Of a stretch of 64,000 nucleotides of DNA, positions 1-64,000 are shown in pieces. Within the stretch, counting starts at the first letter, position 1. Each line of letters opens with the position of its first letter. Where the stretch lies: contig NZ_QRDQ01000009.1 in NCBI RefSeq assembly GCF_003385895.1, positions 186,001 through 250,000 on the forward strand, read 5' to 3'. The position numbers and the translations under genes were made by a program. The notes beneath the pieces are model-generated. The model did not search any database. It was not told the DNA's origin and saw only the letters and a list, made by a program, of their open reading frames with translations. The DNA comes from Flavobacterium cutihirudinis. Its GTDB lineage: Bacteria; Bacteroidota; Bacteroidia; Flavobacteriales; Flavobacteriaceae.

Positions 1-117
1 CGCTCCTGGTAATGGCATACCATCAGAGCCTGTAATCACACCTTTAACATTTTTTACCTGAGCAAGCGAAACCTGCGCCGTAAAAACAATCATAAAGATT
101 AAGAAAATTTTTTTCAT
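1..117 (-). CDS. SusC-like TonB-dependent receptor, N-terminal fragment (cut by window edge)
   Basis: Only the first 39 residues are in the window. They comprise a basic and hydrophobic signal peptide ([20 protein letters not shown]) followed by [16 protein letters not shown]. That second block is the typical start of the carboxypeptidase-D-like plug extension found at the N-terminus of Bacteroidota SusC/RagA outer-membrane receptors. Such receptors import glycans or peptides together with a SusD lipoprotein. The start is ATG at 117-115. The upstream region contains LacI-type palindromes, which suggests a sugar-regulated gene. The same domain also begins some TonB-dependent proteins that are not SusC, so the substrate cannot be stated. 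Confidence 0.75.
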
Positions 118-239
118 GTTTATTTATTTTGTTAGTTATGAGGTAAAATTATTCTTAAGAGATTGTTAAAAAAAATAATTTATACCAACAGCTATGTTTT
201 TTAAACCAACGACATAAAACAATCAATAATGTGTTTTTC

Positions 240-251
240 GAAAACGTTTTC
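240..251. promoter_or_regulatory. LacI-family-type operator, perfect 12-bp palindrome
   Basis: GAAAACGTTTTC is its own reverse complement and has the central CG typical of LacI/GalR operators. It lies 123 bp upstream of the SusC-like start. Related copies are at 414-425 and at 32704-32715, upstream of pfkA. No LacI-family gene is in this window, so the regulator is not seen. Confidence 0.6.
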
Positions 252-413
252 TGTTAGAATAAAATTACTTTTTTAAATATTTCACAACTTTATATTTACT
301 AAAAGCAACATTTTGTTGTAAAATCCAAATAAACACAAGTCTTTAAGAATCTGAGAATTAACAAATAAAGATTTAATAATAAAGAAGTAGTTTTTAGAAA
401 TATTATATGATAC

Positions 414-425
414 GAAAACGTTTTT
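414..425. promoter_or_regulatory. LacI-family-type operator, second copy
   Basis: GAAAACGTTTTT matches the perfect site at 240-251 at 11 of 12 positions and keeps the central AAACGTTT. It is 131 bp upstream of the kinase start and 297 bp upstream of the SusC-like start. Paired sites of this kind can support DNA looping; that is inference. Confidence 0.5.
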
Positions 426-555
426 GAATAAAAATTCTTTACCAATTCATATTTATTTTATTTTTTTACTCAAAACAATTGCGTTTTACCAACTAATTGT
501 TTAAAGTTGCACAATAATTAAATAACTGTTAAAAGTTAAAATTCCACTACGTAAC

Positions 556-1608
556 TTGAACGAAATTCAAAAACTAAAATTTGACATCAAACTTCAAAAT
601 CATATTTGGTTTTGGGGTGTCTATTTTACTTTAAACTTTTTGAGATGGGGAGCTTATTTTAATGATTACCCATATGCGTTCAAATCAAACTCGATCGAAT
701 TTGCTTTGGTCATTCCGTTAGTTTATTTTAATCTCTTTGTTTTAGTGCCGCGCTTTGTACTAAAACAAAAATACATTTCATATACAATTATGTTACTGCT
801 CAGTTTATTTGTAATGTATTTATGCAAAACAGCACTAACCTATTATATTATTTCTGAAAATATCTGGCCGGAAGCCAATCGTGAATATCACCCTTTTGAG
901 ATCAATCATATTGTTGCTGTTTGTATTGGAGAATTGTATGTTTTAGCAATGGCTTCTTCGGTTTACCTTACACTAACATGGCTGAAAGAGCGTGAAAGAA
1001 ACCGTTCTCTAAGAGAAAATCAGCTTAAAATAAAACTGAAATATCTGGAAAACCAGATACAGCCACATTTCTTTTTCAACACGCTAAATAATTTATACGC
1101 TTTATCATTAGAATCTTCAGACAAAGTGCCTGACGTAATCATTAAGCTTTCAAAATTGATGGAATACGTTTTGTATGACATTAAAGGAACTAAGTTCGTA
1201 CCATTAATTAAAGAAATAGACTATATTCAAAATTATGTAGAAATTGAAAAGCTGCGTTTTGAAAATGTTGAAGTCACTATAAATTTAGAATCTGAAATTG
1301 AAGACATTGTTGTTCCTCCATTAATTTTTATTTCATTAGTCGAAAATGCATTTAAACACGGTGGTGTAAACAATCCTAATTTCAAAATCAAAATAAATTG
1401 CAGATCTATTGACAATAAAATGCTGGATTTTGAAATCCTAAATAATTTTGTAATTTCACAAAATCATAATTCAAAAGGCGGAATTGGGTTAGTCAATACC
1501 AAAAAGAGATTAAAACTAATTTACAAGAACAATTTTAGCTTAAAAAGCAGTACTAAATTAAATTACTACATAATCCGTTTGCAAATACCTATTCATAATG
1601 AAGATTAA
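556..1608 (+). CDS. LytS-type membrane sensor histidine kinase
   Basis: Sensor kinase of the His_kinase (LytS/YehU) family, 350 residues. Four hydrophobic segments lie at about 15-35, 49-66, 74-98 and 119-142. A short linker follows, then the phospho-acceptor block QIQPHFFFNTLNNL with His171. The ATPase part carries the N-box NAFKHG (264-269) and G-box GGIGL (308-312). There is no periplasmic ligand domain, so the signal is probably sensed in the membrane. The start is TTG at 556: an in-frame stop lies at 523-525 and no ATG occurs before residue 79. It overlaps the LytTR regulator by 11 bp, so the two are almost certainly a cognate pair. The signal is unknown. Confidence 0.92.
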   Translation: MNEIQKLKFDIKLQNHIWFWGVYFTLNFLRWGAYFNDYPYAFKSNSIEFALVIPLVYFNLFVLVPRFVLKQKYISYTIMLLLSLFVMYLCKTALTYYIISENIWPEANREYHPFEINHIVAVCIGELYVLAMASSVYLTLTWLKERERNRSLRENQLKIKLKYLENQIQPHFFFNTLNNLYALSLESSDKVPDVIIKLSKLMEYVLYDIKGTKFVPLIKEIDYIQNYVEIEKLRFENVEVTINLESEIEDIVVPPLIFISLVENAFKHGGVNNPNFKIKINCRSIDNKMLDFEILNNFVISQNHNSKGGIGLVNTKKRLKLIYKNNFSLKSSTKLNYYIIRLQIPIHNED

Positions 1609-2299
1609 ATGCGTATTGATTGATGACGAGCCTTTAGCGATTAAAGTCCTGCAAAATTACTTTGTTAATTTTCCGGATTTTGAAGTTATTGCGACTTTCA
1701 ATAATTCACTGGAAGCACTTGACTTCATAAACAACACTCCCGTTGACGCTGTTTTTCTTGACATCAATATGCCAATGATGACCGGATTTGAATTGATTAG
1801 TTTAATCGAAAGCAAAACCAAGGTTATTATTACAACTGCTTTCAGGGAATTTGCAGCAGAAAGTTATGATCTCGATGTTTTAGATTATTTAGTAAAACCT
1901 ATTCCTCTTCCGAGATTTATTAAATGTATTAATAAAATAACTACCGAGTACAACTTAAAAAACAACATAAAGGTAGAAACAACCAAGGGTGATTCTCATA
2001 TTTTCATCAAAGTCGATAAAAAGATGATGAAAATTAATATTGAAGAAATCCTGTTTGTCGAAGGAATGAAAGAATACATAAAAGTAGTCACTCCAGACAA
2101 GACTTATATTACGCATAAATCGTTGACTTCATTGTCTGAAGAATTGCCAGCCGATCGTTTTTTGCGAATACACAAATCATACGTTATTGCCTTAAATAAG
2201 GTAAAATCTATAGAAGGAAACCGAATTCAGATACAATCCTATACCCTTCCTATTGGCCGAAATTATAGCAAAGAGGTAAAAAACAAAATTCTGGAGTAA
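1598..2299 (+). CDS. LytTR-family response regulator
   Basis: Response regulator of 233 residues. The receiver domain (1-120) has the acidic pair D9/D10, phospho-acceptor D55 in FLDINMP, T80 and K100 in LVKPI. The C-terminal LytTR DNA-binding domain (about 127-233) contains ILFVEGMKEYIKV and FLRIHKSYVIAL. Its ATG overlaps the end of the kinase gene, giving a translationally coupled two-component system. LytTR proteins bind imperfect direct repeats about two helical turns apart. The next gene downstream, a sugar permease, starts 178 bp away and is a possible target, though nothing in the sequence proves it. Confidence 0.93.
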   Translation: MKIKCVLIDDEPLAIKVLQNYFVNFPDFEVIATFNNSLEALDFINNTPVDAVFLDINMPMMTGFELISLIESKTKVIITTAFREFAAESYDLDVLDYLVKPIPLPRFIKCINKITTEYNLKNNIKVETTKGDSHIFIKVDKKMMKINIEEILFVEGMKEYIKVVTPDKTYITHKSLTSLSEELPADRFLRIHKSYVIALNKVKSIEGNRIQIQSYTLPIGRNYSKEVKNKILE

Positions 2300-2477
2300 A
2301 TCCAGGCTTTTATCAGAATCTCTAACTAAGTTAAAATTAACACATTGTTGAAAAAATGATGCTGTTGGTTTAAATTTAACATTATTTGTGCCTTTTTATT
2401 TTTTTTTGATAATCTTAACAAATATATTTACGGTCTTCAAAAAACAATAAAATTAAAAATTAACCTTATCACAAATT

Positions 2478-3914
2478 ATGAGTTCAGAAAATCTACAAAC
2501 CAAGTGGGGCCAATTTATTCCCTTGGTAATCGTATTCTTCTTTTGGGGATTTGTTGCTGCAAGTAATGACATCTTAATTCCGGTTTTTAAAACTGCATTT
2601 AATCTTTCACAAGGAGAAAGCCAATTAGTATCATTAGCATTTTATATTGCTTATACAGTTGGTTCCTTAATCTACATGGGGATTTCAGTTTTAATAAAAG
2701 AAGATTTGGTAAACAAAATAGGCTACAAAAATGGTTTATCACTAGGTTTACTTATTTCTGCACTTGGAACTTTATTATTTTATCCTGCTGCAAACACAGG
2801 ATCTTTTCCTTTAATGCTATCTGGATTATTCATCGTTGCTTTAGGATTTTCATTACAACAAACTGTAGCAAATCCATTGGCTATTGCTTTAGGTCCAATT
2901 TCAACAGGATCACAACGTTTGACATTGGCTGGAGGAATCAACAACTTGGGAACTACAATTGGACCGCTTATTGTTAGTTTTGCTATTTTTGGATCAAGCG
3001 CTGGAAGCTCTACTTTAAGCATTGAAAGTGTAAAAATCCCTTATTTAATTCTAGGTTTAGCATTCTTATTAGTAGCTGTTTTATTGAAATTCTCTTCGCT
3101 TCCGGACAAACCGGCTTTGATTGAAGAAGAAATTGCTGCCGAAGGATCACATGCAAAAAAATCAGCACTACAATATCCACAACTTTTAATGGGAATGATT
3201 GCTATCTTCCTATATGTTGGTGTTGAAGTTTCTACAGCGAGTAATTTACCAGCTTACATGGAAAGTAAATTAGGATTTTTAACTCATGAAGTTGCACCTT
3301 ACATATCATTATATTGGGCAAGTTTAATGATTGGACGTTGGACAGGAGCTATCGAAGCTTTTACTGAAAAAGCAAGCCTACAACAGATTCTTCGTTTTGT
3401 TGCTCCTTACTTAGCTTTCGGAGTATTCCTGGCTGTAAATGCAATCGCAAAACACGATTTGACACCGTTCTATATCTACGGATTAATTATTTTAGTTCTA
3501 ATTGCTGCTGATATTGCAAGTAAAGGAAACCCAGCAAGAATGTTGTTAATATTCTCTGCTTTAGGAATCGTTGCCATTGGTATTGGTATGACAACAACAG
3601 GAATGGTAAGTGTTTATGCTTTCACAAGTGTTGGATTATTCTGTAGCACACTTTGGCCATGTATCTTTACCTTAGCTGTTAGTGGTCTAGGAAAAAATAC
3701 AAGCCAAGGAAGTAGCTTCCTGATCATGATGATTATGGGAGGTGGTGTAATTAGTTGGTTACAAGGTTTTGTATCGGAATTTATCGGAATTCAAGCTAGT
3801 TATATCGTTGGAGTTTTATGTTTTGCTTACTTAGCATTTTATGCATGGAGCGTAAGCTCAATCCTAAGAAAACAAGGAATTAGCTTTGACAAAAAACTTT
3901 CTGGAGGTCACTAG
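2478..3914 (+). CDS. Sugar permease of the FHS/FucP-GluP major facilitator family
   Basis: Integral inner-membrane proton-coupled sugar transporter, 478 residues and about 12 hydrophobic segments. The N-terminal stretch FFFWGFVAASNDILIP and the later LQQTVANPLAIALGP and RLTLAGGINNLGTTIGP are characteristic of the fucose/glucose-galactose permease group. The substrate cannot be fixed between glucose, galactose and fucose, but hexose uptake fits the nearby SusC-like receptor and the glycolysis genes further along. It is 178 bp after the LytTR regulator and ends with a strong hairpin terminator, so it is probably a single-gene transcript. No LacI-type palindrome is visible in its upstream region. 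Confidence 0.9.
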   Translation: MSSENLQTKWGQFIPLVIVFFFWGFVAASNDILIPVFKTAFNLSQGESQLVSLAFYIAYTVGSLIYMGISVLIKEDLVNKIGYKNGLSLGLLISALGTLLFYPAANTGSFPLMLSGLFIVALGFSLQQTVANPLAIALGPISTGSQRLTLAGGINNLGTTIGPLIVSFAIFGSSAGSSTLSIESVKIPYLILGLAFLLVAVLLKFSSLPDKPALIEEEIAAEGSHAKKSALQYPQLLMGMIAIFLYVGVEVSTASNLPAYMESKLGFLTHEVAPYISLYWASLMIGRWTGAIEAFTEKASLQQILRFVAPYLAFGVFLAVNAIAKHDLTPFYIYGLIILVLIAADIASKGNPARMLLIFSALGIVAIGIGMTTTGMVSVYAFTSVGLFCSTLWPCIFTLAVSGLGKNTSQGSSFLIMMIMGGGVISWLQGFVSEFIGIQASYIVGVLCFAYLAFYAWSVSSILRKQGISFDKKLSGGH

Positions 3915-3938
3915 AAAACTCAAAATACTAAATATATA

Positions 3939-3973
3939 AAAGTCCCGCTTAATAAAGGCGGGACTTTTTTTAT
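3939..3973 (+). terminator. Rho-independent terminator of the sugar permease
   Basis: The stem AAAGTCCCGC pairs with GCGGGACTTT across a short loop and is followed by a run of T. It lies about 25 bp after the permease stop. Confidence 0.85.
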
Positions 3974-3993
3974 ACGGAAAGATACCAATAAAA

Positions 3994-4022
3994 CTTAGTA
4001 TCTTAGAATCTTAGCAACTTAG
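3994..4022. repeat. CTTAG short tandem repeat, period 8
   Basis: CTTAG occurs at 3994, 4002, 4010 and 4018, exactly 8 bases apart, with three variable bases between copies. It ends 9 bases before the stop codon of the leftward gene at 4032, so it lies in that gene's 3' region. Other short-period runs in this window have the same placement. Confidence 0.7.
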
Positions 4023-4031
4023 AACTTTTTT

Positions 4032-4526
4032 TTATTTAGCACTAATAATATTCTCCAGATTCTTCTTAAAAACAGCTCTGCTTTGCGCTGAAATCTTATA
4101 AACCACTTCTTTATCGGCATAAACAATTACTTTGTCTATATTCGCCGATAAAAGCGCATTTGGATCTTTTATCTTAAGTGTACAGGCACCATCAAAAAAA
4201 CCATCATCTTCAATAATTTTTCTTGCTTCGATCACAGTACCATCAGTTAAAACTGCCGAAATCTTCATCTCGTTATTTAATGTTTTCGAATAAAAACCAT
4301 CCATAACCAACAACAAACGATAAGAATTTTTCAATTCCGGTCCCTTAAACTCGTGACGGGTAATATTGTAACGTAACCCTTTTGCCAGCGACTGGAATTT
4401 GACCGAACAATCCAATTCGTATGTAGCCACGTCCCCAGCTTCATTAACACTCGTTAGTATTTTTGCCTGAGCATTTGCTTGCAAAACAACCATAAAGAAC
4501 ACCAAAACTGCAAATAACTTTTTCAT
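4032..4526 (-). CDS. Small exported protein of unknown function
   Basis: A 164-residue protein starting MKKLFAVLVFFMVVLQANAQ, a clear Sec signal peptide with a probable cleavage after AQA. I chose ATG at 4526 over an upstream ATG that would add 27 residues and bury the signal peptide. The mature part is mixed beta-like sequence with two cysteines (ELDCS and GACTL). I do not recognise the family. It probably acts in the periplasm or on the outer membrane. It follows the aldolase gene on the same strand, but a terminator lies between them, so it is likely a separate transcript. Confidence 0.75.
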   Translation of the reverse strand: MKKLFAVLVFFMVVLQANAQAKILTSVNEAGDVATYELDCSVKFQSLAKGLRYNITRHEFKGPELKNSYRLLLVMDGFYSKTLNNEMKISAVLTDGTVIEARKIIEDDGFFDGACTLKIKDPNALLSANIDKVIVYADKEVVYKISAQSRAVFKKNLENIISAK

Positions 4527-4552
4527 ATATACCGATTTAGAATATATAAAAA

Positions 4553-4593
4553 TAAAAAAAAATCGCCATCTTTCGATTGAAAGACAGCGATTT
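4553..4593 (-). terminator. Terminator after the Fsa-type aldolase gene
   Basis: Read on the minus strand, AAATCGC and TCTTTC-type arms form a long interrupted stem (4560-4574 with 4579-4593) followed by a U-run. It starts about 20 bases past the aldolase stop. Confidence 0.75.
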
Positions 4594-4613
4594 AAAATTA
4601 TTATCAAGAAATC

Positions 4614-5270
4614 TTATTTATTACCTTTTTCAAAATCAGCTACAAACTGAGCTAATCCAATATCAGTTAAAGGGTGTTTCAACAAACCAGCAATTGCAGA
4701 AAGTGGTCCTGTCATTACATCAGCACCAATTTTAGCACAGTTTACAATATGCATTGTGTGACGAACTGAAGCTGCTAAAATTTGAGTTTCATACCCATAA
4801 TTATCATAAATCTCTCTAATTTCCTGAATCAGGTTTAATCCGTCTGTAGATACATCATCCAAACGACCAATAAATGGAGAAACATATGTCGCACCAGCTT
4901 TAGCCGCTAATAATGCCTGCCCAGCAGAAAAAACAAGAGTTACGTTTGTTTTGATTCCTTTATCAGAAAAATATTTTGCAGCCATAACACCTTCCTTAGT
5001 CATTGGCAATTTAACAACGATCTGATCATGTAATTCAGCTAATTCCTCTCCTTCTTTAATCATTCCATCATAATCCAATGCATTTACTTCAGCACTTACA
5101 TCACCTTCAACAAGATTACAGATATCCACATAATGCTTCAAAATGTTGTTCTTTCCAGTAATTCCTTCTTTAGCCATCAACGATGGATTTGTTGTTACAC
5201 CATCCAAAACACCTAAAGCTTGTGCTTCTTTAATTTGAGCTAAATTAGCTGTATCAATAAAAAATTTCAT
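4614..5270 (-). CDS. fsa: Fructose-6-phosphate aldolase / small transaldolase
   Basis: Class I aldolase of the FSA/TalC group, 218 residues, matching the family's short TIM-barrel length. It starts [10 protein letters not shown], with D6 and the GVTTNPSLM block. The Schiff-base lysine is K87 in VVKLPMT, followed by [12 protein letters not shown] and SPFIGRLDD. It acts in the cytoplasm on dihydroxyacetone/glyceraldehyde-3-phosphate or on transaldolase substrates; the two activities cannot be told apart here. The gene has its own candidate -7 element (5312-5319) and terminator. It belongs functionally with central sugar metabolism. Confidence 0.92.
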
Positions 5271-5311
5271 AATCTATATATTTATAATTGTGTGTTTGAA
5301 AAAATTTGGTG

Positions 5312-5319
5312 CAAAATTA
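5312..5319 (-). promoter_or_regulatory. Candidate -7 promoter element of fsa (TAATTTTG)
   Basis: Read on the minus strand this is TAATTTTG, a full match to the Bacteroidota TAnnTTTG element, 42 bp upstream of the fsa ATG. No well-spaced -33 TTG is visible. Confidence 0.4.
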
Positions 5320-5400
5320 CAAAATCAATAGCAATAACGATTTCAAAATCTTAAGCAATTTGAAAATTATGTTATTTAAATCCTGCTTTTGCTCCCAATC

Positions 5401-6204
5401 TTAAAGTTTATAATGATTCATTAACATTTTCTCATAAACTTTATCCGGTAAAGCGCGCTTTAATACAATTGAAAATTTCTGCATAAAAACACCAACTTTA
5501 TAATGAACATTTGGCTTTTTAGCCTGCATTATTTTATAAATAGCTTCCGCCATTTCGTTAGGATTACTTCCTGCATCAACATGTTCATTCATTGTCGCAA
5601 GCGTTTCTCCGTATACTTTTTCATAAGCAGAACCACTAATAACAGGCGCATGATAACGTCCAGATGCGATATTGGTTGCAAAATCACCTGGCGCTACGTT
5701 TGTTATTTCAATTCCGAATTGCTTCACTTCCATTCTTAAAGCCTCAGTAATCAACTCCAAAGCTCCTTTTGAAGCCGAATAAACACTTCTGTAAGGCAAT
5801 CCCATATAAGCCGCAATGGAAGTTATATTGATAATCAAACCTGATTTTTGCTCTCTCATTTGTGGTAAAACAGCTTTCATAACTTCAATTGGCCCAAAAA
5901 AATTGGTTTCGAAATTATTTTTTATTTCTTCCATCGGAATTTCTTCCAAAGGCCCTGTAATTCCAACTCCGGCATTATTAATCACAACATCCAAACGTCC
6001 GGAAATCTCAATAACTTTTGCTATTGCAGACTGAATTGAATCTGCATTTCTAACATCTAAAGCAATAAGCGGAAAAATCGAGTTTAGTACTTTCTCAGGA
6101 TTACGACTTGTCCCGTAAACCACAAAACCTCTTTTATGCAAAAATTCACCTATTGATTTTCCAATTCCTGAAGATCCTCCTGTAATTAAAACGACTTTAT
6201 TCAT
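5401..6204 (-). CDS. Short-chain dehydrogenase/reductase
   Basis: Classical SDR oxidoreductase, 267 residues. The nucleotide-binding TGGSSGIG is at 8-15 and NNAG at 76-79. Catalytic S129, Y142 and K146 appear as NITS and YSASK. The N-terminal pattern suggests NADP(H) use, but the substrate cannot be deduced. The closest general type is the DltE/retinol-dehydrogenase-like group common in Bacteroidota. It lies 130 bp upstream of fsa in the same direction; the fsa gene has its own promoter, so co-transcription is uncertain. The start ATG at 6204 is well placed before the Rossmann strand. Confidence 0.9.
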   Translation of the reverse strand: MNKVVLITGGSSGIGKSIGEFLHKRGFVVYGTSRNPEKVLNSIFPLIALDVRNADSIQSAIAKVIEISGRLDVVINNAGVGITGPLEEIPMEEIKNNFETNFFGPIEVMKAVLPQMREQKSGLIINITSIAAYMGLPYRSVYSASKGALELITEALRMEVKQFGIEITNVAPGDFATNIASGRYHAPVISGSAYEKVYGETLATMNEHVDAGSNPNEMAEAIYKIMQAKKPNVHYKVGVFMQKFSIVLKRALPDKVYEKMLMNHYKL

Positions 6205-6324
6205 TTTTTTGAGTTATGGGTTATGAGTTATAATTTTTTGGAATTGGGTTTATTTTTGAACTGCGCAAAGCAATCAACATTTAACTTCTAACCAAAAACA
6301 CTTAACTTCGGATGGGGTAAAAAT

Positions 6325-6348
6325 AAAAAAATCCTCCCGAAGGAAGAC
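6325..6348 (-). terminator. Hairpin terminator with UUCG loop downstream of the SRP RNA
   Basis: On the minus strand CTTCC and GGAGG close a TTCG tetraloop (6333-6346), followed by a long T-rich run. It lies 30-50 bases after the 3' end of the SRP RNA helix and probably ends its primary transcript. Confidence 0.65.
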
Positions 6349-6378
6349 TGCTTTTATATAAATTCTAAAAAATAAAAA

Positions 6379-6475
6379 ATGGCAAGCGACCTACATCGCA
6401 CCGCTCAACCACGTACCCTTGCTATGTTCCCATCCTGGGGGAGTCTGCAGGAGCTGGTCGTGTAGGACTTGCCGG
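6379..6475 (-). ncRNA. ffs: Bacterial small signal recognition particle RNA (4.5S type)
   Basis: Minus-strand hairpin RNA of about 95 nt. The terminal helix pairs GGCAAG with CTTGCC and CCTACA with TGTAGG. The conserved Ffh-binding tip reads CAGG, then AUG, the GGAA tetraloop (6427-6430), CAU, and AGCA, exactly the domain IV pattern of E. coli 4.5S RNA. It carries no Alu domain, as usual for Bacteroidota. Its transcript, bound to Ffh, targets membrane and secreted proteins. Ends are estimated from helix pairing and from the promoter. A strong promoter sits immediately upstream and a UUCG-loop terminator downstream. Confidence 0.92.
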
Positions 6476-6477
6476 TG

Positions 6478-6507
6478 CAAATATACAATCTTTTTATATT
6501 TTTGCAA
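6478..6507 (-). promoter_or_regulatory. Promoter of the SRP RNA gene
   Basis: On the minus strand TTG (6505-6507) is followed after 19 bases by TATATTTG (6478-6485), a full Bacteroidota TTG/TAnnTTTG promoter with consensus spacing. It places the transcription start at the first base pairs of the RNA helix. Confidence 0.8.
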
Positions 6508-6562
6508 GAGCTTTGTTGCTATAAAAATATCGTTGTATATTGGCTTATTCAAATTTTAAACT

Positions 6563-7615
6563 ATGAAAAAATATAACTTCCTAACTGTCATTTTATTAGG
6601 AATCACATTAATTGGATGTGGAGATAAAAATAAAGGTGAAAATTCTTTATTTACTATCGATGATTCTGCATTTCCGGCTCATTTTACCCAAAAAGAACCG
6701 CTTACAATCGGAATTTTGAACCCAAATTCGAAAGAAATCGACAGCGTTGCCTACTTCATTAACGACCTAAGAGTGGGAAGCACAAAAGGTGCTACAGATT
6801 TTAGAATTGAATTACTAGATCAAAAATTAGGCTATCAATACCTAAAAGCTACTGTATATTTTGGCGGAGATTCTTCTGATGCGACTAAAAGAATCGAGTT
6901 AGTTTCAGATATCGAACCTAAATTATTGAAATATAAAATCGTAAATACTTTTGCTCATGATAAAAAAGCATTTACTGAAGGACTGGAATTTTATAATGAT
7001 ACTTTATACGAAAGCACTGGTCAGGAAGGAGCTTCATTTGTTAAAAAATACGATTACAAAACAGGAAAAGTTTTCAATCAAATTGATCTTGACAAACAAT
7101 ATTTTGGTGAAGGAATTACATTTCTAAATGGTAAATTATTCCAATTGACGTACAAAAACAAAAAAGGCTTTATTTATGATGCAAAAACATTAAAGCTTGA
7201 AAAAACTTTTGATTACGAAAAAGACATCGAAGGATGGGGAATGACAAATGATGGAAAAAACATTTATCAAACAGACGGAACAGAAAAAATTTGGAAAGTT
7301 GATCCAGCGACACAAAAAATGGTTGGCTATATTAATGTTTATTCTGGAAATTCAAAAATTAAAGCCGTTAATGAACTTGAATGGATCGACGGAAAAATTT
7401 ATGCTAATGTATGGTTCAAAGATGCCATTGCAGTTGTAAATCCGAACTCCGGTGCTGTTGAACAAATTTTAGATTTATCTGCTTTAAGAAAGACAATGAA
7501 TGACGTCAAGAGTGATGATGCTTTAAATGGAATTGCTTACAATCCTAAAACAAAAACTATTTTTGTTACCGGTAAAAACTGGAGCAAAATGTTCGAAATA
7601 AAAGTTTCAGAATAA
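6563..7615 (+). CDS. Glutaminyl-peptide cyclotransferase lipoprotein
   Basis: Secreted lipoprotein of 350 residues with lipobox LIGC (Cys19). After an N-terminal region of about 115 residues, a beta-propeller of the plant/bacterial glutamine cyclotransferase family follows. Recognisable blocks are HDKKAFTEGLEF, YESTGQEG, GEGITFLNGKLFQLTYK, EGWGMTNDG, INELEW-like VNELEWIDGKIYANVW and LNGIAYN. The enzyme converts N-terminal glutamine to pyroglutamate, which protects many exported flavobacterial proteins from aminopeptidases. The lipoprotein signal puts it at the periplasmic or outer membrane. It is followed by a long hairpin repeat, then hutI. Confidence 0.9.
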   Translation: MKKYNFLTVILLGITLIGCGDKNKGENSLFTIDDSAFPAHFTQKEPLTIGILNPNSKEIDSVAYFINDLRVGSTKGATDFRIELLDQKLGYQYLKATVYFGGDSSDATKRIELVSDIEPKLLKYKIVNTFAHDKKAFTEGLEFYNDTLYESTGQEGASFVKKYDYKTGKVFNQIDLDKQYFGEGITFLNGKLFQLTYKNKKGFIYDAKTLKLEKTFDYEKDIEGWGMTNDGKNIYQTDGTEKIWKVDPATQKMVGYINVYSGNSKIKAVNELEWIDGKIYANVWFKDAIAVVNPNSGAVEQILDLSALRKTMNDVKSDDALNGIAYNPKTKTIFVTGKNWSKMFEIKVSE

Positions 7616-7630
7616 ATTAAATTATAATTC

Positions 7631-7692
7631 AAAAACACAAATTTCACAGATTTCACGGATTAATTCGTGATAATTTGTGAAATTTGTGTTTT
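7631..7692. repeat. Long imperfect hairpin repeat (AACACAAATTTCAC type)
   Basis: The left arm begins AAAACACAAATTTCACA and the right arm ends with its reverse complement, TGTGAAATTTGTGTTTT. The inner parts also pair (TCACG with CGTGA). The total is about 62 bp with only two interruptions. It sits 15 bp after the cyclotransferase stop and just before hutI. The sequence is not coding and resembles an interspersed repeat; copies elsewhere in the genome need a search. Confidence 0.75.
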
Positions 7693-7707
7693 ATAACAAT
7701 TTCAATA

Positions 7708-8946
7708 ATGACAACATTAATAACAAACATACAAGAATTACTCCAAGTTCGTGAAACTTCAATTTCTAAAGTTTCAGGAACAGAAATGGCAGTGCTTCCT
7801 ACAATAAAAAATGCCTTTTTAATTCTAAAAGACAATTTGATTGAAGATTTTGGTTCAATGGAAAATCTTCCGCAAATCAAAGCAGACAAAACCATTGACG
7901 CAACTGGAAAGGTAATTCTTCCAACTTGGTGCGACAGCCACACGCACATTGTTTATGCAGGAAATCGCGAGCAGGAATTTGTTGATCGCATCAATGGATT
8001 ATCATATGAAGAAATAGCAAATCGTGGCGGCGGAATTCTAAATTCGGCTAAAAAGCTAAACGAAACTTCGGAAGAAGAAATTTACGAACAATCTAAAATT
8101 CGTTTAGAAGAAGTCATGCATTTAGGAACTGGGGCTGTTGAAATTAAGTCAGGTTATGGATTAACTGTTGAAGGCGAATTGAAAATGCTTCGCGTTATTA
8201 ATAAATTAGCTGAAAATTATCCAATTGCAATAAAAGCCACATTTCTTGGCGCACATGCTTTTCCTACACATTATAAAGAAAACAAAACAGGTTATATTGA
8301 CGAAATCATCACTAAGATGCTTCCAGAAATCGCCAAAAATAAATTAGCCGATTACGTAGATGTTTTCTGCGAAAGCGGTTATTTTTCTGTGGAAGAGACC
8401 GAAAAAATAATGGAAGCAGGCTTGGCATTCGGCTTAAAGCCAAAAATCCACGTGAATCAATTCAATTCTATTGGCGGAATTCAGGCTGGCGTTAAATTTA
8501 AGGCACTTTCTGTAGATCATTTAGAAATAATGAATCCAGATGATATTGAAGCATTAAAAGATACCGAAACAATGCCGGTAGCTTTACCTTCTTGTTCTTA
8601 TTTCTTAAGCATTCCTTATACTCCGGCGCGCGAAATGATCAAAGCCGGACTTCCGTTAGCTTTAGCAACAGATTTCAATCCGGGCTCTACTCCTTCAGGA
8701 AATATGAATTTTGTGGTTGCAACGGCTTGCATTAAAATGAAAATGACTCCCGAAGAAGCCATAAATGCCGCTACCATCAATGGAGCATATGCAATGGGAC
8801 TTTCAGAAACTCATGGAAGTATTACTAAAGGCAAAAAAGCAAACTTAATTTTAACAAAACCAATTTCATCTTATTACCAAATTCCATATGCTTTTGGCAG
8901 CAACTTAATCGAAAGTGTATTCTTGGAAGGAAAAATTTTAGAATAA
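7708..8946 (+). CDS. hutI: Imidazolonepropionase
   Basis: Histidine degradation enzyme that hydrolyses imidazolone-5-propionate to N-formimidoyl-L-glutamate. The protein of 412 residues is an amidohydrolase TIM barrel. The metal ligands H78 and H80 lie in CDSHTHIVYAG; then come the substrate-binding blocks NRGGGI, GTGAVEIKSGYGL, FLGAHAFP, the later His in HVNQFNSIGG, SVDHLE and the metal/catalytic Asp in LATDFNPGS. I chose ATG at 7708; an upstream TTG would start inside the hairpin repeat. hutG lies on the same strand after one intervening gene on the opposite strand, so the two steps are near each other but not in one operon. Confidence 0.95.
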   Translation: MTTLITNIQELLQVRETSISKVSGTEMAVLPTIKNAFLILKDNLIEDFGSMENLPQIKADKTIDATGKVILPTWCDSHTHIVYAGNREQEFVDRINGLSYEEIANRGGGILNSAKKLNETSEEEIYEQSKIRLEEVMHLGTGAVEIKSGYGLTVEGELKMLRVINKLAENYPIAIKATFLGAHAFPTHYKENKTGYIDEIITKMLPEIAKNKLADYVDVFCESGYFSVEETEKIMEAGLAFGLKPKIHVNQFNSIGGIQAGVKFKALSVDHLEIMNPDDIEALKDTETMPVALPSCSYFLSIPYTPAREMIKAGLPLALATDFNPGSTPSGNMNFVVATACIKMKMTPEEAINAATINGAYAMGLSETHGSITKGKKANLILTKPISSYYQIPYAFGSNLIESVFLEGKILE

Positions 8947-8963
8947 AAATTCTACCCATAAAA

Positions 8964-8995
8964 AAAGGTCTGTGAAAAACTCACAGACCTTTAAT
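8964..8995. terminator. Bidirectional terminator between hutI and the coiled-coil gene
   Basis: A perfect 12-bp stem (AAAGGTCTGTGA with TCACAGACCTTT) surrounds a 5-base loop. It has A-rich and T-rich flanks and lies between two convergent genes, so it can end both. Confidence 0.85.
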
Positions 8996-9027
8996 ATTTT
9001 AGTGGTATTATTATCCTCTTGGCACGA

Positions 9028-9906
9028 TTATCTTAAGTTGAAACTAGTTTTAGAAACTAATTCATCATTATCAAATACATTGATAAAATACGCTCCTTTT
9101 TCAAAATCTTTACCAAGTAAATCTTCAGAAACCTGAACAGTTTTATTTTCGTATTTCACTGTAGTTTTAAAACTATAAGTTAAAGTGTTATCACCAAAAC
9201 TCTCAGTTTTCTTTTCTCCTAAAACATTGTTTTTACTATCGATAACCTGTACATAATACGTTTTGTCACCAGATTTTGCGATTGAATTTTCAGCAATTGT
9301 AAAACTTACTTTCAATACATCAGCGCGACTTGCTTTATCAGTTTCAATTTGTTTACCAGAACCTTTTACTTTATAAGCAATAGTTTTAGTATTTAAAACA
9401 GATAATTTAGAACCTTTTTCTACCGTTTTAGCCAACTCTTCGTTTTGCCCAACTAATACTTCATTATATTTTTTAGATTCTCCTAATACTACAATTGTAC
9501 TATCTCTTTGAGTTGTTAAAACACCGTTTTGTTTTTTCAACTCATCGTTTTCAGCAACTAAAGTTTTCATTTTGCTTTGCATTGCCAAAACCTGAGATTT
9601 GTATTTAGATACATCTCCTTTAGATTTATTCAAATCATCCATTAACGCAACTACTTTATCTCTTTCTTGAATTAATTCATCAGACATAGAAGTGTTTTCC
9701 GCAATAGCAGCATCATAAGTTGCTTTTAATTCTTGTAAATCTTTCATAACAGATTCTTTTTCTGTCATGGTTGTAGTTAGCTCCGTTTTAACTACTTCTG
9801 TATCAGAAGATAATTTAAAAATATACACTAAACTACCAATCAGTAGGACTGCTAAAACGGCAATTATCGCCTTTAGACTTGAGTTGTTGTTCTTTGGGTT
9901 TTCCAT
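9028..9906 (-). CDS. Membrane-anchored coiled-coil protein of unknown function
   Basis: A 292-residue protein. One transmembrane helix lies at about 13-31 after a short polar N-terminus. A long heptad-rich coiled coil spans about 35-175, and a beta-rich C-terminal domain of about 110 residues begins near SKLSVLNTKTIAYKVKGSGK. The topology suggests the coiled coil and C-terminal domain face the periplasm. I recognise the general type as a conserved hypothetical protein of Flavobacteriaceae, not a defined family. It is monocistronic, lying between hutI and hutG on the opposite strand. A structural envelope role is possible but unproven. Confidence 0.85.
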   Translation of the reverse strand: MENPKNNNSSLKAIIAVLAVLLIGSLVYIFKLSSDTEVVKTELTTTMTEKESVMKDLQELKATYDAAIAENTSMSDELIQERDKVVALMDDLNKSKGDVSKYKSQVLAMQSKMKTLVAENDELKKQNGVLTTQRDSTIVVLGESKKYNEVLVGQNEELAKTVEKGSKLSVLNTKTIAYKVKGSGKQIETDKASRADVLKVSFTIAENSIAKSGDKTYYVQVIDSKNNVLGEKKTESFGDNTLTYSFKTTVKYENKTVQVSEDLLGKDFEKGAYFINVFDNDELVSKTSFNLR

Positions 9907-10003
9907 ATTGAATAATTTTCTTTAATAACAAATTTAAGAATTAATATATCGTAATAACGTAAGTTAATACAATTATATTATTTTTGGACAATAATTTTTT
10001 TCT

Positions 10004-11041
10004 ATGGATAAATTAATTCCTTTTACTGTAAATGATTTAGCAAAAATCACAAATCATAGAAGCGGCGAAATAAAGTTTGGCGAAAAAATGATTGTCATTC
10101 CTAAAGGGGCAGACAAAATCAAATTCCTAACTGAAAGCGAGGCGAAATATGTACTTTTAGGAATTCCGGAAGATATTGGTGTTCGGGCAAATTATGGAAG
10201 GCCCGGTGCTGCATCGGCATGGCAAAGTGCTATAAAAAGTATTGCTAATATTCAACACAATCGTTTTTCTAAAGGTAGCCAGATTATAGTTTTAGGACAT
10301 ATTAATGTTTCTGAAGAAATGCGCGATGTCGAAAATCTGGATTTCAATGATATTGACGATCGATCAAAACTAAGTCAATTAGTAGAAAAAATTGATAAAG
10401 AAGTTTCTCATATTATATTTAACATTATAAAAGCCGGAAAAACACCAATTATCATTGGCGGAGGCCATAATAATGCTTACGGAAATATCAAAGGTTCGGC
10501 TCTTGCCAAAGGAAAACCAATAAATGCTATTAATTTTGATGCCCATTCTGATTTTAGGATTTTAGAAGGCCGTCATAGCGGAAATGGTTTTTCATACGCT
10601 TATGAAGAAGGTTTTTTGAAAAAATACTTCATCTTTGGTTTGCACGAAAACTACACTTCAAAAAGCGTTTTAGATATCATCAAAAAACTAGAAGATCGTG
10701 TACGATATAACACATACGACAGTGTCAATATTCGTAAAGAAAAAGATTTTGGAAGAGAAATGGCATTGGCTCTTGAATTCATCCGAAACGATTCTTTTGG
10801 AATAGAAATCGATCTTGATGCTATCCCTAACATTGCGAGCAGCGCTATGACAATTAGCGGTTTTTCGGTAGAAGAATTACGTCAGTTTATTTCTTTTTTC
10901 GGACAGCATAAAAACGCTACTTATTTGCATATTTGCGAAGGTGCACCAGATTTATCAGATTCGCCAAACAATAATTTAATTGGAAAATTAATAGGATACC
11001 TGGTAACAGATTTTATAAAAGCAAACAACGAAAAAGTTTAG
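10004..11041 (+). CDS. hutG: Formimidoylglutamase, arginase/ureohydrolase family
   Basis: Ureohydrolase of 345 residues with all manganese-binding motifs: GGGHNN with H155, FDAHSD with D179, H181 and D183, and EIDLD with D270 and D272. The last motif lacks the usual DxDxxDP proline form, as is common in HutG-like members. The probable reaction is N-formimidoyl-L-glutamate to L-glutamate plus formamide, directly after the HutI step. Agmatinase or arginase activity is possible from sequence alone; the nearby hutI makes HutG most likely. Its upstream region (97 bp) is shared with the divergent coiled-coil gene. Confidence 0.87.
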   Translation: MDKLIPFTVNDLAKITNHRSGEIKFGEKMIVIPKGADKIKFLTESEAKYVLLGIPEDIGVRANYGRPGAASAWQSAIKSIANIQHNRFSKGSQIIVLGHINVSEEMRDVENLDFNDIDDRSKLSQLVEKIDKEVSHIIFNIIKAGKTPIIIGGGHNNAYGNIKGSALAKGKPINAINFDAHSDFRILEGRHSGNGFSYAYEEGFLKKYFIFGLHENYTSKSVLDIIKKLEDRVRYNTYDSVNIRKEKDFGREMALALEFIRNDSFGIEIDLDAIPNIASSAMTISGFSVEELRQFISFFGQHKNATYLHICEGAPDLSDSPNNNLIGKLIGYLVTDFIKANNEKV

Positions 11042-11126
11042 AACATTAGAAATCAAATAAACAACTGAAAATCAACTACTTTTTCAAATAAACCTAATTT
11101 CAACTTAAGGATTGACCGAATAAACC

Positions 11127-11134
11127 TATCTTTG
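11127..11134 (+). promoter_or_regulatory. Candidate -7 element of the DEAD-box helicase gene (TATCTTTG)
   Basis: A full TAnnTTTG match located 46 bp before the helicase ATG and followed by GCA, a common arrangement in flavobacterial promoters. The -33 part is weak. Confidence 0.5.
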
Positions 11135-11179
11135 CACAGAATTTTTAGTATTTAAAACTAAAATCTTAACAACCTAGAT

Positions 11180-12427
11180 ATGTTATTCGAAGATTTATCA
11201 CTTTCAAAAAGTATACAAAAAGCCGTATTTGAAGAAGGCTACCTAAACCCTACTCCAATTCAGGAACAATCTATTCCGATTATTTTATCGGGACGAGATT
11301 TAATTGGCTGCGCACAGACGGGAACAGGAAAAACGGCGGCATTTGCCATTCCAATCATACATCAATTACACAGAATTGTAGGTTCATCAAAAAAAGCCAA
11401 ACAAATTCGAGCTCTTATCGTTACACCAACACGTGAACTTGCGGTGCAAATTGGCGAAAGTTTTGACACTTATGGCAAATACACCAATTTAGTACAGTTA
11501 ACCATTTTTGGAGGTGTTTCTCAAAATCCACAAGTTGAAGCTTTAAAAAACGGAGTAGATATTCTTGTAGCAACTCCTGGAAGATTACTGGATTTACACA
11601 AACAAGGATTTCTTGATTTTGATCATTTACACACTTTAGTTTTAGACGAAGCCGATCAAATGCTTGATATGGGCTTTATAAACGATGTAAAAAAGATTGT
11701 AAAGCTTACGCCAAAAAACCGTCAGACTTTACTGTTTTCAGCAACAATGCCAATTGCGATTCGCGAGTTAGCCGAAATGTTTCTGAAAGACCCTGAAAAA
11801 GTAGAAGTTTCACCGGTATCTTCAACAGCAGAAAATGTGGAACAACGCATTTACTTTGTTGACAAAACAGAAAAAAGAAACTTGCTTTATCATTTAATTA
11901 AAGAAGAAAATTTATCAAATGTACTGGTGTTTTCAAGAACAAAGCACGGCGCTGATAATGTTGTAAAAGCACTTCGCAAAAAAGATATTCCTGCCGAAGC
12001 TATTCACGGAGACAAATCCCAAAACGCAAGACAACGTGTTCTTGATGCTTTTAAAAATAAAGAAGTTGGCGTTCTTGTTGCGACAGATATTGCAGCAAGA
12101 GGAATTGACATTGAACAGCTTCCGTACGTAATCAATTTTGATTTGCCTAATATTCCTGAAACCTATGTACACCGTATCGGTCGTACAGGTCGTGCAGGAA
12201 ATGGCGGAATTGCAATTTCATTTTGTGGAAAAGACGAAGAACCTTACTGGAAAGACATTAAAAAACTGATAAAAGTTGATGTTAAAATAATTACTGAACA
12301 TCCATATCAATGGCATTCAGGAAGTCCGGAAGCCGGAGAAAAACCAAAAAATTCAAATCGAAGCGGTGGCGCACATAAATCGCGAAAATCTAATGCTTCT
12401 AAACAAAATAAAAAACGCTGGTATTAA
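11180..12427 (+). CDS. DEAD-box ATP-dependent RNA helicase, RhlE type
   Basis: RNA helicase of 415 residues for ribosome assembly or RNA turnover. Motifs appear in order: Q motif PTPIQEQ (Q28), Walker A AQTGTGKT (45-52), PTRELAVQ, GG, TPGRLLDL, DEAD (156-159), SAT (187-189), ARGIDI and HRIGRTGRAG. A short basic tail rich in S, R, N and K follows, typical of RhlE-like RNA-binding extensions. The length fits the family. Its last codons form one arm of the terminator shared with the convergent kinase gene, and the two stop codons overlap by 4 bp. Confidence 0.93.
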   Translation: MLFEDLSLSKSIQKAVFEEGYLNPTPIQEQSIPIILSGRDLIGCAQTGTGKTAAFAIPIIHQLHRIVGSSKKAKQIRALIVTPTRELAVQIGESFDTYGKYTNLVQLTIFGGVSQNPQVEALKNGVDILVATPGRLLDLHKQGFLDFDHLHTLVLDEADQMLDMGFINDVKKIVKLTPKNRQTLLFSATMPIAIRELAEMFLKDPEKVEVSPVSSTAENVEQRIYFVDKTEKRNLLYHLIKEENLSNVLVFSRTKHGADNVVKALRKKDIPAEAIHGDKSQNARQRVLDAFKNKEVGVLVATDIAARGIDIEQLPYVINFDLPNIPETYVHRIGRTGRAGNGGIAISFCGKDEEPYWKDIKKLIKVDVKIITEHPYQWHSGSPEAGEKPKNSNRSGGAHKSRKSNASKQNKKRWY

Positions 12428-12439
12428 CCAGCGTTTTTT
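12410..12439. terminator. Bidirectional terminator built from the overlapping 3' ends of two genes
   Basis: A perfect 13-bp stem (AAAAAACGCTGGT with ACCAGCGTTTTTT, loop ATTA) contains both stop codons. It encodes the last residues of the helicase on one strand and of the hybrid kinase on the other. A- and T-runs on both sides fit termination in both directions. Confidence 0.85.
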
Positions 12440-14610
12440 GCTTCTTCTATTAAATAGCTTATAATTTTAAACAGCTTTACAGGTTCAAAAGGTTTTACGA
12501 TAATATCGTTAATTCCGGACGAAATAGCTTCGTCTGTTATTTCATCTTTATCAAAAGCGGTAAGTGCAACAATTGGTGTTTTAATGCCTTGTAAACGAAT
12601 CCTTTTTGTGGTTTCAAAACCATTCATAAGCGGCATGTTGATATCCATCAGAATAAGATCGAAAGTTTCTTTTTCTAAAATTTCTAACGCACCAAAACCA
12701 TCATCAACCACTTTACAGATGTAATTGTTTTTCTCAATAATTTTCTTGGTTACCAACTGATTAATCAAATTATCTTCGACAATCAGGATTTTATGCACTT
12801 CGTTTGAAGTCAGATCCACTTCAATTTCTTCAATAATTTTTTTCGTTTTTTGTGGATCATGCTCAAACGGAATAACAAAAGAAAATGAAGTTCCTTTCCC
12901 CAAATCACTTTCCAATGTAATTTTACTTCCAAAAAGACCAAGCAATCTTTTCACAATGCTTAATCCCAATCCGGTTCCCTGATAATCTTCATCTTTTCTG
13001 CCAACCTGAACAAATTTTTCGAAAATTTTACCTTGATCAACAATAGCAATTCCAACACCATTATCTTTTATCAAAAAACTCAGGAAATGGTTTTTCTCTT
13101 CGATACGACAAAGATCAACCTTAATTTCAACTTCACCATCTTTAGTGAATTTTAGCGCATTACTCACTAAATTCATTAAAATCTGAGCAAGTCTAAGTTT
13201 ATCACCAATTAAATATTCCGGTATTTCCGGATCGATTTCGACATTGATTTTATTATTATTTTTTTGAGATAAAAAGGAAAGCGAATTTTTTATCATCGTA
13301 ATTTCATCTGAAATATTAAATGTCAGGTTTTCTAAAACGACTTTATTCTCTTCGATTCTGTTAATCTGCAAAATATCGTTTACCAGCGAAAGCAAATATC
13401 TAGCTGAAAATTTCAACGAACTTAAATGTTGACTTCTGGATAATTCTTTGTGTTCTTCTAGCAACATATTTGTTATTCCTACAACACCATACAATGGCGT
13501 ACGTAATTCATGGCTTATAGTCGAAATAAATTGTGTTTTGAGTAAAGATGCCTCTTCTGCAATTTCTTTCGCTTTAAGAAGCTCTAAATTGTGTTTCTTT
13601 TTAAATCTGATGTTTTTTATCAAGGTTATAATCAGAAATATTAAAATGAGAGAAATAAGAATAAACAGAATCACGATGATGCGGGAATTTCTCAGACTTT
13701 GATACTGTGAAATTTTCTCATTTTCAATTTTATCAATTTGCCGTTTGTATTCATCTAATTCAAGATTAAAACCGGCGATTGATGCCTTTTTAAGTTTTTC
13801 GAGATTATAGAGTTCTTCTGTAATTTGATTGTAGCGCGTTAGATTTTCATAAGCCTCTTTATATCGTTTTACTTTCTTTAAGAACTTCGAATATTCCAAA
13901 TGGGCATAAGACAAATCAGACCTTTCCTCACTATTATTCCCTGCTTCTATCGCATTCAAAAAATAGGCATTAGCAGCATCATTTTCATTCTGAAAGCTTG
14001 CATACATACCATGAAGCATGTTTACAATAACAGCGGTTGATTCATCGCCATATTTTTCATTATTAGCATCGATAAATTTCAAATATGGATAACCTTCCTT
14101 AAAATTACCGATATCAAAATAAGCCCAGGCAATATTAACATTAGTAAAATATACCTGACTCAAATCATTAATTTTTAAGCCGTATGCAATGGATTTTTTA
14201 TAATAACGAATTCCAATGTCAAATTGTTTTTTTTCAAAACAATACATGTTCCCTAAGTTATTATAAAGATTGTATTTTATAGAATCGTTATCCGTCCTAT
14301 TGGCGTAGCTTAAACTTTTTTTATAGAAAAATATCGCTTTATCGACCTCAGACAATTCATTATAATTGGCTGCAATAATATTATAGGAACGAGAAATTAA
14401 AGTATTGTTTTTTGAGGCTGTAGCCGAATTTAAAGCTATTCGGGAAGTGATTAATGATTTTTCGAAGTTAGAGCTTCGGTACTCTTGCAAAGCCTTCTTT
14501 ACGAGTTTATCGATTTTGCCGTCTGAAATCTTTTCAGATTGTGCTATTGCCGAACTGACAAAGCAATTCAGAGCAAATAAGAGAAGTAAAAAAATCCGTC
14601 TACGGGGCAT
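12424..14610 (-). CDS. Hybrid sensor histidine kinase with TPR sensor region and receiver domain
   Basis: A 728-residue protein. The signal peptide spans 1-24, and TPR-like helical repeats (about 30-270) are predicted to be periplasmic. A transmembrane helix lies at 310-332. HisKA carries His367 in STISHELRTPLYG. The ATPase domain has N484 and the G-boxes DNGVGI and GTGLGL. The C-terminal receiver has D656 in LMDINMP. No output domain is attached, so phosphate must pass to another protein or act by protein contact. It is a single gene with no partner next to it. TPR hybrid kinases are frequent in Flavobacteriaceae; the signal is unknown. Confidence 0.92.
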   Translation of the reverse strand: MPRRRIFLLLLFALNCFVSSAIAQSEKISDGKIDKLVKKALQEYRSSNFEKSLITSRIALNSATASKNNTLISRSYNIIAANYNELSEVDKAIFFYKKSLSYANRTDNDSIKYNLYNNLGNMYCFEKKQFDIGIRYYKKSIAYGLKINDLSQVYFTNVNIAWAYFDIGNFKEGYPYLKFIDANNEKYGDESTAVIVNMLHGMYASFQNENDAANAYFLNAIEAGNNSEERSDLSYAHLEYSKFLKKVKRYKEAYENLTRYNQITEELYNLEKLKKASIAGFNLELDEYKRQIDKIENEKISQYQSLRNSRIIVILFILISLILIFLIITLIKNIRFKKKHNLELLKAKEIAEEASLLKTQFISTISHELRTPLYGVVGITNMLLEEHKELSRSQHLSSLKFSARYLLSLVNDILQINRIEENKVVLENLTFNISDEITMIKNSLSFLSQKNNNKINVEIDPEIPEYLIGDKLRLAQILMNLVSNALKFTKDGEVEIKVDLCRIEEKNHFLSFLIKDNGVGIAIVDQGKIFEKFVQVGRKDEDYQGTGLGLSIVKRLLGLFGSKITLESDLGKGTSFSFVIPFEHDPQKTKKIIEEIEVDLTSNEVHKILIVEDNLINQLVTKKIIEKNNYICKVVDDGFGALEILEKETFDLILMDINMPLMNGFETTKRIRLQGIKTPIVALTAFDKDEITDEAISSGINDIIVKPFEPVKLFKIISYLIEEAKNAG

Positions 14611-14643
14611 AAATTGGATAATTTTCTCAAATATACACTTAAA

Positions 14644-14682
14644 AATAAAAAAAAGCTGTATTTCATCTAAAAATACAGCTTT
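14644..14682 (-). terminator. Terminator of the dicarboxylate symporter gene
   Basis: On the minus strand AAAGCTGTATTT (14671-14682) pairs with AAATACAGCTTT (14652-14663) and is followed by a long U-run. It lies 64 bp after the symporter stop. Confidence 0.8.
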
Positions 14683-14746
14683 CTTTAGCTTTTGTTTATC
14701 TTTTTAATCAAATAAAAATCAGATAAATGAGATATAATATTACTTA

Positions 14747-16027
14747 TTATTCCTGCAATTCCCCTTGCATCTCTTTGTTGTTCTCCCATTGTCCAACAAC
14801 AGAAGTCGCAAGAGCATTTCCTAAAACATTTGTCGCACTTCTAAACATATCACAAAAATGGTCAATTGGCAAAATCAAGGCAATACCTTCCACCGGAATA
14901 TCAAACATCCCGCAAGTCGCTGCTACAACAACCAAACTTGCTCTTGGAACACCGGCAATTCCTTTACTGGTAAGCATTAAAACCAAAAGCATTACCATTT
15001 GAGTCCCTATATCCAAATGAACACCATAAAACTGTGCAATAAAAATACTGGCAAAAGTCATATACATCATACTTCCGTCAAGATTAAAAGAATAACCCAA
15101 CGGCAACATAAACGAAACAATTTTATCCTTTACTCCGAAGCTTTCTAATTCTTCCGTTAATTTAGGAAACACAGCTTCACTACTTGTCGTACCAAAGGCA
15201 ATCGCAAGCGGGCCAATAATACGTTTTAATAAATCGGTCATTCTTCCTTTTAGAAAAATATAACCCACTAAAATTAAAACCACCCAAAGTGTACTTATTC
15301 CAACTAAAAATGATCCGAAGAATTTAAAATACGTTATCACAAGTTCTTCAGCATCACGAACTGCAAATACTCCAGCAATGGCACCAAAAACCCCAATTGG
15401 AGCAAAGTTCATTACATAGTTTACCATTTTTAGAACGATATGCGAAGCTTTGTCTAAAGCATTAATTACAGGTTTTACAGTACTTCCTAAAGAAGCAGCT
15501 GCCAATCCAAAAAAGATAGAGAAAATTACAATCTGTAAAATTTCATTGGTTGCCATTGCCTCAAAAATACTTTTAGGAACAATATGCTCCACAAAATTCT
15601 CTACAGAAAGCGTTTTAGTTTTTGCCGTAACTTCTGAAGCTGCAGCCATATCCACGTGGTCCAATCGTAAACCAACACCCGGCTGAAGGATATTTACATA
15701 AAACAACCCAATCAATAAGGATATAAATGATGCCGTAAAAAACCATCCAAGCGCCTTTCCGCCAATTCTTCCTACCGTTTTTATATCACCAAGTTTGGCA
15801 ATTCCAACAACTAATGTTGTAAATACTAAAGGCGAAATAATCATCTGAACTAATCGGATAAAAACCGTCGCCAGCATTTTAATTTTATTACTAAATGACT
15901 GCGCAGCTTCTGGTGAAATATAATTATGTAATATAATCCCCAGCGTTGCTCCCAGTACCATTGCGATAATAATCTGGCCTGTTAATCCTGAAAGAAATGA
16001 TTTTTTTTTGGTTTCTGTTACTTGCAT
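14747..16027 (-). CDS. Dicarboxylate/amino acid:cation symporter (DAACS family)
   Basis: Sodium- or proton-coupled transporter of the GltP/DctA family, 426 residues with the usual eight helices and two re-entrant hairpins. Diagnostic stretches are RLVQMIISPLVFTTLVVGIAK, the serine-rich AFGTTSSEAVFPKL (first hairpin), LGYSFNLDGSMMYM (the NxDG cation/substrate site) and the C-terminal ILPIDHFCDMFRSATNVLGN. The substrate is glutamate, aspartate or a C4-dicarboxylate; it cannot be told which. It follows aroC with a 52-bp gap and may share its transcript. Confidence 0.93.
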   Translation of the reverse strand: MQVTETKKKSFLSGLTGQIIIAMVLGATLGIILHNYISPEAAQSFSNKIKMLATVFIRLVQMIISPLVFTTLVVGIAKLGDIKTVGRIGGKALGWFFTASFISLLIGLFYVNILQPGVGLRLDHVDMAAASEVTAKTKTLSVENFVEHIVPKSIFEAMATNEILQIVIFSIFFGLAAASLGSTVKPVINALDKASHIVLKMVNYVMNFAPIGVFGAIAGVFAVRDAEELVITYFKFFGSFLVGISTLWVVLILVGYIFLKGRMTDLLKRIIGPLAIAFGTTSSEAVFPKLTEELESFGVKDKIVSFMLPLGYSFNLDGSMMYMTFASIFIAQFYGVHLDIGTQMVMLLVLMLTSKGIAGVPRASLVVVAATCGMFDIPVEGIALILPIDHFCDMFRSATNVLGNALATSVVGQWENNKEMQGELQE

Positions 16028-16079
16028 TAATTTTATATTTTAAATTAAAATATTAAGACCCTCACTGTCTTAACTTTTA

Positions 16080-17138
16080 TTAATATGTTTTGTTGATTAA
16101 ATAAAAATCAGCCAAAACAATCGCTGCCATTGCTTCAACAATTGGCACTGCGCGAGGTACAACACACGGGTCATGACGGCCTTTACCAGTCATTGGTGTA
16201 ATATTTCCTTTATTATCTAATGAATCCTGAGTCTGCATAATCGTTGCTACAGGTTTGAATGCTACTCTGAAGTAAATATCCATTCCGTTACTAATTCCGC
16301 CCTGAATTCCTCCTGAAAGATTCGTTTTAGTTGTTCCGTCCGGATTGTACAAATCATTATGTTCGCTTCCTTTCATTTCAGAACCCGAAAAACCACTACC
16401 ATATTCAAAACCTTTTACAGCATTGATTGAAAGCATTGCTTTTCCTAATTCTGCATGTAATTTATCAAAAACCGGCTCTCCAAGTCCAACCGGTACATTT
16501 TGAATTACACACGAAACGACACCTCCAACAGTATCACCTTGTTTACGAATGTCACGAATATATTCCTCCATAATCGCAGCCGATTTTTCATCAGGACAAC
16601 GAACTGGGTTGCTTTCAATTTTTGAAAAATCTAAATCCTGATAAGGAGTATCCAAATGAATTGGGCCAACAGAAGAAACGTAAGCATTGATTTTAATTTC
16701 AGGCAACATTTGTTTTGCAATTGCACCTGCCACTACGCGGCTTGCAGTTTCACGTGCCGAACTTCTTCCGCCTCCGCGATAATCACGAAAGCCATACTTC
16801 TGATCATAAACATAATCAGCATGGCTTGGTCTGTAATTGTCTTTAATATGAGAGTAATCGTCAGATTTTTGATTGGTATTCGGGATAATAAAACCTATTG
16901 GAGTTCCGGTTGTTTTCCCTTCAAAAATTCCAGATAAAAACTGAACTGCATCTGGTTCTTTTCTTTGCGTTACAATGGCCGACTGTCCAGGCTTTCTTCT
17001 AGACATTTCTACTTCGATTGCTTCAAAATCAAGCTCAATTCCTGATGGACATCCATCAATAATACCGCCTAAAGCTTCTCCGTGCGATTCACCAAATGTT
17101 GTAACTCTATATAATGTGCCGTAGCTATTTCCTGCCAT
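16080..17138 (-). CDS. aroC: Chorismate synthase
   Basis: Last enzyme of the shikimate pathway: 5-enolpyruvylshikimate-3-phosphate to chorismate, using reduced FMN. It has 352 residues, normal length. Conserved blocks are [41 protein letters not shown] and [20 protein letters not shown]; these carry the catalytic histidines and the FMN-binding arginines. The end [20 protein letters not shown] is intact. A TACATTTG element lies 15-22 bp upstream of the start. Confidence 0.97.
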
Positions 17139-17152
17139 GTTATTAGTTTTAG

Positions 17153-17160
17153 CAAATGTA
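17153..17160 (-). promoter_or_regulatory. Candidate -7 element of aroC (TACATTTG)
   Basis: On the minus strand this is a full TAnnTTTG match. It is very close (15 bp) to the aroC ATG, so the leader would be almost absent. A good -33 element is not visible, so the assignment is tentative. Confidence 0.35.
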
Positions 17161-17324
17161 AGTTTTATGAATTAAATTAAAAAATATAAAATTGTGATTA
17201 TTAACTGAAGGTTAATCCGTATAAAAATCATAATTTATTAAAATTGAAGCAGAATTGATAACCTTTTGATAAAACAGATCTTAGCAGACTTTCTTTTATT
17301 TGTTAAACTCCAAAAATTGAAAAA

Positions 17325-18155
17325 TTGAAAAAAAGAAATGTCGAATTGGTCATTATTTCTGATGTCCATTTAGGAACTTACGGAAGCCATGCTAAAGAAC
17401 TAAACAACTATCTATCAAGCATTAAACCAAAAACTTTAGTTTTGAACGGTGATATTATTGATGCCTGGCAATTTAGAAAATCTTATTTTCCGAAAGCGCA
17501 TTTAAGAGTTATTCAACGCATTATCGGAATGGCTTCGAAAGGAACAAAAATCTATTATATTACCGGAAACCACGACGAAATTCTCCGAAAATTCAGCGAT
17601 ATGAATATGGGGAATTTTTCATTGGTAGATAAATTAGTACTGGAATTAGACGAAAAAAAAGCGTGGATTTTTCACGGAGATGTTTTTGATGCTTCAGTAC
17701 AGCATTCAAAATGGATTGCGAAATTAGGTGGTTTAGGTTATGATTATTTAATTCTTACTAACCGATTTGCCAACTGGTGTCTGGCAAAATTGGGTCGTGA
17801 ACCTTATTCTTTTTCTAAAAAAATAAAAGCCAGCGTAAAAAAAGCCGTAAAATTTATTTCAGATTTTGAAACTACTGCTACAGATTTGGCTATCGAAAAA
17901 AAATACGACTATGTTATTTGTGGTCATATCCATGAACCTAAAATTATCACCAAAGAAAACCGTCACGGATCTACACTCTATTTAAACTCAGGCGACTGGA
18001 TAGAAAATTTAACCGCTTTAGAATATCATAAAAAACGTTGGAAACTCTATTCTTATGCTGAAAGCCAATTTACCGAAGAAGAAAATTTATTCGAAATGGA
18101 AGATAATCTAACTTCTCAACTATTAACTTCATTACTTGCAAAAGACATTCTCTAA
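17325..18155 (+). CDS. LpxH-like UDP-2,3-diacylglucosamine diphosphatase / metallophosphoesterase
   Basis: Calcineurin-like metallophosphoesterase of 276 residues. Metal motifs are DVHLG (D13, H15), GDIID (D43), GNHDE (N82, H83), FHGDVFD (H117) and GHIHEP near the C-terminus. The pattern fits the LpxH/LpxH2-like group that makes lipid X during lipid A synthesis, at the cytoplasmic face of the inner membrane. Bacteroidota often carry several such paralogues, so the exact substrate is uncertain. The start is TTG at 17325; no ATG precedes the DVH motif in this frame. It is divergent from aroC. Confidence 0.85.
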   Translation: MKKRNVELVIISDVHLGTYGSHAKELNNYLSSIKPKTLVLNGDIIDAWQFRKSYFPKAHLRVIQRIIGMASKGTKIYYITGNHDEILRKFSDMNMGNFSLVDKLVLELDEKKAWIFHGDVFDASVQHSKWIAKLGGLGYDYLILTNRFANWCLAKLGREPYSFSKKIKASVKKAVKFISDFETTATDLAIEKKYDYVICGHIHEPKIITKENRHGSTLYLNSGDWIENLTALEYHKKRWKLYSYAESQFTEEENLFEMEDNLTSQLLTSLLAKDIL

Positions 18156-18276
18156 ACCTCACAAAATCAACAAATACAATACTTAAGAGCTTACTCTTTA
18201 CATAATTCTTTTCAAAAAATGTGAATTATATAACAATTTTCAAAAATCTTATACGTTCTCTAGAGGACTGTAATTA

Positions 18277-18284
18277 TACATTTG
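18277..18284 (+). promoter_or_regulatory. Candidate -7 element of the small beta-barrel gene (TACATTTG)
   Basis: A full TAnnTTTG match 23 bp before the ATG at 18307. The -33 part is not clear. Confidence 0.4.
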
Positions 18285-18306
18285 AAAAATAAATTTAACC
18301 ATTTTT

Positions 18307-18804
18307 ATGAAAAAAATCATTTTATCTGCCATCATGCTATTCGGACTAGCATTTACGGCTCAATCGCAAGACATAGCAAAAAACGCCCTAGGATTACGCT
18401 TAGGAGACAATAACGGATTTGGAGGAGAAGTATCTTACCAAAGAGGTTTAAACCAGAAAAATAGATTAGAATTTGATTTAGGCTGGAGAAACAGCAGCGA
18501 TGTTGACGCAATCAAAGGTGTTGCTTTGTACCAATGGGTTTGGAACATCGATGGAGGTTTTAACTGGTACGCTGGTGTTGGTGGTGGTATTGCTGCCTGG
18601 GACCATGATTATTACAACAATAATGTAAAATATAACGACAGTGGAACATACGTTTTTGCTGCAGGAGATATCGGAATCGAATATGGCTTCAAAGAAGTGC
18701 CAATTCTTTTATCATTAGATGCAAGACCTGAAATTGGTTCTGGATACTATGACGATGACAACTTTGGATTTGATGTTGGTTTAGGAATCAAATTCAAGTT
18801 CTAA
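18307..18804 (+). CDS. Small outer-membrane beta-barrel protein
   Basis: A 165-residue exported protein with signal peptide MKKIILSAIMLFGLAFTAQSQ. The mature part alternates polar and aromatic/hydrophobic residues (ALGLRLGDNNGFGGEVSYQRG, FNWYAGVGGGIAAW) and ends in KFKF with a terminal phenylalanine, the outer-membrane insertion signal. This fits a small eight-stranded barrel. No enzyme motif is visible and the function is unknown. It is monocistronic with its own promoter element and terminator. Confidence 0.85.
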   Translation: MKKIILSAIMLFGLAFTAQSQDIAKNALGLRLGDNNGFGGEVSYQRGLNQKNRLEFDLGWRNSSDVDAIKGVALYQWVWNIDGGFNWYAGVGGGIAAWDHDYYNNNVKYNDSGTYVFAAGDIGIEYGFKEVPILLSLDARPEIGSGYYDDDNFGFDVGLGIKFKF

Positions 18805-18834
18805 ATAAATAAGAATAAAAAATAATTGTAAAAG

Positions 18835-18868
18835 AAAACCTGTCGTTTTAATTGCGACAGGTTTTTTT
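18835..18868 (+). terminator. Terminator of the small beta-barrel gene
   Basis: AAAACCTGTCG pairs with CGACAGGTTTT across a 9-base loop and is followed by a T-run, 30 bp after the stop. Confidence 0.85.
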
Positions 18869-18931
18869 ATGATTAAAATTTAGAAAAAAGAGTTCAATAT
18901 GCAAAAAAATCAAACTGATATTAAACTTTTA

Positions 18932-18965
18932 ACTTTGCACTTTGCATTTGCACTTTGCACTTTTT
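18932..18965. repeat. CTTTGCA short-period repeat
   Basis: The unit ACTTTGC is repeated with a period of about 7 (ACTTTGCACTTTGCATTTGC, then ACTTTGCAC). It abuts the stop codon of the leftward gene at 18964, the same position taken by other short-period runs in this window. Confidence 0.65.
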
Positions 18966-19386
18966 ACTTAATAATTATCTCCTTTTTAGAATGGATTTTA
19001 ACCACAGTATAAGGATATGAAATTACCTGCATGACCATCGCATCTGGAGCAGGACTATTTTCCTTAACCGTAATAATAATATTTTTATCCGTTTCTTCTA
19101 CTTTCTCAACACCAATAGAATATCCACTTGTGTTTTTCTCGCCCATATTCAAAATAACATAATTCGAATTACTAATATCCGTTTGCTTCATTTTATCTGC
19201 TAAAAGTGGGTCATTCTCAAGCATTTTGATTTCGTTAGGCTCTGTCAGAATTTCAAAAAATTTGATATTTCCACCTCCATTCGACTGCTCTGTCAAAACT
19301 TCGTATAAAGCCGTTGAGCCCGAAGTCTTCTTCGCTCCACAAGAAATCAAAACAAAAACTGCTAGAACTGCAATTATCTTTTTCAT
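18964..19386 (-). CDS. PrcB-domain lipoprotein
   Basis: A 140-residue lipoprotein with lipobox LISC (Cys16). The second half, with NYVILNMGEKNTSGYSIGVE and later VISYPYTVVKI, matches the PrcB C-terminal domain, named for a subunit of the PrtP protease complex of Treponema. In Bacteroidota such single-domain lipoproteins are common and of unknown role, perhaps protease binding. It follows bshA by 23 bp on the same strand and may be co-transcribed. Confidence 0.75.
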   Translation of the reverse strand: MKKIIAVLAVFVLISCGAKKTSGSTALYEVLTEQSNGGGNIKFFEILTEPNEIKMLENDPLLADKMKQTDISNSNYVILNMGEKNTSGYSIGVEKVEETDKNIIITVKENSPAPDAMVMQVISYPYTVVKIHSKKEIIIK

Positions 19387-19409
19387 GCATTAAATTTTAA
19401 ATTAATGTT

Positions 19410-20546
19410 TTAATCTTTATAATCGTCAATAGCTTTTTGATATAAAGCTTCGTACTTCGGAAGAATATTTTTAATATCGAATTTCTTAGCCACTTCCAGC
19501 GCATTCTTTTTAAATTCACTCAAAGTTGCATCATCTTTCAAAATTTTAATCGCATTTGCAGCCATTTCATCAACATTTCCAACATTGCTCAAATAACCCG
19601 AAACTCCATCAAAATTAACCTCCGGCAAACCACCCGAATTACTAGAAATTACCGGAACCCCAAGTGCCATCGCTTCTAAAGCCGCCAAACCAAAACTTTC
19701 AGTTTCCGATGGAAGTAAAAATAAATCGGTCATGCATAAAATCTTATCAATCTCGTTGCTGTTTCCAAAGAAAATTACTTTGTCGTAAATCCCTAATTCC
19801 ATACATAGAACTTCAGCTTTTTCTTTCTCAGGACCATCTCCCACCATCATTAATTTGGCAGGCATTTCTTTCTGAATATTATAGAATATCTTAATAATAT
19901 CCGGAATACGTTTTACCTTTCTAAAATTACTGATATGCGTAATAATTCGCTCATTTTCCTTCGCCATTACATAACGATGACAAGGTGCATCAGGATCTTT
20001 CTTCACTTTATCCAATTCGATAAAATTCGGAATCACCTTAATTTTATTTTTAATTTTAAACAACTTCAAGGTATCGTCTTTCAAACTCTGCGAAACCGAA
20101 GTCACATAATCTGATTTATTAATGCTAAAAGTCACCGCAGGTTTATAAAAAGGATGATTTCCAACCAGCGTAATATCTGTACCGTGAAGCGTCGTAATCA
20201 TTGGCAGATTAATTCCTTCGTTTTTCAGCATTTGCTTCGCCATATAACCCGCATAAGCGTGTGGAATAGCATAATGCACATGAAGCACTTCAATCTTGTA
20301 CAATTTCACCATATCAACCAATTTACTTGACAAAGCCAATTCATAAGGCTGATAATGAAAAAGAGGATATTCAGGAACGTTTACTTCGTGATAATGAACA
20401 TTAGGATTCAAAAGCGCCAACCTAACCGGCTGACTATAAGTTATAAAATGTATTTCGTGTCCTCGTCTGGCTAATTCAAGACCTAACTCAGTGGCTACTA
20501 CCCCACTACCGCCAAACGTCGGATAACAAACTATTGCTATTTTCAT
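19410..20546 (-). CDS. bshA: N-acetyl-alpha-D-glucosaminyl L-malate synthase
   Basis: GT4 glycosyltransferase for the first step of bacillithiol synthesis: UDP-GlcNAc plus L-malate. It has 378 residues, normal length. The N-terminus MKIAIVCYPTFGGSGVVATELG and FITYSQPVRL, HYHEVNVPEYPLF and LHVHYAIPHA are BshA signatures. The C-terminal half has the GT4 donor site, with ESFGLAALEAMALGVPVISS. bshB and bshC are not in the window. A TATTTTTG promoter element is 29 bp upstream. Confidence 0.95.
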   Translation of the reverse strand: MKIAIVCYPTFGGSGVVATELGLELARRGHEIHFITYSQPVRLALLNPNVHYHEVNVPEYPLFHYQPYELALSSKLVDMVKLYKIEVLHVHYAIPHAYAGYMAKQMLKNEGINLPMITTLHGTDITLVGNHPFYKPAVTFSINKSDYVTSVSQSLKDDTLKLFKIKNKIKVIPNFIELDKVKKDPDAPCHRYVMAKENERIITHISNFRKVKRIPDIIKIFYNIQKEMPAKLMMVGDGPEKEKAEVLCMELGIYDKVIFFGNSNEIDKILCMTDLFLLPSETESFGLAALEAMALGVPVISSNSGGLPEVNFDGVSGYLSNVGNVDEMAANAIKILKDDATLSEFKKNALEVAKKFDIKNILPKYEALYQKAIDDYKD

Positions 20547-20574
20547 GTATTAGATTTAATTCTACGAAAATACT

Positions 20575-20582
20575 CAAAAATA
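20575..20582 (-). promoter_or_regulatory. Candidate -7 element of bshA (TATTTTTG)
   Basis: On the minus strand this is a full TAnnTTTG match 29 bp upstream of the bshA ATG. About 20 bases further upstream lies a T-rich stretch but no clear TTG. Confidence 0.45.
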
Positions 20583-20687
20583 GCGTTTAATTAAGCTTTT
20601 AAATTGTTAGATTTTTGACAAAATAAGATTAATTCTAATTAATATATTAATTTCTTGAAGCAGAACATCTTCAATCAAAAGACCACC

Positions 20688-20766
20688 CGTCCCGCTGTCC
20701 GCTATATCTTTTATGGCGAACCCCGCCATAAAAGGATACCACTTCCATCGGGGCTAGACTAGATGT
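20688..20766 (-). repeat. GC-rich structured intergenic element, candidate Flavo-1-like RNA
   Basis: On the minus strand it runs from CTAGTCTAGCCCCGATGG to AGCGGACAGCGGGACGG. The core is a perfect 10-bp stem, TTTTATGGCG with CGCCATAAAA, loop of 5 (20709-20733). Flanking parts can pair as well (GCCCCG with CGGG, GTATCC with GATA). It is much more GC-rich than its surroundings and has no reading frame. From memory it resembles a dispersed flavobacterial element and may be the Rfam Flavo-1 motif; I cannot verify this here. Confidence 0.55.
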
Positions 20767-20820
20767 TTTTGTTTTCATAAGTCATCTGTATCAACAACTT
20801 TATCAATGTTAAATCAAATC

Positions 20821-20859
20821 AAAGTTTTTCATTCCGAGAAACTAGGAATGAAAAACTTT
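20821..20859. repeat. Perfect 15-bp inverted repeat
   Basis: AAAGTTTTTCATTCC (20821-20835) and GGAATGAAAAACTTT (20845-20859) are exact reverse complements around a 9-base loop. No T-run follows, so it is not a typical terminator. Confidence 0.7.
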
Positions 20860-20952
20860 GGCGAAACTCGAAACGTTAAACCTGAAACAATAAAACAAAA
20901 AAAAGGCACAAAACTAAGTTTAATGCCTTTCAAATAATATTATAAATTCTTC

Positions 20953-21435
20953 TTAGAAAAATCTGCTATGCCAGCTATCGGCAGCAGGAACTTCCCAAGA
21001 TTCATTAAATTCTTCGATGTTATTTACAAGATTATTAAAAACAATCGTATTCTCAGAAACCGATTTATCTTTAACCATCTTTTTAAAATCAATTAACGGT
21101 TTGTGAGCGATGTGTTCACCAAGTTTAAAAGTAACATTCATTTTATCAAGCAAATCGACATTGTACTTTTTCTCCAAACCTTGAATAAATTCCACAGAGC
21201 TATCAATAGAACAGCCTGTAGCAGCCTGAACATCCTGATTTACAGCTAGTATAATAAAACGGTTGTATTTCAGCAAAAACGAAGCCTCAAGACTTGTTCC
21301 GTGAGCCGCCCATTCTTCTACAAAAGCTTTCAAATCAGTTTCGATTTCAGAAAACTCTTCCTCAGAAAATTTTCTGTTCGATTGGTAAATCCAAACTCTA
21401 GATTCACCAGGTAAATTTTCAAAAGGTATATACAT
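20953..21435 (-). CDS. Conserved protein of unknown function
   Basis: A 160-residue cytoplasmic-looking protein starting MYIPFENLPGESRVWIYQSNRKFSEEE. It has no Walker A or B motif and no ABC signature, although relatives are often labelled ABC transporter ATPase in databases. The sequence shows a small alpha/beta domain with one cysteine (TGCSIDSSV). It is the last gene of the minus-strand run that includes the two Fe-S proteins, the MlaD protein and the amidase, so a link to that run is possible. I do not assign a function. Confidence 0.85.
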   Translation of the reverse strand: MYIPFENLPGESRVWIYQSNRKFSEEEFSEIETDLKAFVEEWAAHGTSLEASFLLKYNRFIILAVNQDVQAATGCSIDSSVEFIQGLEKKYNVDLLDKMNVTFKLGEHIAHKPLIDFKKMVKDKSVSENTIVFNNLVNNIEEFNESWEVPAADSWHSRFF

Positions 21436-21482
21436 TTTTAAAATTTTGTTTATTTTGTTTGTTTTGTTTCAGGTTTCAAGTT

Positions 21483-21535
21483 ACAGGTTAAAACCTTTGT
21501 CCCTTTGAACCTTTGTTACTTTGCCCCTTAAAAAC
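21483..21535. repeat. CCTTTG short-period repeat
   Basis: The unit CCTTTG or ACTTTG recurs four times about 9 bases apart (AACCTTTGTCCCTTTGAACC, then TTTGTTACTTTGCCCC). It ends at the stop codon of the Fe-S gene at 21537. Confidence 0.6.
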
Positions 21536-21536
21536 A

Positions 21537-22328
21537 CTAAAGATCTTGCGCATTTGCAATTAATTCAGCTATATCAAGCACTTTTACTTGTCCTTCTTTT
21601 TCCTGATGTTTAATACCATCTGTTAACATAGTATTACAGAAAGGACATCCAGCAGCAATAATATCTGGCTGTACCTCTAAAGCATCTTCAGTACGCAAAA
21701 CATTCACTTCCTTATTTCCTGGTTCAGCATCTTTAAACATTTGTGCTCCACCAGCGCCACAGCACAAACCGTTTGCTTTAGAACGCTTCATTTCAACTAA
21801 TTCAACATCAAGTTTCTGAATTAAATCTCTAGGCGCTTCGTAAACTTTGTTTGCTCTTCCTAAATAACAAGGATCGTGAAAAGTGATTTTCTTTCCTTTA
21901 AACTGACCACCTTCAACAGTCAATCTTCCATCATCAATTAATGACTTCAAAAACTCTGTATGGTGAATAACTTCATAGTTTCCACCTAATTCAGGATATT
22001 CATTTTTTAAAGTATTAAAACAATGCGGACAAGCCGTAACAATCTTCTTTGCTTCGTATGCATTCAAAACCTCGATATTCATCATGGCCTGCATTTGAAA
22101 CAAAAATTCGTTTCCGGCACGTTTTGCAGGATCTCCAGTACAGCTCTCTTCAGTACCTAAAACCGCAAATGAAACATTCGTACGATTTAAAATACGCACA
22201 AATGCTTTTGTAATTTTTTTTGCTCTATCATCAAAACTTCCTGCGCAACCTACCCAAAATAAAACTTCTGGCTGTGTTCCTTGGGCTAGCATTTCAGCCA
22301 TTGTTGGCACTACTAAACTTTCTGACAT
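21537..22328 (-). CDS. CCG-domain Fe-S protein, HdrB/LutA-like
   Basis: A 263-residue protein with two cysteine-rich CCG-type modules. Visible motifs are WVGCAGSFD, TACPHCFNTL, HDPCYLGR, CCGAGGAQMF and AAGCPFCNTM. These bind a non-cubane or [4Fe-4S] cluster in the HdrB, LutA and GlcF families. The protein acts with the membrane Fe-S protein encoded 129 bp upstream, which supplies two [4Fe-4S] clusters. Together they look like an HdrBC-type quinone-linked oxidoreductase module. The electron donor is unknown; lactate/glycolate oxidation is one possibility, but no matching dehydrogenase is adjacent. Confidence 0.88.
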   Translation of the reverse strand: MSESLVVPTMAEMLAQGTQPEVLFWVGCAGSFDDRAKKITKAFVRILNRTNVSFAVLGTEESCTGDPAKRAGNEFLFQMQAMMNIEVLNAYEAKKIVTACPHCFNTLKNEYPELGGNYEVIHHTEFLKSLIDDGRLTVEGGQFKGKKITFHDPCYLGRANKVYEAPRDLIQKLDVELVEMKRSKANGLCCGAGGAQMFKDAEPGNKEVNVLRTEDALEVQPDIIAAGCPFCNTMLTDGIKHQEKEGQVKVLDIAELIANAQDL

Positions 22329-22457
22329 CTTCTTTTGTTGTTAAATCGGTTAATCGTTTACTTGGTTAATCGCACTCGTTGCTATTACCTACTAAAAACC
22401 TAAATATTTTTTATTCAAATCGCTTAAACGGTTAAACAAATAACCAATTAAACTATA

Positions 22458-23795
22458 TTAATTTTCGTTTTTCCAATTCAAACGATCTTGTTGGCTATAT
22501 TGCCAAGGTGCACCGTTGTTTTCAATATTAGTCATCATTGCATTCAGTGACATTGGCGCAGCACTTTGCTCCATCACTAAATAGCGACGCATATCCATGA
22601 TAATAGAAAGCGGACTAATATTTACCGGACATTCTTCTACACATGCATTACATGACGTACAAGCCCATAATTCCTCAGGTGTAATATAATCGTTTAATAA
22701 TGTTTTATTATCCGGAACAAAAACACCTTTGTTAGCATCAATATTTTTTCCCACTTCTGTCAAACGATCTCTCGTGTCCATCATAATTTTACGAGGAGAC
22801 AATTTTTTTCCTGTTTGATTTGCCGGGCATGATGATGTACAACGTCCACATTCTGTACACGTATAAGCATTTAAAAGCTGTACCCAGTTTAAATCTTGAA
22901 CATCACTTGCTCCAAATTTAGCCGGAGCTGCATTTTCATCAACAGGCGCCGCAGCAAAAGGATCGGCATTTGGATCCATCATTAATTTCACTTCTTTTGT
23001 TACTGAAGCTAAATTATCGAACTGACCTTCTGGTTTCAAGTTTGCAAAATACGTATTCGGGAAAGCCAAAAGAATATGCAAATGTTTTGAGAAGTACAAA
23101 TAGTTCATAAAAACTAAAATACCTACAATATGCAACCACCAGAATACTTCGAACAAAAGCCCAACCAATTCATTTGACGTACCATTAAAAATAGGCGCAA
23201 TAAACTGACTTATTGGATAACTTCCTGCTTTATGAAAATGTGAGTATCCACCTGGAACATTTTGCAAATGAAAATCAGAGGCATTCATTAATAAGAACAA
23301 GATCATCAAAACAGTTTCGAAATACAAAATGTAATTCGCATCGCTTTTTGGAAATCCTGTTAAATCAGAATGTATAAAACGTTTTAATCTGATGAAATTT
23401 CTTCTGATCCAGAAAACTGTAACTGCAAAAATCACAAGTATTGCCAGTATCTCAAAAGACGCAATCAGAACATCATAAACAACTCCTAAATAAGGAGCAA
23501 AAATTCTATGCGTTCCAAAAAGACCATCAATAATGATCTCTAGTAATTCAATATTAATAATAATAAAACCTACATATACAAAAATATGAAGGATTCCGGC
23601 AACAGGGCGTCTCACCATTTTTGATTGTCCAAGGGCAATCAATGCCATGTTTTTCCAGCGAGCTTTAGGGTTATCTTTTCGATCTACATCAACTCCTAAA
23701 TTAATGTTTCGCATGATTTTTTTTACGCTCGCTGCAAAAAAACCGAAACCAACTATAAGAAGTATGGCGAATAAAATATTATCTAAATAACTCAT
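22458..23795 (-). CDS. Membrane protein with two [4Fe-4S] clusters, HdrC/NarI-like
   Basis: A 445-residue inner-membrane protein. Five or so hydrophobic segments fill residues 1-255 and include histidines that could hold heme, as in NarI-type subunits. The cytoplasmic C-terminus carries two ferredoxin-like cluster motifs, CTECGRCTSSCP and CTSCNACVEECP. This fits quinone-linked electron transfer to the adjacent CCG protein. It is 6 bp downstream of the MlaD gene, so the genes form one operon. The partner dehydrogenase is not visible. Confidence 0.88.
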   Translation of the reverse strand: MSYLDNILFAILLIVGFGFFAASVKKIMRNINLGVDVDRKDNPKARWKNMALIALGQSKMVRRPVAGILHIFVYVGFIIINIELLEIIIDGLFGTHRIFAPYLGVVYDVLIASFEILAILVIFAVTVFWIRRNFIRLKRFIHSDLTGFPKSDANYILYFETVLMILFLLMNASDFHLQNVPGGYSHFHKAGSYPISQFIAPIFNGTSNELVGLLFEVFWWLHIVGILVFMNYLYFSKHLHILLAFPNTYFANLKPEGQFDNLASVTKEVKLMMDPNADPFAAAPVDENAAPAKFGASDVQDLNWVQLLNAYTCTECGRCTSSCPANQTGKKLSPRKIMMDTRDRLTEVGKNIDANKGVFVPDNKTLLNDYITPEELWACTSCNACVEECPVNISPLSIIMDMRRYLVMEQSAAPMSLNAMMTNIENNGAPWQYSQQDRLNWKNEN

Positions 23796-23801
23796 GTATA
23801 A

Positions 23802-24767
23802 TTATTTTTTATCTGTTGAGTTTGTTTCTTCTGTTGGTGCTACATATGGTTTGTTTTTCTTTCCAAAAAGAGAAACATTCACATAACGAGTTGGATAAAG
23901 ACGTACGTCTTGAAGCAATAACTCAAGCTCTTTTGAAGTTTTTGCTAAATTATTATACAATGCATCATCATTTAATAATTTTCCAGCCGTGCCTTTTCCT
24001 GAATTTAGGTTCGCCATTAAACCATCCACTTTAGCCAAAGTTTGGTTTAAACTACGTACTGTTTTACCTAAATCAGCTTTGTTTAAAGAATCTGATATCT
24101 TATTAAAATTACCAGACATCTTGTTCAAATTCGATACAGCACTGTTTATTTGACCTTTATTCGTATCTAAAATTGAATTCAAACTTCCTGAAGCTCTATG
24201 AAATTGCTCCATTGTCTGACTTAATTCGGCAATAGTTTTCTTTAAATTTTCTTGCGTATTTTTATCTAAAGTATTGTTTAATCCCGTAACAAGATTATCA
24301 ATATTGACAAGCATTTTATCAAGTTTCTGCTGAATCGGTTCGATTTTCCCTCCTAAAGATTCCGTTAACCCCAACTCCACTGTTCCTGTCAACGTTTGTC
24401 CGTCTACGACCGGATCTTTATCAATAAGATTAGGTATGATCTTGATTTGTTTTCCGCCAATTAAACTTGGAGAATACAAAGCTGCCGTACTGGTTTTAGA
24501 GATTGGAAAATCTGTTTTCAACTGAAGTTCTACCAATAATTTACCGGTTGTTTCATTAATAGTGATCTTATTTACTTTACCAACTGCAAGTCCGTTTATG
24601 GTAACAGGCGCTGAAGATGCCAAATCTTCAACATTATCGTATTCTACAAATAATGTCTTATAATTTGTAAAAAGGTCTCTGCCTTTTAAAAAACTGTAGC
24701 CCCAAATAAATAATAAAATTGACGCGATGACTAAAATAGCCGTTTTAATTTCTCTTGTTAGTTTCAA
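23802..24767 (-). CDS. MlaD/MCE-family lipid-transport protein
   Basis: A 321-residue protein with a single N-terminal transmembrane helix (about 9-25) and one MCE domain (about 35-120, with SSAPVTINGLAVGKVNKITI). A long helical, coiled-coil-prone tail of about 150 residues follows (NNTLDKNTQENLKKTIAEL). MCE proteins form hexamers that carry phospholipid between inner and outer membranes with an MlaE/MlaF permease, which is not in this window. It follows the amidase gene by 50 bp and precedes the Fe-S genes. Overlapping envelope functions fit the divergent lptD. Confidence 0.92.
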   Translation of the reverse strand: MKLTREIKTAILVIASILLFIWGYSFLKGRDLFTNYKTLFVEYDNVEDLASSAPVTINGLAVGKVNKITINETTGKLLVELQLKTDFPISKTSTAALYSPSLIGGKQIKIIPNLIDKDPVVDGQTLTGTVELGLTESLGGKIEPIQQKLDKMLVNIDNLVTGLNNTLDKNTQENLKKTIAELSQTMEQFHRASGSLNSILDTNKGQINSAVSNLNKMSGNFNKISDSLNKADLGKTVRSLNQTLAKVDGLMANLNSGKGTAGKLLNDDALYNNLAKTSKELELLLQDVRLYPTRYVNVSLFGKKNKPYVAPTEETNSTDKK

Positions 24768-24817
24768 AATTCTTAGTGTTTGTACAAAATTAATATAAAT
24801 ATTCGAACTTGTAGCTA

Positions 24818-25945
24818 TTATTTGGTAGCGTCTTGAATACTGATTTTCTCGCCATCTTTTGTAGCAGTCAAAAATGCAGCTCCATACCCTTTACTCTTAG
24901 CTTCTTGCAAATATTTTTTTGCAGCTTCGTAATCGGATGTTTCCTCATAGAAATATTTATAGATATTATTTTCGTAAAGCATGGTAACATTTTTAAGTCC
25001 TTTGAAGTTTTTAGGCTCTAATGGTGTTTTTTTGATACTTGCAATAAGCTGAACTTTATAAAAAGTACCTTTCACTGCATTTTTTGCTGCTGGTGTCGGC
25101 TCAGTTACTTTTGCTTTTTTAGGCGTTGAAGTATCTTTTACCGGTCTAACATCTGCCATTTCAGGAATACCTGAACCAAAATATTCGCTTTTATAACTTA
25201 AAATAGCCTCTGCGATAGCTTTTGCAATATCATTTTGTCCTTCTTCCGAATTCAAAATATTTCCTTCAGTAGGATTCGATACAAAACCAGTTTCTACCAA
25301 AACTCTTGGCATATAAGCTTTATGAAGTACCATAAACGGCGCCTGTTTCACACCGCCATGTCTCAGTTTTTTTCCTAGTCTATCAAAATTATCTTCAATT
25401 TTAGTTGCCAACGAAATACTGTTATCCAAATATTCTTCCTGCATTAATGTCATTCCAATCATAGATTCAGGAGAATTTGGATCATAACCTTCATATTTAC
25501 GTTTATAATCTTTTTCTAATGTAATAACCGAGTTCTCTTTTTTCGCCGCCTCAAGATTCGATGCAACTTTACTCAAACCCATTACATAGGTTTCTGTACC
25601 GTCGGCCGCTGTATTTTTGTTTGCATTACAGTGAATCGAAACAAAAATATTAGAATTTGCTCTGTTTGCTATGTTCGCTCTCTCGACCAAATCAATAAAA
25701 ACATCTGTTTTACGAGTATAAATCACATCAACATTTGGCGCTGCTTCCAATATTTTTCCAACTTTAAGCACAATTGCTAAGGCAATATTTTTTTCAATTC
25801 GGCCACTATAAACGGCACCAAAGTCATGATCACCATGTCCCGCATCGAGTGTTACCTTAAAAACATTTGCCTGACTGTAAGCACAAAACGAAATTATAGT
25901 TAGAAAAAAACTAAATAATAGCCTAGTTTTGTTAAATATATTCAT
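24818..25945 (-). CDS. N-acetylmuramoyl-L-alanine amidase (Amidase_3) with SPOR-like tail
   Basis: Periplasmic peptidoglycan amidase of 375 residues. Signal peptide MNIFNKTRLLFSFFLTIISF is followed by the zinc amidase domain. Its motifs include LDAGHGDHDFGAVYSG (zinc His), the catalytic EKNIALAI, SIHCNAN (zinc His) and the C-terminal VLVETGFVSN. A C-terminal region after KDTSTPKKAK, with FYKVQLIASIKKTPLEPKNF, resembles a SPOR domain that binds septal glycan. I chose ATG at 25945 over an upstream start that would precede the signal peptide by 22 residues. It heads the minus-strand run and is divergent from lptD. Confidence 0.93.
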   Translation of the reverse strand: MNIFNKTRLLFSFFLTIISFCAYSQANVFKVTLDAGHGDHDFGAVYSGRIEKNIALAIVLKVGKILEAAPNVDVIYTRKTDVFIDLVERANIANRANSNIFVSIHCNANKNTAADGTETYVMGLSKVASNLEAAKKENSVITLEKDYKRKYEGYDPNSPESMIGMTLMQEEYLDNSISLATKIEDNFDRLGKKLRHGGVKQAPFMVLHKAYMPRVLVETGFVSNPTEGNILNSEEGQNDIAKAIAEAILSYKSEYFGSGIPEMADVRPVKDTSTPKKAKVTEPTPAAKNAVKGTFYKVQLIASIKKTPLEPKNFKGLKNVTMLYENNIYKYFYEETSDYEAAKKYLQEAKSKGYGAAFLTATKDGEKISIQDATK

Positions 25946-26027
25946 AAATCTAAAAGTTAATTTTAATAATATGCAAGTGTTATAATTTTTGCAATTGATT
26001 ATTTTTGCCAAAAAATTATATGTAAGT

Positions 26028-28769
26028 TTGACATGTCAAAAAACAAGCCATACTTTTACAAAAATAGCATTTAAACCTTTGCACACAAACTTATTTAATA
26101 TCGTTTTAGTATCATTTTTCCTAACACTAGGATGTGGTAAAGTATATTCGCAGGAGATAAAAACCCCAAAAAAGCCGTTACCCGCTGTAAAACAAACAGA
26201 TAAACCTTCTGCTCCTAAAATTGATACCGTAAAACAAAAAGACAATACTACAGCCGTAAAAGTTGATACGGTAAAAATTGACAGCATAAAACCAAAAAAA
26301 GCTTTTCTTGACGGAAAAGTAAAATACAAAGCAAAAGATTACGCAAAAATTGATCAGAAGAGAAAACTGATTACCTTATATAATGAAGCGGAACTATATT
26401 ATAAAGATGTAGAATTAAAATCCGGTATCATTGTTTTAGATTATGCCAAAGACGAAGTTTATGCAGGAAGAATAAAAGATTCGACTGGTACTTTAATTCA
26501 ATACCCAAATTTTAAGCAAGGAGCAAGCGAGGTACAACCAGACTCTATCCGCTTTAATTTTAAAACAAAAAAAGCTTTAATTTTTAATTCCAGAACCGAA
26601 CAAGGAGAATTCAAAATAAAAGCTGCAGTTACTAAAAAAGAAAACGATTCAGTTTACTTTTTGAGAGGCGCCCGCTTTACAACTTCTACAGATGTCGACA
26701 ATCCTGAATATTATTTCCAAACCAACAAAGTAAAATTTGTTCCCGGAAAAAAAGTAGTAACAGGTCTTACTAATATGGTTATTGCCGACGTTCCAACTCC
26801 TCTAGCTTTACCATTTGCTTATTTTCCTATGAGTGAAGAAAAAAGTGTTTCAGGTATCATTATACCTAGTTATAACGATTCAAATACCAGAGGATTCTCT
26901 TTGCAGAACGGAGGATACTATTTTGCGTTAAGCGACAATTACGACTTAACCGTATTGGCAGATTATTACACAAACGGAAGTTATGCCATGCGCTTTGAAT
27001 CGGCGTACGCTCAAAGATATAAGTATCGGGGAAATATCAATATTCGTTTCGAGAACTTAATCAGCAGCGAAAGAGGATATCCTGATTATTCGAAACAAAA
27101 AATTTACAACATTCAGTGGTCACACTCAAAAGACACTAAATCAAATCCAAACTCTACCTTTTCTGCTTCGGTCAACATGGGTAGTAGTAAATACTTCAAA
27201 CAGTCTATTAATCAGGCCAACGTTGGTTCTAACCTGAATAATACTTTAAGTTCATCTATCTCATATAATAAGACTTTCAATACGGTTCCTCAGGCGAGAA
27301 TCTCGTTAACCGCGACACATTCTCAAAATACACAAACTGAAGTAATTAATATGACACTACCATCGCTTCAAGCGAGTATTGACCGTGTTTACCCTTTTGT
27401 TGGAAAAGACGGAATCAAAAAAGGTTTTATCAAAAACATCAACCTTCAATACAATCTAAGCGGTAAAAATAGTTTTGTAACAACTGATTCCTTGTTCTTT
27501 AAACCTCAAATGTTTAAAGATGCACAAATTGGTATGCAACACAGTATTCCGTTGAGTACCAACTTTAAATTATTCAAATATTTTAGTGCGGGAGCCTCTA
27601 CAAATTATCAGGAAACCTGGGTTACTAAAACTATTAACAAAAGCTACGACGAAAACACAAATAAGGTACAAACAACTACGGTTAATGGTTTTGACGCTTT
27701 TAGAACCTATAATTTCAGCACCAATTTAGGAACGACGATTTATGGTACTTTTAATTTTGGTGAGGATAAAAAAATTCAGTCAATCCGTCACGTCATGCGT
27801 CCTTCTGTAACGTATGCTTATACCCCAAGTTTTGAAAAATACTATAATACTTATGCAGTTGACGCTTCAGGGCGTATAACAACAGAATACACACGTTTTG
27901 AAGGTGGAATTTACGGTGCGCCAGGAAAAGAAAACTCTAACATAGTTGGATTTTCATTAAGCAATACTTTCGAAGCCAAAGTAAGAGACAGCGACAGTAC
28001 AAAAACAGAACCTAAAAAAATAATGCTGTTAAATAACCTGAATTTTAGCACCAGTTATAATTTCAATGCTGATGGAAAACAAATTCAGGCATGGCAACCA
28101 TTACTTGTAAGTGGTGGAACACAGTTTTTTGATAATAAAATGAATGTGAATTTTGGTGCCGTTTTGGATCCCTATGCGATTGATAATTCAGGTGCAAAAA
28201 TGGACAAATTTAATATTGATAATGGCGGAAGTTTATTTAGAATGACCAGTGCCAACGTTACTTTAAATTACTCTTTCAGCAACAAAGGAACCAAAGAACA
28301 GAAAAACACCCAAAGTCAGCGAAACGGAGGACGAAGTGATGACTTATTTGGTACCAATACTGACTTGACAGACAGTCGAAATAGTCAGTTTGCTAATGAA
28401 AAAGAAGACGACAAAGATGTTATAACAGAATTCTTCAACTCTAAACTACCATGGGATATGACAATGGCATACTCCCTAACCTACTCTAACGTTAATAGAG
28501 AAAACAAAATTACCGGAAACTCCATTATGATATCCGCAAATATGGACATTACTCCAAAATGGAAAGGCGGGGTTTCTACAGGATATGATTTTGTACAAAA
28601 AGGAGTTACCTTTACTCAATTCCGTTTTGAAAGAGATTTATTAAGCTGGAGAATGGCTTTTAACTGGCAGCCAATGGGAACCAATTCTAACTGGAATTTC
28701 TTCATTGGAATTAAATCTGGTGTCTTAAGTGATATCAAATGGAACAAACGAAGCGTTTCAAACCGATAA
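26028..28769 (+). CDS. lptD: LPS-assembly outer-membrane protein LptD
   Basis: Outer-membrane translocon that inserts LPS at the cell surface. It has an exported N-terminus (FNIVLVSFFLTLGCGKVYSQ), a proline/lysine-rich linker, an OstA-like beta-jellyroll region (about 75-240, with AELYYKDVELKSGIIVLDY) and a large C-terminal beta-barrel to the end. The length, about 900 residues, fits. The start is uncertain: TTG at 26028, TTG at 26079 or a further upstream TTG at 25989 are all in frame, and no ATG is. A TAAGTTTG element at 26023-26030 would, if it is the promoter, favour 26079. ridA follows 28 bp later. Confidence 0.9.
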   Translation: MTCQKTSHTFTKIAFKPLHTNLFNIVLVSFFLTLGCGKVYSQEIKTPKKPLPAVKQTDKPSAPKIDTVKQKDNTTAVKVDTVKIDSIKPKKAFLDGKVKYKAKDYAKIDQKRKLITLYNEAELYYKDVELKSGIIVLDYAKDEVYAGRIKDSTGTLIQYPNFKQGASEVQPDSIRFNFKTKKALIFNSRTEQGEFKIKAAVTKKENDSVYFLRGARFTTSTDVDNPEYYFQTNKVKFVPGKKVVTGLTNMVIADVPTPLALPFAYFPMSEEKSVSGIIIPSYNDSNTRGFSLQNGGYYFALSDNYDLTVLADYYTNGSYAMRFESAYAQRYKYRGNINIRFENLISSERGYPDYSKQKIYNIQWSHSKDTKSNPNSTFSASVNMGSSKYFKQSINQANVGSNLNNTLSSSISYNKTFNTVPQARISLTATHSQNTQTEVINMTLPSLQASIDRVYPFVGKDGIKKGFIKNINLQYNLSGKNSFVTTDSLFFKPQMFKDAQIGMQHSIPLSTNFKLFKYFSAGASTNYQETWVTKTINKSYDENTNKVQTTTVNGFDAFRTYNFSTNLGTTIYGTFNFGEDKKIQSIRHVMRPSVTYAYTPSFEKYYNTYAVDASGRITTEYTRFEGGIYGAPGKENSNIVGFSLSNTFEAKVRDSDSTKTEPKKIMLLNNLNFSTSYNFNADGKQIQAWQPLLVSGGTQFFDNKMNVNFGAVLDPYAIDNSGAKMDKFNIDNGGSLFRMTSANVTLNYSFSNKGTKEQKNTQSQRNGGRSDDLFGTNTDLTDSRNSQFANEKEDDKDVITEFFNSKLPWDMTMAYSLTYSNVNRENKITGNSIMISANMDITPKWKGGVSTGYDFVQKGVTFTQFRFERDLLSWRMAFNWQPMGTNSNWNFFIGIKSGVLSDIKWNKRSVSNR

Positions 28770-28797
28770 ACTATTTTTGAATCAAAATACTTTCATT

Positions 28798-29178
28798 ATG
28801 AAAAAAATCATCTTTACCGAAAAAGCTCCGGCTCCTATCGGTCCATACAATCAGGCTGTTTTATCAGGAAATACACTTTATGCTTCAGGGCAAATTGCTA
28901 TAAATCCAGCATCAGGCGAACTTGTTACTGACAATATCAACGACGAAACAAAACAAGTAATGGAAAATATTGCTGCTATTCTGGAAGCTGCGAATATGAC
29001 ATTTGAGAACGTTGTAAAAGCTACGATTTTCATTATGGACATGAACAACTTTGGCGCTATAAATACGATTTACGGATCTTATTTTAACGAAAAAACCGCT
29101 CCAGCACGTGAAACGGTTCAGGTGGCATGTTTGCCAAAAAATGTAAATGTTGAAATCTCTATAATTGCAGTGCAATAG
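28798..29178 (+). CDS. ridA: RidA-family enamine/imine deaminase
   Basis: A 126-residue Rid protein that hydrolyses reactive 2-aminoacrylate and related imines. Features are KAPAPIGPYNQAV, YASGQIAINPASGE, QVMENIAAILEAAN, VVKATIFI and the catalytic-site block APARETVQVACLPKN with the conserved arginine; it ends VEISIIAV. I chose ATG at 28798 because residues before it are not part of the family. It follows lptD by 28 bp. The last 20 bp overlap the 3' end of the convergent mgsA gene. Confidence 0.94.
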   Translation: MKKIIFTEKAPAPIGPYNQAVLSGNTLYASGQIAINPASGELVTDNINDETKQVMENIAAILEAANMTFENVVKATIFIMDMNNFGAINTIYGSYFNEKTAPARETVQVACLPKNVNVEISIIAVQ

Positions 29179-29533
29179 CATCTAATAATAATTGTGCCGT
29201 TGCTTCATTCGTGGCCAGCGGCACATTATGTACATCGCAAACACGAATCAACATATTAATATCAGCTTCATGAGGATGGCTTGATAAAGGATCCTTAAAA
29301 AAGAAAACCATTTTAGTTATTCCCTCAGCAACTCTACCTGCAATTTGAGCATCACCTCCCAAAGGTCCAGAAAGCATTCTTTGCGTCTTAAATCCCGCCG
29401 CTTCAGCTTTTCCACCCGTTGTTCCGGTACCAATTAATTTGATTTTTTCATTATGAAGAACATCAGCATTTTTAATTAAAAAATCAATTAAATCTGCTTT
29501 TTTACCATCATGTGCAATAATTGCAATTTCCAT
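29159..29533 (-). CDS. mgsA: Methylglyoxal synthase
   Basis: A 124-residue enzyme that converts dihydroxyacetone phosphate to methylglyoxal and phosphate, a bypass of lower glycolysis when phosphate is short. Motifs are IAHDGKKADL, LIGTGTTGGKAEAAG, MLSGPLGGDAQI and the active-site block DPLSSHPHEADINML. The start ATG at 29533 gives normal length; upstream in-frame ATGs overlap the kinase gene. It is 10 bp after the sugar-kinase stop, so the two form an operon. Its 3' end overlaps ridA by 20 bp. Confidence 0.94.
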   Translation of the reverse strand: MEIAIIAHDGKKADLIDFLIKNADVLHNEKIKLIGTGTTGGKAEAAGFKTQRMLSGPLGGDAQIAGRVAEGITKMVFFFKDPLSSHPHEADINMLIRVCDVHNVPLATNEATAQLLLDAIALQL

Positions 29534-29543
29534 AAAACCAGAA

Positions 29544-30395
29544 CTATTGATTAGCAACATGGTAAGCAATTAATCCGTCAATTGGTCTTCTTAAAACATT
29601 CCCTAACTTAAGTTCATATTTATCGAAAGTCTCTTGTAATTCATCTTTTAAATAAAATGCAATAGATCCAACGAAATGAACCGGTACTTCTTTGCAGTTA
29701 TCAAACTGTTTGATGTAGTTTTTAACGAAAGACTTCATTCCTTTGAAAATAATTTTTCTGCAGAATTCAGTATCTTTATGTTTAATTAAAAACTTTGCAA
29801 AAGTTGCCAAATAAGCATTTGGGTTTGCTTCTTTGTATAATTTGTTTTTAATAAAATCAGGATCTACGTCGTATTCTTTTTCAAATTCAACCGCCAATTC
29901 CTTAGGCATTTTATTAAAATAGTATTTTCTGATTAATTCTTTTCCAAAAACATTTCCGCTACAATCATCCATAAGAATATACCCTAATGATTGTACTTTT
30001 TGATGCAATACTTTTCCATCAAAATAACTGCAGTTAGATCCTGTTCCTAAAATAGAAACAATTGCTTCTTCTCCTTTTGGAGTTGTTGCATAAACAGCCG
30101 CATAAGTATCTTCCTGAACATCAATAATAGCATTTGTAAAATAATCCTGAAAGATCAATTTTAACGCCTTTTTCATTCTGTCAGTTCCACAACCAGCTCC
30201 GTAAAAGAACAAATGTGTTGCTTCTTTTTTATTTTGTAAAATATCAAAACGGTCATTTAATCTTTCGATAATTTCAGGGCCATCAAGAATTTCAGGGTTT
30301 AGCCCTAAAGTTTGTGTGGTAAACAATACTTTTCCATTATCATCAATTGCAATCCAATCGGCTTTAGTAGATCCACTGTCAACTATTAATTTCAT
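29544..30395 (-). CDS. BadF/BadG-type kinase, N-acetylglucosamine kinase-like
   Basis: ASKHA-fold kinase of 283 residues. It has the phosphate-1 motif MKLIVDSGSTKADW, GAGCGTDRM, DTYAAVY, the adenosine/phosphate-2 motif ILGTGSNCSY and GYILMDDCSGNVFGKELI. This pattern is common to GlcNAc kinases of the BadF/BadG family. A sugar substrate fits its position with pfkA, gapA and mgsA, though it is separated from gapA by a terminator and probably has its own promoter. Glucosamine or GlcNAc is likely; direct proof is missing. Confidence 0.85.
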   Translation of the reverse strand: MKLIVDSGSTKADWIAIDDNGKVLFTTQTLGLNPEILDGPEIIERLNDRFDILQNKKEATHLFFYGAGCGTDRMKKALKLIFQDYFTNAIIDVQEDTYAAVYATTPKGEEAIVSILGTGSNCSYFDGKVLHQKVQSLGYILMDDCSGNVFGKELIRKYYFNKMPKELAVEFEKEYDVDPDFIKNKLYKEANPNAYLATFAKFLIKHKDTEFCRKIIFKGMKSFVKNYIKQFDNCKEVPVHFVGSIAFYLKDELQETFDKYELKLGNVLRRPIDGLIAYHVANQ

Positions 30396-30484
30396 TTTTT
30401 TTTATTTTAGTTTTTGGATGAGTTTTTCTTCATTTAAAATAAAAAGTGTGTTTTTTACATTAATTAAAGACGAAACAAAATAAG

Positions 30485-30516
30485 AAAATCCCGTTACTCT
30501 GAAATAACGGGATTTT
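30485..30516 (-). terminator. Terminator after gapA
   Basis: On the minus strand AAAATCCCGTTA (30505-30516) pairs with TAACGGGATTTT (30485-30496), loop of 8. It begins 17 bp past the gapA stop and separates gapA from the kinase gene. Confidence 0.85.
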
Positions 30517-30532
30517 GCAAAAATATATAATA

Positions 30533-31561
<1,029 letters not shown>

Positions 31562-31632
31562 TTATTACACTAATTCAAAGTCTAATTTCCTCACAATAAA
31601 CTTCTTTTCTTTTTAAACTTTTATTTATAATG

Positions 31633-32619
31633 TTATGTCGACATAATGTCAGACACTCTTAATAATTCTCTATCAATTTCAGATTTACCTTTAATTGCTT
31701 GCTCTAATGGAGTAAGAGAAACTTTATCTTCACGCAAACCAACCATATAATTTGATTTACCTTCAATTAAAGATTCGACAGCTTTAACTCCTAAACGGCT
31801 TGCTAAAACACGGTCAAAACAAGATGGAGAACCACCACGTTGCATGTGTCCCAAAACTGAAACCCTAACGTCGTACTCAGGCAAATTAGCTTCAACATAA
31901 TCTTTTAATTCGAATACGTTTTTACCAATTTTATCTCCTTCAGCAATTACTACTATACTTGATGATTTTCCTGATGCTTTACTTTTTTGAAGTGAGTCTA
32001 ACAATCTGTCTAACCCTAAATCTTCTTCAGGAATAAGAATTTCCTCAGCTCCTGCACCAATACCGGCATTAAGAGCAATATGTCCGGCATCTCTTCCCAT
32101 AACCTCTACGAAGAATAAACGGTTATGCGAACTTGCTGTATCTCTAATTTTATCGATACAATCTACAACAGTATTTAATGCTGTATCATACCCTAAAGTA
32201 TGTGTTGTTCCATAAATATCATTATCGATAGTTCCTGGAATTCCCATTACCGGAAAGTCATATTCTGAATTGAATATTAATCCTCCTGTAAAACTTCCGT
32301 CACCACCAATAACAACCAGAGCATCAACTCCAGCTTTTACAAGATTTTCGTGGGCTTTTTTTCTGCCTTCCGGGGTTCTGAACTCAACTGAACGAGCCGA
32401 TTTTAAAATCGTTCCTCCCTTGTTTACAATATTATTTACACTTCGAGGGCCCATTTCTTTAAAATCACCTTCGATCATTCCTTGATACCCTCTATAAATT
32501 CCTATGCATTCTATATTATGAAAAGCACATGTTCGAACAACTGATCGTATTGCAGCATTCATTCCTGGCGAATCTCCTCCTGAGGTAAGAACACCAACTT
32601 TTTTTATTGTTTTTGGCAT
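31633..32619 (-). CDS. pfkA: 6-phosphofructokinase
   Basis: ATP-dependent phosphofructokinase of 328 residues. Motifs include GVLTSGGDSPGMNAAIRSVV, GGDGSFTGG, PGTIDNDIYGTTHTLGYDTAL, VEVMGRDAGHIAL and LGHMQRGGSPSCFDR. It is the first gene of the pfkA-gapA run. A LacI-type palindrome lies 85-96 bp upstream of its ATG and is the best evidence in the window for control of glycolysis by a sugar-sensing repressor or activator. Confidence 0.97.
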   Translation of the reverse strand: MPKTIKKVGVLTSGGDSPGMNAAIRSVVRTCAFHNIECIGIYRGYQGMIEGDFKEMGPRSVNNIVNKGGTILKSARSVEFRTPEGRKKAHENLVKAGVDALVVIGGDGSFTGGLIFNSEYDFPVMGIPGTIDNDIYGTTHTLGYDTALNTVVDCIDKIRDTASSHNRLFFVEVMGRDAGHIALNAGIGAGAEEILIPEEDLGLDRLLDSLQKSKASGKSSSIVVIAEGDKIGKNVFELKDYVEANLPEYDVRVSVLGHMQRGGSPSCFDRVLASRLGVKAVESLIEGKSNYMVGLREDKVSLTPLEQAIKGKSEIDRELLRVSDIMST

Positions 32620-32703
32620 TATTTAAGTATTAAAGTGTAAAATTAGCAAACATTCACCACTTTTCGGGTTATGATTGTAATAAATTAATAAAATCTGTTA
32701 AAT

Positions 32704-32715
32704 TCAAACGTTTTC
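32704..32715. promoter_or_regulatory. LacI-family-type operator upstream of pfkA
   Basis: TCAAACGTTTTC keeps the central AAACGTTT and matches the perfect site at 240-251 at 10 of 12 positions. Read on the minus strand, CGAAAACGTTTG. It is 85 bp upstream of the pfkA ATG. Confidence 0.5.
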
Positions 32716-32871
32716 GTTAATAAGTTTTTCTATTGCAAAAAATTCATTTAAAATAATAAAAGCTACTTATTTTAATTAAATCTTTAAAATTAACAATACA
32801 TTAATGAAGTGTTACAAAACTGATACGTTTTTTATATGGCGGAAAAAAAATTGGGATTTTAAAAGTAGGCA

Positions 32872-32901
32872 TAAAAAAACCATTATGCGAATAATGGTTT
32901 T
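32872..32901 (-). terminator. Terminator of tamB
   Basis: AAAACCATTAT and ATAATGGTTTT pair across a 4-base loop (32876-32901), followed on the minus strand by a U-run. It starts 26 bp after the tamB stop. Confidence 0.85.
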
Positions 32902-32926
32902 ATAATTTAGTATTTTTTAACACAGC

Positions 32927-35900
32927 TTAAAAATCTTCATTGTCAGGAATTAATCCCTGATTGTTATTTTGAGGCTGAGGCTTTTTCTCTTCTTCTTTTT
33001 TCTCAGATTTCTTTTTATCCTTCTCTGCCTTCTTATTGCTATTGAAGTTAATATAGTCCGGATTCAAATTTGAGTCTTGCAAATCATCAGAAGTTTTCTT
33101 TATCGTGCGTTCCAATTTATGATCCTTAAAAAGCTTATTCACCAATTCGCTGAAAGTATCAAAATCGACTTCATAAGAAATACCGACTCCTTGTGTATAT
33201 CCGATACCCTGACCTACATAATTAATATCATTTTCTTTATTGAACAAACGTAGATTCATAGATCCATCTTCATTTACTCTGTAAAGGATTTCAATATCAC
33301 CAACAATCGCTGACTCATTTACACCTCCAACCGGTACTCCAACTTTTCCGTTTATGGTAATTTTTTCATTAATCTGCGATGAAATATTAGCAACAAACTG
33401 ACCATCGGCTTCCTGCCCCAACCTTTTATCTGCAGAAATATAATTTAAATCAATATTTACTTTATCGCTGTCGGATTTTATAATTCCTCCCAACAAACTT
33501 GAAGCCGTCTCTGTAAGTGTTCCTGATAAGTCACCCTGACTAAAACCATCCGTACTCATAAATGAACCTGTAGACAACAAATACAAAGCCTGAGTCTGGC
33601 GTATATCTTTATCATCCAGTTTATATTGTATCTCCGATTTCAAGACATTACTTACCGATGGAAACTGAATATCAAAGTTAGGATCAGGACTAGTTAAATC
33701 TCCTCTTAAACCAATAACAACTTCTACTGGAACTTTTTTGTTAAATGACGAAGTATTATCCAAAAGTACAGCAGGATTTGCCGATGTTTTGTAAACGGCT
33801 TCCAGATTAAGCTGCGCTTTCATCGGGTTCCCTTCCCAAATAATCGATCCGCCTTTCTTAACAGAGAATTTTTTATCGATTAAACCTCCGTATTTAAAAT
33901 TATAAGTTCCTTCGTATGCCTGGAAATCTCCCCACATATTAAATTTACCAAGCGTATTGATTTTAAACAATAACGATCCGTAACCTTTTCCTTTCATACC
34001 ATGACCTGAATTTCGATCTAGTATAACTTCAACTTCTGCATCTGGAGTAATGTCAAAATCAAATTCCAGTTCTAATCCGTTATAGTTTCTTGTTTTTTCT
34101 ATAATACCATTTGCAAGATTGTATTTTTCTTTTGGAGTAACAAAATGAATCCAGCTGCTTTCTCCAACACTTTGCGCATTATTAATCGGAATCTTTACTT
34201 CCGTACCTTTCTCCGATTTTGCATCTACTTTTATAAATAAACCTTCAGTAGGTCCTTTAATACTTGCTGTTCCGTTAATAAAGGCGGTACCAAAATAAGC
34301 TGCATCTTCACTGTCTTTTGTGTCAAGTGCCAATAATCGTTTTGAAGTAATCGTCAAATCCAGTTTCCAGTCGGCAAAATTATTATGCTCGATTGTTCCA
34401 TTCAAAAGTCCTTTGGTTTTGTATTTTGTATCTGTTAACTGATTGTTTCTGAACAAAAACTTTTCATTGGTCAAATCAATTACAGTTCGATCACTGAGTT
34501 CGTAGTCTGTATTTAGATACGGAATTGTCATTCCGGCTTTTTCAACGTACAATCGCCCGTTAATTTCAGGCTTTTTAGCATTTCCAACCACAGCGGCATT
34601 TCCGGAAACGGTACCTCTCACATTTGATAATACCTCACCTCCCACTGGTCCTAAAGTAGCTAAATTAAACCCTTCAAGTTTTAAATTAAGATCTAAGACG
34701 GTTTCTTTATTTTCTATAGCAAAAGTTCCCCAAGCTTTAAATGATTCAGTAAAATCATTTTGTATCGACGAATTGACCACAAACTTTCTCAGGTTTTGAT
34801 CTCCGGATATATCAAATTTCAAAGTTCCTAATTCGGTTTTATTCAAATTAAGATGATCAATAACAATTGCTGCAGTTGGCTGATAAACATCTTTATTTTG
34901 CTTGAAATTAACATTTCCATTCAGGTTACCATTAAAGACAAACTTAGACGTTAAAGGTGTAATTTTATTAATATCAACATCTTCAAAATTCAGGACGAGA
35001 TCTTTATAATCGTTTCCTTTAATAACACCATTTAGGTCGATTTTCTGATTTTCATGTGATAAAACAATATTATCAATGGTAAAGTTTTTAAAGAATTGGT
35101 CGAAAACAATCTGATTATCTTTTTCTGCATCTTCATTCAAATACCATATATAGTCTTTAAACTTCATTTCGGACTTTTTAATTCCGACTATATTATTTTT
35201 GTTTTTATCAATGGTATGAAACAAATCCAGATTAAAATAATCTTCGCCTTTTTCTCCTCCTTTAAATTCTGAACGAACATATAAGGTATCTTTTGCCGTA
35301 ACATTAATTAAATTAAAATCGCGTATTTTATAATAAGGCGTTTTAATACTATCTAATTCAACGTAGGCATTATAAAGTGTGTTTTTATTATCAACGTTGA
35401 TTCTGATATTATCAAAAGTATTTTTTGCCAAGGTTATTTTCTGTGATTTAAATCGGAATTTAAACTCCTGCAAATCGGAGTCGATTTTACCACGAACAAC
35501 CGTCGAAGAATCAATATTGATTTCAGGATACAACATTTCGACCACTTTATTGTATACATGAAAATTAAAGCGAAGAAATTGTCCTTTTCGCAGTGGATAA
35601 GGCTTATAGTTGGTATATAAACTTCCTACCGAATTCATCACCAATTTTCCCAATTGATCAAATCGGAACTTACCCACAATTTTTCCATTTACGACATCGG
35701 TTGAATTAATGGTAATTGTTCGCAACCTGTCATCATCAAAACTAGAATTTACAGTAAGTTCATCAAATGCATAAGTCGATTTAGGGTTTTGGTAAACAGC
35801 ATCTTTTATATAAATATTTCCATGAAGCGTTTCCAACGAATTACCAGACATTTCAACAACAGCATCTCCGGTAAAATTAGAAATAGAATCCTTAACGAAT

Positions 35901-37417
35901 TTAAGCTTTCGCAAATTAGCATTCTCCACATTAATATGGAAATCATATTTGTTTTCACGCGTGCTTAAATCGACCAAACCATCAAAGGTCATATTTAAAT
36001 TTGGGTCATTTACAGAAAGTTGGCCTTTATAATAAGGAAGTTTAAAATTTCCGTTTACTACAATATTATTATAGGTGTAGTTATTATAATCAAGCTTTGC
36101 AATATCACCTTTTATAATTGTATTTAGATATTTCGAAGTAAACCCTTTTCCGTCGACATCTAAATTAAGAGTAGTTCTTTTAATATCTTTTCTGCTTAAC
36201 AACGCACCAACATCAAAATTATCCAATATAATATTTCCCGAATAAGAGGCTTTATCAATAAAGTCCATATTATTCATGTGCAAATCAACCTCTCCGTTTC
36301 CTAAATCAGTAACCATTTTAAACTTGGCTTCAAGATCTGTTGTCGAAACTTTTGCTTTCCCGACAATATGAAACTTTCCAATTTTCTGAAGCTCTTTTGG
36401 CAATTTTTTCCCAAGAACATTTGGCAACAGCACTACAAGATTATCGTAGCTGGAAATAAGTCTGTCAAACTTGCCATCCATTGAAAACTTCTGTGTTTTA
36501 TCGCCTAAAAGATTTTTAAAATTGATGTTTCCGACAATTCTCGAACCATTGGTATCGCTTAACCGAAGTCCTTTTAGATTTAAATTATTAAGCGTTCCTC
36601 TAAGTTTCGTTTTTATTTTAAAATGTTGATTTTTTCCTAAACCATCATAGAAATAACGAATATCATTTGACGCAATCGAAGCCGAATCAAGTGCAACATT
36701 AAACTGAACTTTATCTGTAAAATGAAGAAAATCTTCCACTTTATAATTCAAAATAGCCAAACCATATATGCTTGATCTTTTTGTTTTAATAGCAAGATTC
36801 TCAACCTTAATCTGTTTTTTAGTATAACTAAATTTTCCAGCAAAATTAGAAACATATAATCCTCTGTGATCTAAAAATGAAAATCGATGTATGGTAGTAT
36901 TTACATCCGGCCCATATAATTTAAAATCACTTATATAAGCATTCAATTTAGTGAAAGCAAGAAACTTAGGCGTGTTTTTATTTTCATCTGTAACAGAAAA
37001 TGCTCCTTTAGAAATATAAGCATTTCGGGCTGTTAGAAGGAAATGTTTTTTTGATTTGGATGGTTTTCCGGTTTCAAAAAGTTTTATAAACTTGTTGATA
37101 TTATTTTCATCCTCGTTTTTATAGGTCTTCAGATTAAAAATTAAGCCTGTCAAACGCAGGTCTCCAAAAATCAAATCACCATCCATTAATCTTTTCAGAC
37201 TTAAAATATCGGTTGCAATAATATCAGAATAAATCAAAGTCTTTTTATGATGATCATAAATCATGACTTTTTTAAGTTTTACTCCACCAAAAATATTAAC
37301 TGCAACTTTATCAACATGAATATCTGTTTTAAAATCGCTGTTTAAAGATTCAGTAACATAATGTGCAATCTTTGTCTGTACGGCAGGCAAAGACAGTATG
37401 ATAGCAAGTGCTAACAA
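32927..37417 (-). CDS. tamB: TamB-type translocation/assembly module protein, 5' end irregular
   Basis: Giant inner-membrane-anchored AsmA/TamB protein, at least 1496 residues. It is almost wholly beta-strand repeats and has a C-terminal DUF490 domain (with GGEVLSNVRGTVSGNAAV, WGDFQAYEGTYNFKYGG and QALYLLSTGSF) plus a charged K/E/P/Q tail. It is thought to bridge the periplasm for lipid or outer-membrane protein transport. The first usable start in frame is TTG at 37417, which begins in the middle of the membrane helix. The basic and hydrophobic N-terminus continues upstream in frame for 26 codons with no standard start, but is one base out of frame with ATG at 37505-37503 (see findings). Confidence 0.85.
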   Translation of the reverse strand: MLALAIILSLPAVQTKIAHYVTESLNSDFKTDIHVDKVAVNIFGGVKLKKVMIYDHHKKTLIYSDIIATDILSLKRLMDGDLIFGDLRLTGLIFNLKTYKNEDENNINKFIKLFETGKPSKSKKHFLLTARNAYISKGAFSVTDENKNTPKFLAFTKLNAYISDFKLYGPDVNTTIHRFSFLDHRGLYVSNFAGKFSYTKKQIKVENLAIKTKRSSIYGLAILNYKVEDFLHFTDKVQFNVALDSASIASNDIRYFYDGLGKNQHFKIKTKLRGTLNNLNLKGLRLSDTNGSRIVGNINFKNLLGDKTQKFSMDGKFDRLISSYDNLVVLLPNVLGKKLPKELQKIGKFHIVGKAKVSTTDLEAKFKMVTDLGNGEVDLHMNNMDFIDKASYSGNIILDNFDVGALLSRKDIKRTTLNLDVDGKGFTSKYLNTIIKGDIAKLDYNNYTYNNIVVNGNFKLPYYKGQLSVNDPNLNMTFDGLVDLSTRENKYDFHINVENANLRKLKFVKDSISNFTGDAVVEMSGNSLETLHGNIYIKDAVYQNPKSTYAFDELTVNSSFDDDRLRTITINSTDVVNGKIVGKFRFDQLGKLVMNSVGSLYTNYKPYPLRKGQFLRFNFHVYNKVVEMLYPEINIDSSTVVRGKIDSDLQEFKFRFKSQKITLAKNTFDNIRINVDNKNTLYNAYVELDSIKTPYYKIRDFNLINVTAKDTLYVRSEFKGGEKGEDYFNLDLFHTIDKNKNNIVGIKKSEMKFKDYIWYLNEDAEKDNQIVFDQFFKNFTIDNIVLSHENQKIDLNGVIKGNDYKDLVLNFEDVDINKITPLTSKFVFNGNLNGNVNFKQNKDVYQPTAAIVIDHLNLNKTELGTLKFDISGDQNLRKFVVNSSIQNDFTESFKAWGTFAIENKETVLDLNLKLEGFNLATLGPVGGEVLSNVRGTVSGNAAVVGNAKKPEINGRLYVEKAGMTIPYLNTDYELSDRTVIDLTNEKFLFRNNQLTDTKYKTKGLLNGTIEHNNFADWKLDLTITSKRLLALDTKDSEDAAYFGTAFINGTASIKGPTEGLFIKVDAKSEKGTEVKIPINNAQSVGESSWIHFVTPKEKYNLANGIIEKTRNYNGLELEFDFDITPDAEVEVILDRNSGHGMKGKGYGSLLFKINTLGKFNMWGDFQAYEGTYNFKYGGLIDKKFSVKKGGSIIWEGNPMKAQLNLEAVYKTSANPAVLLDNTSSFNKKVPVEVVIGLRGDLTSPDPNFDIQFPSVSNVLKSEIQYKLDDKDIRQTQALYLLSTGSFMSTDGFSQGDLSGTLTETASSLLGGIIKSDSDKVNIDLNYISADKRLGQEADGQFVANISSQINEKITINGKVGVPVGGVNESAIVGDIEILYRVNEDGSMNLRLFNKENDINYVGQGIGYTQGVGISYEVDFDTFSELVNKLFKDHKLERTIKKTSDDLQDSNLNPDYINFNSNKKAEKDKKKSEKKEEEKKPQPQNNNQGLIPDNEDF

Positions 37418-37545
37418 AAGTAAGATTAACCCAATTAGGGTTCTGGATACTATTTTCTTAACTTTTTTGATAGCTGCTTTAATTTTAGTTTTCTTTTAAA
37501 TTCATTTTGAACAGCCAAAGAACGACTGTTTTGATAAAAATTCTT

Positions 37546-37553
37546 TAATTTTG
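37546..37553 (+). promoter_or_regulatory. Candidate -7 element of tsaD (TAATTTTG)
   Basis: A full TAnnTTTG match 71 bp before the tsaD ATG at 37624. A TTTTG lies 12 bases upstream, shorter than the usual spacing. Confidence 0.4.
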
Positions 37554-37594
37554 GCTTCTCCTTACAATCAAAGAAAATTTAAAATTTGATTTGT

Positions 37595-37602
37595 CAAATA
37601 TA
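37595..37602 (-). promoter_or_regulatory. Candidate -7 element of tamB (TATATTTG)
   Basis: On the minus strand this is a full TAnnTTTG match, 90 bp upstream of the ATG at 37505. It supports transcription beginning well upstream of the irregular tamB 5' end, so the upstream ATG would be in the mRNA. Confidence 0.45.
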
Positions 37603-37623
37603 ATTCAAAATTTGTGCCTTTAT

Positions 37624-38646
37624 ATGCAAAATTCAGAGGTTTTTATTCTTGCCATCGAAAGTTCCTGCGACGATACTGCCGCCGCAGTTTTACATAACGA
37701 CAAAGTTCTCTCAAATGTTGTAGCCAATCAATTAATTCACAACCAATATGGCGGTGTTGTTCCAGAGTTGGCTTCCAGAGCGCATCAACAGAATATTGTA
37801 CCGGTTATAGACGCTGCACTTCGCAAAGCAAATATACAAAAAGAACAGCTAACCGCGATTGCTTTTACGCAAGGACCCGGCTTAATGGGTTCATTATTGG
37901 TAGGAAGTTCTTTCAGTAAATCATTATCGTTAGCCTTAAACATTCCGTTAATTGCTGTCAATCATATGCATGCTCATATTTTAGCGCATTTTATAGATGA
38001 AGAAGGTTTTGATAAACCTGAATTTCCTTTTTTAGCGTTGACTATTAGTGGCGGACATACCCAAATTGTAAAAGTAAAAGGTTTTTTTGATCTTGAAATT
38101 ATCGGCGAAACAACCGATGATGCTGTTGGTGAAGCTTTTGATAAAAGTGCAAAGATTCTTGGACTTCCTTATCCAGGCGGACCTTTGATTGATAAATATG
38201 CAAAAGAAGGAAATCCGAAGGCATTTACATTTACAAAACCAAAAGTTCCGGGATTAGACTTTAGTTTCTCCGGATTAAAAACGGCGATTTTATATTTTAT
38301 TCAAAAAAACAAACAGGAAAACCCAAATTTCATCGAAGAAAACTTAAATGATATTTGCGCTTCCATTCAACATACGATTATCGAAATTTTGATGGACAAA
38401 TTGAAATTGGCTGTCAAAGAAACCGGAATTACACAAATTGCAATTGGCGGAGGTGTTTCTGCAAATTCAGGAATTAGAACAACTTTGAAAGAAAGCGAAA
38501 GCAAATACGGCTGGAAAACTTTTATACCAAAATTCGAATACACTACAGATAACGCCGCAATGATAGGAATTGTAGGCTACCAAAAATATTTATCAAGCCG
38601 TTTTGAAGATGCGTCGGTAGTATCAAAAGCGCGAATTCAATTTTAA
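37624..38646 (+). CDS. tsaD: tRNA threonylcarbamoyladenosine biosynthesis protein TsaD
   Basis: ASKHA-fold enzyme of 340 residues that transfers the threonylcarbamoyl group to A37 of ANN-decoding tRNAs. Features are ILAIESSCDDTAAAV, GGVVPELASRAHQQN, the metal-binding MHAHILAH (HxxxH), LTISGGHTQIV, DDAVGEAFDKSAK, LDFSFSGLKTA and GGGVSANSGIR. I chose ATG at 37624 because the family starts directly before ILAIES. It heads a rightward group with rsmE, the DUF4159 gene and a TrmH-type gene. Confidence 0.96.
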   Translation: MQNSEVFILAIESSCDDTAAAVLHNDKVLSNVVANQLIHNQYGGVVPELASRAHQQNIVPVIDAALRKANIQKEQLTAIAFTQGPGLMGSLLVGSSFSKSLSLALNIPLIAVNHMHAHILAHFIDEEGFDKPEFPFLALTISGGHTQIVKVKGFFDLEIIGETTDDAVGEAFDKSAKILGLPYPGGPLIDKYAKEGNPKAFTFTKPKVPGLDFSFSGLKTAILYFIQKNKQENPNFIEENLNDICASIQHTIIEILMDKLKLAVKETGITQIAIGGGVSANSGIRTTLKESESKYGWKTFIPKFEYTTDNAAMIGIVGYQKYLSSRFEDASVVSKARIQF

Positions 38647-38649
38647 ATT

Positions 38650-39363
38650 ATGCAATTATTTTACAATCCGAATATCGACGAAACGACTGAAACTTTTTCT
38701 TTTGATAAAGAAGAAAGCCGTCATATCATAAAGGTACTGCGCAAAAAAGACGCCGACATTTTGCATGTTACAAATGGCTTAGGTTTATTGTTTGAGACAG
38801 AAATCACGCTGGCATCTGATAATAAATGTATTGTAGAAGTACTTTCTATACAAAAATCTCCTGAACCAAAATTCAGCTTGCATTTGGCTGTTGCTCCAAC
38901 TAAAATGAATGATCGTTTCGAATGGTTCTTAGAAAAAGCAACCGAAATAGGAATTCAGGAAATTACGCCTATTTTTTGTGATCGTTCTGAACGAAAAGTA
39001 ATCAATGCCGAACGATTTGAAAAAATTATTTTATCAGCAATGAAACAGTCCAATGAAACTTTTTTTCCAAAATTAAACCCTGCGATTTCATTTAAGGAAT
39101 TCATCAAACAAAAAAATAAGGGACTGCAATTTATTGCGCATTGCGAGGAAACAGACAAAAAATCGCTAAAAGAAGCCCTGAAGCCAAATGAAAATGTAAC
39201 TTTATTAATAGGTCCCGAAGGTGATTTTTCTGAAAAAGAAATTGCGTTGGCAATCGAAAATAATTTTCAGCCTGTAACTTTAGGAAATACGCGTTTACGT
39301 ACTGAAACTGCTGCTGTTGTGGCTTGCCATAGTGTTGTGTTTTTTAATGAGGTTTCGAATTAA
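38650..39363 (+). CDS. rsmE: 16S rRNA (uracil1498-N3)-methyltransferase
   Basis: SPOUT methyltransferase of 237 residues. It has the N-terminal PUA-like part (FDKEESRHIIKVLRKKD), KMNDRFEWFLEKATEIGIQEITP, ERSERK-like DRSERKV, LLIGPEGDFSEKE (SAM-binding knot) and LGNTRLRTETAAVVA. It starts 3 bp after tsaD, so they are co-transcribed. It methylates U1498 of 16S rRNA. Confidence 0.95.
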   Translation: MQLFYNPNIDETTETFSFDKEESRHIIKVLRKKDADILHVTNGLGLLFETEITLASDNKCIVEVLSIQKSPEPKFSLHLAVAPTKMNDRFEWFLEKATEIGIQEITPIFCDRSERKVINAERFEKIILSAMKQSNETFFPKLNPAISFKEFIKQKNKGLQFIAHCEETDKKSLKEALKPNENVTLLIGPEGDFSEKEIALAIENNFQPVTLGNTRLRTETAAVVACHSVVFFNEVSN

Positions 39364-39389
39364 AACCACAATTATACAATAGCGTTAAG

Positions 39390-39493
39390 TTTGTCATCTC
39401 GAGGAACGAGAGATCACACTAGCAGCTCCACAAAGATTGGCGATATAGCATGAGGAATTTCTAGTGCGATTTTTCCTTCGTCGAAATGACAAA
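39390..39493. repeat. MITE/REP-like palindromic element, about 104 bp
   Basis: The left arm starts TTTGTCATCTCGAGGAA and ends CACTAG (39390-39422). The right arm starts CTAGTGCGA and ends TTCGTCGAAATGACAAA (39461-39493). The arms are imperfect inverted repeats over about 33 bp with a few mismatches. The centre has no reading frame. It lies between rsmE and the DUF4159 gene, starting 27 bp after the rsmE stop. GTCATTTCGA-type ends are, from memory, frequent in flavobacterial intergenic repeats; no transposase is in the window. Confidence 0.75.
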
Positions 39494-39508
39494 AACATAT
39501 AAAATTGT

Positions 39509-40147
39509 ATGAAAAAAATATTCTTGTTGTTTTTATTGATTTCTATTTCTTCCTTTTCACAGGAAATTGCTTTACTGAAATACAGCGGTGGCGGCGATTG
39601 GTATGCAAATCCGACATCATTACCCAATTTGATTCGTTTTTGCAATTCAAATATCAATACCCGGATTAAAGCAAAACCTTCAACGGTCGAACCAAGTAAT
39701 CCTGATTTATTATCGTATCCTTTTGTGCATATGACAGGACACGGAAATGTTGTTTTTAGTGATGCCGATGTCACGAATCTTCGAAATTATTTAAATGCAG
39801 GAGGCTTTCTTCATATTGATGATAACTACGGAATGGATCAGTATATTCGAAAAGAAATCAAAAAAATATTCCCAAATAATAATTTAATTGAAATTCCTGC
39901 CAATCATCCGATATTTCAAAAACCATTTTCTTTCCCAAACGGATTACCAAAAATTCATGAACACGATGGTACGCGAGCTCAGGCATTTGGTATTTTCATA
40001 GAAAACAAATTGGTTTTGTTATATACTTATGAATGTGATTTAGGTGATGGTTGGGAAGACCCGGAAGTTCATAACGATACTTCAGAGGCAAGAGATAAAG
40101 CTTTAAAAATGGGCGCAAACATTATCAATTACATTTTTACAAACTAA
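39509..40147 (+). CDS. Exported DUF4159 protein
   Basis: A 212-residue protein with signal peptide MKKIFLLFLLISISSFSQ. The body, with LKYSGGGDWYANPTSLPNL, YPFVHMTGHGNVVFSD and GGFLHIDDNYGMDQYIRKEIKKIFP, matches DUF4159, a flavodoxin-like or class I glutamine amidotransferase-like fold without the catalytic cysteine nucleophile. The function is unknown. In related genomes I recall it beside rsmE and a TrmH-type gene, as here. Confidence 0.88.
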   Translation: MKKIFLLFLLISISSFSQEIALLKYSGGGDWYANPTSLPNLIRFCNSNINTRIKAKPSTVEPSNPDLLSYPFVHMTGHGNVVFSDADVTNLRNYLNAGGFLHIDDNYGMDQYIRKEIKKIFPNNNLIEIPANHPIFQKPFSFPNGLPKIHEHDGTRAQAFGIFIENKLVLLYTYECDLGDGWEDPEVHNDTSEARDKALKMGANIINYIFTN

Positions 40148-40158
40148 TTTTTTTTAAA

Positions 40159-40653
40159 GTGCAACTTACTCATAACGAAAATCAATTTGAAAGAAAAACT
40201 TTTCCGATAACTTTGGTTTGTGATCATATTTATTTTCAACAAAATATTGGTTCGCTTTTTAGAATTAGTGAAGCTTTTGGTGTTGAAAATATTATTTTTT
40301 TAGGAAAAGATATTCCGCTTACGCCGAGAAAAATCAACAAAACTTCTCGTAGTACACATCTTCATGTACCGCACAGAATTATTGAAGAAACTCCAGATTT
40401 GATTTCTTATCTGCAAGAAAACAATTTCGAAATTATCGCGCTCGAAATCACGAGCAATAGCAAAGCTTTAAAAGAAGTACACCTTCCCGAAAATCAAAAA
40501 ATCGCACTTTTAATTGGAAGTGAAATCAATGGAATTTCAGAAGAACTTCTAAAAATTGCACATCAAATTGTACACATAAACATGTTTGGAAAAAACAGTA
40601 GCATGAATGTTGTACAAGCTGCAAGTATAGCGTTGTATGAACTTACTTCGTAA
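40159..40653 (+). CDS. TrmH-family (SpoU) RNA 2'-O-methyltransferase
   Basis: A 164-residue knotted SPOUT methyltransferase. Motif 1 appears as NIGSLFRISEAFGVENIIFLG, motif 2 as KIALLIGSEINGISEELLKIA and motif 3 as IHINMFGKNSSMNVVQAASIALYEL. It lacks the extra N-terminal RNA-binding domain of larger SpoU enzymes, so the target (tRNA or rRNA) is unclear. The start is GTG at 40159, 11 bp after the DUF4159 stop; no ATG lies near. A terminator follows. Confidence 0.9.
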   Translation: MQLTHNENQFERKTFPITLVCDHIYFQQNIGSLFRISEAFGVENIIFLGKDIPLTPRKINKTSRSTHLHVPHRIIEETPDLISYLQENNFEIIALEITSNSKALKEVHLPENQKIALLIGSEINGISEELLKIAHQIVHINMFGKNSSMNVVQAASIALYELTS

Positions 40654-40694
40654 GCAACTATTTTAGAATCTAAAAGCCAAAAATAATACTATTG

Positions 40695-40724
40695 AAAGCG
40701 AGATCTTTGTATCTCGCTTTTTTT
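40695..40724 (+). terminator. Terminator of the tsaD-rsmE-trmH group
   Basis: AAAGCGAGAT and ATCTCGCTTT pair across a 6-base loop and are followed by a T-run, 42 bp after the methyltransferase stop. Confidence 0.85.
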
Positions 40725-40776
40725 GCACTAAAAAATTTAAAAGCTTTTTCCTATATTTATAATCTAAAATACACCT

Positions 40777-41868
40777 ATGATAACATCAAAAATTATTTCA
40801 AACGGAATTTTAAGAGCGCTAACAACTGTGCTGGCTGTAGGAGCTGTTTTATATTTTTTATACGAAATACAAACTGTAATAGTCTACCTCTGCATTTCAT
40901 TAATTTTATGCCTGATTGCAAATCCGTTGGTTATGTTTTTAAAAAACAAATTAAAGTTTAGCAATTCACTTGCCGCAACAACGGCAATTGTACTTTTTAT
41001 AGGTTTGATGATTGGTTTTATTCTTTTGTTTGTGCCTTTGATTATTTCGCAAGCCAATAATTTATCACTTTTAGACACTAATCATCTTCAGAAACAATTT
41101 ATAGAAACAGAAGAAAGTTTAGAGGCCTATTTCAACATAAAACATGTTGATTTGAATAAAATGCTTAACGCCTCAAAGGTAACTTCGATGCTTGACTTTA
41201 ACTATTTCACCAGTTTCATCAACTCGATCATGAATTTTATGGCAGATATGGGAATGGGATTGGTTTCAGTATTTTTTATAACTTTTTTCTTTATCAAAGA
41301 TCAGGAAGCTTTTAAAACAAGTGCAAGAAGAATACTTCCGGATACAAATGAAGATAAGATTCTAAATTCGATTGCAAAAATCAACCATTTACTGACACGT
41401 TATTTTATTGGGTTACTTTTACAACTAACGGTTGTCTTTATTTTATACCTCATAGTTTTGATCATTTTTGGAAATCAAAATGCGTTTGTCATTGCATTTT
41501 TATGTGCCATTCTAAATATCATACCTTATATCGGTCCAATTATTGGGACAATTTTGGCCGCTCTTTTAACGATGATTAGTCTAATTGGAAAAGATTTTCA
41601 GTCGGAGATTTTACCTACGACCATTTACGTTGTTATAGGCTTTTTGTTGGTTCAGGCCATAGATAATAACATTAGCCAGCCTATAATTTCATCAAAAAGT
41701 GTAAATTCGCACCCACTGGAAATATTCCTGATTACTTTAATAAGCGGTATTACTTTTGGAATTGTGGGAATGATTATCGCAATTCCGGTTTACACGATGT
41801 TGAAAGTAATTTTAAAAGAATTTTTTCCGGACAATAAAATCGTATCCGTATTAACCGAAAGAATATAG
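40777..41868 (+). CDS. AI-2E family transporter (UPF0118/PerM type)
   Basis: A 363-residue inner-membrane protein with about eight hydrophobic segments. Family landmarks are FFFIKDQEAF, the long polar domain between the third and fourth helices, and INIIPYIGPIIGTILAAL-like LNIIPYIGPIIGTILAALL. A C-terminal block, DNNISQPIISSKSVNSHPLEI, follows. Relatives include exporters of small molecules, a sodium/proton exchanger and AI-2 exporter TqsA. The cargo is not predictable. It is 2 bp before the next gene, so both are in one transcript. Confidence 0.9.
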   Translation: MITSKIISNGILRALTTVLAVGAVLYFLYEIQTVIVYLCISLILCLIANPLVMFLKNKLKFSNSLAATTAIVLFIGLMIGFILLFVPLIISQANNLSLLDTNHLQKQFIETEESLEAYFNIKHVDLNKMLNASKVTSMLDFNYFTSFINSIMNFMADMGMGLVSVFFITFFFIKDQEAFKTSARRILPDTNEDKILNSIAKINHLLTRYFIGLLLQLTVVFILYLIVLIIFGNQNAFVIAFLCAILNIIPYIGPIIGTILAALLTMISLIGKDFQSEILPTTIYVVIGFLLVQAIDNNISQPIISSKSVNSHPLEIFLITLISGITFGIVGMIIAIPVYTMLKVILKEFFPDNKIVSVLTERI

Positions 41869-41870
41869 CA

Positions 41871-43052
41871 TTGAATACTACTATTTTGCATCCAGACATT
41901 CAGGATTTTATATCCCAAAATAGTAGTGTTTCAATTACAAAATTAGCCCTTCAGAAAAATCCTTTTCCTGAAGTAGATTGGATTTTAATTTTAAATCAGA
42001 TTGAGGCAAAAACGAAAGCCAAAGATAAACTTCCAACTTGGTTTAAAACCCAAAATATTATTTATCCAAGCAAAGTTTCAGTCGAACAAACTTCTTCTGA
42101 AAAAACAGCCGATTATAAATCTTCTTTAATCTCAGGAAAAACCTTAATTGATCTTACAGGAGGTTTTGGAGTTGACGATTATTATTTTTCTAAAAAATTC
42201 GATATTGTAGACCATTGCGAAATCAACGAAGAATTGTCTGCAATTGTAAAACATAACTTTCAACAACTGGAAGTTGAAAATTGTTTTTGTCATGCAGATG
42301 ATTCAGAAAATGTTTTAAAAAATTCAGAACAAAAATGGGATTGGATTTACATTGATCCTTCTAGAAGAAATGATGCGAAAGGCAAAGTTTTTATGTTAAA
42401 AGATTGTCTGCCAAATGTACCAGAATCTTTAGATTTTTATTTTGAAAAAACCGATTCTATTTTAATTAAAACCTCACCTTTACTGGACATATCAGCTGGT
42501 TTATCAGAATTAAAGTTCGTCAAAAACATTCATATTATTGCGCTAGAAAATGAGGTAAAAGAACTTCTTTTTGAAATTCATAAAAATTATACTGGCGATA
42601 TAACCTTGAAAACTGCCAATATTCTAAAAGAAAAAATCGAAACTTTTGAATTTATTTTAGATAACAAATCTGAATTCCCTTCGTATGAGTTGCCTCAAAA
42701 ATACCTGTACGAACCCAATTCTGCTATCATGAAATCTGGCGGTTTTGATGAAGTAAGTACAGCTTTCAAAATCGGTAAACTTCATAAACATTCTCATTTA
42801 TATACTTCAGAAGAATTAATTACTTTTCCGGGACGCGTTTTTGAGATAGAAAAGATGATTCCGTACAGTAAAAACGAAATGAAAAATGAGCTTTTAAATC
42901 AGCAAGCCAATATTACTACCAGAAATTTTCCGGAAACGGTCGAAAACATTCGAAAAAAGTGGAAAATAAAAAATGGAGGAAATAAATATTGTTTTTTTAC
43001 AACTGATAAAAATGAAAGCAAAATAGTTTTAATTTGCAGAAAAATAACTTAA
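41871..43052 (+). CDS. Class I SAM-dependent methyltransferase with THUMP-like domain
   Basis: A 393-residue protein. The SAM motif LIDLTGGFGVDDYYFS, followed by EINEELSAIVKHN and WIYIDPSRRNDAKGKVFMLKDCLPNV (catalytic DPSRR), marks an RNA methyltransferase fold. The C-terminal part (with LYEPNSAIMKSGGFDEVS and FPGRVFEI) is the THUMP-like region of this group. The substrate is unknown, probably tRNA or rRNA. The start is TTG at 41871, 2 bp after the transporter stop. Confidence 0.88.
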   Translation: MNTTILHPDIQDFISQNSSVSITKLALQKNPFPEVDWILILNQIEAKTKAKDKLPTWFKTQNIIYPSKVSVEQTSSEKTADYKSSLISGKTLIDLTGGFGVDDYYFSKKFDIVDHCEINEELSAIVKHNFQQLEVENCFCHADDSENVLKNSEQKWDWIYIDPSRRNDAKGKVFMLKDCLPNVPESLDFYFEKTDSILIKTSPLLDISAGLSELKFVKNIHIIALENEVKELLFEIHKNYTGDITLKTANILKEKIETFEFILDNKSEFPSYELPQKYLYEPNSAIMKSGGFDEVSTAFKIGKLHKHSHLYTSEELITFPGRVFEIEKMIPYSKNEMKNELLNQQANITTRNFPETVENIRKKWKIKNGGNKYCFFTTDKNESKIVLICRKIT

Positions 43053-43054
43053 AA

Positions 43055-43618
43055 ATGAAACAACTAATTACACTAACTTTTTTTCTATTAACCTTTACCG
43101 CTTTTGCTCAGAAACCATGCGAATACAGTGTAAATGTAACTGACTCAATTGGAACTTACAAAGTGACTCAAGAATATCTTATAAGTGAGAAAAACTTTGG
43201 CGGAAGCTCTAATTATGTTTTCTTTTCTCTGGCACAAACCGATGGATTGCCAACACTTAATCTTCAGCTTATTCAAAAAAGCAAGGATTTTATTAAAGCA
43301 AACTGTTTTGATAAAAACTCAAGAGTATTTTTGCAATTGCTTAATGGAAAAGTCGTAACATTACTGCATATTGATCAGGAAAACTGCGGTACTTTGATTC
43401 ATAATAACGGATTCGACAATCGTGTTACTACAGGAATTTTTATGTTCATGAAGGAGAATTACGAGGAACTTAAAAAGTCTCCGGTAACAATGATGCGAAT
43501 TAAATACCTGACAGATGTCGAAGATTATATTGTAAAAAGCGAACTGACTTCTGAAATGAATGGAAAAATCTATAATCCTGATACTTACTTCATAAAAAAC
43601 ATCAGTTGCGTCGATTAA
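43055..43618 (+). CDS. Exported protein of unknown function
   Basis: A 187-residue protein with signal peptide MKQLITLTFFLLTFTAFAQ and a mature domain with four cysteines (PCEYS, NCFDK, ENCGT and ISCVD) that could form two disulfides. I do not recognise the family. ATG at 43055 is preferred; a slightly earlier in-frame start would add seven residues before the signal peptide. It begins 3 bp after the methyltransferase stop, and its stop overlaps the convergent ddpX gene by 4 bp. Confidence 0.8.
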   Translation: MKQLITLTFFLLTFTAFAQKPCEYSVNVTDSIGTYKVTQEYLISEKNFGGSSNYVFFSLAQTDGLPTLNLQLIQKSKDFIKANCFDKNSRVFLQLLNGKVVTLLHIDQENCGTLIHNNGFDNRVTTGIFMFMKENYEELKKSPVTMMRIKYLTDVEDYIVKSELTSEMNGKIYNPDTYFIKNISCVD

Positions 43619-44268
43619 TTACAATCCCATTTTTGATTGGCAACTTTATCTTTTAAACCCGTTTTTAAATTATAATGCCACCATTCCGAATCAAATGAAT
43701 TGAAACCGTTTTTGATCATTATTTTCTTCAGAAACTTTCGATTTGCCTTTACTTCTTTTGGAAGTTCTGTATAATTATGGCTCGCTTCGATTCCAAAAAA
43801 ATCAAAAGTAGTTCCCATTTCAACTTCTTTTCCGGCGGCATCGACCAACGAAATATCTACGGCTCCTCCTCTATTGTGGATGGAGCCTTTTTTTGGATCT
43901 GCCACATACTTCGGATTTGATACGATTTCCCACATTTTCTTCTGAATCGATAAGGGTCTGTAGCAATCGTAAAGCTTAATTTTAAATCCTTTTTTCTTAA
44001 AATCATTATTCGCTGCGATCAATGCCTGAACTGTTTTTAAACGCAGAAAACACTCAGCGCAATCATAAACTTTGGCTTTCAAAAAATTATCTTCTGTCGC
44101 ATATTTCATATCATAAACAAAATCAGAACTAAAATCTTTAAGATTGACAAAAGTGGTATCTGCAATTTCTTGTTTTATCGGACTTGCATAAGCTTCATTT
44201 TGAGCATTTGAAGAAATATTCCAAAAAAGAAAGCCGGCAACAAAGAAGAATTTAAAAAATTGTGACAT
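43615..44268 (-). CDS. ddpX: D-Ala-D-Ala dipeptidase (VanX/DdpX type, peptidase M15D)
   Basis: Zinc dipeptidase of 217 residues with signal peptide (MSQFFKFFFVAGFLFWNISSNAQ). Metal and catalytic motifs are SIHNRGGAVDISL (zinc His and Asp), EVEMGTTFDFFG and EWWHYNL (catalytic Glu and third zinc His); YDCYRPLSIQKKMW carries the substrate arginine. It cleaves D-Ala-D-Ala in the periplasm, for recycling rather than vancomycin resistance, since no vanH or vanA lies nearby. The length and all key residues are normal. Confidence 0.93.
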   Translation of the reverse strand: MSQFFKFFFVAGFLFWNISSNAQNEAYASPIKQEIADTTFVNLKDFSSDFVYDMKYATEDNFLKAKVYDCAECFLRLKTVQALIAANNDFKKKGFKIKLYDCYRPLSIQKKMWEIVSNPKYVADPKKGSIHNRGGAVDISLVDAAGKEVEMGTTFDFFGIEASHNYTELPKEVKANRKFLKKIMIKNGFNSFDSEWWHYNLKTGLKDKVANQKWDCN

Positions 44269-44442
44269 GAGGTTTATGATTTAAAAATTGAAATTAAACA
44301 AAAAAACGGAATCTAAGGTTTAATATTTTACATTTTGTAAGCTGTTTCTCTTCTTCTTTTAAATAATTATTTGATGTTTTTTCATTAAATTAGCTAAACA
44401 AGACTTTATCAATCAATTAGTTAATTCAAAAACAAATATGAT

Positions 44443-44961
44443 ATGAACAAAAGAACGAAACATTTATTTATCATCGCATTGAGTTGTTTTACAATACTAT
44501 CATGTAAAAAAGAAACCATTAAAAGTATTCCAACAACCGACTCCACTTCAATACGAACCGAAGCTTTAAAAACAGATAGTACCGTTTTAAATCCTGTAGA
44601 CTCTTTGTATACTTTAGTAAATAAAAGCGTAATTGGAACCCAATTTCTAACTAAAAGCAGTCTCGCTCCAAGAATAAAAACACTCCTTGGAACTAATTAT
44701 GATGAAATGGTAAAAAACTGGAATACAGAAACCCCCTTTGAAAAACAAGAAAACATATTACATGCATGGGGTTGCAAACAACACGATTGCAGTACATATT
44801 CTTACGATCTTTTTATTGATGTAAAGAACAACAAAATCAATGTTTACAAATTCAGCGAGTCCAAACTCACTGAGTTTAAAGAAGATAATTTCGATATTGT
44901 ACTTAAAGATGCATTTTTGAAAGATTTTGAAACTAAAAAAGGTAATGCTGAAGTTAAGTAA
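44443..44961 (+). CDS. Ivy-like lipoprotein (candidate lysozyme inhibitor)
   Basis: A 172-residue lipoprotein with lipobox ILSC (Cys21). After a T/S-rich linker, the mature domain has the block GCKQHDC at 110-116, followed by STYSYDLFIDVKNNKINVY. CKPHDC is the disulfide-bonded loop with which Ivy proteins plug the active site of C-type lysozyme. Here proline is replaced by glutamine, but both cysteines, the histidine and the aspartate are kept, and a beta-strand follows as in Ivy. The rest is diverged, so the call is probable, not sure. It is monocistronic, followed by a long hairpin. Confidence 0.6.
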   Translation: MNKRTKHLFIIALSCFTILSCKKETIKSIPTTDSTSIRTEALKTDSTVLNPVDSLYTLVNKSVIGTQFLTKSSLAPRIKTLLGTNYDEMVKNWNTETPFEKQENILHAWGCKQHDCSTYSYDLFIDVKNNKINVYKFSESKLTEFKEDNFDIVLKDAFLKDFETKKGNAEVK

Positions 44962-44962
44962 T

Positions 44963-45028
44963 CAGTTTTCAGTTTTTAGTGTTCAGTCACAGTTTAATCA
45001 GAGACTGAACACTAAAAACTGAAAACTG
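44963..45028. repeat. Perfect 26-bp inverted repeat between convergent genes
   Basis: The arms 44963-44988 and 45003-45028 are exact reverse complements; the left one begins CAGTTTTCAGTTTTTAG. The loop is 14 bases. It starts one base after the Ivy-like stop and ends 11 bp before the desaturase stop, so it could stop both transcripts. The inner TTTTCAGTTTTTAGTGTTC wording is like a dispersed flavobacterial phrase. Confidence 0.85.
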
Positions 45029-45039
45029 AGCACTTATAT

Positions 45040-46170
45040 CTAAATCTCTCCCATCATCATGATATTTTCCTGAACACCTTTGTCTTTCAACATTCTAAAA
45101 TGTGAACGAACGGCGTGATAAAAAGGATATGAAGTATATGGAAGATCATACTCTTCTGCATAACGCATTATAATTGGCGTAATATGTGGATAATAAGTAT
45201 GCGCTACTCCCGGGAAAAGATGGTGCGCCACATGATGCGTAAAACCTCCATATAAAAAATTTGCCAGCTTGCTGTTTGTACTAAAGTCCTTGGTCACAAT
45301 CATTTGATGCATTGCCCAGGTAGCGGAAAGATTTCCGTTTTCGTCTGTTCCTGGAAAATGGGCATCTTCGTCAACATGTGTAGAAACAAGTGCAACAACA
45401 CCAAGAGCGCTTCCGCATAAATGCATTGCAAACCAACCACCTAAGACTATATACCAAGGCTGATTCAATACCAACATTGGAAGAAAAAGCATATAAAACA
45501 TATTTACAATTTTTGCTGCAAACAATTTATATACTTCTATAGTTGGAATTTTCTCCACCACTTTTTTGACATAATTATTTTTGGTTCCGAAAAAGTCTTT
45601 AAAATCACGAATATAAATCCAATTTAGACTATATAATGGATAAATCATCCACATATAGATATGTTGATATTTATGATAATTAAATAACGGGCTATTAGGA
45701 AAAATTCTAATAATATCGCTTTGCTTAATATCAACATCCCAATCCGGCACATTTGGATAGGCATGATGAAGATTAATGTGACGACGCGTCCAGAGCCAGT
45801 GATTTCCACCAAAGAGTTCCAAAATATACATGAAACGCTCATTATAAATAGACTTTTTAAAAAGTGCTCCATGAGCTGCATCGTGAAAGGCATTTATAAA
45901 AAGCATAATCATCGTAACACCACACAAAATATAAAACAGGAATAATAATGGAGTACTGTTTCCGAACAGTAAAATACAGGAATAAAATAAAAAATAGAGA
46001 ACAACTAGTCCAACAGACTTAATAATGTTGAGACGGTACAAAGATGAATTTTGTAAAACAGTTTCGTTTACTTCCGCACGCAGTTTTTTAAAAAAATCAT
46101 CAGTACCAGCTTTGACATAAACTGGGCGTTTTAATTTTTCCATACTATTTGTTTTTGCTGAAATTGTCAT
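45040..46170 (-). CDS. Membrane fatty-acid desaturase
   Basis: Di-iron acyl-lipid or acyl-CoA desaturase of 376 residues. The three histidine boxes are FHDAAHG, LHHAYPN and HHVAHHLFP, with four or more hydrophobic segments (about 50-95 and 200-260). The pattern fits front-end (delta-5/delta-6-like, linoleoyl-CoA) desaturases of Flavobacteriaceae, used to adjust membrane fluidity. The exact position of the double bond is unknown. Two in-frame starts are possible: ATG at 46170 (given) or at 46143. Confidence 0.9.
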   Translation of the reverse strand: MTISAKTNSMEKLKRPVYVKAGTDDFFKKLRAEVNETVLQNSSLYRLNIIKSVGLVVLYFLFYSCILLFGNSTPLLFLFYILCGVTMIMLFINAFHDAAHGALFKKSIYNERFMYILELFGGNHWLWTRRHINLHHAYPNVPDWDVDIKQSDIIRIFPNSPLFNYHKYQHIYMWMIYPLYSLNWIYIRDFKDFFGTKNNYVKKVVEKIPTIEVYKLFAAKIVNMFYMLFLPMLVLNQPWYIVLGGWFAMHLCGSALGVVALVSTHVDEDAHFPGTDENGNLSATWAMHQMIVTKDFSTNSKLANFLYGGFTHHVAHHLFPGVAHTYYPHITPIIMRYAEEYDLPYTSYPFYHAVRSHFRMLKDKGVQENIMMMGEI

Positions 46171-46379
46171 ATCAAATTTAATAAAAAAAAGTTAAAACTC
46201 ACCACTTCAGAACATTACAAATAAAAAAAATATAATAAAAACTTTACATAAAAAAACGATAATCAATATTGAATGTAAAATCTAATTATCGTCTGATTAT
46301 CGAAAAAACTGCAGATGAAATTTGCTTTAAGAATGTCTTTTTTTTGGAAAATTTTAAGAATCGTTACTTTTCAAATTAC

Positions 46380-46387
46380 TATATTTG
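46380..46387 (+). promoter_or_regulatory. Candidate -7 element before the small exported ORF (TATATTTG)
   Basis: A full TAnnTTTG match 57 bp before the ATG at 46445. It supports the reading frame being expressed, or a long leader for the efflux operon. Confidence 0.45.
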
Positions 46388-46444
46388 GCACCGCCCATAA
46401 GGCGTTCCAAAAATTTTCAGCCAAAAATTACTGTTGTATTTTAA

Positions 46445-46807
46445 ATGAAACATTATTATAAGTTTATATATGTCGTTTTAGTTTTACTGCTTTCTTTTTT
46501 TAGAAGCGCAGAAACTTTTACGCAACCTATAAAACTTAGCCATTGTATTGTTCATGACAGTGTCGCGGCAGATGACACACTGCTTTCAACTTCAGGAGTA
46601 TCTTCAGACAGAAGTCTGGAAATGCATTACACAGTTAAAAAGAAAATAAAATCGAGAGCAACTACTTTAGAACAAAGTACAATCAAAGCTCCGTATTTTA
46701 GCAATCTGATAAACTTCAAGCTTTACAAAAGAAGCTTAATTTATGGTATAGCTTCAATATACCAGATTCAAAGGCACAGTCACCTTCACTTGTACCAACT
46801 TTTCTAG
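46445..46807 (+). CDS. Small exported protein or leader ORF upstream of the RND operon
   Basis: A 120-residue reading frame with a hydrophobic N-terminus (YYKFIYVVLVLLLSFFRSAE), followed by a polar, basic body ending HSHLHLYQLF. I do not recognise a family. In favour of it being real are the candidate promoter at 46380-46387, the signal-like N-terminus and flavobacterial codon use. Against it are the lack of any known domain and the position 225 bp ahead of the efflux genes. If real it is exported. It may regulate or accompany the efflux system. Confidence 0.45.
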   Translation: MKHYYKFIYVVLVLLLSFFRSAETFTQPIKLSHCIVHDSVAADDTLLSTSGVSSDRSLEMHYTVKKKIKSRATTLEQSTIKAPYFSNLINFKLYKRSLIYGIASIYQIQRHSHLHLYQLF

Positions 46808-47032
46808 GCTTATTTTTTTAGCGTTTTTATATTTTCAGTTCTTTTTCGGAACAATGACTCTTTGTATCTGTTATCGAATTTATTTTACTATAAAAACATT
46901 CCTTAAAACCAATACTTCCCGTTAGTCAGGAAGCATTTGGACGTGTTCCTTTTTATCAAATTTCAACATTTTCACTCCTTATATTGAGCATAAGGAGGGC
47001 ACCATATTTATATAATTTTTTAAAACCTAATC
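46808..47032. other. Leader region of the RND efflux operon
   Basis: This 225-bp region holds a hairpin with arms CTCCTTAT (46975-46982) and ATAAGGAG (46990-46997), ending 35 bp before the first efflux gene. No T-run follows, so it is not an obvious terminator; it might be an operator or leader structure. No regulator gene is adjacent. Confidence 0.4.
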
Positions 47033-48124
47033 ATGAATATTTATAAAAATCACTTTCTATTATTTACATTGGCTTTATTTGTTTTAGTCTCGTGTGGAGA
47101 CAAATCCAAAAAAAACGCCAAAAACATAAAAACACTTCCTGTATATAAAGTTACCCTAAGAGACACCATCGTTTCTAACAAATTTGTAGCCGATGTACAT
47201 GCTAAAAATAATGTCGAAATTCACGTTCGTATTCCAGGTTTACTAGACAAAGTATACGTAAGCGAAGGACAAAAAGTAAAAAAAGGACAAATCCTTTTCA
47301 AAATAAGCGATGTCGAACTCCAAATACAGCTTTTAAAAGCCGAAGCCATTTATAAAAGCGCTAAAGCAGATTTAAGAATCGCAACCGTAGAATTAGAGCA
47401 AGCACAAACTCTTTTTAATAAAAAAGTAATTGCAGATAAAGAATTAGAATTATCTAAAGCAAAACATGAAGCCGCTTCCGCGAAAGTAGCACATGCTGTC
47501 GCAGAACGAAAAGCGATCAACCAGCAAATTAGTTTTACCACAATCCGCGCGCCGTTTGACGGAACTGTTGACCGAATTCCGTTTAAAGAAGGAAGTCTTA
47601 TTGAAAATGGTTCATTGCTAACGACCGTTTCTCAGTTAGATGACGTTTACGCTTATTTCTCAATTCCTGAAAACACCTATTTCCAGATGATGGAAGACAA
47701 AACCTTAAACACACAAGGCGATATCAAGTTAGTATTGCCAAACGGAATGGTTTACGGACAAAAAGGAGAACTGAGAACTGCCGACGGAGAAATCGACAGA
47801 CAAACAGGTTCGATTCAATACAAAGCAAAATTTCATAATCCACAAGGATTTATCAAGCATGGAACTTCAGGCAAACTGATTATTTCAGAGCCTAAAACCA
47901 ATGCAATTTTAATTCCGCAGAAAGCTGTTTTTTCCATTCAGGACAAACAATATGTATTCCGCGTGAACAAAGATGGAGTAGTTAAAATGACCAATGTTAC
48001 AATTGAAACTACTCTTGATGATGTATACATTCTAAATGACGGTCTAAAAAGCGACGACCTGATTGTACAAGAAGGTACACAATCATTAAGAGACGGTGAC
48101 AAAATCAACATGAAACAAATGTAG
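47033..48124 (+). CDS. RND efflux periplasmic adaptor (membrane fusion protein)
   Basis: AcrA/MexA-type lipoprotein of 363 residues with lipobox VLVSC (Cys21). The lipoyl half-motifs VHVRIPGLLDKVYVSEGQKV and TTIRAPFDGTVDRIPFKEG flank a helical hairpin (about 85-160, with KAEAIYKSAKADLRIATVELEQ). A beta-barrel domain follows. It joins the inner-membrane pump encoded 50 bp downstream to an outer-membrane channel. All three parts of the tripartite pump are in order on the same strand. Confidence 0.94.
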   Translation: MNIYKNHFLLFTLALFVLVSCGDKSKKNAKNIKTLPVYKVTLRDTIVSNKFVADVHAKNNVEIHVRIPGLLDKVYVSEGQKVKKGQILFKISDVELQIQLLKAEAIYKSAKADLRIATVELEQAQTLFNKKVIADKELELSKAKHEAASAKVAHAVAERKAINQQISFTTIRAPFDGTVDRIPFKEGSLIENGSLLTTVSQLDDVYAYFSIPENTYFQMMEDKTLNTQGDIKLVLPNGMVYGQKGELRTADGEIDRQTGSIQYKAKFHNPQGFIKHGTSGKLIISEPKTNAILIPQKAVFSIQDKQYVFRVNKDGVVKMTNVTIETTLDDVYILNDGLKSDDLIVQEGTQSLRDGDKINMKQM

Positions 48125-48174
48125 GTTATCGACTTGTAAAACAGTTATTTAATTATTTATCTAAAAAATTTAAA

Positions 48175-51100
48175 ATGATAGAGTTATTTATCAGAAGGAA
48201 AATATTGTCATTAATCATCTCGGTTATGATAGTCCTTTTGGGATTACTGGCGTTGTTTCAGCTTCCCATTACCCAATTCCCGGATATTGTTCCACCGTCT
48301 GTAACCGTTACAGCAAAATATACAGGAGCAAACGCAGAGGTTTCGGCCAATGCCGTCGCCCTTCCGTTAGAAAGAGCCATCAATGGTGTACCTGGAATGA
48401 CGTACATGTCGACCGTAACTTCAAATGATGGTTTAACCTTAATTCAGGTTTTCTTTGAAGTAGGAACCGATCCCGATCTTGCTGCCGTAAACGTACAGAA
48501 TCGTGTAACTACAATACTTGACGAACTTCCGGAAGAAGTAATTCGCGCCGGAGTTACAACCGAAAAAGAGGTAAACAGTATGCTGATGTACCTCAACATT
48601 ACAAGTACGGACAAAACGCAGGACGAGCAGTTTATCTTCAACTTTACTGATATTAATATCCTTCAGGAATTAAAACGTATTGACGGTGTTGGACGCGCGG
48701 AAATTATGGGTCAGAAAGAATATTCGATGCGTGTCTGGCTGGATCCCCAAAAGATGCTTTCATATAATATTTCGGCAAATGAAGTGATTAGTTCACTTCA
48801 GAAACAAAACATTTCTGCTGCGCCGGGTAAAGTTGGTGAAGGTTCTGGACAGTTGGACAATCAATTGCAATATGTAATAAAATATGGTGGAAAATTCTTC
48901 GAACCAAAACAATATGAAGATGTCGCTTTAAGAGCCAATTCAGACGGAACAATCTTAAGATTGAAAGATATTTCGAAAATTGAATTTGGTGCCATGAGTT
49001 ACGGAATGGTTTCTAAAACCGATGGAAAACCTTCGGCATCAATTATGCTAAAACAACGTCCGGGTTCGAATGCTTCGGAAGTTATTGCGAGCGTAAAAGA
49101 AAAAATGGCCGAATTGAAAATTTCATCTTTTCCTCCGGGAATGGAATTTAATATTGCTTATGACGTTTCGCGTTTCCTTGATGCTTCAATTGATGAAGTT
49201 TTAAAAACTTTGGTTGAGGCTTTTATCTTGGTAGCTTTTGTGGTTTTCCTTTTCCTTCAGGATTGGAGATCGACTTTAATTCCGGTTCTTGCTGTTCCGG
49301 TTGCACTTATTGGTTCGTTTACTTTTATGTCGATGATGGGATTCTCGATTAACTTATTGACACTTTTCGCTTTAGTACTTTCTATCGGAATTGTCGTCGA
49401 TAATGCAATTGTCGTCGTCGAAGCCGTTCACGTAAAAATCTCCGAAGAACACATGGAACCGTTACCAGCAACAATTAGCGCCATGAAAGAAATTACCGGA
49501 GCCGTTATTGCAATTACGATTGTAATGGCCGCTGTATTTATTCCGGTTGCATTTTTGAGTGGTCCGGTTGGTGTTTTCTACAGGCAGTTCTCGCTGACTA
49601 TGGCAATTAGTATTGTTATTTCCGGAATCAATGCACTTACACTTACTCCTGCCCTTTGTGCTATTATGTTGAAAGCACATGATCCAAATAAGGAGAAAAA
49701 ATCGCTATTAGACCGATTCTTCTATAAATTCAACAATTGGTTTGATAACATCACATCAAAATATATTAAAGTATTAGTAAAATTCGCTGATCGCAGCACC
49801 GTTACAATTGGTTTATTAGTATTGTTTTGTTTATTAACTTGGGGTACAACAAAATTTTTAGCATCAGGATTTATTCCGACTGAAGATCAGGGAATGGTTT
49901 ATGTGAGCGTTACGACTCCGCAGGGAGCTACTGTAGAACGTACTGAAAAAGCATTAGACGAAGTCACAAAAATTGCAAAAGGAATTAAAGGTGTTGACAA
50001 CGTAACGACGCTTGCTGGATACAGTATTGTTACTGAAATCGCCGGAGCTTCTTACGGGATGGGAATGATCAACTTAAAAGACTGGAACGACCGTGATATT
50101 TCGGTAACCGAATTTATGGCGGAACTTACAGAAAAAACAAAAAACATTGCCGACGCACAAATCGAGATTTTTGCTCCACCAACGGTTCCCGGTTTTGGAA
50201 ACACCAGCGGTTTCGAACTTCGTCTATTGGATAAATCCGGAGGAAGTATTACTAATACAGATAAAGTAACCAAAGAATTCATTAAAGAACTAAATGCTTC
50301 ACCGGAAATTCAGAATTCATTTTCGAGTTTTGACGCCACTTTCCCGCAGTATTTAATTCATATTGATTATGATCTTGCGGCTAAAAAAGGAGTTTCAGTA
50401 GATAACGCTATGAGTACTTTACAAACCATGTTAGGTTCTTTTTATGCGACCAATTTTATTCGTTTTTCTCAAATGTATAAAGTAATGGTTCAGGCAAGTC
50501 CGCAGTTTCGTCAAAATCCGGAAAGTATTCTGGATATGTATCTGAAAAATGATGCTGGCGAAATGGTTCCGTTTTCCACTTTCATCAAATTAGAAAGAGT
50601 TTACGGTCCTGAAGTTTTAACGCGTTATAACATGTATATGTCGGCAATGATTAACGGTGAACCGGCTGAAAGTTACAGTTCCGGAGATGCCATTGCTGCG
50701 GTTGAAAAAATTGCAGCCGAAAAACTCCCGAGTCGTTTTGAACTCGAATGGTCAGGTATGACACGTGAAGAAATCCTTTCAGGTAACCAAACCATTTACA
50801 TTTTTGCTTTGTGTATTTTATTCGTCTACTTATTACTGGCGGCACAGTACGAAAGTTTACTACTTCCGTTCCCTGTACTCTTAAGTCTTCCTGTGGGAGT
50901 TTTTGGTTCTTACATTGCGCTTGTAATAGTTGGATTGGATAATAATATTTATGCTCAAGTAGCACTCGTCATGTTGATTGGTCTGCTCGCCAAAAATGCC
51001 ATTCTGATTGTTGAATTCGCAATGGCACAGAATAAATTAGGCCAAGATATTACCGAAGCAGCAATTGAAGGCGCGAGACTTCGTTTCAGACCTATTTTAA

Positions 51101-51291
51101 TGACTTCTTTTGCTTTTATTTCCGGATTGATTCCGTTATGTATCGCTTCTGGAGCGGGTGCTATTGGTAACCGTTCAATTGGAACCGCTGCTGCGGGAGG
51201 AATGCTGATTGGAACTGTGTTTGGTCTTGTGATTATTCCGGGACTTTACATCTTGTTTGCCAAACTTGAAAAACGAATGAATAAATCTTAA
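48175..51291 (+). CDS. RND multidrug efflux transporter, HAE-1 family (AcrB-like)
   Basis: Inner-membrane proton-driven pump of 1038 residues, full length. It starts IELFIRRKILSLIISVMIVLLGLLAL, has two large periplasmic loops and 12 helices. The proton-relay aspartates appear in SIGIVVDNAIVVVEAV. Other landmarks are LPITQFPDIVPP, PLERAINGVPGMTYM and the C-terminal RFRPILMTSFAFISGLIPL. It exports hydrophobic drugs and detergents; the actual substrates cannot be read from sequence. It needs the adaptor before it and the channel after it. Confidence 0.95.
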   Translation: MIELFIRRKILSLIISVMIVLLGLLALFQLPITQFPDIVPPSVTVTAKYTGANAEVSANAVALPLERAINGVPGMTYMSTVTSNDGLTLIQVFFEVGTDPDLAAVNVQNRVTTILDELPEEVIRAGVTTEKEVNSMLMYLNITSTDKTQDEQFIFNFTDINILQELKRIDGVGRAEIMGQKEYSMRVWLDPQKMLSYNISANEVISSLQKQNISAAPGKVGEGSGQLDNQLQYVIKYGGKFFEPKQYEDVALRANSDGTILRLKDISKIEFGAMSYGMVSKTDGKPSASIMLKQRPGSNASEVIASVKEKMAELKISSFPPGMEFNIAYDVSRFLDASIDEVLKTLVEAFILVAFVVFLFLQDWRSTLIPVLAVPVALIGSFTFMSMMGFSINLLTLFALVLSIGIVVDNAIVVVEAVHVKISEEHMEPLPATISAMKEITGAVIAITIVMAAVFIPVAFLSGPVGVFYRQFSLTMAISIVISGINALTLTPALCAIMLKAHDPNKEKKSLLDRFFYKFNNWFDNITSKYIKVLVKFADRSTVTIGLLVLFCLLTWGTTKFLASGFIPTEDQGMVYVSVTTPQGATVERTEKALDEVTKIAKGIKGVDNVTTLAGYSIVTEIAGASYGMGMINLKDWNDRDISVTEFMAELTEKTKNIADAQIEIFAPPTVPGFGNTSGFELRLLDKSGGSITNTDKVTKEFIKELNASPEIQNSFSSFDATFPQYLIHIDYDLAAKKGVSVDNAMSTLQTMLGSFYATNFIRFSQMYKVMVQASPQFRQNPESILDMYLKNDAGEMVPFSTFIKLERVYGPEVLTRYNMYMSAMINGEPAESYSSGDAIAAVEKIAAEKLPSRFELEWSGMTREEILSGNQTIYIFALCILFVYLLLAAQYESLLLPFPVLLSLPVGVFGSYIALVIVGLDNNIYAQVALVMLIGLLAKNAILIVEFAMAQNKLGQDITEAAIEGARLRFRPILMTSFAFISGLIPLCIASGAGAIGNRSIGTAAAGGMLIGTVFGLVIIPGLYILFAKLEKRMNKS

Positions 51292-51301
51292 TGTGTCATT
51301 T

Positions 51302-51442
51302 TTTAAACACATAGAATCATAGGATTTAGAGAATCTAAAAAAGGCGTTTCACTAGCATAAATACACATAGCTATGTGTTAGAAACTAGTTTCTTTCAATT
51401 CCCTTTTCGACAAAAGAAAAATCTATGTTTCTATGTGTTAAA
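51302..51442. repeat. Nested inverted repeat in the acrB-tolC gap
   Basis: Outer arms TTTAAACACATAGAATCAT (51303-51321) and ATGTTTCTATGTGTTAAA (51425-51442) are near-perfect reverse complements. Between them lies the perfect 16-bp palindrome ACACATAGCTATGTGT (51362-51377). The total is about 141 bp. It has no reading frame and lies between the pump and outer-membrane genes of one operon, 11 bp after the pump stop. It looks like a MITE-like or REP-like insertion. Confidence 0.7.
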
Positions 51443-51481
51443 TAAAAATCACAACACAGATTGAACAAATAAATTAAAACA

Positions 51482-52978
51482 ATGAAAGAGATATTAAATC
51501 AATATAAAAATGCTGATATGCATTTTCTAAGGACAACCAAAAGTGCCGTCATAATAACCGGAATTTTACTTTTGACAGCTTGTTCTGCACCAAAAGTCAG
51601 TGATAAATTAAGCGCAGCAAAGCTTCCTGAAAATTTTGATGCCGAAAGAAAAGCAACTGCAAATGAAGCAAAACCTTTTATTCCATTAAAAACAGAAACC
51701 TTTTTTAAAGATCCGAAGTTAGATCAATTGCTAAAAAAAGCGGTGAGTCAAAATCCGGATTATTTAATTATGCAGGAAAGAATTTTAATTGCCAATTCGC
51801 ATTTAAAAGTAGCTAAACTGGCACTTCTTCCCTCTTTAGATTTGGTTGCTGATGCTTCGGGAACGCATTACGGAAAATATACAATGGACGGAGTTGGTAA
51901 CTTTGATACTAACTTTTCTCAGAATATTTCCGAAAAACAAAGAATTAATGAAGATGTTACGCCTAACCTATTTTTAGGTGCAAAAGTTTCCTGGGAAGCT
52001 GATATTTGGGGCAAACTAAGCAATCGCAAAAAAGCGGCACAGCAACGTTATTTTGCTTCGGAGCAAGGAATGCGTCTTCTGCAAACACGTCTTTTAAGCG
52101 ATGTTGCCGATTTGTATTTCAAACTCATCGCCTTAGACAAACAAGCTGCGATTTATGATAAAAACTTAAAAACGCAGGAAAAAGCGCTTGATATTGTTTC
52201 TGCACAAAGATCGGTTGGAAAAGCAACAGAATTGGCTGTACAACAGTTTAATGCGCAAAACAATAACATTCATGCCGAAGCTGCAGAATTAAAACTGAAT
52301 ATAGATCAAACCGAAAAAGCTTTATTAACGCTTCTTGGACAATACGGCGGTAAAATCGAAAGAAGCGCGGACTTTTTATCCGGACATCTTGAAGTCTTAA
52401 ATCAAAAAGTAAGTGTAGATTCTATTATTCACAAAAGACCGGATGTATCCGAAGCTTATTTTGAATTGCTAGCCAGCAACGCCGATGCAAAAGCGGCGCG
52501 CGCTGCCTTTTTTCCAACATTAAATCTGGGAGGATATGCCGGTTTCAATTCGTTTTCGTTCAGCACATTTTTTGATGCGGGATCTTTCGCGTGGCAATTA
52601 TTGGGCGGAATAACAGCTCCTGTTTTTAACAAAGGACAAATCAAACAGGAATTTTATGTTTCTAACAGAAGACAGGAAATCTCATTTCTTCAGTATCAAA
52701 ATACGATCACAACGGCTTTCAACGAATTAAGTGCTTTACTGCATCGAAATGAAGCTTTTGAAGATGTTTTGAAATATAAAACGAATGAAATCGATCATCT
52801 GGAAATTGCCGTAAACGTTTCGAATGATTTGTACTTAAGCGGTTATGCCAATTACTTGGAAATCATTAATGCACAAAAAAATAAACTGGACGCCGAACTC
52901 GATTTTGTTGACATCCAGTTAAGAAACGCAAACTCTCAAATTCTGCTTTATAAAGCTTTAGGCGGAGGAATAAATTAG
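51482..52978 (+). CDS. Outer-membrane efflux lipoprotein (TolC/NodT family)
   Basis: Outer-membrane channel of 498 residues. The N-terminus reads ILLLTACSAPKVSDK, a lipobox with Cys34. The two OEP repeats each give long alpha-helical hairpins plus short barrel strands (with KVSWEADIWGKLSNRKKAAQQRYFAS and FNSFSFSTFFDAGSFAWQLLGGITAPVFNKGQ, both typical). It completes the tripartite pump. It is separated from the pump gene by a 190-bp gap that contains a nested palindrome, and ends with a strong terminator. Confidence 0.93.
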   Translation: MKEILNQYKNADMHFLRTTKSAVIITGILLLTACSAPKVSDKLSAAKLPENFDAERKATANEAKPFIPLKTETFFKDPKLDQLLKKAVSQNPDYLIMQERILIANSHLKVAKLALLPSLDLVADASGTHYGKYTMDGVGNFDTNFSQNISEKQRINEDVTPNLFLGAKVSWEADIWGKLSNRKKAAQQRYFASEQGMRLLQTRLLSDVADLYFKLIALDKQAAIYDKNLKTQEKALDIVSAQRSVGKATELAVQQFNAQNNNIHAEAAELKLNIDQTEKALLTLLGQYGGKIERSADFLSGHLEVLNQKVSVDSIIHKRPDVSEAYFELLASNADAKAARAAFFPTLNLGGYAGFNSFSFSTFFDAGSFAWQLLGGITAPVFNKGQIKQEFYVSNRRQEISFLQYQNTITTAFNELSALLHRNEAFEDVLKYKTNEIDHLEIAVNVSNDLYLSGYANYLEIINAQKNKLDAELDFVDIQLRNANSQILLYKALGGGIN

Positions 52979-53039
52979 TTTAATTTTTGGTCAAAAATTG
53001 CCGTTGTTTATAATAGCTCATCGCAACGGTGATTTTATG

Positions 53040-53073
53040 TCCCATTTCTTTTTGAAATGGGATTTTTTTTTTG
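53040..53073 (+). terminator. Terminator of the RND efflux operon
   Basis: TCCCATTTC and GAAATGGGA pair across a 5-base loop and are followed by a long T-run. The flanks TTTTTGGTCAAAAA and TTTTTGACCAAAA form a further outer inverted repeat. Confidence 0.85.
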
Positions 53074-53085
53074 ACCAAAACCAAT

Positions 53086-54828
53086 TTACTTCCAAATCGG
53101 TATTTTTACAAAACTGTCATTGTACCATTTTATTTTCAACGGTTCTTTTGCATCTTTAATGGTTTCTTCGCTTACCTCTTTTCCAGTTCCATAATTCAGT
53201 TCTGAAAATGCATTTTTATTCACATTTAAAGTAATCAACAACCGACTTCCTTTTCTCAATTGTTTACTAACTAAATGTGTATTAGAAAAAGTAAACGATT
53301 CAATTTCATTCGGTTTCAGTAAATTTCGCTTTGTAATATCTTTAGCATAACTGGCGCGGCCAATAAAATAAGCCAAATGAAAATAAGAACCGTCCGGCAT
53401 TACTTCATATAAAGTCACTCCTACATCCAAATCTTTTTTATTGCTGCTCAGTTTTATTTCACCGAGAAAGGAACCATTAACCAACAAAGGTTCTTTCAGA
53501 GGATCACTGATAAAAACAAATCCGTTAGTGGTATCAAGTTCTTTTCTAATAATGGGATCCGGATAATAATCATTATTACTAATTTCCCGATTCGCAAAAT
53601 CGACTTCCTGATATAAATAATTCTTTTTTAGCGGTTTATTCGAACTCAAAGAATAAAATTTCCCCGCTTTTGCATCCGACAAGTAAAACTTTAAAAAACC
53701 ATTACTCATTTTTTCAATAGAAGGCGCACTTCTCCATTCATTCGCGCCCATCACCTGATAATTAATTTTATCTTTTAAAATTGCTGGTTTTGGTCCATTT
53801 TTCAGAATATAATCAAACCACTGATACGTTATTTCCGGCGTATTAATGAGCGCATTTGCATCTACTTTATAGTCATTCAGTATTGGATTTCCTTCTCTTT
53901 GTGCACCGAAATGACTGTACGGACCAATAATTACATACGGCCTATTTTTCGGATTATATTTTTGAAGTTCCTTCAAATAATATAAACTCGAATTTTGCGA
54001 ATCATTATAATAACCGTCAATAATTAAAATCGGAATATTTATCTGAGCAAAATCTTTTTTATAAGGTGTCATTTTCTGCCAATATTTATCAAAAGAAGGA
54101 TGCTTTAACCATTTCTGAAAAAACCTATTAGGACTTTTATCAATACTATCCATTTTATTATAAGCAACTCCGGTTTCCCACCATTTAAACTGCATTTTTC
54201 TGAAACGCTGTCTGTCATTTCCAACTATTGTGTCCAAATATCTGTTATTCCCAACATAAAAAGACCATTCGTAATTCGGATTTATAAACACATTATTTTC
54301 CATTGGCCATCCCAATCCAGGTCTGTTTGCCACATACGGAACTATTGTTTTCAGCGCCGGATGCATCTTTTTACAAGCGGCCCATTGCGTAAAACCATTG
54401 TAACTTCCGCCATACATTCCTATACTTCCGTTGCACCAACTTTGCTTGCTAATCCAGTCGATCACATCATACGCATCATCACCATCATTTTCATATGGAA
54501 AAATTTCATTTGGACTAAATCGCTTTCCTCTGGAATAGGCAATTACGCCAACATAATCATTATCGACGGCTTTTTTTAAGGATTTAAGATCTCTTCCGTT
54601 ATCCGAAACATAAATCGTGAATTGAAATATCACAGGTTTTGGTCCAGAAACTCCTTTTTTTCGGACTACAATTGCCGATATCAAAGCGCCGTCACGTGTT
54701 TTAATCATCACGCTGTCCTGAATATCATAAGCGCTTTTGAGCTGCTCGAATGAAGTTAATTTTCTTTGTTGAGAAAATAGATTCGATACAATTAAAATAA
54801 AAATTATAAAACTAAAAACTGATTTCAT
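53086..54828 (-). CDS. CocE/NonD-family exported hydrolase
   Basis: X-Pro dipeptidyl-peptidase (S15)-type alpha/beta hydrolase of 580 residues with a signal peptide (MKSVFSFIIFILIVSNLFSQ). The nucleophile serine lies in GSIGMYGGSYNGFTQW (GGSYNG). The acid and histidine lie in ILIIDGYYND and IGPYSHFGAQ. The C-terminal jelly-roll (about 385-580) is typical. The natural substrate may be an acyl ester or a peptide amide. It is a single gene between the efflux operon and the second LytS/LytTR pair. Confidence 0.9.
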   Translation of the reverse strand: MKSVFSFIIFILIVSNLFSQQRKLTSFEQLKSAYDIQDSVMIKTRDGALISAIVVRKKGVSGPKPVIFQFTIYVSDNGRDLKSLKKAVDNDYVGVIAYSRGKRFSPNEIFPYENDGDDAYDVIDWISKQSWCNGSIGMYGGSYNGFTQWAACKKMHPALKTIVPYVANRPGLGWPMENNVFINPNYEWSFYVGNNRYLDTIVGNDRQRFRKMQFKWWETGVAYNKMDSIDKSPNRFFQKWLKHPSFDKYWQKMTPYKKDFAQINIPILIIDGYYNDSQNSSLYYLKELQKYNPKNRPYVIIGPYSHFGAQREGNPILNDYKVDANALINTPEITYQWFDYILKNGPKPAILKDKINYQVMGANEWRSAPSIEKMSNGFLKFYLSDAKAGKFYSLSSNKPLKKNYLYQEVDFANREISNNDYYPDPIIRKELDTTNGFVFISDPLKEPLLVNGSFLGEIKLSSNKKDLDVGVTLYEVMPDGSYFHLAYFIGRASYAKDITKRNLLKPNEIESFTFSNTHLVSKQLRKGSRLLITLNVNKNAFSELNYGTGKEVSEETIKDAKEPLKIKWYNDSFVKIPIWK

Positions 54829-54955
54829 GGAATAGATTAGTTTGGTTATTTATAAAAAATAGAATTCCTGAAACAATATGAAAACCAACAATTACACTTG
54901 CAATTGATTGTATTTTCACTTGTCTTAAAAAAAAATTACGCTAAAAAAGAGTATT

Positions 54956-55672
54956 TTAAATTCCGTTACTGTTTTTAAATTTAACGGATTGACGTTTCGA
55001 AACCTTCAGCAAATGACCAGTTTTAAGTTTTATTTCCAGTCCGCCTTCGGTAGTTGTATTGACTTCTTCAATGAATTTAATATTTACAATTTCGGTTCTG
55101 TTTATTCTGAAAAAAACAGTCGGATCAAGAAATTCCTCCCAATGACGGAGCGAACGTCTCTGCAAAGCTTTTTTATCCTGAAAAAAAAGCCGCGTGTAAT
55201 TTTCAAGAGATTCTATTAAATAAATTTCATCCGTTTGTATAAAGAATCGTTTTTCACCATCTTTAATAAAGATTTTTCGATCTTCAGCTACAGCACTATT
55301 TGAAGCTTTTACTTTTTCAGCATTCCTTATTTTTTCAATTGCTTTTGAAAATCGCTCTTCGCGAATTGGTTTCATCAAATAATCCAAAGCATTGACCTCA
55401 AACGCCTGAACCGCATATTGATTGTACGCTGTAACAAAAAGTACTTCAGGAACATAATTCAAGCTTTCCAACAAATCAAAACCGGATTTTTCAGGCATTT
55501 CAATATCTACGAAAATTAAATCCGGTAATTTTGCTTCAATCAGATCTTTTGCATCATCCGCATTTTCTGCCTCGCCAATGACAATAAAGTCTTCATATTC
55601 CTGCAATGCCTGTTTAATTTCTTCCCTTGACAAACGCTCGTCATCTACGATAATAACTTTTATTTTTTTCAT
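54956..55672 (-). CDS. LytTR-family response regulator (second pair)
   Basis: A 238-residue response regulator. Receiver domain: acidic residues in IIVDDERLSRE, phospho-acceptor Asp in LIFVDIEMPEKSGFDLL, then FVTAYNQYAVQAF and YLMKPI. The LytTR domain begins near KIFIKDGEKRFFI and contains YLIESLENYTRLFF and FFRINRTEIVNI. Its ATG overlaps the kinase stop by 4 bp, giving a coupled pair. The target is unknown. Confidence 0.93.
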   Translation of the reverse strand: MKKIKVIIVDDERLSREEIKQALQEYEDFIVIGEAENADDAKDLIEAKLPDLIFVDIEMPEKSGFDLLESLNYVPEVLFVTAYNQYAVQAFEVNALDYLMKPIREERFSKAIEKIRNAEKVKASNSAVAEDRKIFIKDGEKRFFIQTDEIYLIESLENYTRLFFQDKKALQRRSLRHWEEFLDPTVFFRINRTEIVNIKFIEEVNTTTEGGLEIKLKTGHLLKVSKRQSVKFKNSNGI

Positions 55673-56727
55673 TTTGATGGCAGTAAAATCGTTGCTAAAA
55701 CCGTTTCGTTTTCTAATTGTTTAATTTCAAAAAAAGCGGCCGAATTGTATTGCAACGCCAAACGCTCTTTTAGATTCGTCAGTCCAATTCCGGAATTTTT
55801 ATTTTCCGAATTTAATTTTCCTGAATTCTGAACTATAATTTTTAAGAAATCCTGCTCTTTTCTGACATTCACGAATATAAATCCTCCATTTTTTCTTTTT
55901 TCAATTCCGTGTTTTATAGCATTTTCAACGAGTAACTGAATACTAAAAGGCAGAATTAACTGATGGGATAAATTTACTTCAGTTTCAATTTGCACATCCA
56001 GACGCTCTTCAAACCTTATTTTTTCTAACTCGAGATAATCCCGAACCAGATTAATTTCTTCTTCTAAAGTTATAAGTTGCCCTTTTGTATTATCTAAAGA
56101 ATTTCTCAACAGTTCAGACAAAAGATCAATGGCGCGTCTGGCCGATTGCGGATTTTCTAAAACCAGATATTTAATATTATTTAAAGAATTAAAAAAGAAA
56201 TGCGGATTAAGTTGTGCGCTTAAATTACGCAACTGCGCTTCTTTTATTGTAATCGATAATTGGGCATTTTCTTTTACGGTTTGTAATTCCTGTCTGGAAT
56301 AATGATAGAGATGATACGCCAAAATCCAAATCGACATAAGTCGGGTTCCGGTGATAAAAAGCTGTAATTGAACCGATTTTAAAAACTCCAAAAAAGGAAT
56401 CGCAGTTTCTCCAAAAACAAACAAACGAATCAGATGAAGTTTCGCAGCTATCAAAAACATATACAAAAACGAAAGCAGCAAAACGCTTAAAATCATTCTC
56501 CCTATCAGTTTTTTCAAATTCAGTTTATTCCATCCGTTTCTTAAAGCAAAATTTCTGTAAAGATGAGTTAATCCGATTCCGATAGAAACATCCAAAATTA
56601 AATCGGCAATACCAATTTTCCAGATAAAATGACCACTCATGAAAGCTGTAAATCCCCAATATAGAGAAGCTGTAATCCATCCGATTAGCTGAATTTCCCA
56701 ATAGGTCGATAGTGTTCTTTTACTCAT
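55669..56727 (-). CDS. LytS-type sensor histidine kinase (second pair)
   Basis: A 352-residue kinase with four hydrophobic segments in the first 150 residues. The phospho-acceptor block is LRNLSAQLNPHFFFNSLNNIKYL (split His in NPHFFFN), followed by LLVENAIKHGIEKRKNGG (N-box) and GIGLTNLKERL (G-box). It is translationally coupled to the LytTR regulator. The 205-bp gap upstream is shared with the divergent Crp-type gene and contains an inverted repeat TTTACT/AGTAAA (56741-56760). Confidence 0.93.
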   Translation of the reverse strand: MSKRTLSTYWEIQLIGWITASLYWGFTAFMSGHFIWKIGIADLILDVSIGIGLTHLYRNFALRNGWNKLNLKKLIGRMILSVLLLSFLYMFLIAAKLHLIRLFVFGETAIPFLEFLKSVQLQLFITGTRLMSIWILAYHLYHYSRQELQTVKENAQLSITIKEAQLRNLSAQLNPHFFFNSLNNIKYLVLENPQSARRAIDLLSELLRNSLDNTKGQLITLEEEINLVRDYLELEKIRFEERLDVQIETEVNLSHQLILPFSIQLLVENAIKHGIEKRKNGGFIFVNVRKEQDFLKIIVQNSGKLNSENKNSGIGLTNLKERLALQYNSAAFFEIKQLENETVLATILLPSK

Positions 56728-56740
56728 TTTCGAAATAAAA

Positions 56741-56760
56741 TTTACTGATACTTTAGTAAA
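56741..56760. repeat. Small inverted repeat in the kinase/Crp gap
   Basis: TTTACT and AGTAAA are 8 bp apart (56741-56760), 14 bp upstream of the kinase start. It could be an operator; the evidence is only its symmetry and position. Confidence 0.3.
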
Positions 56761-56932
56761 GATATTTCTCTAATAATGAATGGACAAATAAAAGTACATG
56801 AAAGAAAAATTTTAGGTGACGAATGAAAAATACCGACTCTATTTCCTATTTCCGTACAATATTTTTTTGAATGAAATTTTCTGCGCATTGCTACAACTAG
56901 TATCTTTATTCAAAATTTGAAACGAACAGCAA

Positions 56933-57493
56933 ATGGATATTTCCAATATTCTCGACCATATCTACAAACTTCCTGAGTCATCATTGGTCGAATTGCAAAA
57001 CAATGTCAGCGAAATAACTTTCCCAAAAGGGCATATTTTATTAAAAGCCAATAAAGTAGAAACTAATATTTACTTTATAAAAAAAGGATTAGTGAGAGCT
57101 TACATAGAACGTGATAATGAGGTTACTTTCTGGTTTGGAAAAGAAGGTGAAACCATTATTTCTATGAAAAGTTATGTTGAAGATCAGCCTGGATATGAGG
57201 CAATAGAACTTTTGGAGGACTGTGAATTGTACGAACTCAAAACCGAAAATCTGAGAAAACTCTTTAATGAAGATGTTCATATTGCCAATTGGGGACGAAA
57301 ATTTGCAGAAAAAGAATTGATTAAGACAGAAGAACGCCTGATTTCTAAACAATTCAAAAATGCATCTGAACGTTATCTGGAATTAATGAAAGATCATCCG
57401 GAATTAATTAAAAGAGTTCAATTAGGACATATCGCTTCTTATTTAGGAATTACACAAGTAAGTTTAAGCCGAATTCGGGCCGAATTAAAATAA
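56933..57493 (+). CDS. Crp/Fnr-family transcriptional regulator
   Basis: A 186-residue regulator with a cyclic-nucleotide-binding-like domain (about 15-120, with FPKGHILLKANKVETNIYFIKKGLVRAY) and a C-terminal helix-turn-helix (RVQLGHIASYLGITQVSLSRIRAEL). It has no iron-sulfur cysteines, so it is not an Fnr-type oxygen sensor. It lies 73 bp upstream of the SMR exporter on the same strand and is the best candidate to control it. The ligand is unknown. Confidence 0.92.
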   Translation: MDISNILDHIYKLPESSLVELQNNVSEITFPKGHILLKANKVETNIYFIKKGLVRAYIERDNEVTFWFGKEGETIISMKSYVEDQPGYEAIELLEDCELYELKTENLRKLFNEDVHIANWGRKFAEKELIKTEERLISKQFKNASERYLELMKDHPELIKRVQLGHIASYLGITQVSLSRIRAELK

Positions 57494-57566
57494 TTTCATT
57501 TTTTATCATTTGTTAAATTATTTCTGATTTCGATAAAAGAACTTTGCAGCATAAAATTTTAACTAT

Positions 57567-57893
57567 ATGAACTGGATTATTTTAATCATCGCGGGTCTAT
57601 TTGAAGTAGCCTTCGCATCATGTCTTGGAAAAGCAAAAGCAACAACTGGTACTGAAATGTACTATTGGTATATTGGTTTCTTCATTTCCTTAACTGTAAG
57701 TATGCTTTTATTAATGAAAGCAACAGAAACACTTCCGTTAGGAACTGCTTATGCCGTTTGGACAGGAATTGGTGCAGTAGGAACTGTGCTTGTTGGAATT
57801 TTCGTTTTTAAAGAACCTGCAGCTTTCTGGAGATTGTTTTTCTTAGCAACTTTGGTAGGTTCTATTGTTGGTTTAAAGGCAGTTTCGCATTAA
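57567..57893 (+). CDS. SMR-family exporter, SugE/Gdx-like
   Basis: A four-helix small multidrug resistance protein, 108 residues, with the conserved membrane glutamate in IAGLFEVAFASCLG (Glu13). The block LGTAYAVWTGIGAVGTV and the C-terminal VGSIVGLKAVSH fit the SugE (Gdx, guanidinium exporter) branch better than EmrE. It works as a dual-topology dimer. No guanidine riboswitch is seen upstream; a Crp-type gene lies just before it, so control may be by that protein. Confidence 0.9.
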   Translation: MNWIILIIAGLFEVAFASCLGKAKATTGTEMYYWYIGFFISLTVSMLLLMKATETLPLGTAYAVWTGIGAVGTVLVGIFVFKEPAAFWRLFFLATLVGSIVGLKAVSH

Positions 57894-58187
57894 AAAAGTA
57901 GTTTTCAAATAATGCAAAGAAAATGTCTCAAATGACAGCTTCTTTGCATCATAAAATATTTATAAAATTTATTTTATCTGTAAAAACCCCATTGGGGTGA
58001 GATATTTATAGAATTACAACAAGACAAATAAAAAAAGCTCCGGAGGAGCGACATATCAAGCTGTAGAGAAAATATGTCGCTCCTCCGGAGCTTTATGTTG
58101 TAAACCTTTATAATTTGCTATAAATATTTCGCTTCTCCGAAGCTTGCAAAAAAGGAGTTATTCTTTTAAGACAATCTCTTTTTTATT
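57894..58187. repeat. Cluster of three hairpin-headed repeats
   Basis: This 294-bp gap holds three related units. Unit 1 (57986-58018): CCCCATTGGGGTGAGATATT, then TATAGAA. Unit 2: a perfect 23-bp inverted repeat, arms 58034-58056 and 58072-58094, starting AAAGCTCCGGAGGAGCG. Unit 3 (minus strand, about 58115-58150): AAGCTTCGGAGAAGCGAAAT followed by ATTTATAGCA. Each has a GC-rich head hairpin and an ATATTTATAGnA-type tail. No reading frame is visible. They lie between convergent genes (SMR exporter and propeller lipoprotein). Confidence 0.75.
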
Positions 58188-59228
58188 TTAAAAAGCTGTA
58201 AAAGTCTTCCCATCATAACGATACACACCATTCAGAGATCCAACCCAAATACTTCCATCTTTCGCTTCCAGAATTCCACAAAGCATTCCCATTCTTTTTA
58301 GTGATAATATTTCTGTAACCTTTGGATTTTTATCGTATAAAGATTCCTGATCATAACGGGAAAGCGCCCAATAGCCATTCGGTTTTACAGAACCCGTTGT
58401 CCAAATATTTCCTTTTTTATCTTGTAGCAAAATCGAAGTCCCTTTCTCTGATACTTTTGTATAGGTATTGCCATCATAACGCCAAAGACCAAATTCAAGA
58501 ACCAAAGTATCACCCTTCACGCCTCTTCTGTCTTTGAGTATGGAACCACCAAACCAAATATTGCCTTTTCTATCTTCGATTATACTCCAAACATTGTGAA
58601 AAGGTTTACCGCCTTTTTTTGGGAAAACGGTAAAAGTTTTTCCGTCATAGAAACAAGGTTCTTCTCTGGTGCCAAACCATACTTTTCCTGTGCTGTCTTC
58701 CATAATAGAAGTAACATCATTATTGGAAAGTCCGTCTTTAGTTGTAAAATTCCGAAAAGATTTTCCATCATAACGGCTTGCTCCACCGCCAGTAGCAAAC
58801 CAAATATTACCCGCCCTATCTTCATAAATAGATGCAACCCTATTACTCGCAAGTCCTTCGCGAGTTGTAAAATGCTGAAAAGTTTTTTTATTGTAATAAT
58901 AAACTCCCGAATCTTTAGAAGCGAACCAAAGATTTCCTTTTCGATCTTCCAGCACCTCCCAAAAGCTTGGTGATTTTATCTTACTTGTTAGATTGGTGAA
59001 CGATTTTCCATCGTATCGAAAAACGCCTTTGAAAGACGCAATCAGAATATTTCCTTTGCTATCTTGCTTTATATTTCTCACCATACCCATAGGTCCATAA
59101 GGTGAAACCGTGTCTTTGATTTTCGCGTTGCTAATTTCTATTTGTTGGTTTGTCTGATTCGAATCTTTACAAGAAATAAAAAAAACAAACATCAGAAACA
59201 AGGTGTAAAGTGGTGCGTATCGCTTCAT
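58188..59228 (-). CDS. Reg_prop beta-propeller lipoprotein
   Basis: A 346-residue lipoprotein with lipobox FFISC (Cys20). The mature part is about seven repeats of the two-component regulator propeller type, such as NRVASIYEDRAGNIWFATGG followed by SRYDGKSF. Reg_prop repeats usually form the periplasmic sensor of hybrid two-component systems, followed by a Y_Y_Y domain, kinase and regulator. Here none of these follow. It is divergent from a membrane-spanning winged-helix regulator, so it may be its sensory partner. The ligand is unknown, perhaps a glycan. Confidence 0.88.
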   Translation of the reverse strand: MKRYAPLYTLFLMFVFFISCKDSNQTNQQIEISNAKIKDTVSPYGPMGMVRNIKQDSKGNILIASFKGVFRYDGKSFTNLTSKIKSPSFWEVLEDRKGNLWFASKDSGVYYYNKKTFQHFTTREGLASNRVASIYEDRAGNIWFATGGGASRYDGKSFRNFTTKDGLSNNDVTSIMEDSTGKVWFGTREEPCFYDGKTFTVFPKKGGKPFHNVWSIIEDRKGNIWFGGSILKDRRGVKGDTLVLEFGLWRYDGNTYTKVSEKGTSILLQDKKGNIWTTGSVKPNGYWALSRYDQESLYDKNPKVTEILSLKRMGMLCGILEAKDGSIWVGSLNGVYRYDGKTFTAF

Positions 59229-59295
59229 ATTTTATTAATTTTCAAAGTTGTTTCAGCAAAATTACTTTGATCTTTTTCGATTGAAAGGATTTGAA

Positions 59296-59327
59296 TTGTA
59301 AATAAAATTGTAAACTTTGTAAATAAA
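59296..59327. promoter_or_regulatory. Direct repeats TTGTAAATAAA in the divergent regulator/propeller gap
   Basis: TTGTAAATAAA occurs at 59296-59306 and 59317-59327, exactly 21 bp (two helical turns) apart, with a partial copy TTGTAAAC at 59308-59315. The gap is 110 bp and lies between the propeller lipoprotein and the winged-helix regulator gene. The spacing fits tandem binding by OmpR-type winged helices. Confidence 0.55.
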
Positions 59328-59338
59328 CTATTGACACT

Positions 59339-60226
59339 ATGCTTTCTAGCCAAAATATTCTGCCAAAGAAATACAAATACCTGTTTGGATTGATAACACT
59401 CGTGTTTATCGCTTTAATCTGCGTAGCTTTCAATGGAAATGACAATGAAGATTTTGATAGTGCCAAAAGGGAAGTTTTGCTCCGAAGCATCGGACATGAA
59501 TTACTTTTACATTCTGGTGACAGTATATCAAGAGTTCTTCCTGTAAAAAAGATTGCTGAAAATGAATACGAAATCCAGTTTGAAAAGAATTTCTCTTTTC
59601 AACCGGAAGTTTTGGTTAAAACTGTCGGGAATTATTTGGCTAAAGACCCGCTCACAACAGATTATGTTGTTCGTGTTCTTAATTCAGGCAACGCCAAAGT
59701 AGTTTATGGATTCACCATATCCAAAAGTAAAAAAGATAACAATGTTCCTTGCGTAAGACGAATACAACCTAAAGCTAATTATAGCATCAACATTAAATTC
59801 AAACCATCAAATATAAGTGTTGCCCAAAACAAATATATTCTAGGAGGATTGCCGCTTTTAGTAGTTGTAGGTTTTGTTTTTTTTAAATCGGTTAAGTCAC
59901 GAAAACCGCTATCTGACGAGGAAAGTGATTTAATAGCATTAGGAAAAATACTGTTCGATGTAAAAAATCGAAAACTGATGATAGACGATAAAATAATAGA
60001 ACTAACAGGAACCGAATTGCGTCTACTGCATATTTTTTCCCTTTCTCCTAATAAAAATATAGAACGAAGCCGGCTTCAAAAAGAGATTTGGGAAGATGAA
60101 GGCATCATTGTCGGACGTAGTCTGGATATGTTTATCTCAAAACTTAGAAAAAAATTGGAAGTTGATCCTAACGTTAATATTGTTGTAGTGCGTAGTAAAG
60201 GATATAAACTTGAAATTAGCGCTTAG
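59339..60226 (+). CDS. Membrane-spanning winged-helix transcriptional regulator
   Basis: A 295-residue one-component regulator. It has a transmembrane segment at 15-31, a polar domain of about 135 residues (32-166) expected in the periplasm, and a second segment at 167-183. A cytoplasmic OmpR/PhoB-type winged helix follows at about 200-293 (LTGTELRLLHIFSLSPNKNI, LDMFISKLRKKL, VRSKGYKLE). The order is reversed relative to ToxR and CadC, where the DNA-binding domain is N-terminal. No kinase or receiver is present. It is divergent from the Reg_prop lipoprotein, with direct repeats between them. Confidence 0.88.
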   Translation: MLSSQNILPKKYKYLFGLITLVFIALICVAFNGNDNEDFDSAKREVLLRSIGHELLLHSGDSISRVLPVKKIAENEYEIQFEKNFSFQPEVLVKTVGNYLAKDPLTTDYVVRVLNSGNAKVVYGFTISKSKKDNNVPCVRRIQPKANYSINIKFKPSNISVAQNKYILGGLPLLVVVGFVFFKSVKSRKPLSDEESDLIALGKILFDVKNRKLMIDDKIIELTGTELRLLHIFSLSPNKNIERSRLQKEIWEDEGIIVGRSLDMFISKLRKKLEVDPNVNIVVVRSKGYKLEISA

Positions 60227-60328
60227 ACATTTTTCTTCTTCTTTTACAAAGTTACATCACAAAACCATTAATGCGTTTTTAGCATCACATGATAAAAAAA
60301 CAGCATTTTATATCATTATTCAGGCTTT

Positions 60329-60336
60329 TATCTTTG
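60329..60336 (+). promoter_or_regulatory. Candidate -7 element of the ElaA-type acetyltransferase (TATCTTTG)
   Basis: A full TAnnTTTG match 27 bp before the ATG at 60363. Confidence 0.4.
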
Positions 60337-60362
60337 TTAAAAATTAAAGCAGAAATTTAAAA

Positions 60363-60809
60363 ATGATATTTAGCCATTCCATTAAATCTTTTGATGAATT
60401 AACCAATCACGAAATGTATAATATGCTTCGTTTAAGAAGCGATGTTTTTGTGGTCGAACAAAATTGTCCTTATCTTGATTTGGATAATAAAGATCAAAAA
60501 AGTTTTCATCTTTTATATTATGTAGATAATGAGTTGGCAGGTGTAACACGTTTACTTCCTGGCGGTTTATCCTATAATGAAATTTCAATTGGAAGAGTTG
60601 TAATCGCAAGATCGCATCGCGGATTAGGTTTAGGAGTAAAACTAATGGAAGCGTCAATTGCGGGCTGCGAAGAAAAGTTTGGAAAAGCGCCAATACGGAT
60701 TAGTGCGCAATATCATTTATCCAAATTCTATCAATCCTTGGGATTTGTAGAACACGGCGAAGTTTATGATGAAGATGGAATTCCGCATATCGAAATGTTG
60801 CGAGCTTAA
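60363..60809 (+). CDS. GNAT acetyltransferase, ElaA type
   Basis: A 148-residue N-acetyltransferase. It has the ElaA-like N-terminus (MLRLRSDVFVVEQNCPYLDLDNKDQKSFHL) and the CoA-binding loop IGRVVIARSHRGLGLGVKLM, with ISAQYHLSKFYQSLGF as the C-terminal motif. The substrate is unknown. Its stop is 3 bp from the stop of the convergent LysR gene. Confidence 0.9.
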   Translation: MIFSHSIKSFDELTNHEMYNMLRLRSDVFVVEQNCPYLDLDNKDQKSFHLLYYVDNELAGVTRLLPGGLSYNEISIGRVVIARSHRGLGLGVKLMEASIAGCEEKFGKAPIRISAQYHLSKFYQSLGFVEHGEVYDEDGIPHIEMLRA

Positions 60810-60812
60810 ATT

Positions 60813-61676
60813 TTACGGAATAATCAATTTCAAAACATTAGCCAAAACTGGGTTATGATCTTCGGTTCTCCAATTGATGTACAAATCGGTTTCCATTGGC
60901 AGTTTGATAAAACGAATTCCTGAAATTTCATGAAAAAGATACGAATCGGGCAAAATTGCGATTCCGAGTCCTTTTCGGACTAAAGCTATAATGGCTGAAC
61001 CAAATTCGGAATGAAGATAAACTTCCGGAGCATTCTCAAATGAATTGAACAATCGCTGAATCAAATCACTGTAACTACTGCCTTCGTCATTGGTTGGCAA
61101 TATGAACTTTTGAGTAGCAAGGGTTTCTTTGGTAAGATCTTCGGGTGTTTGATACGGATGATCCGCCGGAACAACAAGCGCCAAGTGATCGGAATGTATT
61201 TTTTGAGACTGAATGTCTTTGGCATTATTGATATCTCTGGTAATGGCCAGATCGATTTTATAATTTCTCAGAAAATCTTGCTGATTCTCGTAAAGAACCT
61301 GAACCAGTTTGATTTTAAGTTTTGGAAAAGCATCAGAAATACGGGACAAAATCTCAGGCATAAGAGAAGCCGAAATAGAATCAGGATGAGAAATGGTAAT
61401 CGTACCACTTTCTCCCAACTGAATCTGACGGGCAGATTGGTGAATAAATTCGAGTTTACTCATTTCAACTTCCCATTTTTCTTTTAAGAATTGGCCGGCA
61501 GCTGTGAGTTTGACATTACGCTTATTACGTTCAAACAATTGAACGCCAAGCTGATTTTCGAGCGACTGAATCTGGCGGCTCAATGCAGACTGTGTGATAT
61601 TCATTTTTCCGGCTGTATTCCAGAAATGAAGTTCACGCGATAGTGCCAAAAAATATTTAATTTGCTGTAAATCCAT
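60813..61676 (-). CDS. LysR-family transcriptional regulator
   Basis: A 287-residue regulator. N-terminal winged helix (LQQIKYFLALSRELHFWNTA, ITQSALSRQIQSLENQLG) and a periplasmic-binding-like effector domain (about 90-287, with LKIKLVQVLYENQQDFL and GLGIAILPDSYL). The 63-bp gap to the divergent GNAT gene holds LysR-type palindromes. It probably controls itself and the divergent acetyltransferase/permease genes. Confidence 0.94.
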   Translation of the reverse strand: MDLQQIKYFLALSRELHFWNTAGKMNITQSALSRQIQSLENQLGVQLFERNKRNVKLTAAGQFLKEKWEVEMSKLEFIHQSARQIQLGESGTITISHPDSISASLMPEILSRISDAFPKLKIKLVQVLYENQQDFLRNYKIDLAITRDINNAKDIQSQKIHSDHLALVVPADHPYQTPEDLTKETLATQKFILPTNDEGSSYSDLIQRLFNSFENAPEVYLHSEFGSAIIALVRKGLGIAILPDSYLFHEISGIRFIKLPMETDLYINWRTEDHNPVLANVLKLIIP

Positions 61677-61678
61677 TG

Positions 61679-61693
61679 ATGCAATTTACGCAT
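61679..61693. promoter_or_regulatory. LysR-type site ATGC-N7-GCAT (T-N11-A)
   Basis: ATGCAATTTACGCAT is an interrupted palindrome that contains a T-N11-A spacing (T680, A692). It lies 2 bp upstream of the LysR gene start and 46 bp upstream of the GNAT start. A second, wider symmetry, TTGAT with ATCAA, surrounds it. Confidence 0.5.
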
Positions 61694-61714
61694 TTATCAA
61701 GAATAAAAAACAGG

Positions 61715-61730
61715 TTTTAATGCATTAAAA
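61715..61730. promoter_or_regulatory. Perfect 16-bp palindrome in the LysR/GNAT gap
   Basis: TTTTAATGCATTAAAA is its own reverse complement and shares the ATGCAT core with the site at 61679-61693. It ends 9 bp before the GNAT ATG. Confidence 0.5.
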
Positions 61731-61739
61731 AAGACAATC

Positions 61740-62261
61740 ATGAATTCTTTAAAAATAATAAAAGCAACTTTTACAGATGTCGAAAAACTTCAAAAAATTG
61801 GAAGACAAACTTTTTCGGAAACATTTGCTGACGTAAACAGCGAAGAAAATATGAAGAAATATCTGGACGAAAGTTTTGCTTTAGAAAAACTGACATCGGA
61901 ATTAAAAAACGTTTCATCGCACTTTTATCTGGCAGAACTTAATGACCAAATTATTGGTTATCTAAAATTAAACACAGGAGACGCTCAAACTGAAAATCAA
62001 GACCAAAATGCTTTGGAAATCGAACGAATTTATGTCGTAAAAGATTTTCATGGTAAAAAAGTCGCACAGGCATTATACGCTCAGGCAGAACAAACTGCAG
62101 AAGAATTAAAAGCAACTTACATGTGGCTTGGTGTATGGGAAAAGAATTTGCGAGCTGTAAGCTTTTATACTAAAAATGGTTTTGTACAATTTGACACTCA
62201 TATTTTTAGATTAGGAGATGACGAACAAACCGATTTAATGATGAAAAAAATCTTGATTTAA
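61740..62261 (+). CDS. GNAT acetyltransferase
   Basis: A 173-residue N-acetyltransferase. The N-terminus is ATFTDVEKLQKIGRQTFSETFAD; the CoA-binding region is IERIYVVKDFHGKKVAQALYAQAE and the C-terminal motif VWEKNLRAVSFYTKNGFVQF. It resembles PaiA/spermidine-type acetyltransferases, but the substrate is not certain. It precedes the EamA permease by 14 bp, so they form an operon divergent from the LysR gene. Confidence 0.9.
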   Translation: MNSLKIIKATFTDVEKLQKIGRQTFSETFADVNSEENMKKYLDESFALEKLTSELKNVSSHFYLAELNDQIIGYLKLNTGDAQTENQDQNALEIERIYVVKDFHGKKVAQALYAQAEQTAEELKATYMWLGVWEKNLRAVSFYTKNGFVQFDTHIFRLGDDEQTDLMMKKILI

Positions 62262-62275
62262 AACACGATTTCAAA

Positions 62276-63163
62276 ATGGAAAGAAGACAGCTTTTATTGT
62301 TTTTATTAATTCTTGGTACGGCATTTTGGGGAGTTTCTTACTCGATTACCAAAATGGCAATTGGCGATTATTCACTAAACATTTTTTTATTTTATCGCTT
62401 CTTGCTAGCAGTATTGGTATTGAGTATTATATTTTGGAAATATGTAAAAAACATCAATCGGGAAGCTATTAAGACAGGTTTTATTCTAGCTGTTCCAATG
62501 TTTTTAGGCATTCAATTACAAACTGTTGGACTTAAATATACAGATGCTTCTCAATGCTCATTTATTGCTGGATTAACCGTTATTATAATTCCATTATTAA
62601 AACTGGCACTTTACAAAACCAATGCTTCGCTAAAAATCTGGATTGCCGCTTTGACGGCTTTAACTGGCTTATTTATTATTGCAATTCAAGATAAATTTAC
62701 CATAAACTTTGGCGATTTATTTACAATTGCAGGAGCCTTTGCCTTTGCAGTTTATTTAATTACTGTTGAAAAACATTCGGCTGCGAAAAACTTATTGTAT
62801 TCCATTGTTCCAATGTTTGCATTTTGTGCACTTTTTACTTTTTTAATTGCGTTAACAGACCGTTCATCAGAATGGTTTCCTCAAAATAATACGTTTTGGA
62901 TGGGCGTAATTTATTGTGCTTTGTTTTCTACAGCTTTTATGTACACTGTTTCAAATATTTCGCAGCGTTATTTATCGGCAGAACGTGTTGCGGTTATTTA
63001 TTTGTTTGAGCCTGTTTTTGGAGCTATCGGAGCGTTTTTTATTTTAGGAGAAAACCTTTCCTGGCGATTGCTTTTGGGTGGAACTCTGATTTTCTCGGCA
63101 ACTATTATTTCCGAAGTTAATTTTAAAAGTGAAAAAATCAAGCTTTTTCGACGAAATGTCTAA
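62276..63163 (+). CDS. EamA-family (DMT) permease
   Basis: A drug/metabolite transporter of 295 residues with ten hydrophobic segments, arranged as two EamA repeats. Typical stretches are FWGVSYSITKMAIGDYS, LQTVGLKYTDASQCSFIAGL and YLFEPVFGAIGAFFILGENLSWR. It probably exports an amino acid or small metabolite. It lies 14 bp after the acetyltransferase gene, so the enzyme may prepare its cargo; that is inference. It is followed by a bidirectional terminator. Confidence 0.92.
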   Translation: MERRQLLLFLLILGTAFWGVSYSITKMAIGDYSLNIFLFYRFLLAVLVLSIIFWKYVKNINREAIKTGFILAVPMFLGIQLQTVGLKYTDASQCSFIAGLTVIIIPLLKLALYKTNASLKIWIAALTALTGLFIIAIQDKFTINFGDLFTIAGAFAFAVYLITVEKHSAAKNLLYSIVPMFAFCALFTFLIALTDRSSEWFPQNNTFWMGVIYCALFSTAFMYTVSNISQRYLSAERVAVIYLFEPVFGAIGAFFILGENLSWRLLLGGTLIFSATIISEVNFKSEKIKLFRRNV

Positions 63164-63176
63164 AGCTAAAAATACA

Positions 63177-63204
63177 AAAGCCACTCAGATTGAGTGGCTT
63201 TTTG
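63177..63204. terminator. Bidirectional terminator between the EamA permease and the alpha-galactosidase
   Basis: AAAGCCACTCA and TGAGTGGCTTT pair across a 3-base loop (63177-63201), with A and T tails on both sides. It lies between convergent genes. Confidence 0.85.
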
Positions 63205-63226
63205 ATATCATTTCAAATCACTGATT

Positions 63227-64000
63227 TTATAGTGCCGTAATTTCGAGAACAACGCTAGATTCTACGCTAGAAGAAGAAACTCCAAGCCCAACATTCATTA
63301 AAAAATCGCCTGTATAAGATTCACCTGATCCTTCGACCGATTTCTTTGCTTCCGGCATTAAGTTTATTTCTTCAACTTTATACTTTTTGTTTGGATCTAA
63401 GCCCTGAAAACGCACTGCATTGTATTGCGGGTCATACAACGGATGAAGTGTATAAGAGAATAAAACAGCTTTACTTTTTGTTTCATCAACATACATCAAA
63501 ACGGCTCTGCTATCTTCATATGGAGAAATCAGTCGATACATATCGCCATGCCAGATTACATTGCTTAATCGTTTATAATTGGCAACTGCCTCCTGACAAT
63601 ATTTCAATTCTTTTTCTTTTAGCTCTTTTACATTAATATCAAAACCAAGCTTTCCCATCATGGCAACATCTGTTTTAAACTTGATAGATTGATTGCCCCA
63701 TGATGTTACGTGATTGCAAATCGCCAAAGCTGGAAAAAACTGCGAATATCCCCATTGAATAAAAACTCTGTTGTAAGGATCTGTATTGTCGCTTGCCCAA
63801 AACTCCGTAAAATATTTCAGCAAACCATAATCTGTTCTTCCTCCACCTCCGGCGCAAAGCATCATTGGTAAATTTGGATATTTGGCTTTTATACGATCTA
63901 AAACTTTATACAAACCGTTTGTATATTCAATAAACAAATGCGATTGCTGATTTTTTAAATAAGTCGAATACGCATTTGTCATCATTCGGTTACAATCCCA
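63227..64000 (-). CDS. GH36-type alpha-galactosidase, C-terminal part (cut by window edge)
   Basis: The reading frame is open to the last base, so the gene continues beyond the window and has no start here. The first visible codons read WDCNR, which holds the GH36 nucleophile aspartate. About 35 residues on comes CAGGGGRTDYG, and then the acid/base aspartate in FWASDNTDPYNR. A beta-sandwich C-terminal domain follows. These motifs fit retaining alpha-galactosidases that act on raffinose-type sugars or galactomannan side chains. Other GH36 activities, such as alpha-N-acetylgalactosaminidase, cannot be excluded. At least 258 codons are present. Confidence 0.88.
   Translation of the reverse strand, partial: WDCNRMMTNAYSTYLKNQQSHLFIEYTNGLYKVLDRIKAKYPNLPMMLCAGGGGRTDYGLLKYFTEFWASDNTDPYNRVFIQWGYSQFFPALAICNHVTSWGNQSIKFKTDVAMMGKLGFDINVKELKEKELKYCQEAVANYKRLSNVIWHGDMYRLISPYEDSRAVLMYVDETKSKAVLFSYTLHPLYDPQYNAVRFQGLDPNKKYKVEEINLMPEAKKSVEGSGESYTGDFLMNVGLGVSSSSVESSVVLEITAL

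What the first reader, a model, noticed from the sequence alone, without database searches (positions are those of the whole stretch)
58188..60226. Candidate split sensor: orphan Reg_prop lipoprotein facing a reversed ToxR-like winged-helix regulator
In Bacteroidota hybrid two-component systems, Reg_prop propellers sense glycans and are fused to Y_Y_Y, kinase and regulator domains. Here the propeller stands alone as a lipoprotein. It is divergent from a 295-residue regulator with two membrane segments, a periplasmic domain of about 135 residues and a C-terminal cytoplasmic winged helix (the reverse of ToxR order). The 110-bp gap carries TTGTAAATAAA repeats exactly 21 bp apart. A kinase-free sensor in which a propeller lipoprotein signals to a membrane-embedded DNA-binding protein would be a new arrangement. 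The domain architecture is seen; the partnership is inferred.
Basis: partly seen in the sequence, partly recalled or inferred. Interest (0 to 1): 0.62.

Follow-up and report, generated by a model that had tools for sequence, protein, structure and literature searches.

The report
Membrane regulator with swappable exported partners
A gene switch that sits in the inner membrane keeps its DNA site and its envelope-facing domain across many Bacteroidota, while the exported protein gene facing it is swapped among unrelated families; the sugar-sensor-like propeller seen here is one of several such cargos rather than a dedicated half of a sensor.

Summary
In detail: a 346-aa Reg_prop lipoprotein gene diverges from a 295-aa regulator (TM, periplasmic domain, TM, C-terminal OmpR/PhoB-type winged helix), with TTGTAAA repeats (three, not two) in the 110-bp gap. 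The divergent arrangement and repeats are strongly conserved; the propeller is not. Of 180 non-redundant regulator loci (best hits, not a random sample) 164 have a divergent gene. Its product falls into at least seven sequence families: an OB-like ~180-aa protein 59, YceI 24, Reg_prop propeller 21, a weakly TonB_C-like protein 19, 'c3' 12, BNR propeller 10, a ~190-aa family 6. Regulators 92% identical, with matching intergenic DNA and cargo leader, carry unrelated mature proteins. So the propeller is best read as exchangeable cargo and target gene, not a dedicated sensor half. The tandem operator is on the regulator's strand in 138 of 163 gaps (shuffles 4 of 3260). The periplasmic domain is related to that of a histidine kinase lying beside an RprY-like response regulator in the same genome, so the regulator looks like such a system without kinase and receiver. 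Cys138 is invariant (177 of 177), and several unrelated cargo families end in cysteine. There are no expression or binding data; regulation is inferred.

The parts
58188..59228 (-). Reg_prop beta-propeller, putative lipoprotein (346 aa); the exchangeable divergent cargo gene of this locus
   Evidence: sister loci L068 and L091 carry the same cargo
59169..59171 (-). Cys20 codon of the lipobox-like FISC
   Evidence: sequence; lipidation inferred
59257..59264 (-). TAATTTTG, matches the Bacteroidota -7 consensus TAnnTTTG (consensus recalled) on the propeller's strand
59296..59323 (+). Tandem operator: TTGTAAA at 59296, 59308 and 59317; near the regulator start codon and about 60 bp upstream of the inferred start of propeller transcription
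59339..60226 (+). Membrane-embedded one-component regulator (295 aa)
59366..59437 (+). Residues 10-33: predicted first membrane helix
59438..59815 (+). Residues 34-159: periplasmic sensor domain, related to that of the histidine kinase at G000:C3 near 764088
59750..59752 (+). Cys138, invariant in 177 of 177 regulators (mostly CxGR); partner positions 116 and 147 are Ser and Asn here
59816..59881 (+). Residues 160-181: predicted second membrane helix (low confidence in parts)
59924..60223 (+). Residues 196-295: C-terminal OmpR/PhoB-type winged helix with the RprY-like GRSLDxFISKLRKK motif

Best explanation
The regulator is a membrane-embedded one-component transcription factor: the periplasmic sensor domain of a histidine kinase joined through two membrane helices to the winged helix of an RprY-like response regulator, with no kinase and no receiver. 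It binds a tandem repeat of TGTAAA half-sites in the gap, activates the divergent gene for an exported protein (site about 60 bp upstream of the inferred start) and, because the same site lies just upstream of its own start codon, represses itself. The divergent gene is exchangeable; in this genome it is the Reg_prop propeller. Shown by sequence: domain order, conserved operator and its strand, conserved divergent exported gene, repeated change of cargo class, sensor homology to the kinase. Inferred: binding, direction of regulation, signal, and what the propeller does (most likely an envelope binding protein made on demand).
For: Domains and topology. Divergent gene in 164 of 180 loci, with a hydrophobic N-terminal stretch in 162 of 164 against 666 of 1338 other ORFs (loose heuristic). 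Operator on the regulator's strand in 138 of 163 gaps, on the other strand in 1 of 163, shuffles 4 of 3260; 17 of the 25 misses have a looser TG[TC][AC]AA tandem. Cargo exchange: at least 43 class changes on the tree for 153 labelled loci, shuffled labels 80-92; L101 (propeller) and L090 (YceI) have regulators 92% identical, gap 88 of 102 nt and first 84 nt of the cargo gene 69 of 84 identical, but unrelated mature proteins. Action in trans: where the small cargo is unlinked but the regulator is present, the repeats stand before it in 6 of 8 genomes (plus 1 degenerate); where no regulator was found, in 1 of 9 (plus 1 degenerate); Fisher p 0.015. Co-occurrence in the genus: both 36, small cargo only 9, regulator only 12, neither 192 of 249. 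Kinase origin: the sensor profile finds one other protein in the genome at E 1.3e-10, a kinase directly before an RprY-like regulator; hhalign 95%, E 2.8e-8.
Against: No expression, footprint or mutant data. Cargo class keeps phylogenetic signal (43 changes against 80-92 shuffled), so exchange is not free and some specificity is possible. In G214 and partly G164 the repeats stand before the small cargo although no regulator was found; G115 has the regulator but no repeats before its unlinked small cargo, and G141's are degenerate. 10 of 180 loci keep the regulator with no divergent gene. No second strong site was found in the own genome, so a wider regulon is unsupported here. The tree used FastTree with 68 of 174 inner branches under 80 support.
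Confidence: 0.72

Rival explanations
1. Split sensor as first proposed: the propeller lipoprotein binds a glycan and touches the regulator's periplasmic domain to switch it.
For: Propellers recur beside the regulator: first divergent gene in 21 of 164 loci, including deep branches L044, L052, L055-L057. In the window's closest relatives L068 and L091 the propeller (82%, 79% mature) is better conserved than the regulator (70%, 66%). Related propellers are the sensor part of hybrid kinases.
Against: The regulator is kept with at least six other cargo families and in 10 loci with none. Standalone propellers live without the regulator. At least 8 of 21 first-position propellers have no lipobox, so a common membrane anchor is missing. 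The regulator has its own kinase-type sensor.
Confidence: 0.12
2. Exchangeable feedback partner: whichever exported protein is encoded divergently reports back to the regulator (as ToxS or TcpH do), the periplasmic domain accepting several folds.
For: Divergent coupling is kept through cargo changes; the regulator has an invariant, apparently unpaired Cys138 and 59 of 59 small, 16 of 18 TonB_C-like, 10 of 10 BNR and 10 of 12 c3 first-position cargos end in Cys, against 7 of 1133 other ORFs.
Against: YceI (3 of 23), Reg_prop (2 of 21) and the ~190-aa family (0 of 6) lack it, this window's propeller included; the small cargo keeps it in the 9 genomes where no regulator was found.
Confidence: 0.15
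3. The repeats are only the core promoter of the regulator, or chance A+T-rich repeats.
For: They lie just upstream of the start codon; the region is A+T-rich.
Against: Spacing and strand are conserved where the rest varies; shuffles reach it in 4 of 3260; the same repeats stand before unlinked small-cargo genes in the matching orientation; no TAnnTTTG is found on that strand in the gap.
Confidence: 0.05

Closest known systems
ToxR/CadC-type membrane-embedded one-component regulators
   Same: OmpR-type winged helix tethered to the inner membrane with a periplasmic sensor; winged helix aligns with ToxR and CadC
   Different: Winged helix at the C-terminus after two membrane helices; sensor domain of kinase type; divergent exported cargo that is exchanged
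RprX/RprY-like two-component systems (own-genome pair at G000:C3 about 764070-766015)
   Same: Periplasmic sensor domain (E 1.3e-10; hhalign 95%) and winged-helix motif GRSLDVFIS(R/K)LRK; RprY is the best NCBIfam hit of both proteins, below its cut-off
   Different: No kinase, no receiver; sensor and winged helix are one polypeptide; Cys138/Cys147 region absent from the kinase (sequence)
Hybrid two-component systems with Reg_prop sensors (e.g. PDB 4a2l, 3v9f)
   Same: The propeller is of the same repeat family
   Different: Standalone single propeller; no Y_Y_Y, kinase or DNA-binding part in the protein
ToxR/ToxS-like co-component systems
   Same: Membrane regulator coded beside an envelope protein
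   Different: The neighbour is not one conserved family but at least seven, divergent rather than co-transcribed

Membership tests
OmpR/PhoB winged-helix regulators | Trans_reg_C winged helix | tested here: met
   PF00486 E 1.8e-15; VIA Z up to 13.5 for residues 197-294
OmpR/PhoB winged-helix regulators | Tandem direct-repeat binding sites about 10-11 bp apart | tested here: met
   Half-sites 9-12 bp apart, outer pair 21, in 138 of 163 gaps; binding itself not tested
ToxR/CadC family | N-terminal cytoplasmic winged helix followed by one TM and a periplasmic domain | tested here: not met
   Winged helix is C-terminal, residues 198-293
Two-component system (RprXY-like) | Histidine kinase and receiver domains | tested here: not met
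   No such Pfam hit in the 295-aa protein
Two-component system (RprXY-like) | Kinase-type periplasmic sensor domain | tested here: met
   Profile E 1.3e-10 and hhalign 95%, E 2.8e-8 to the own-genome kinase
Reg_prop hybrid two-component sensor | Reg_prop fused to Y_Y_Y, kinase and regulator | tested here: not met
   Only Reg_prop above its cut-off
Split sensor / co-component pair | One partner family constantly linked to the regulator | tested here: not met
   Reg_prop first in 21 of 164, anywhere in the run in 28 of 164
Split sensor / co-component pair | Physical contact of partner and regulator | not testable with these tools
   Only single-chain prediction was offered
Surface lipoproteins (lipoprotein export signal) | C-X-K-(D/E)2-X after the lipidated Cys (PMC5080379, passages seen) | tested here: inconclusive
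   Window has C-K-D-S-N: K at +2 and a single acidic residue

The most novel reading that the evidence does not exclude
The regulator reads its own exported cargo: the invariant free Cys138 forms a reversible disulfide with the C-terminal cysteine that several unrelated cargo families share, so the switch senses whether exported product has arrived in the periplasm or the thiol state there. Cargo can be exchanged as long as it carries the tail; loci such as this one, whose propeller has no tail, use only the built-in kinase-type sensor.
Probability: 0.15. Interest if true: 0.85.

Novelty: new variant of a known kind. Interest (0 to 1): 0.6.

Why it matters
It points to a widespread, apparently undescribed class of Bacteroidota switches that run straight from a kinase-type sensor to DNA without phosphorelay, and to a locus where one regulator and operator stay fixed while the exported product is exchanged. 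In the phylum sample 22 of 296 genomes had a match at E<=1e-45, in the window's family and in five other family codes. It makes testable how a two-component system can collapse into one protein and why unrelated exported proteins under one promoter share a C-terminal cysteine. My searches of the open-access library showed no paper on this family in their listings; that is not proof of absence.

Tried and rejected
PADLOC scan of the regulator and five cargo proteins: one weak hit for the regulator (Orf5, E 0.0043), none for the cargos, so no defence reading. Pfam on the sensor domain: only weak chance-level matches (Cep192_D4, E 0.0034, 2 of 16 members). Fold search with the regulator model listed only winged-helix matches, which fill the list, so the sensor's fold is barely tested. 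Fold search of the small cargo: none of 989 matches at E<=0.001; weak OB-like entries (RPA, PriB) among unrelated ones. First genome pattern had one base too many in the spacer and missed the window site; corrected.

Sequence search of the sensor against ORFs of fetched loci found nothing beyond regulators (best E 0.9). Only the own-genome profile search showed the kinase.

Idea that loss of the Cys116/Cys147 pair goes with propeller cargo: rejected. Pair present in 151, absent in 25, one discordant, of 177; absent in 4 of 21 propeller, 6 of 59 small, 3 of 10 BNR loci, and 7 of 14 loci with no called divergent gene (not corrected for relatedness). That the pair forms a disulfide is inferred from its joint gain and loss.

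Limits of the counts: the 180 loci are best hits of three searches, not a random draw; I took 60 loci out of about 107 long matches listed. 188 of 189 loci had a scorable regulator; 8 duplicates were dropped. BLAST clustering joined the small and propeller families in one cluster through truncated propeller pieces and the fused L055 protein, and I split them by motif. Eleven first-position genes fall in small or single-member clusters ('other' 10 and one 'c0?') and were left out of the tree labels, as were loci without a divergent gene. Percentages of 25-42 for mature cargo are global alignments of unrelated proteins; the 42 comes from a 92-aa piece at a contig end (L094). The promoter -7 consensus, the RprX/RprY background and the ToxR/ToxS comparison are recalled. 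Papers: PMC5080379 passages only; all others seen as search listings with abstract starts.

Full report
What is there. The propeller protein has Reg_prop repeats only; its closest solved relatives are the propellers of Bacteroides-type hybrid sensors. The regulator has one Trans_reg_C domain at its C-terminus and is modelled with a membrane helix, a mixed alpha/beta part and a second, poorly resolved membrane segment in front of it. The repeat is threefold: TTGTAAA at 59296, 59308 and 59317.

How conserved is the linkage. In 249 genomes of the genus the regulator was found in 48 (E<=1e-20) and the propeller in 5 (E<=1e-60). In the 30 best regulator loci the gene opposite is a ~180-aa exported protein in 27 and a Reg_prop propeller in 3, this window included; the outer pair of repeats stands in the gap in each. 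More distant regulators (33-48% identical) face propellers again in five genomes. With 80 loci from named Bacteroidota genomes (Flavobacterium, Mucilaginibacter, Pedobacter, Chitinophaga, Sphingobacterium, Chryseobacterium and others) and 60 from the family search, 180 non-redundant loci resulted; 164 have a divergent ORF close by.

What faces the regulator. First divergent gene: small OB-like 59, YceI 24, Reg_prop 21, 'c2' 19, 'c3' 12, BNR propeller 10, ~190-aa lipocalin-like (my label) 6, others 13. Pfam supports YceI, Reg_prop and BNR; c2 touches TonB_C weakly (E 0.031); the small, c3 and ~190-aa families have no convincing hit. Later genes of the run come partly from the same set, so a propeller lies somewhere in the run in 28 of 164. 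The class changes at least 43 times on the regulator tree for 153 labelled loci; shuffled labels give 80-92, so there is exchange but also inheritance. In several pairs a shared intergenic region and leader precede unrelated mature proteins: L101 (propeller) and L090 (YceI) have 92% identical regulators, 88 of 102 intergenic and 69 of 84 leader nucleotides identical. A leader of the MKNKRN type precedes small, propeller, YceI and ~190-aa cargos.

Operator. A TGTAAA tandem 9-12 or 20-22 bp apart is on the regulator's strand in 138 of 163 gaps, on the other strand in 1, in shuffles 4 of 3260. Of the 25 misses 17 have a looser TG[TC][AC]AA tandem; 7 of the other 8 are gaps under 60 bp. The own genome has no second strong site. 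In eight genus genomes with the regulator but an unlinked small cargo, six have the full repeats before that gene, one degenerate, one none; in nine with no regulator found, one full (G214), one degenerate (G164), seven none (Fisher p 0.015). The small cargo and the regulator co-occur: 36 both, 9 and 12 one only, of 249.

Origin of the regulator. A profile of its N-terminal part finds one other protein in this genome, E 1.3e-10: a 420-aa histidine kinase whose next gene is an RprY-like response regulator. hhalign gives 95% and E 2.8e-8 over residues 41-170. The winged helix shares the GRS(L/M)DVFI motif with such regulators. The simplest account is a fusion of both ends of such a system with loss of kinase and receiver; this is inference from homology.

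Cysteines. Cys138 is invariant in 177 of 177 regulators; 116 and 147 come and go together (151 with, 25 without, 1 discordant), this window lacking both. First-position cargos ending in Cys: small 59 of 59, c2 16 of 18, BNR 10 of 10, c3 10 of 12; YceI 3 of 23, Reg_prop 2 of 21, ~190-aa 0 of 6; other ORFs of the same loci 7 of 1133 (ORFs cut at a locus end left out). In the small family it is the only Cys of the mature part in 45 of 59. The small cargo keeps it where no regulator was found, so the tail need not serve the regulator.

Mechanism. In this window the propeller gene has a TAnnTTTG-type element at 59257-59264, and the operator lies about 60 bp upstream of the implied start, a usual place for an activator; it also abuts the regulator's own start. 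I therefore favour activation of the divergent gene with self-repression. The signal is unknown; the kinase-type domain suggests an envelope condition. The propeller's part in it is most likely that of a product.

Novelty. Membrane-tethered winged-helix regulators are known (ToxR, CadC); this one has the reverse order, a kinase-type sensor and exchangeable cargo. My searches of the paper library showed nothing on it in their listings. In a phylum sample 22 of 296 genomes had it at E<=1e-45.

Noticed in passing
Loci, e.g. L133:5277-5819, L105:4785-5897, L232, L207: Unrelated exported proteins under this promoter end in Cys, mostly Gly-Cys, far above other ORFs of the same loci (7 of 1133).
   Followed up: partly
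window 58037-58091: Near-perfect inverted repeat GCTCCGGAGGAGCGACATAT between the SMR-type gene and the propeller; eight hits (four hairpin pairs) in the genome with up to 2 mismatches, a REP-like element.
   Followed up: partly
L055:786-1940: A second propeller in the run carries the leader and linker of the small cargo family: a natural fusion of two cargo types.
   Followed up: partly
L045-L048, L059: A regulator branch sits downstream of a response regulator and a large symporter-like kinase gene, with no divergent cargo, while the small cargo lies elsewhere with the operator.
   Followed up: partly
L070:5853-6893 (G004) and L071:2993-4033 (G099): Propeller relatives in genomes where no regulator was found; the G004 copy has an internal stop.
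   Followed up: no
L082-L161: Regulators and small cargos are about equally similar within Flavobacterium and to other families (Mucilaginibacter, Chitinophaga, Pedobacter), which suggests horizontal transfer of the locus.
   Followed up: no
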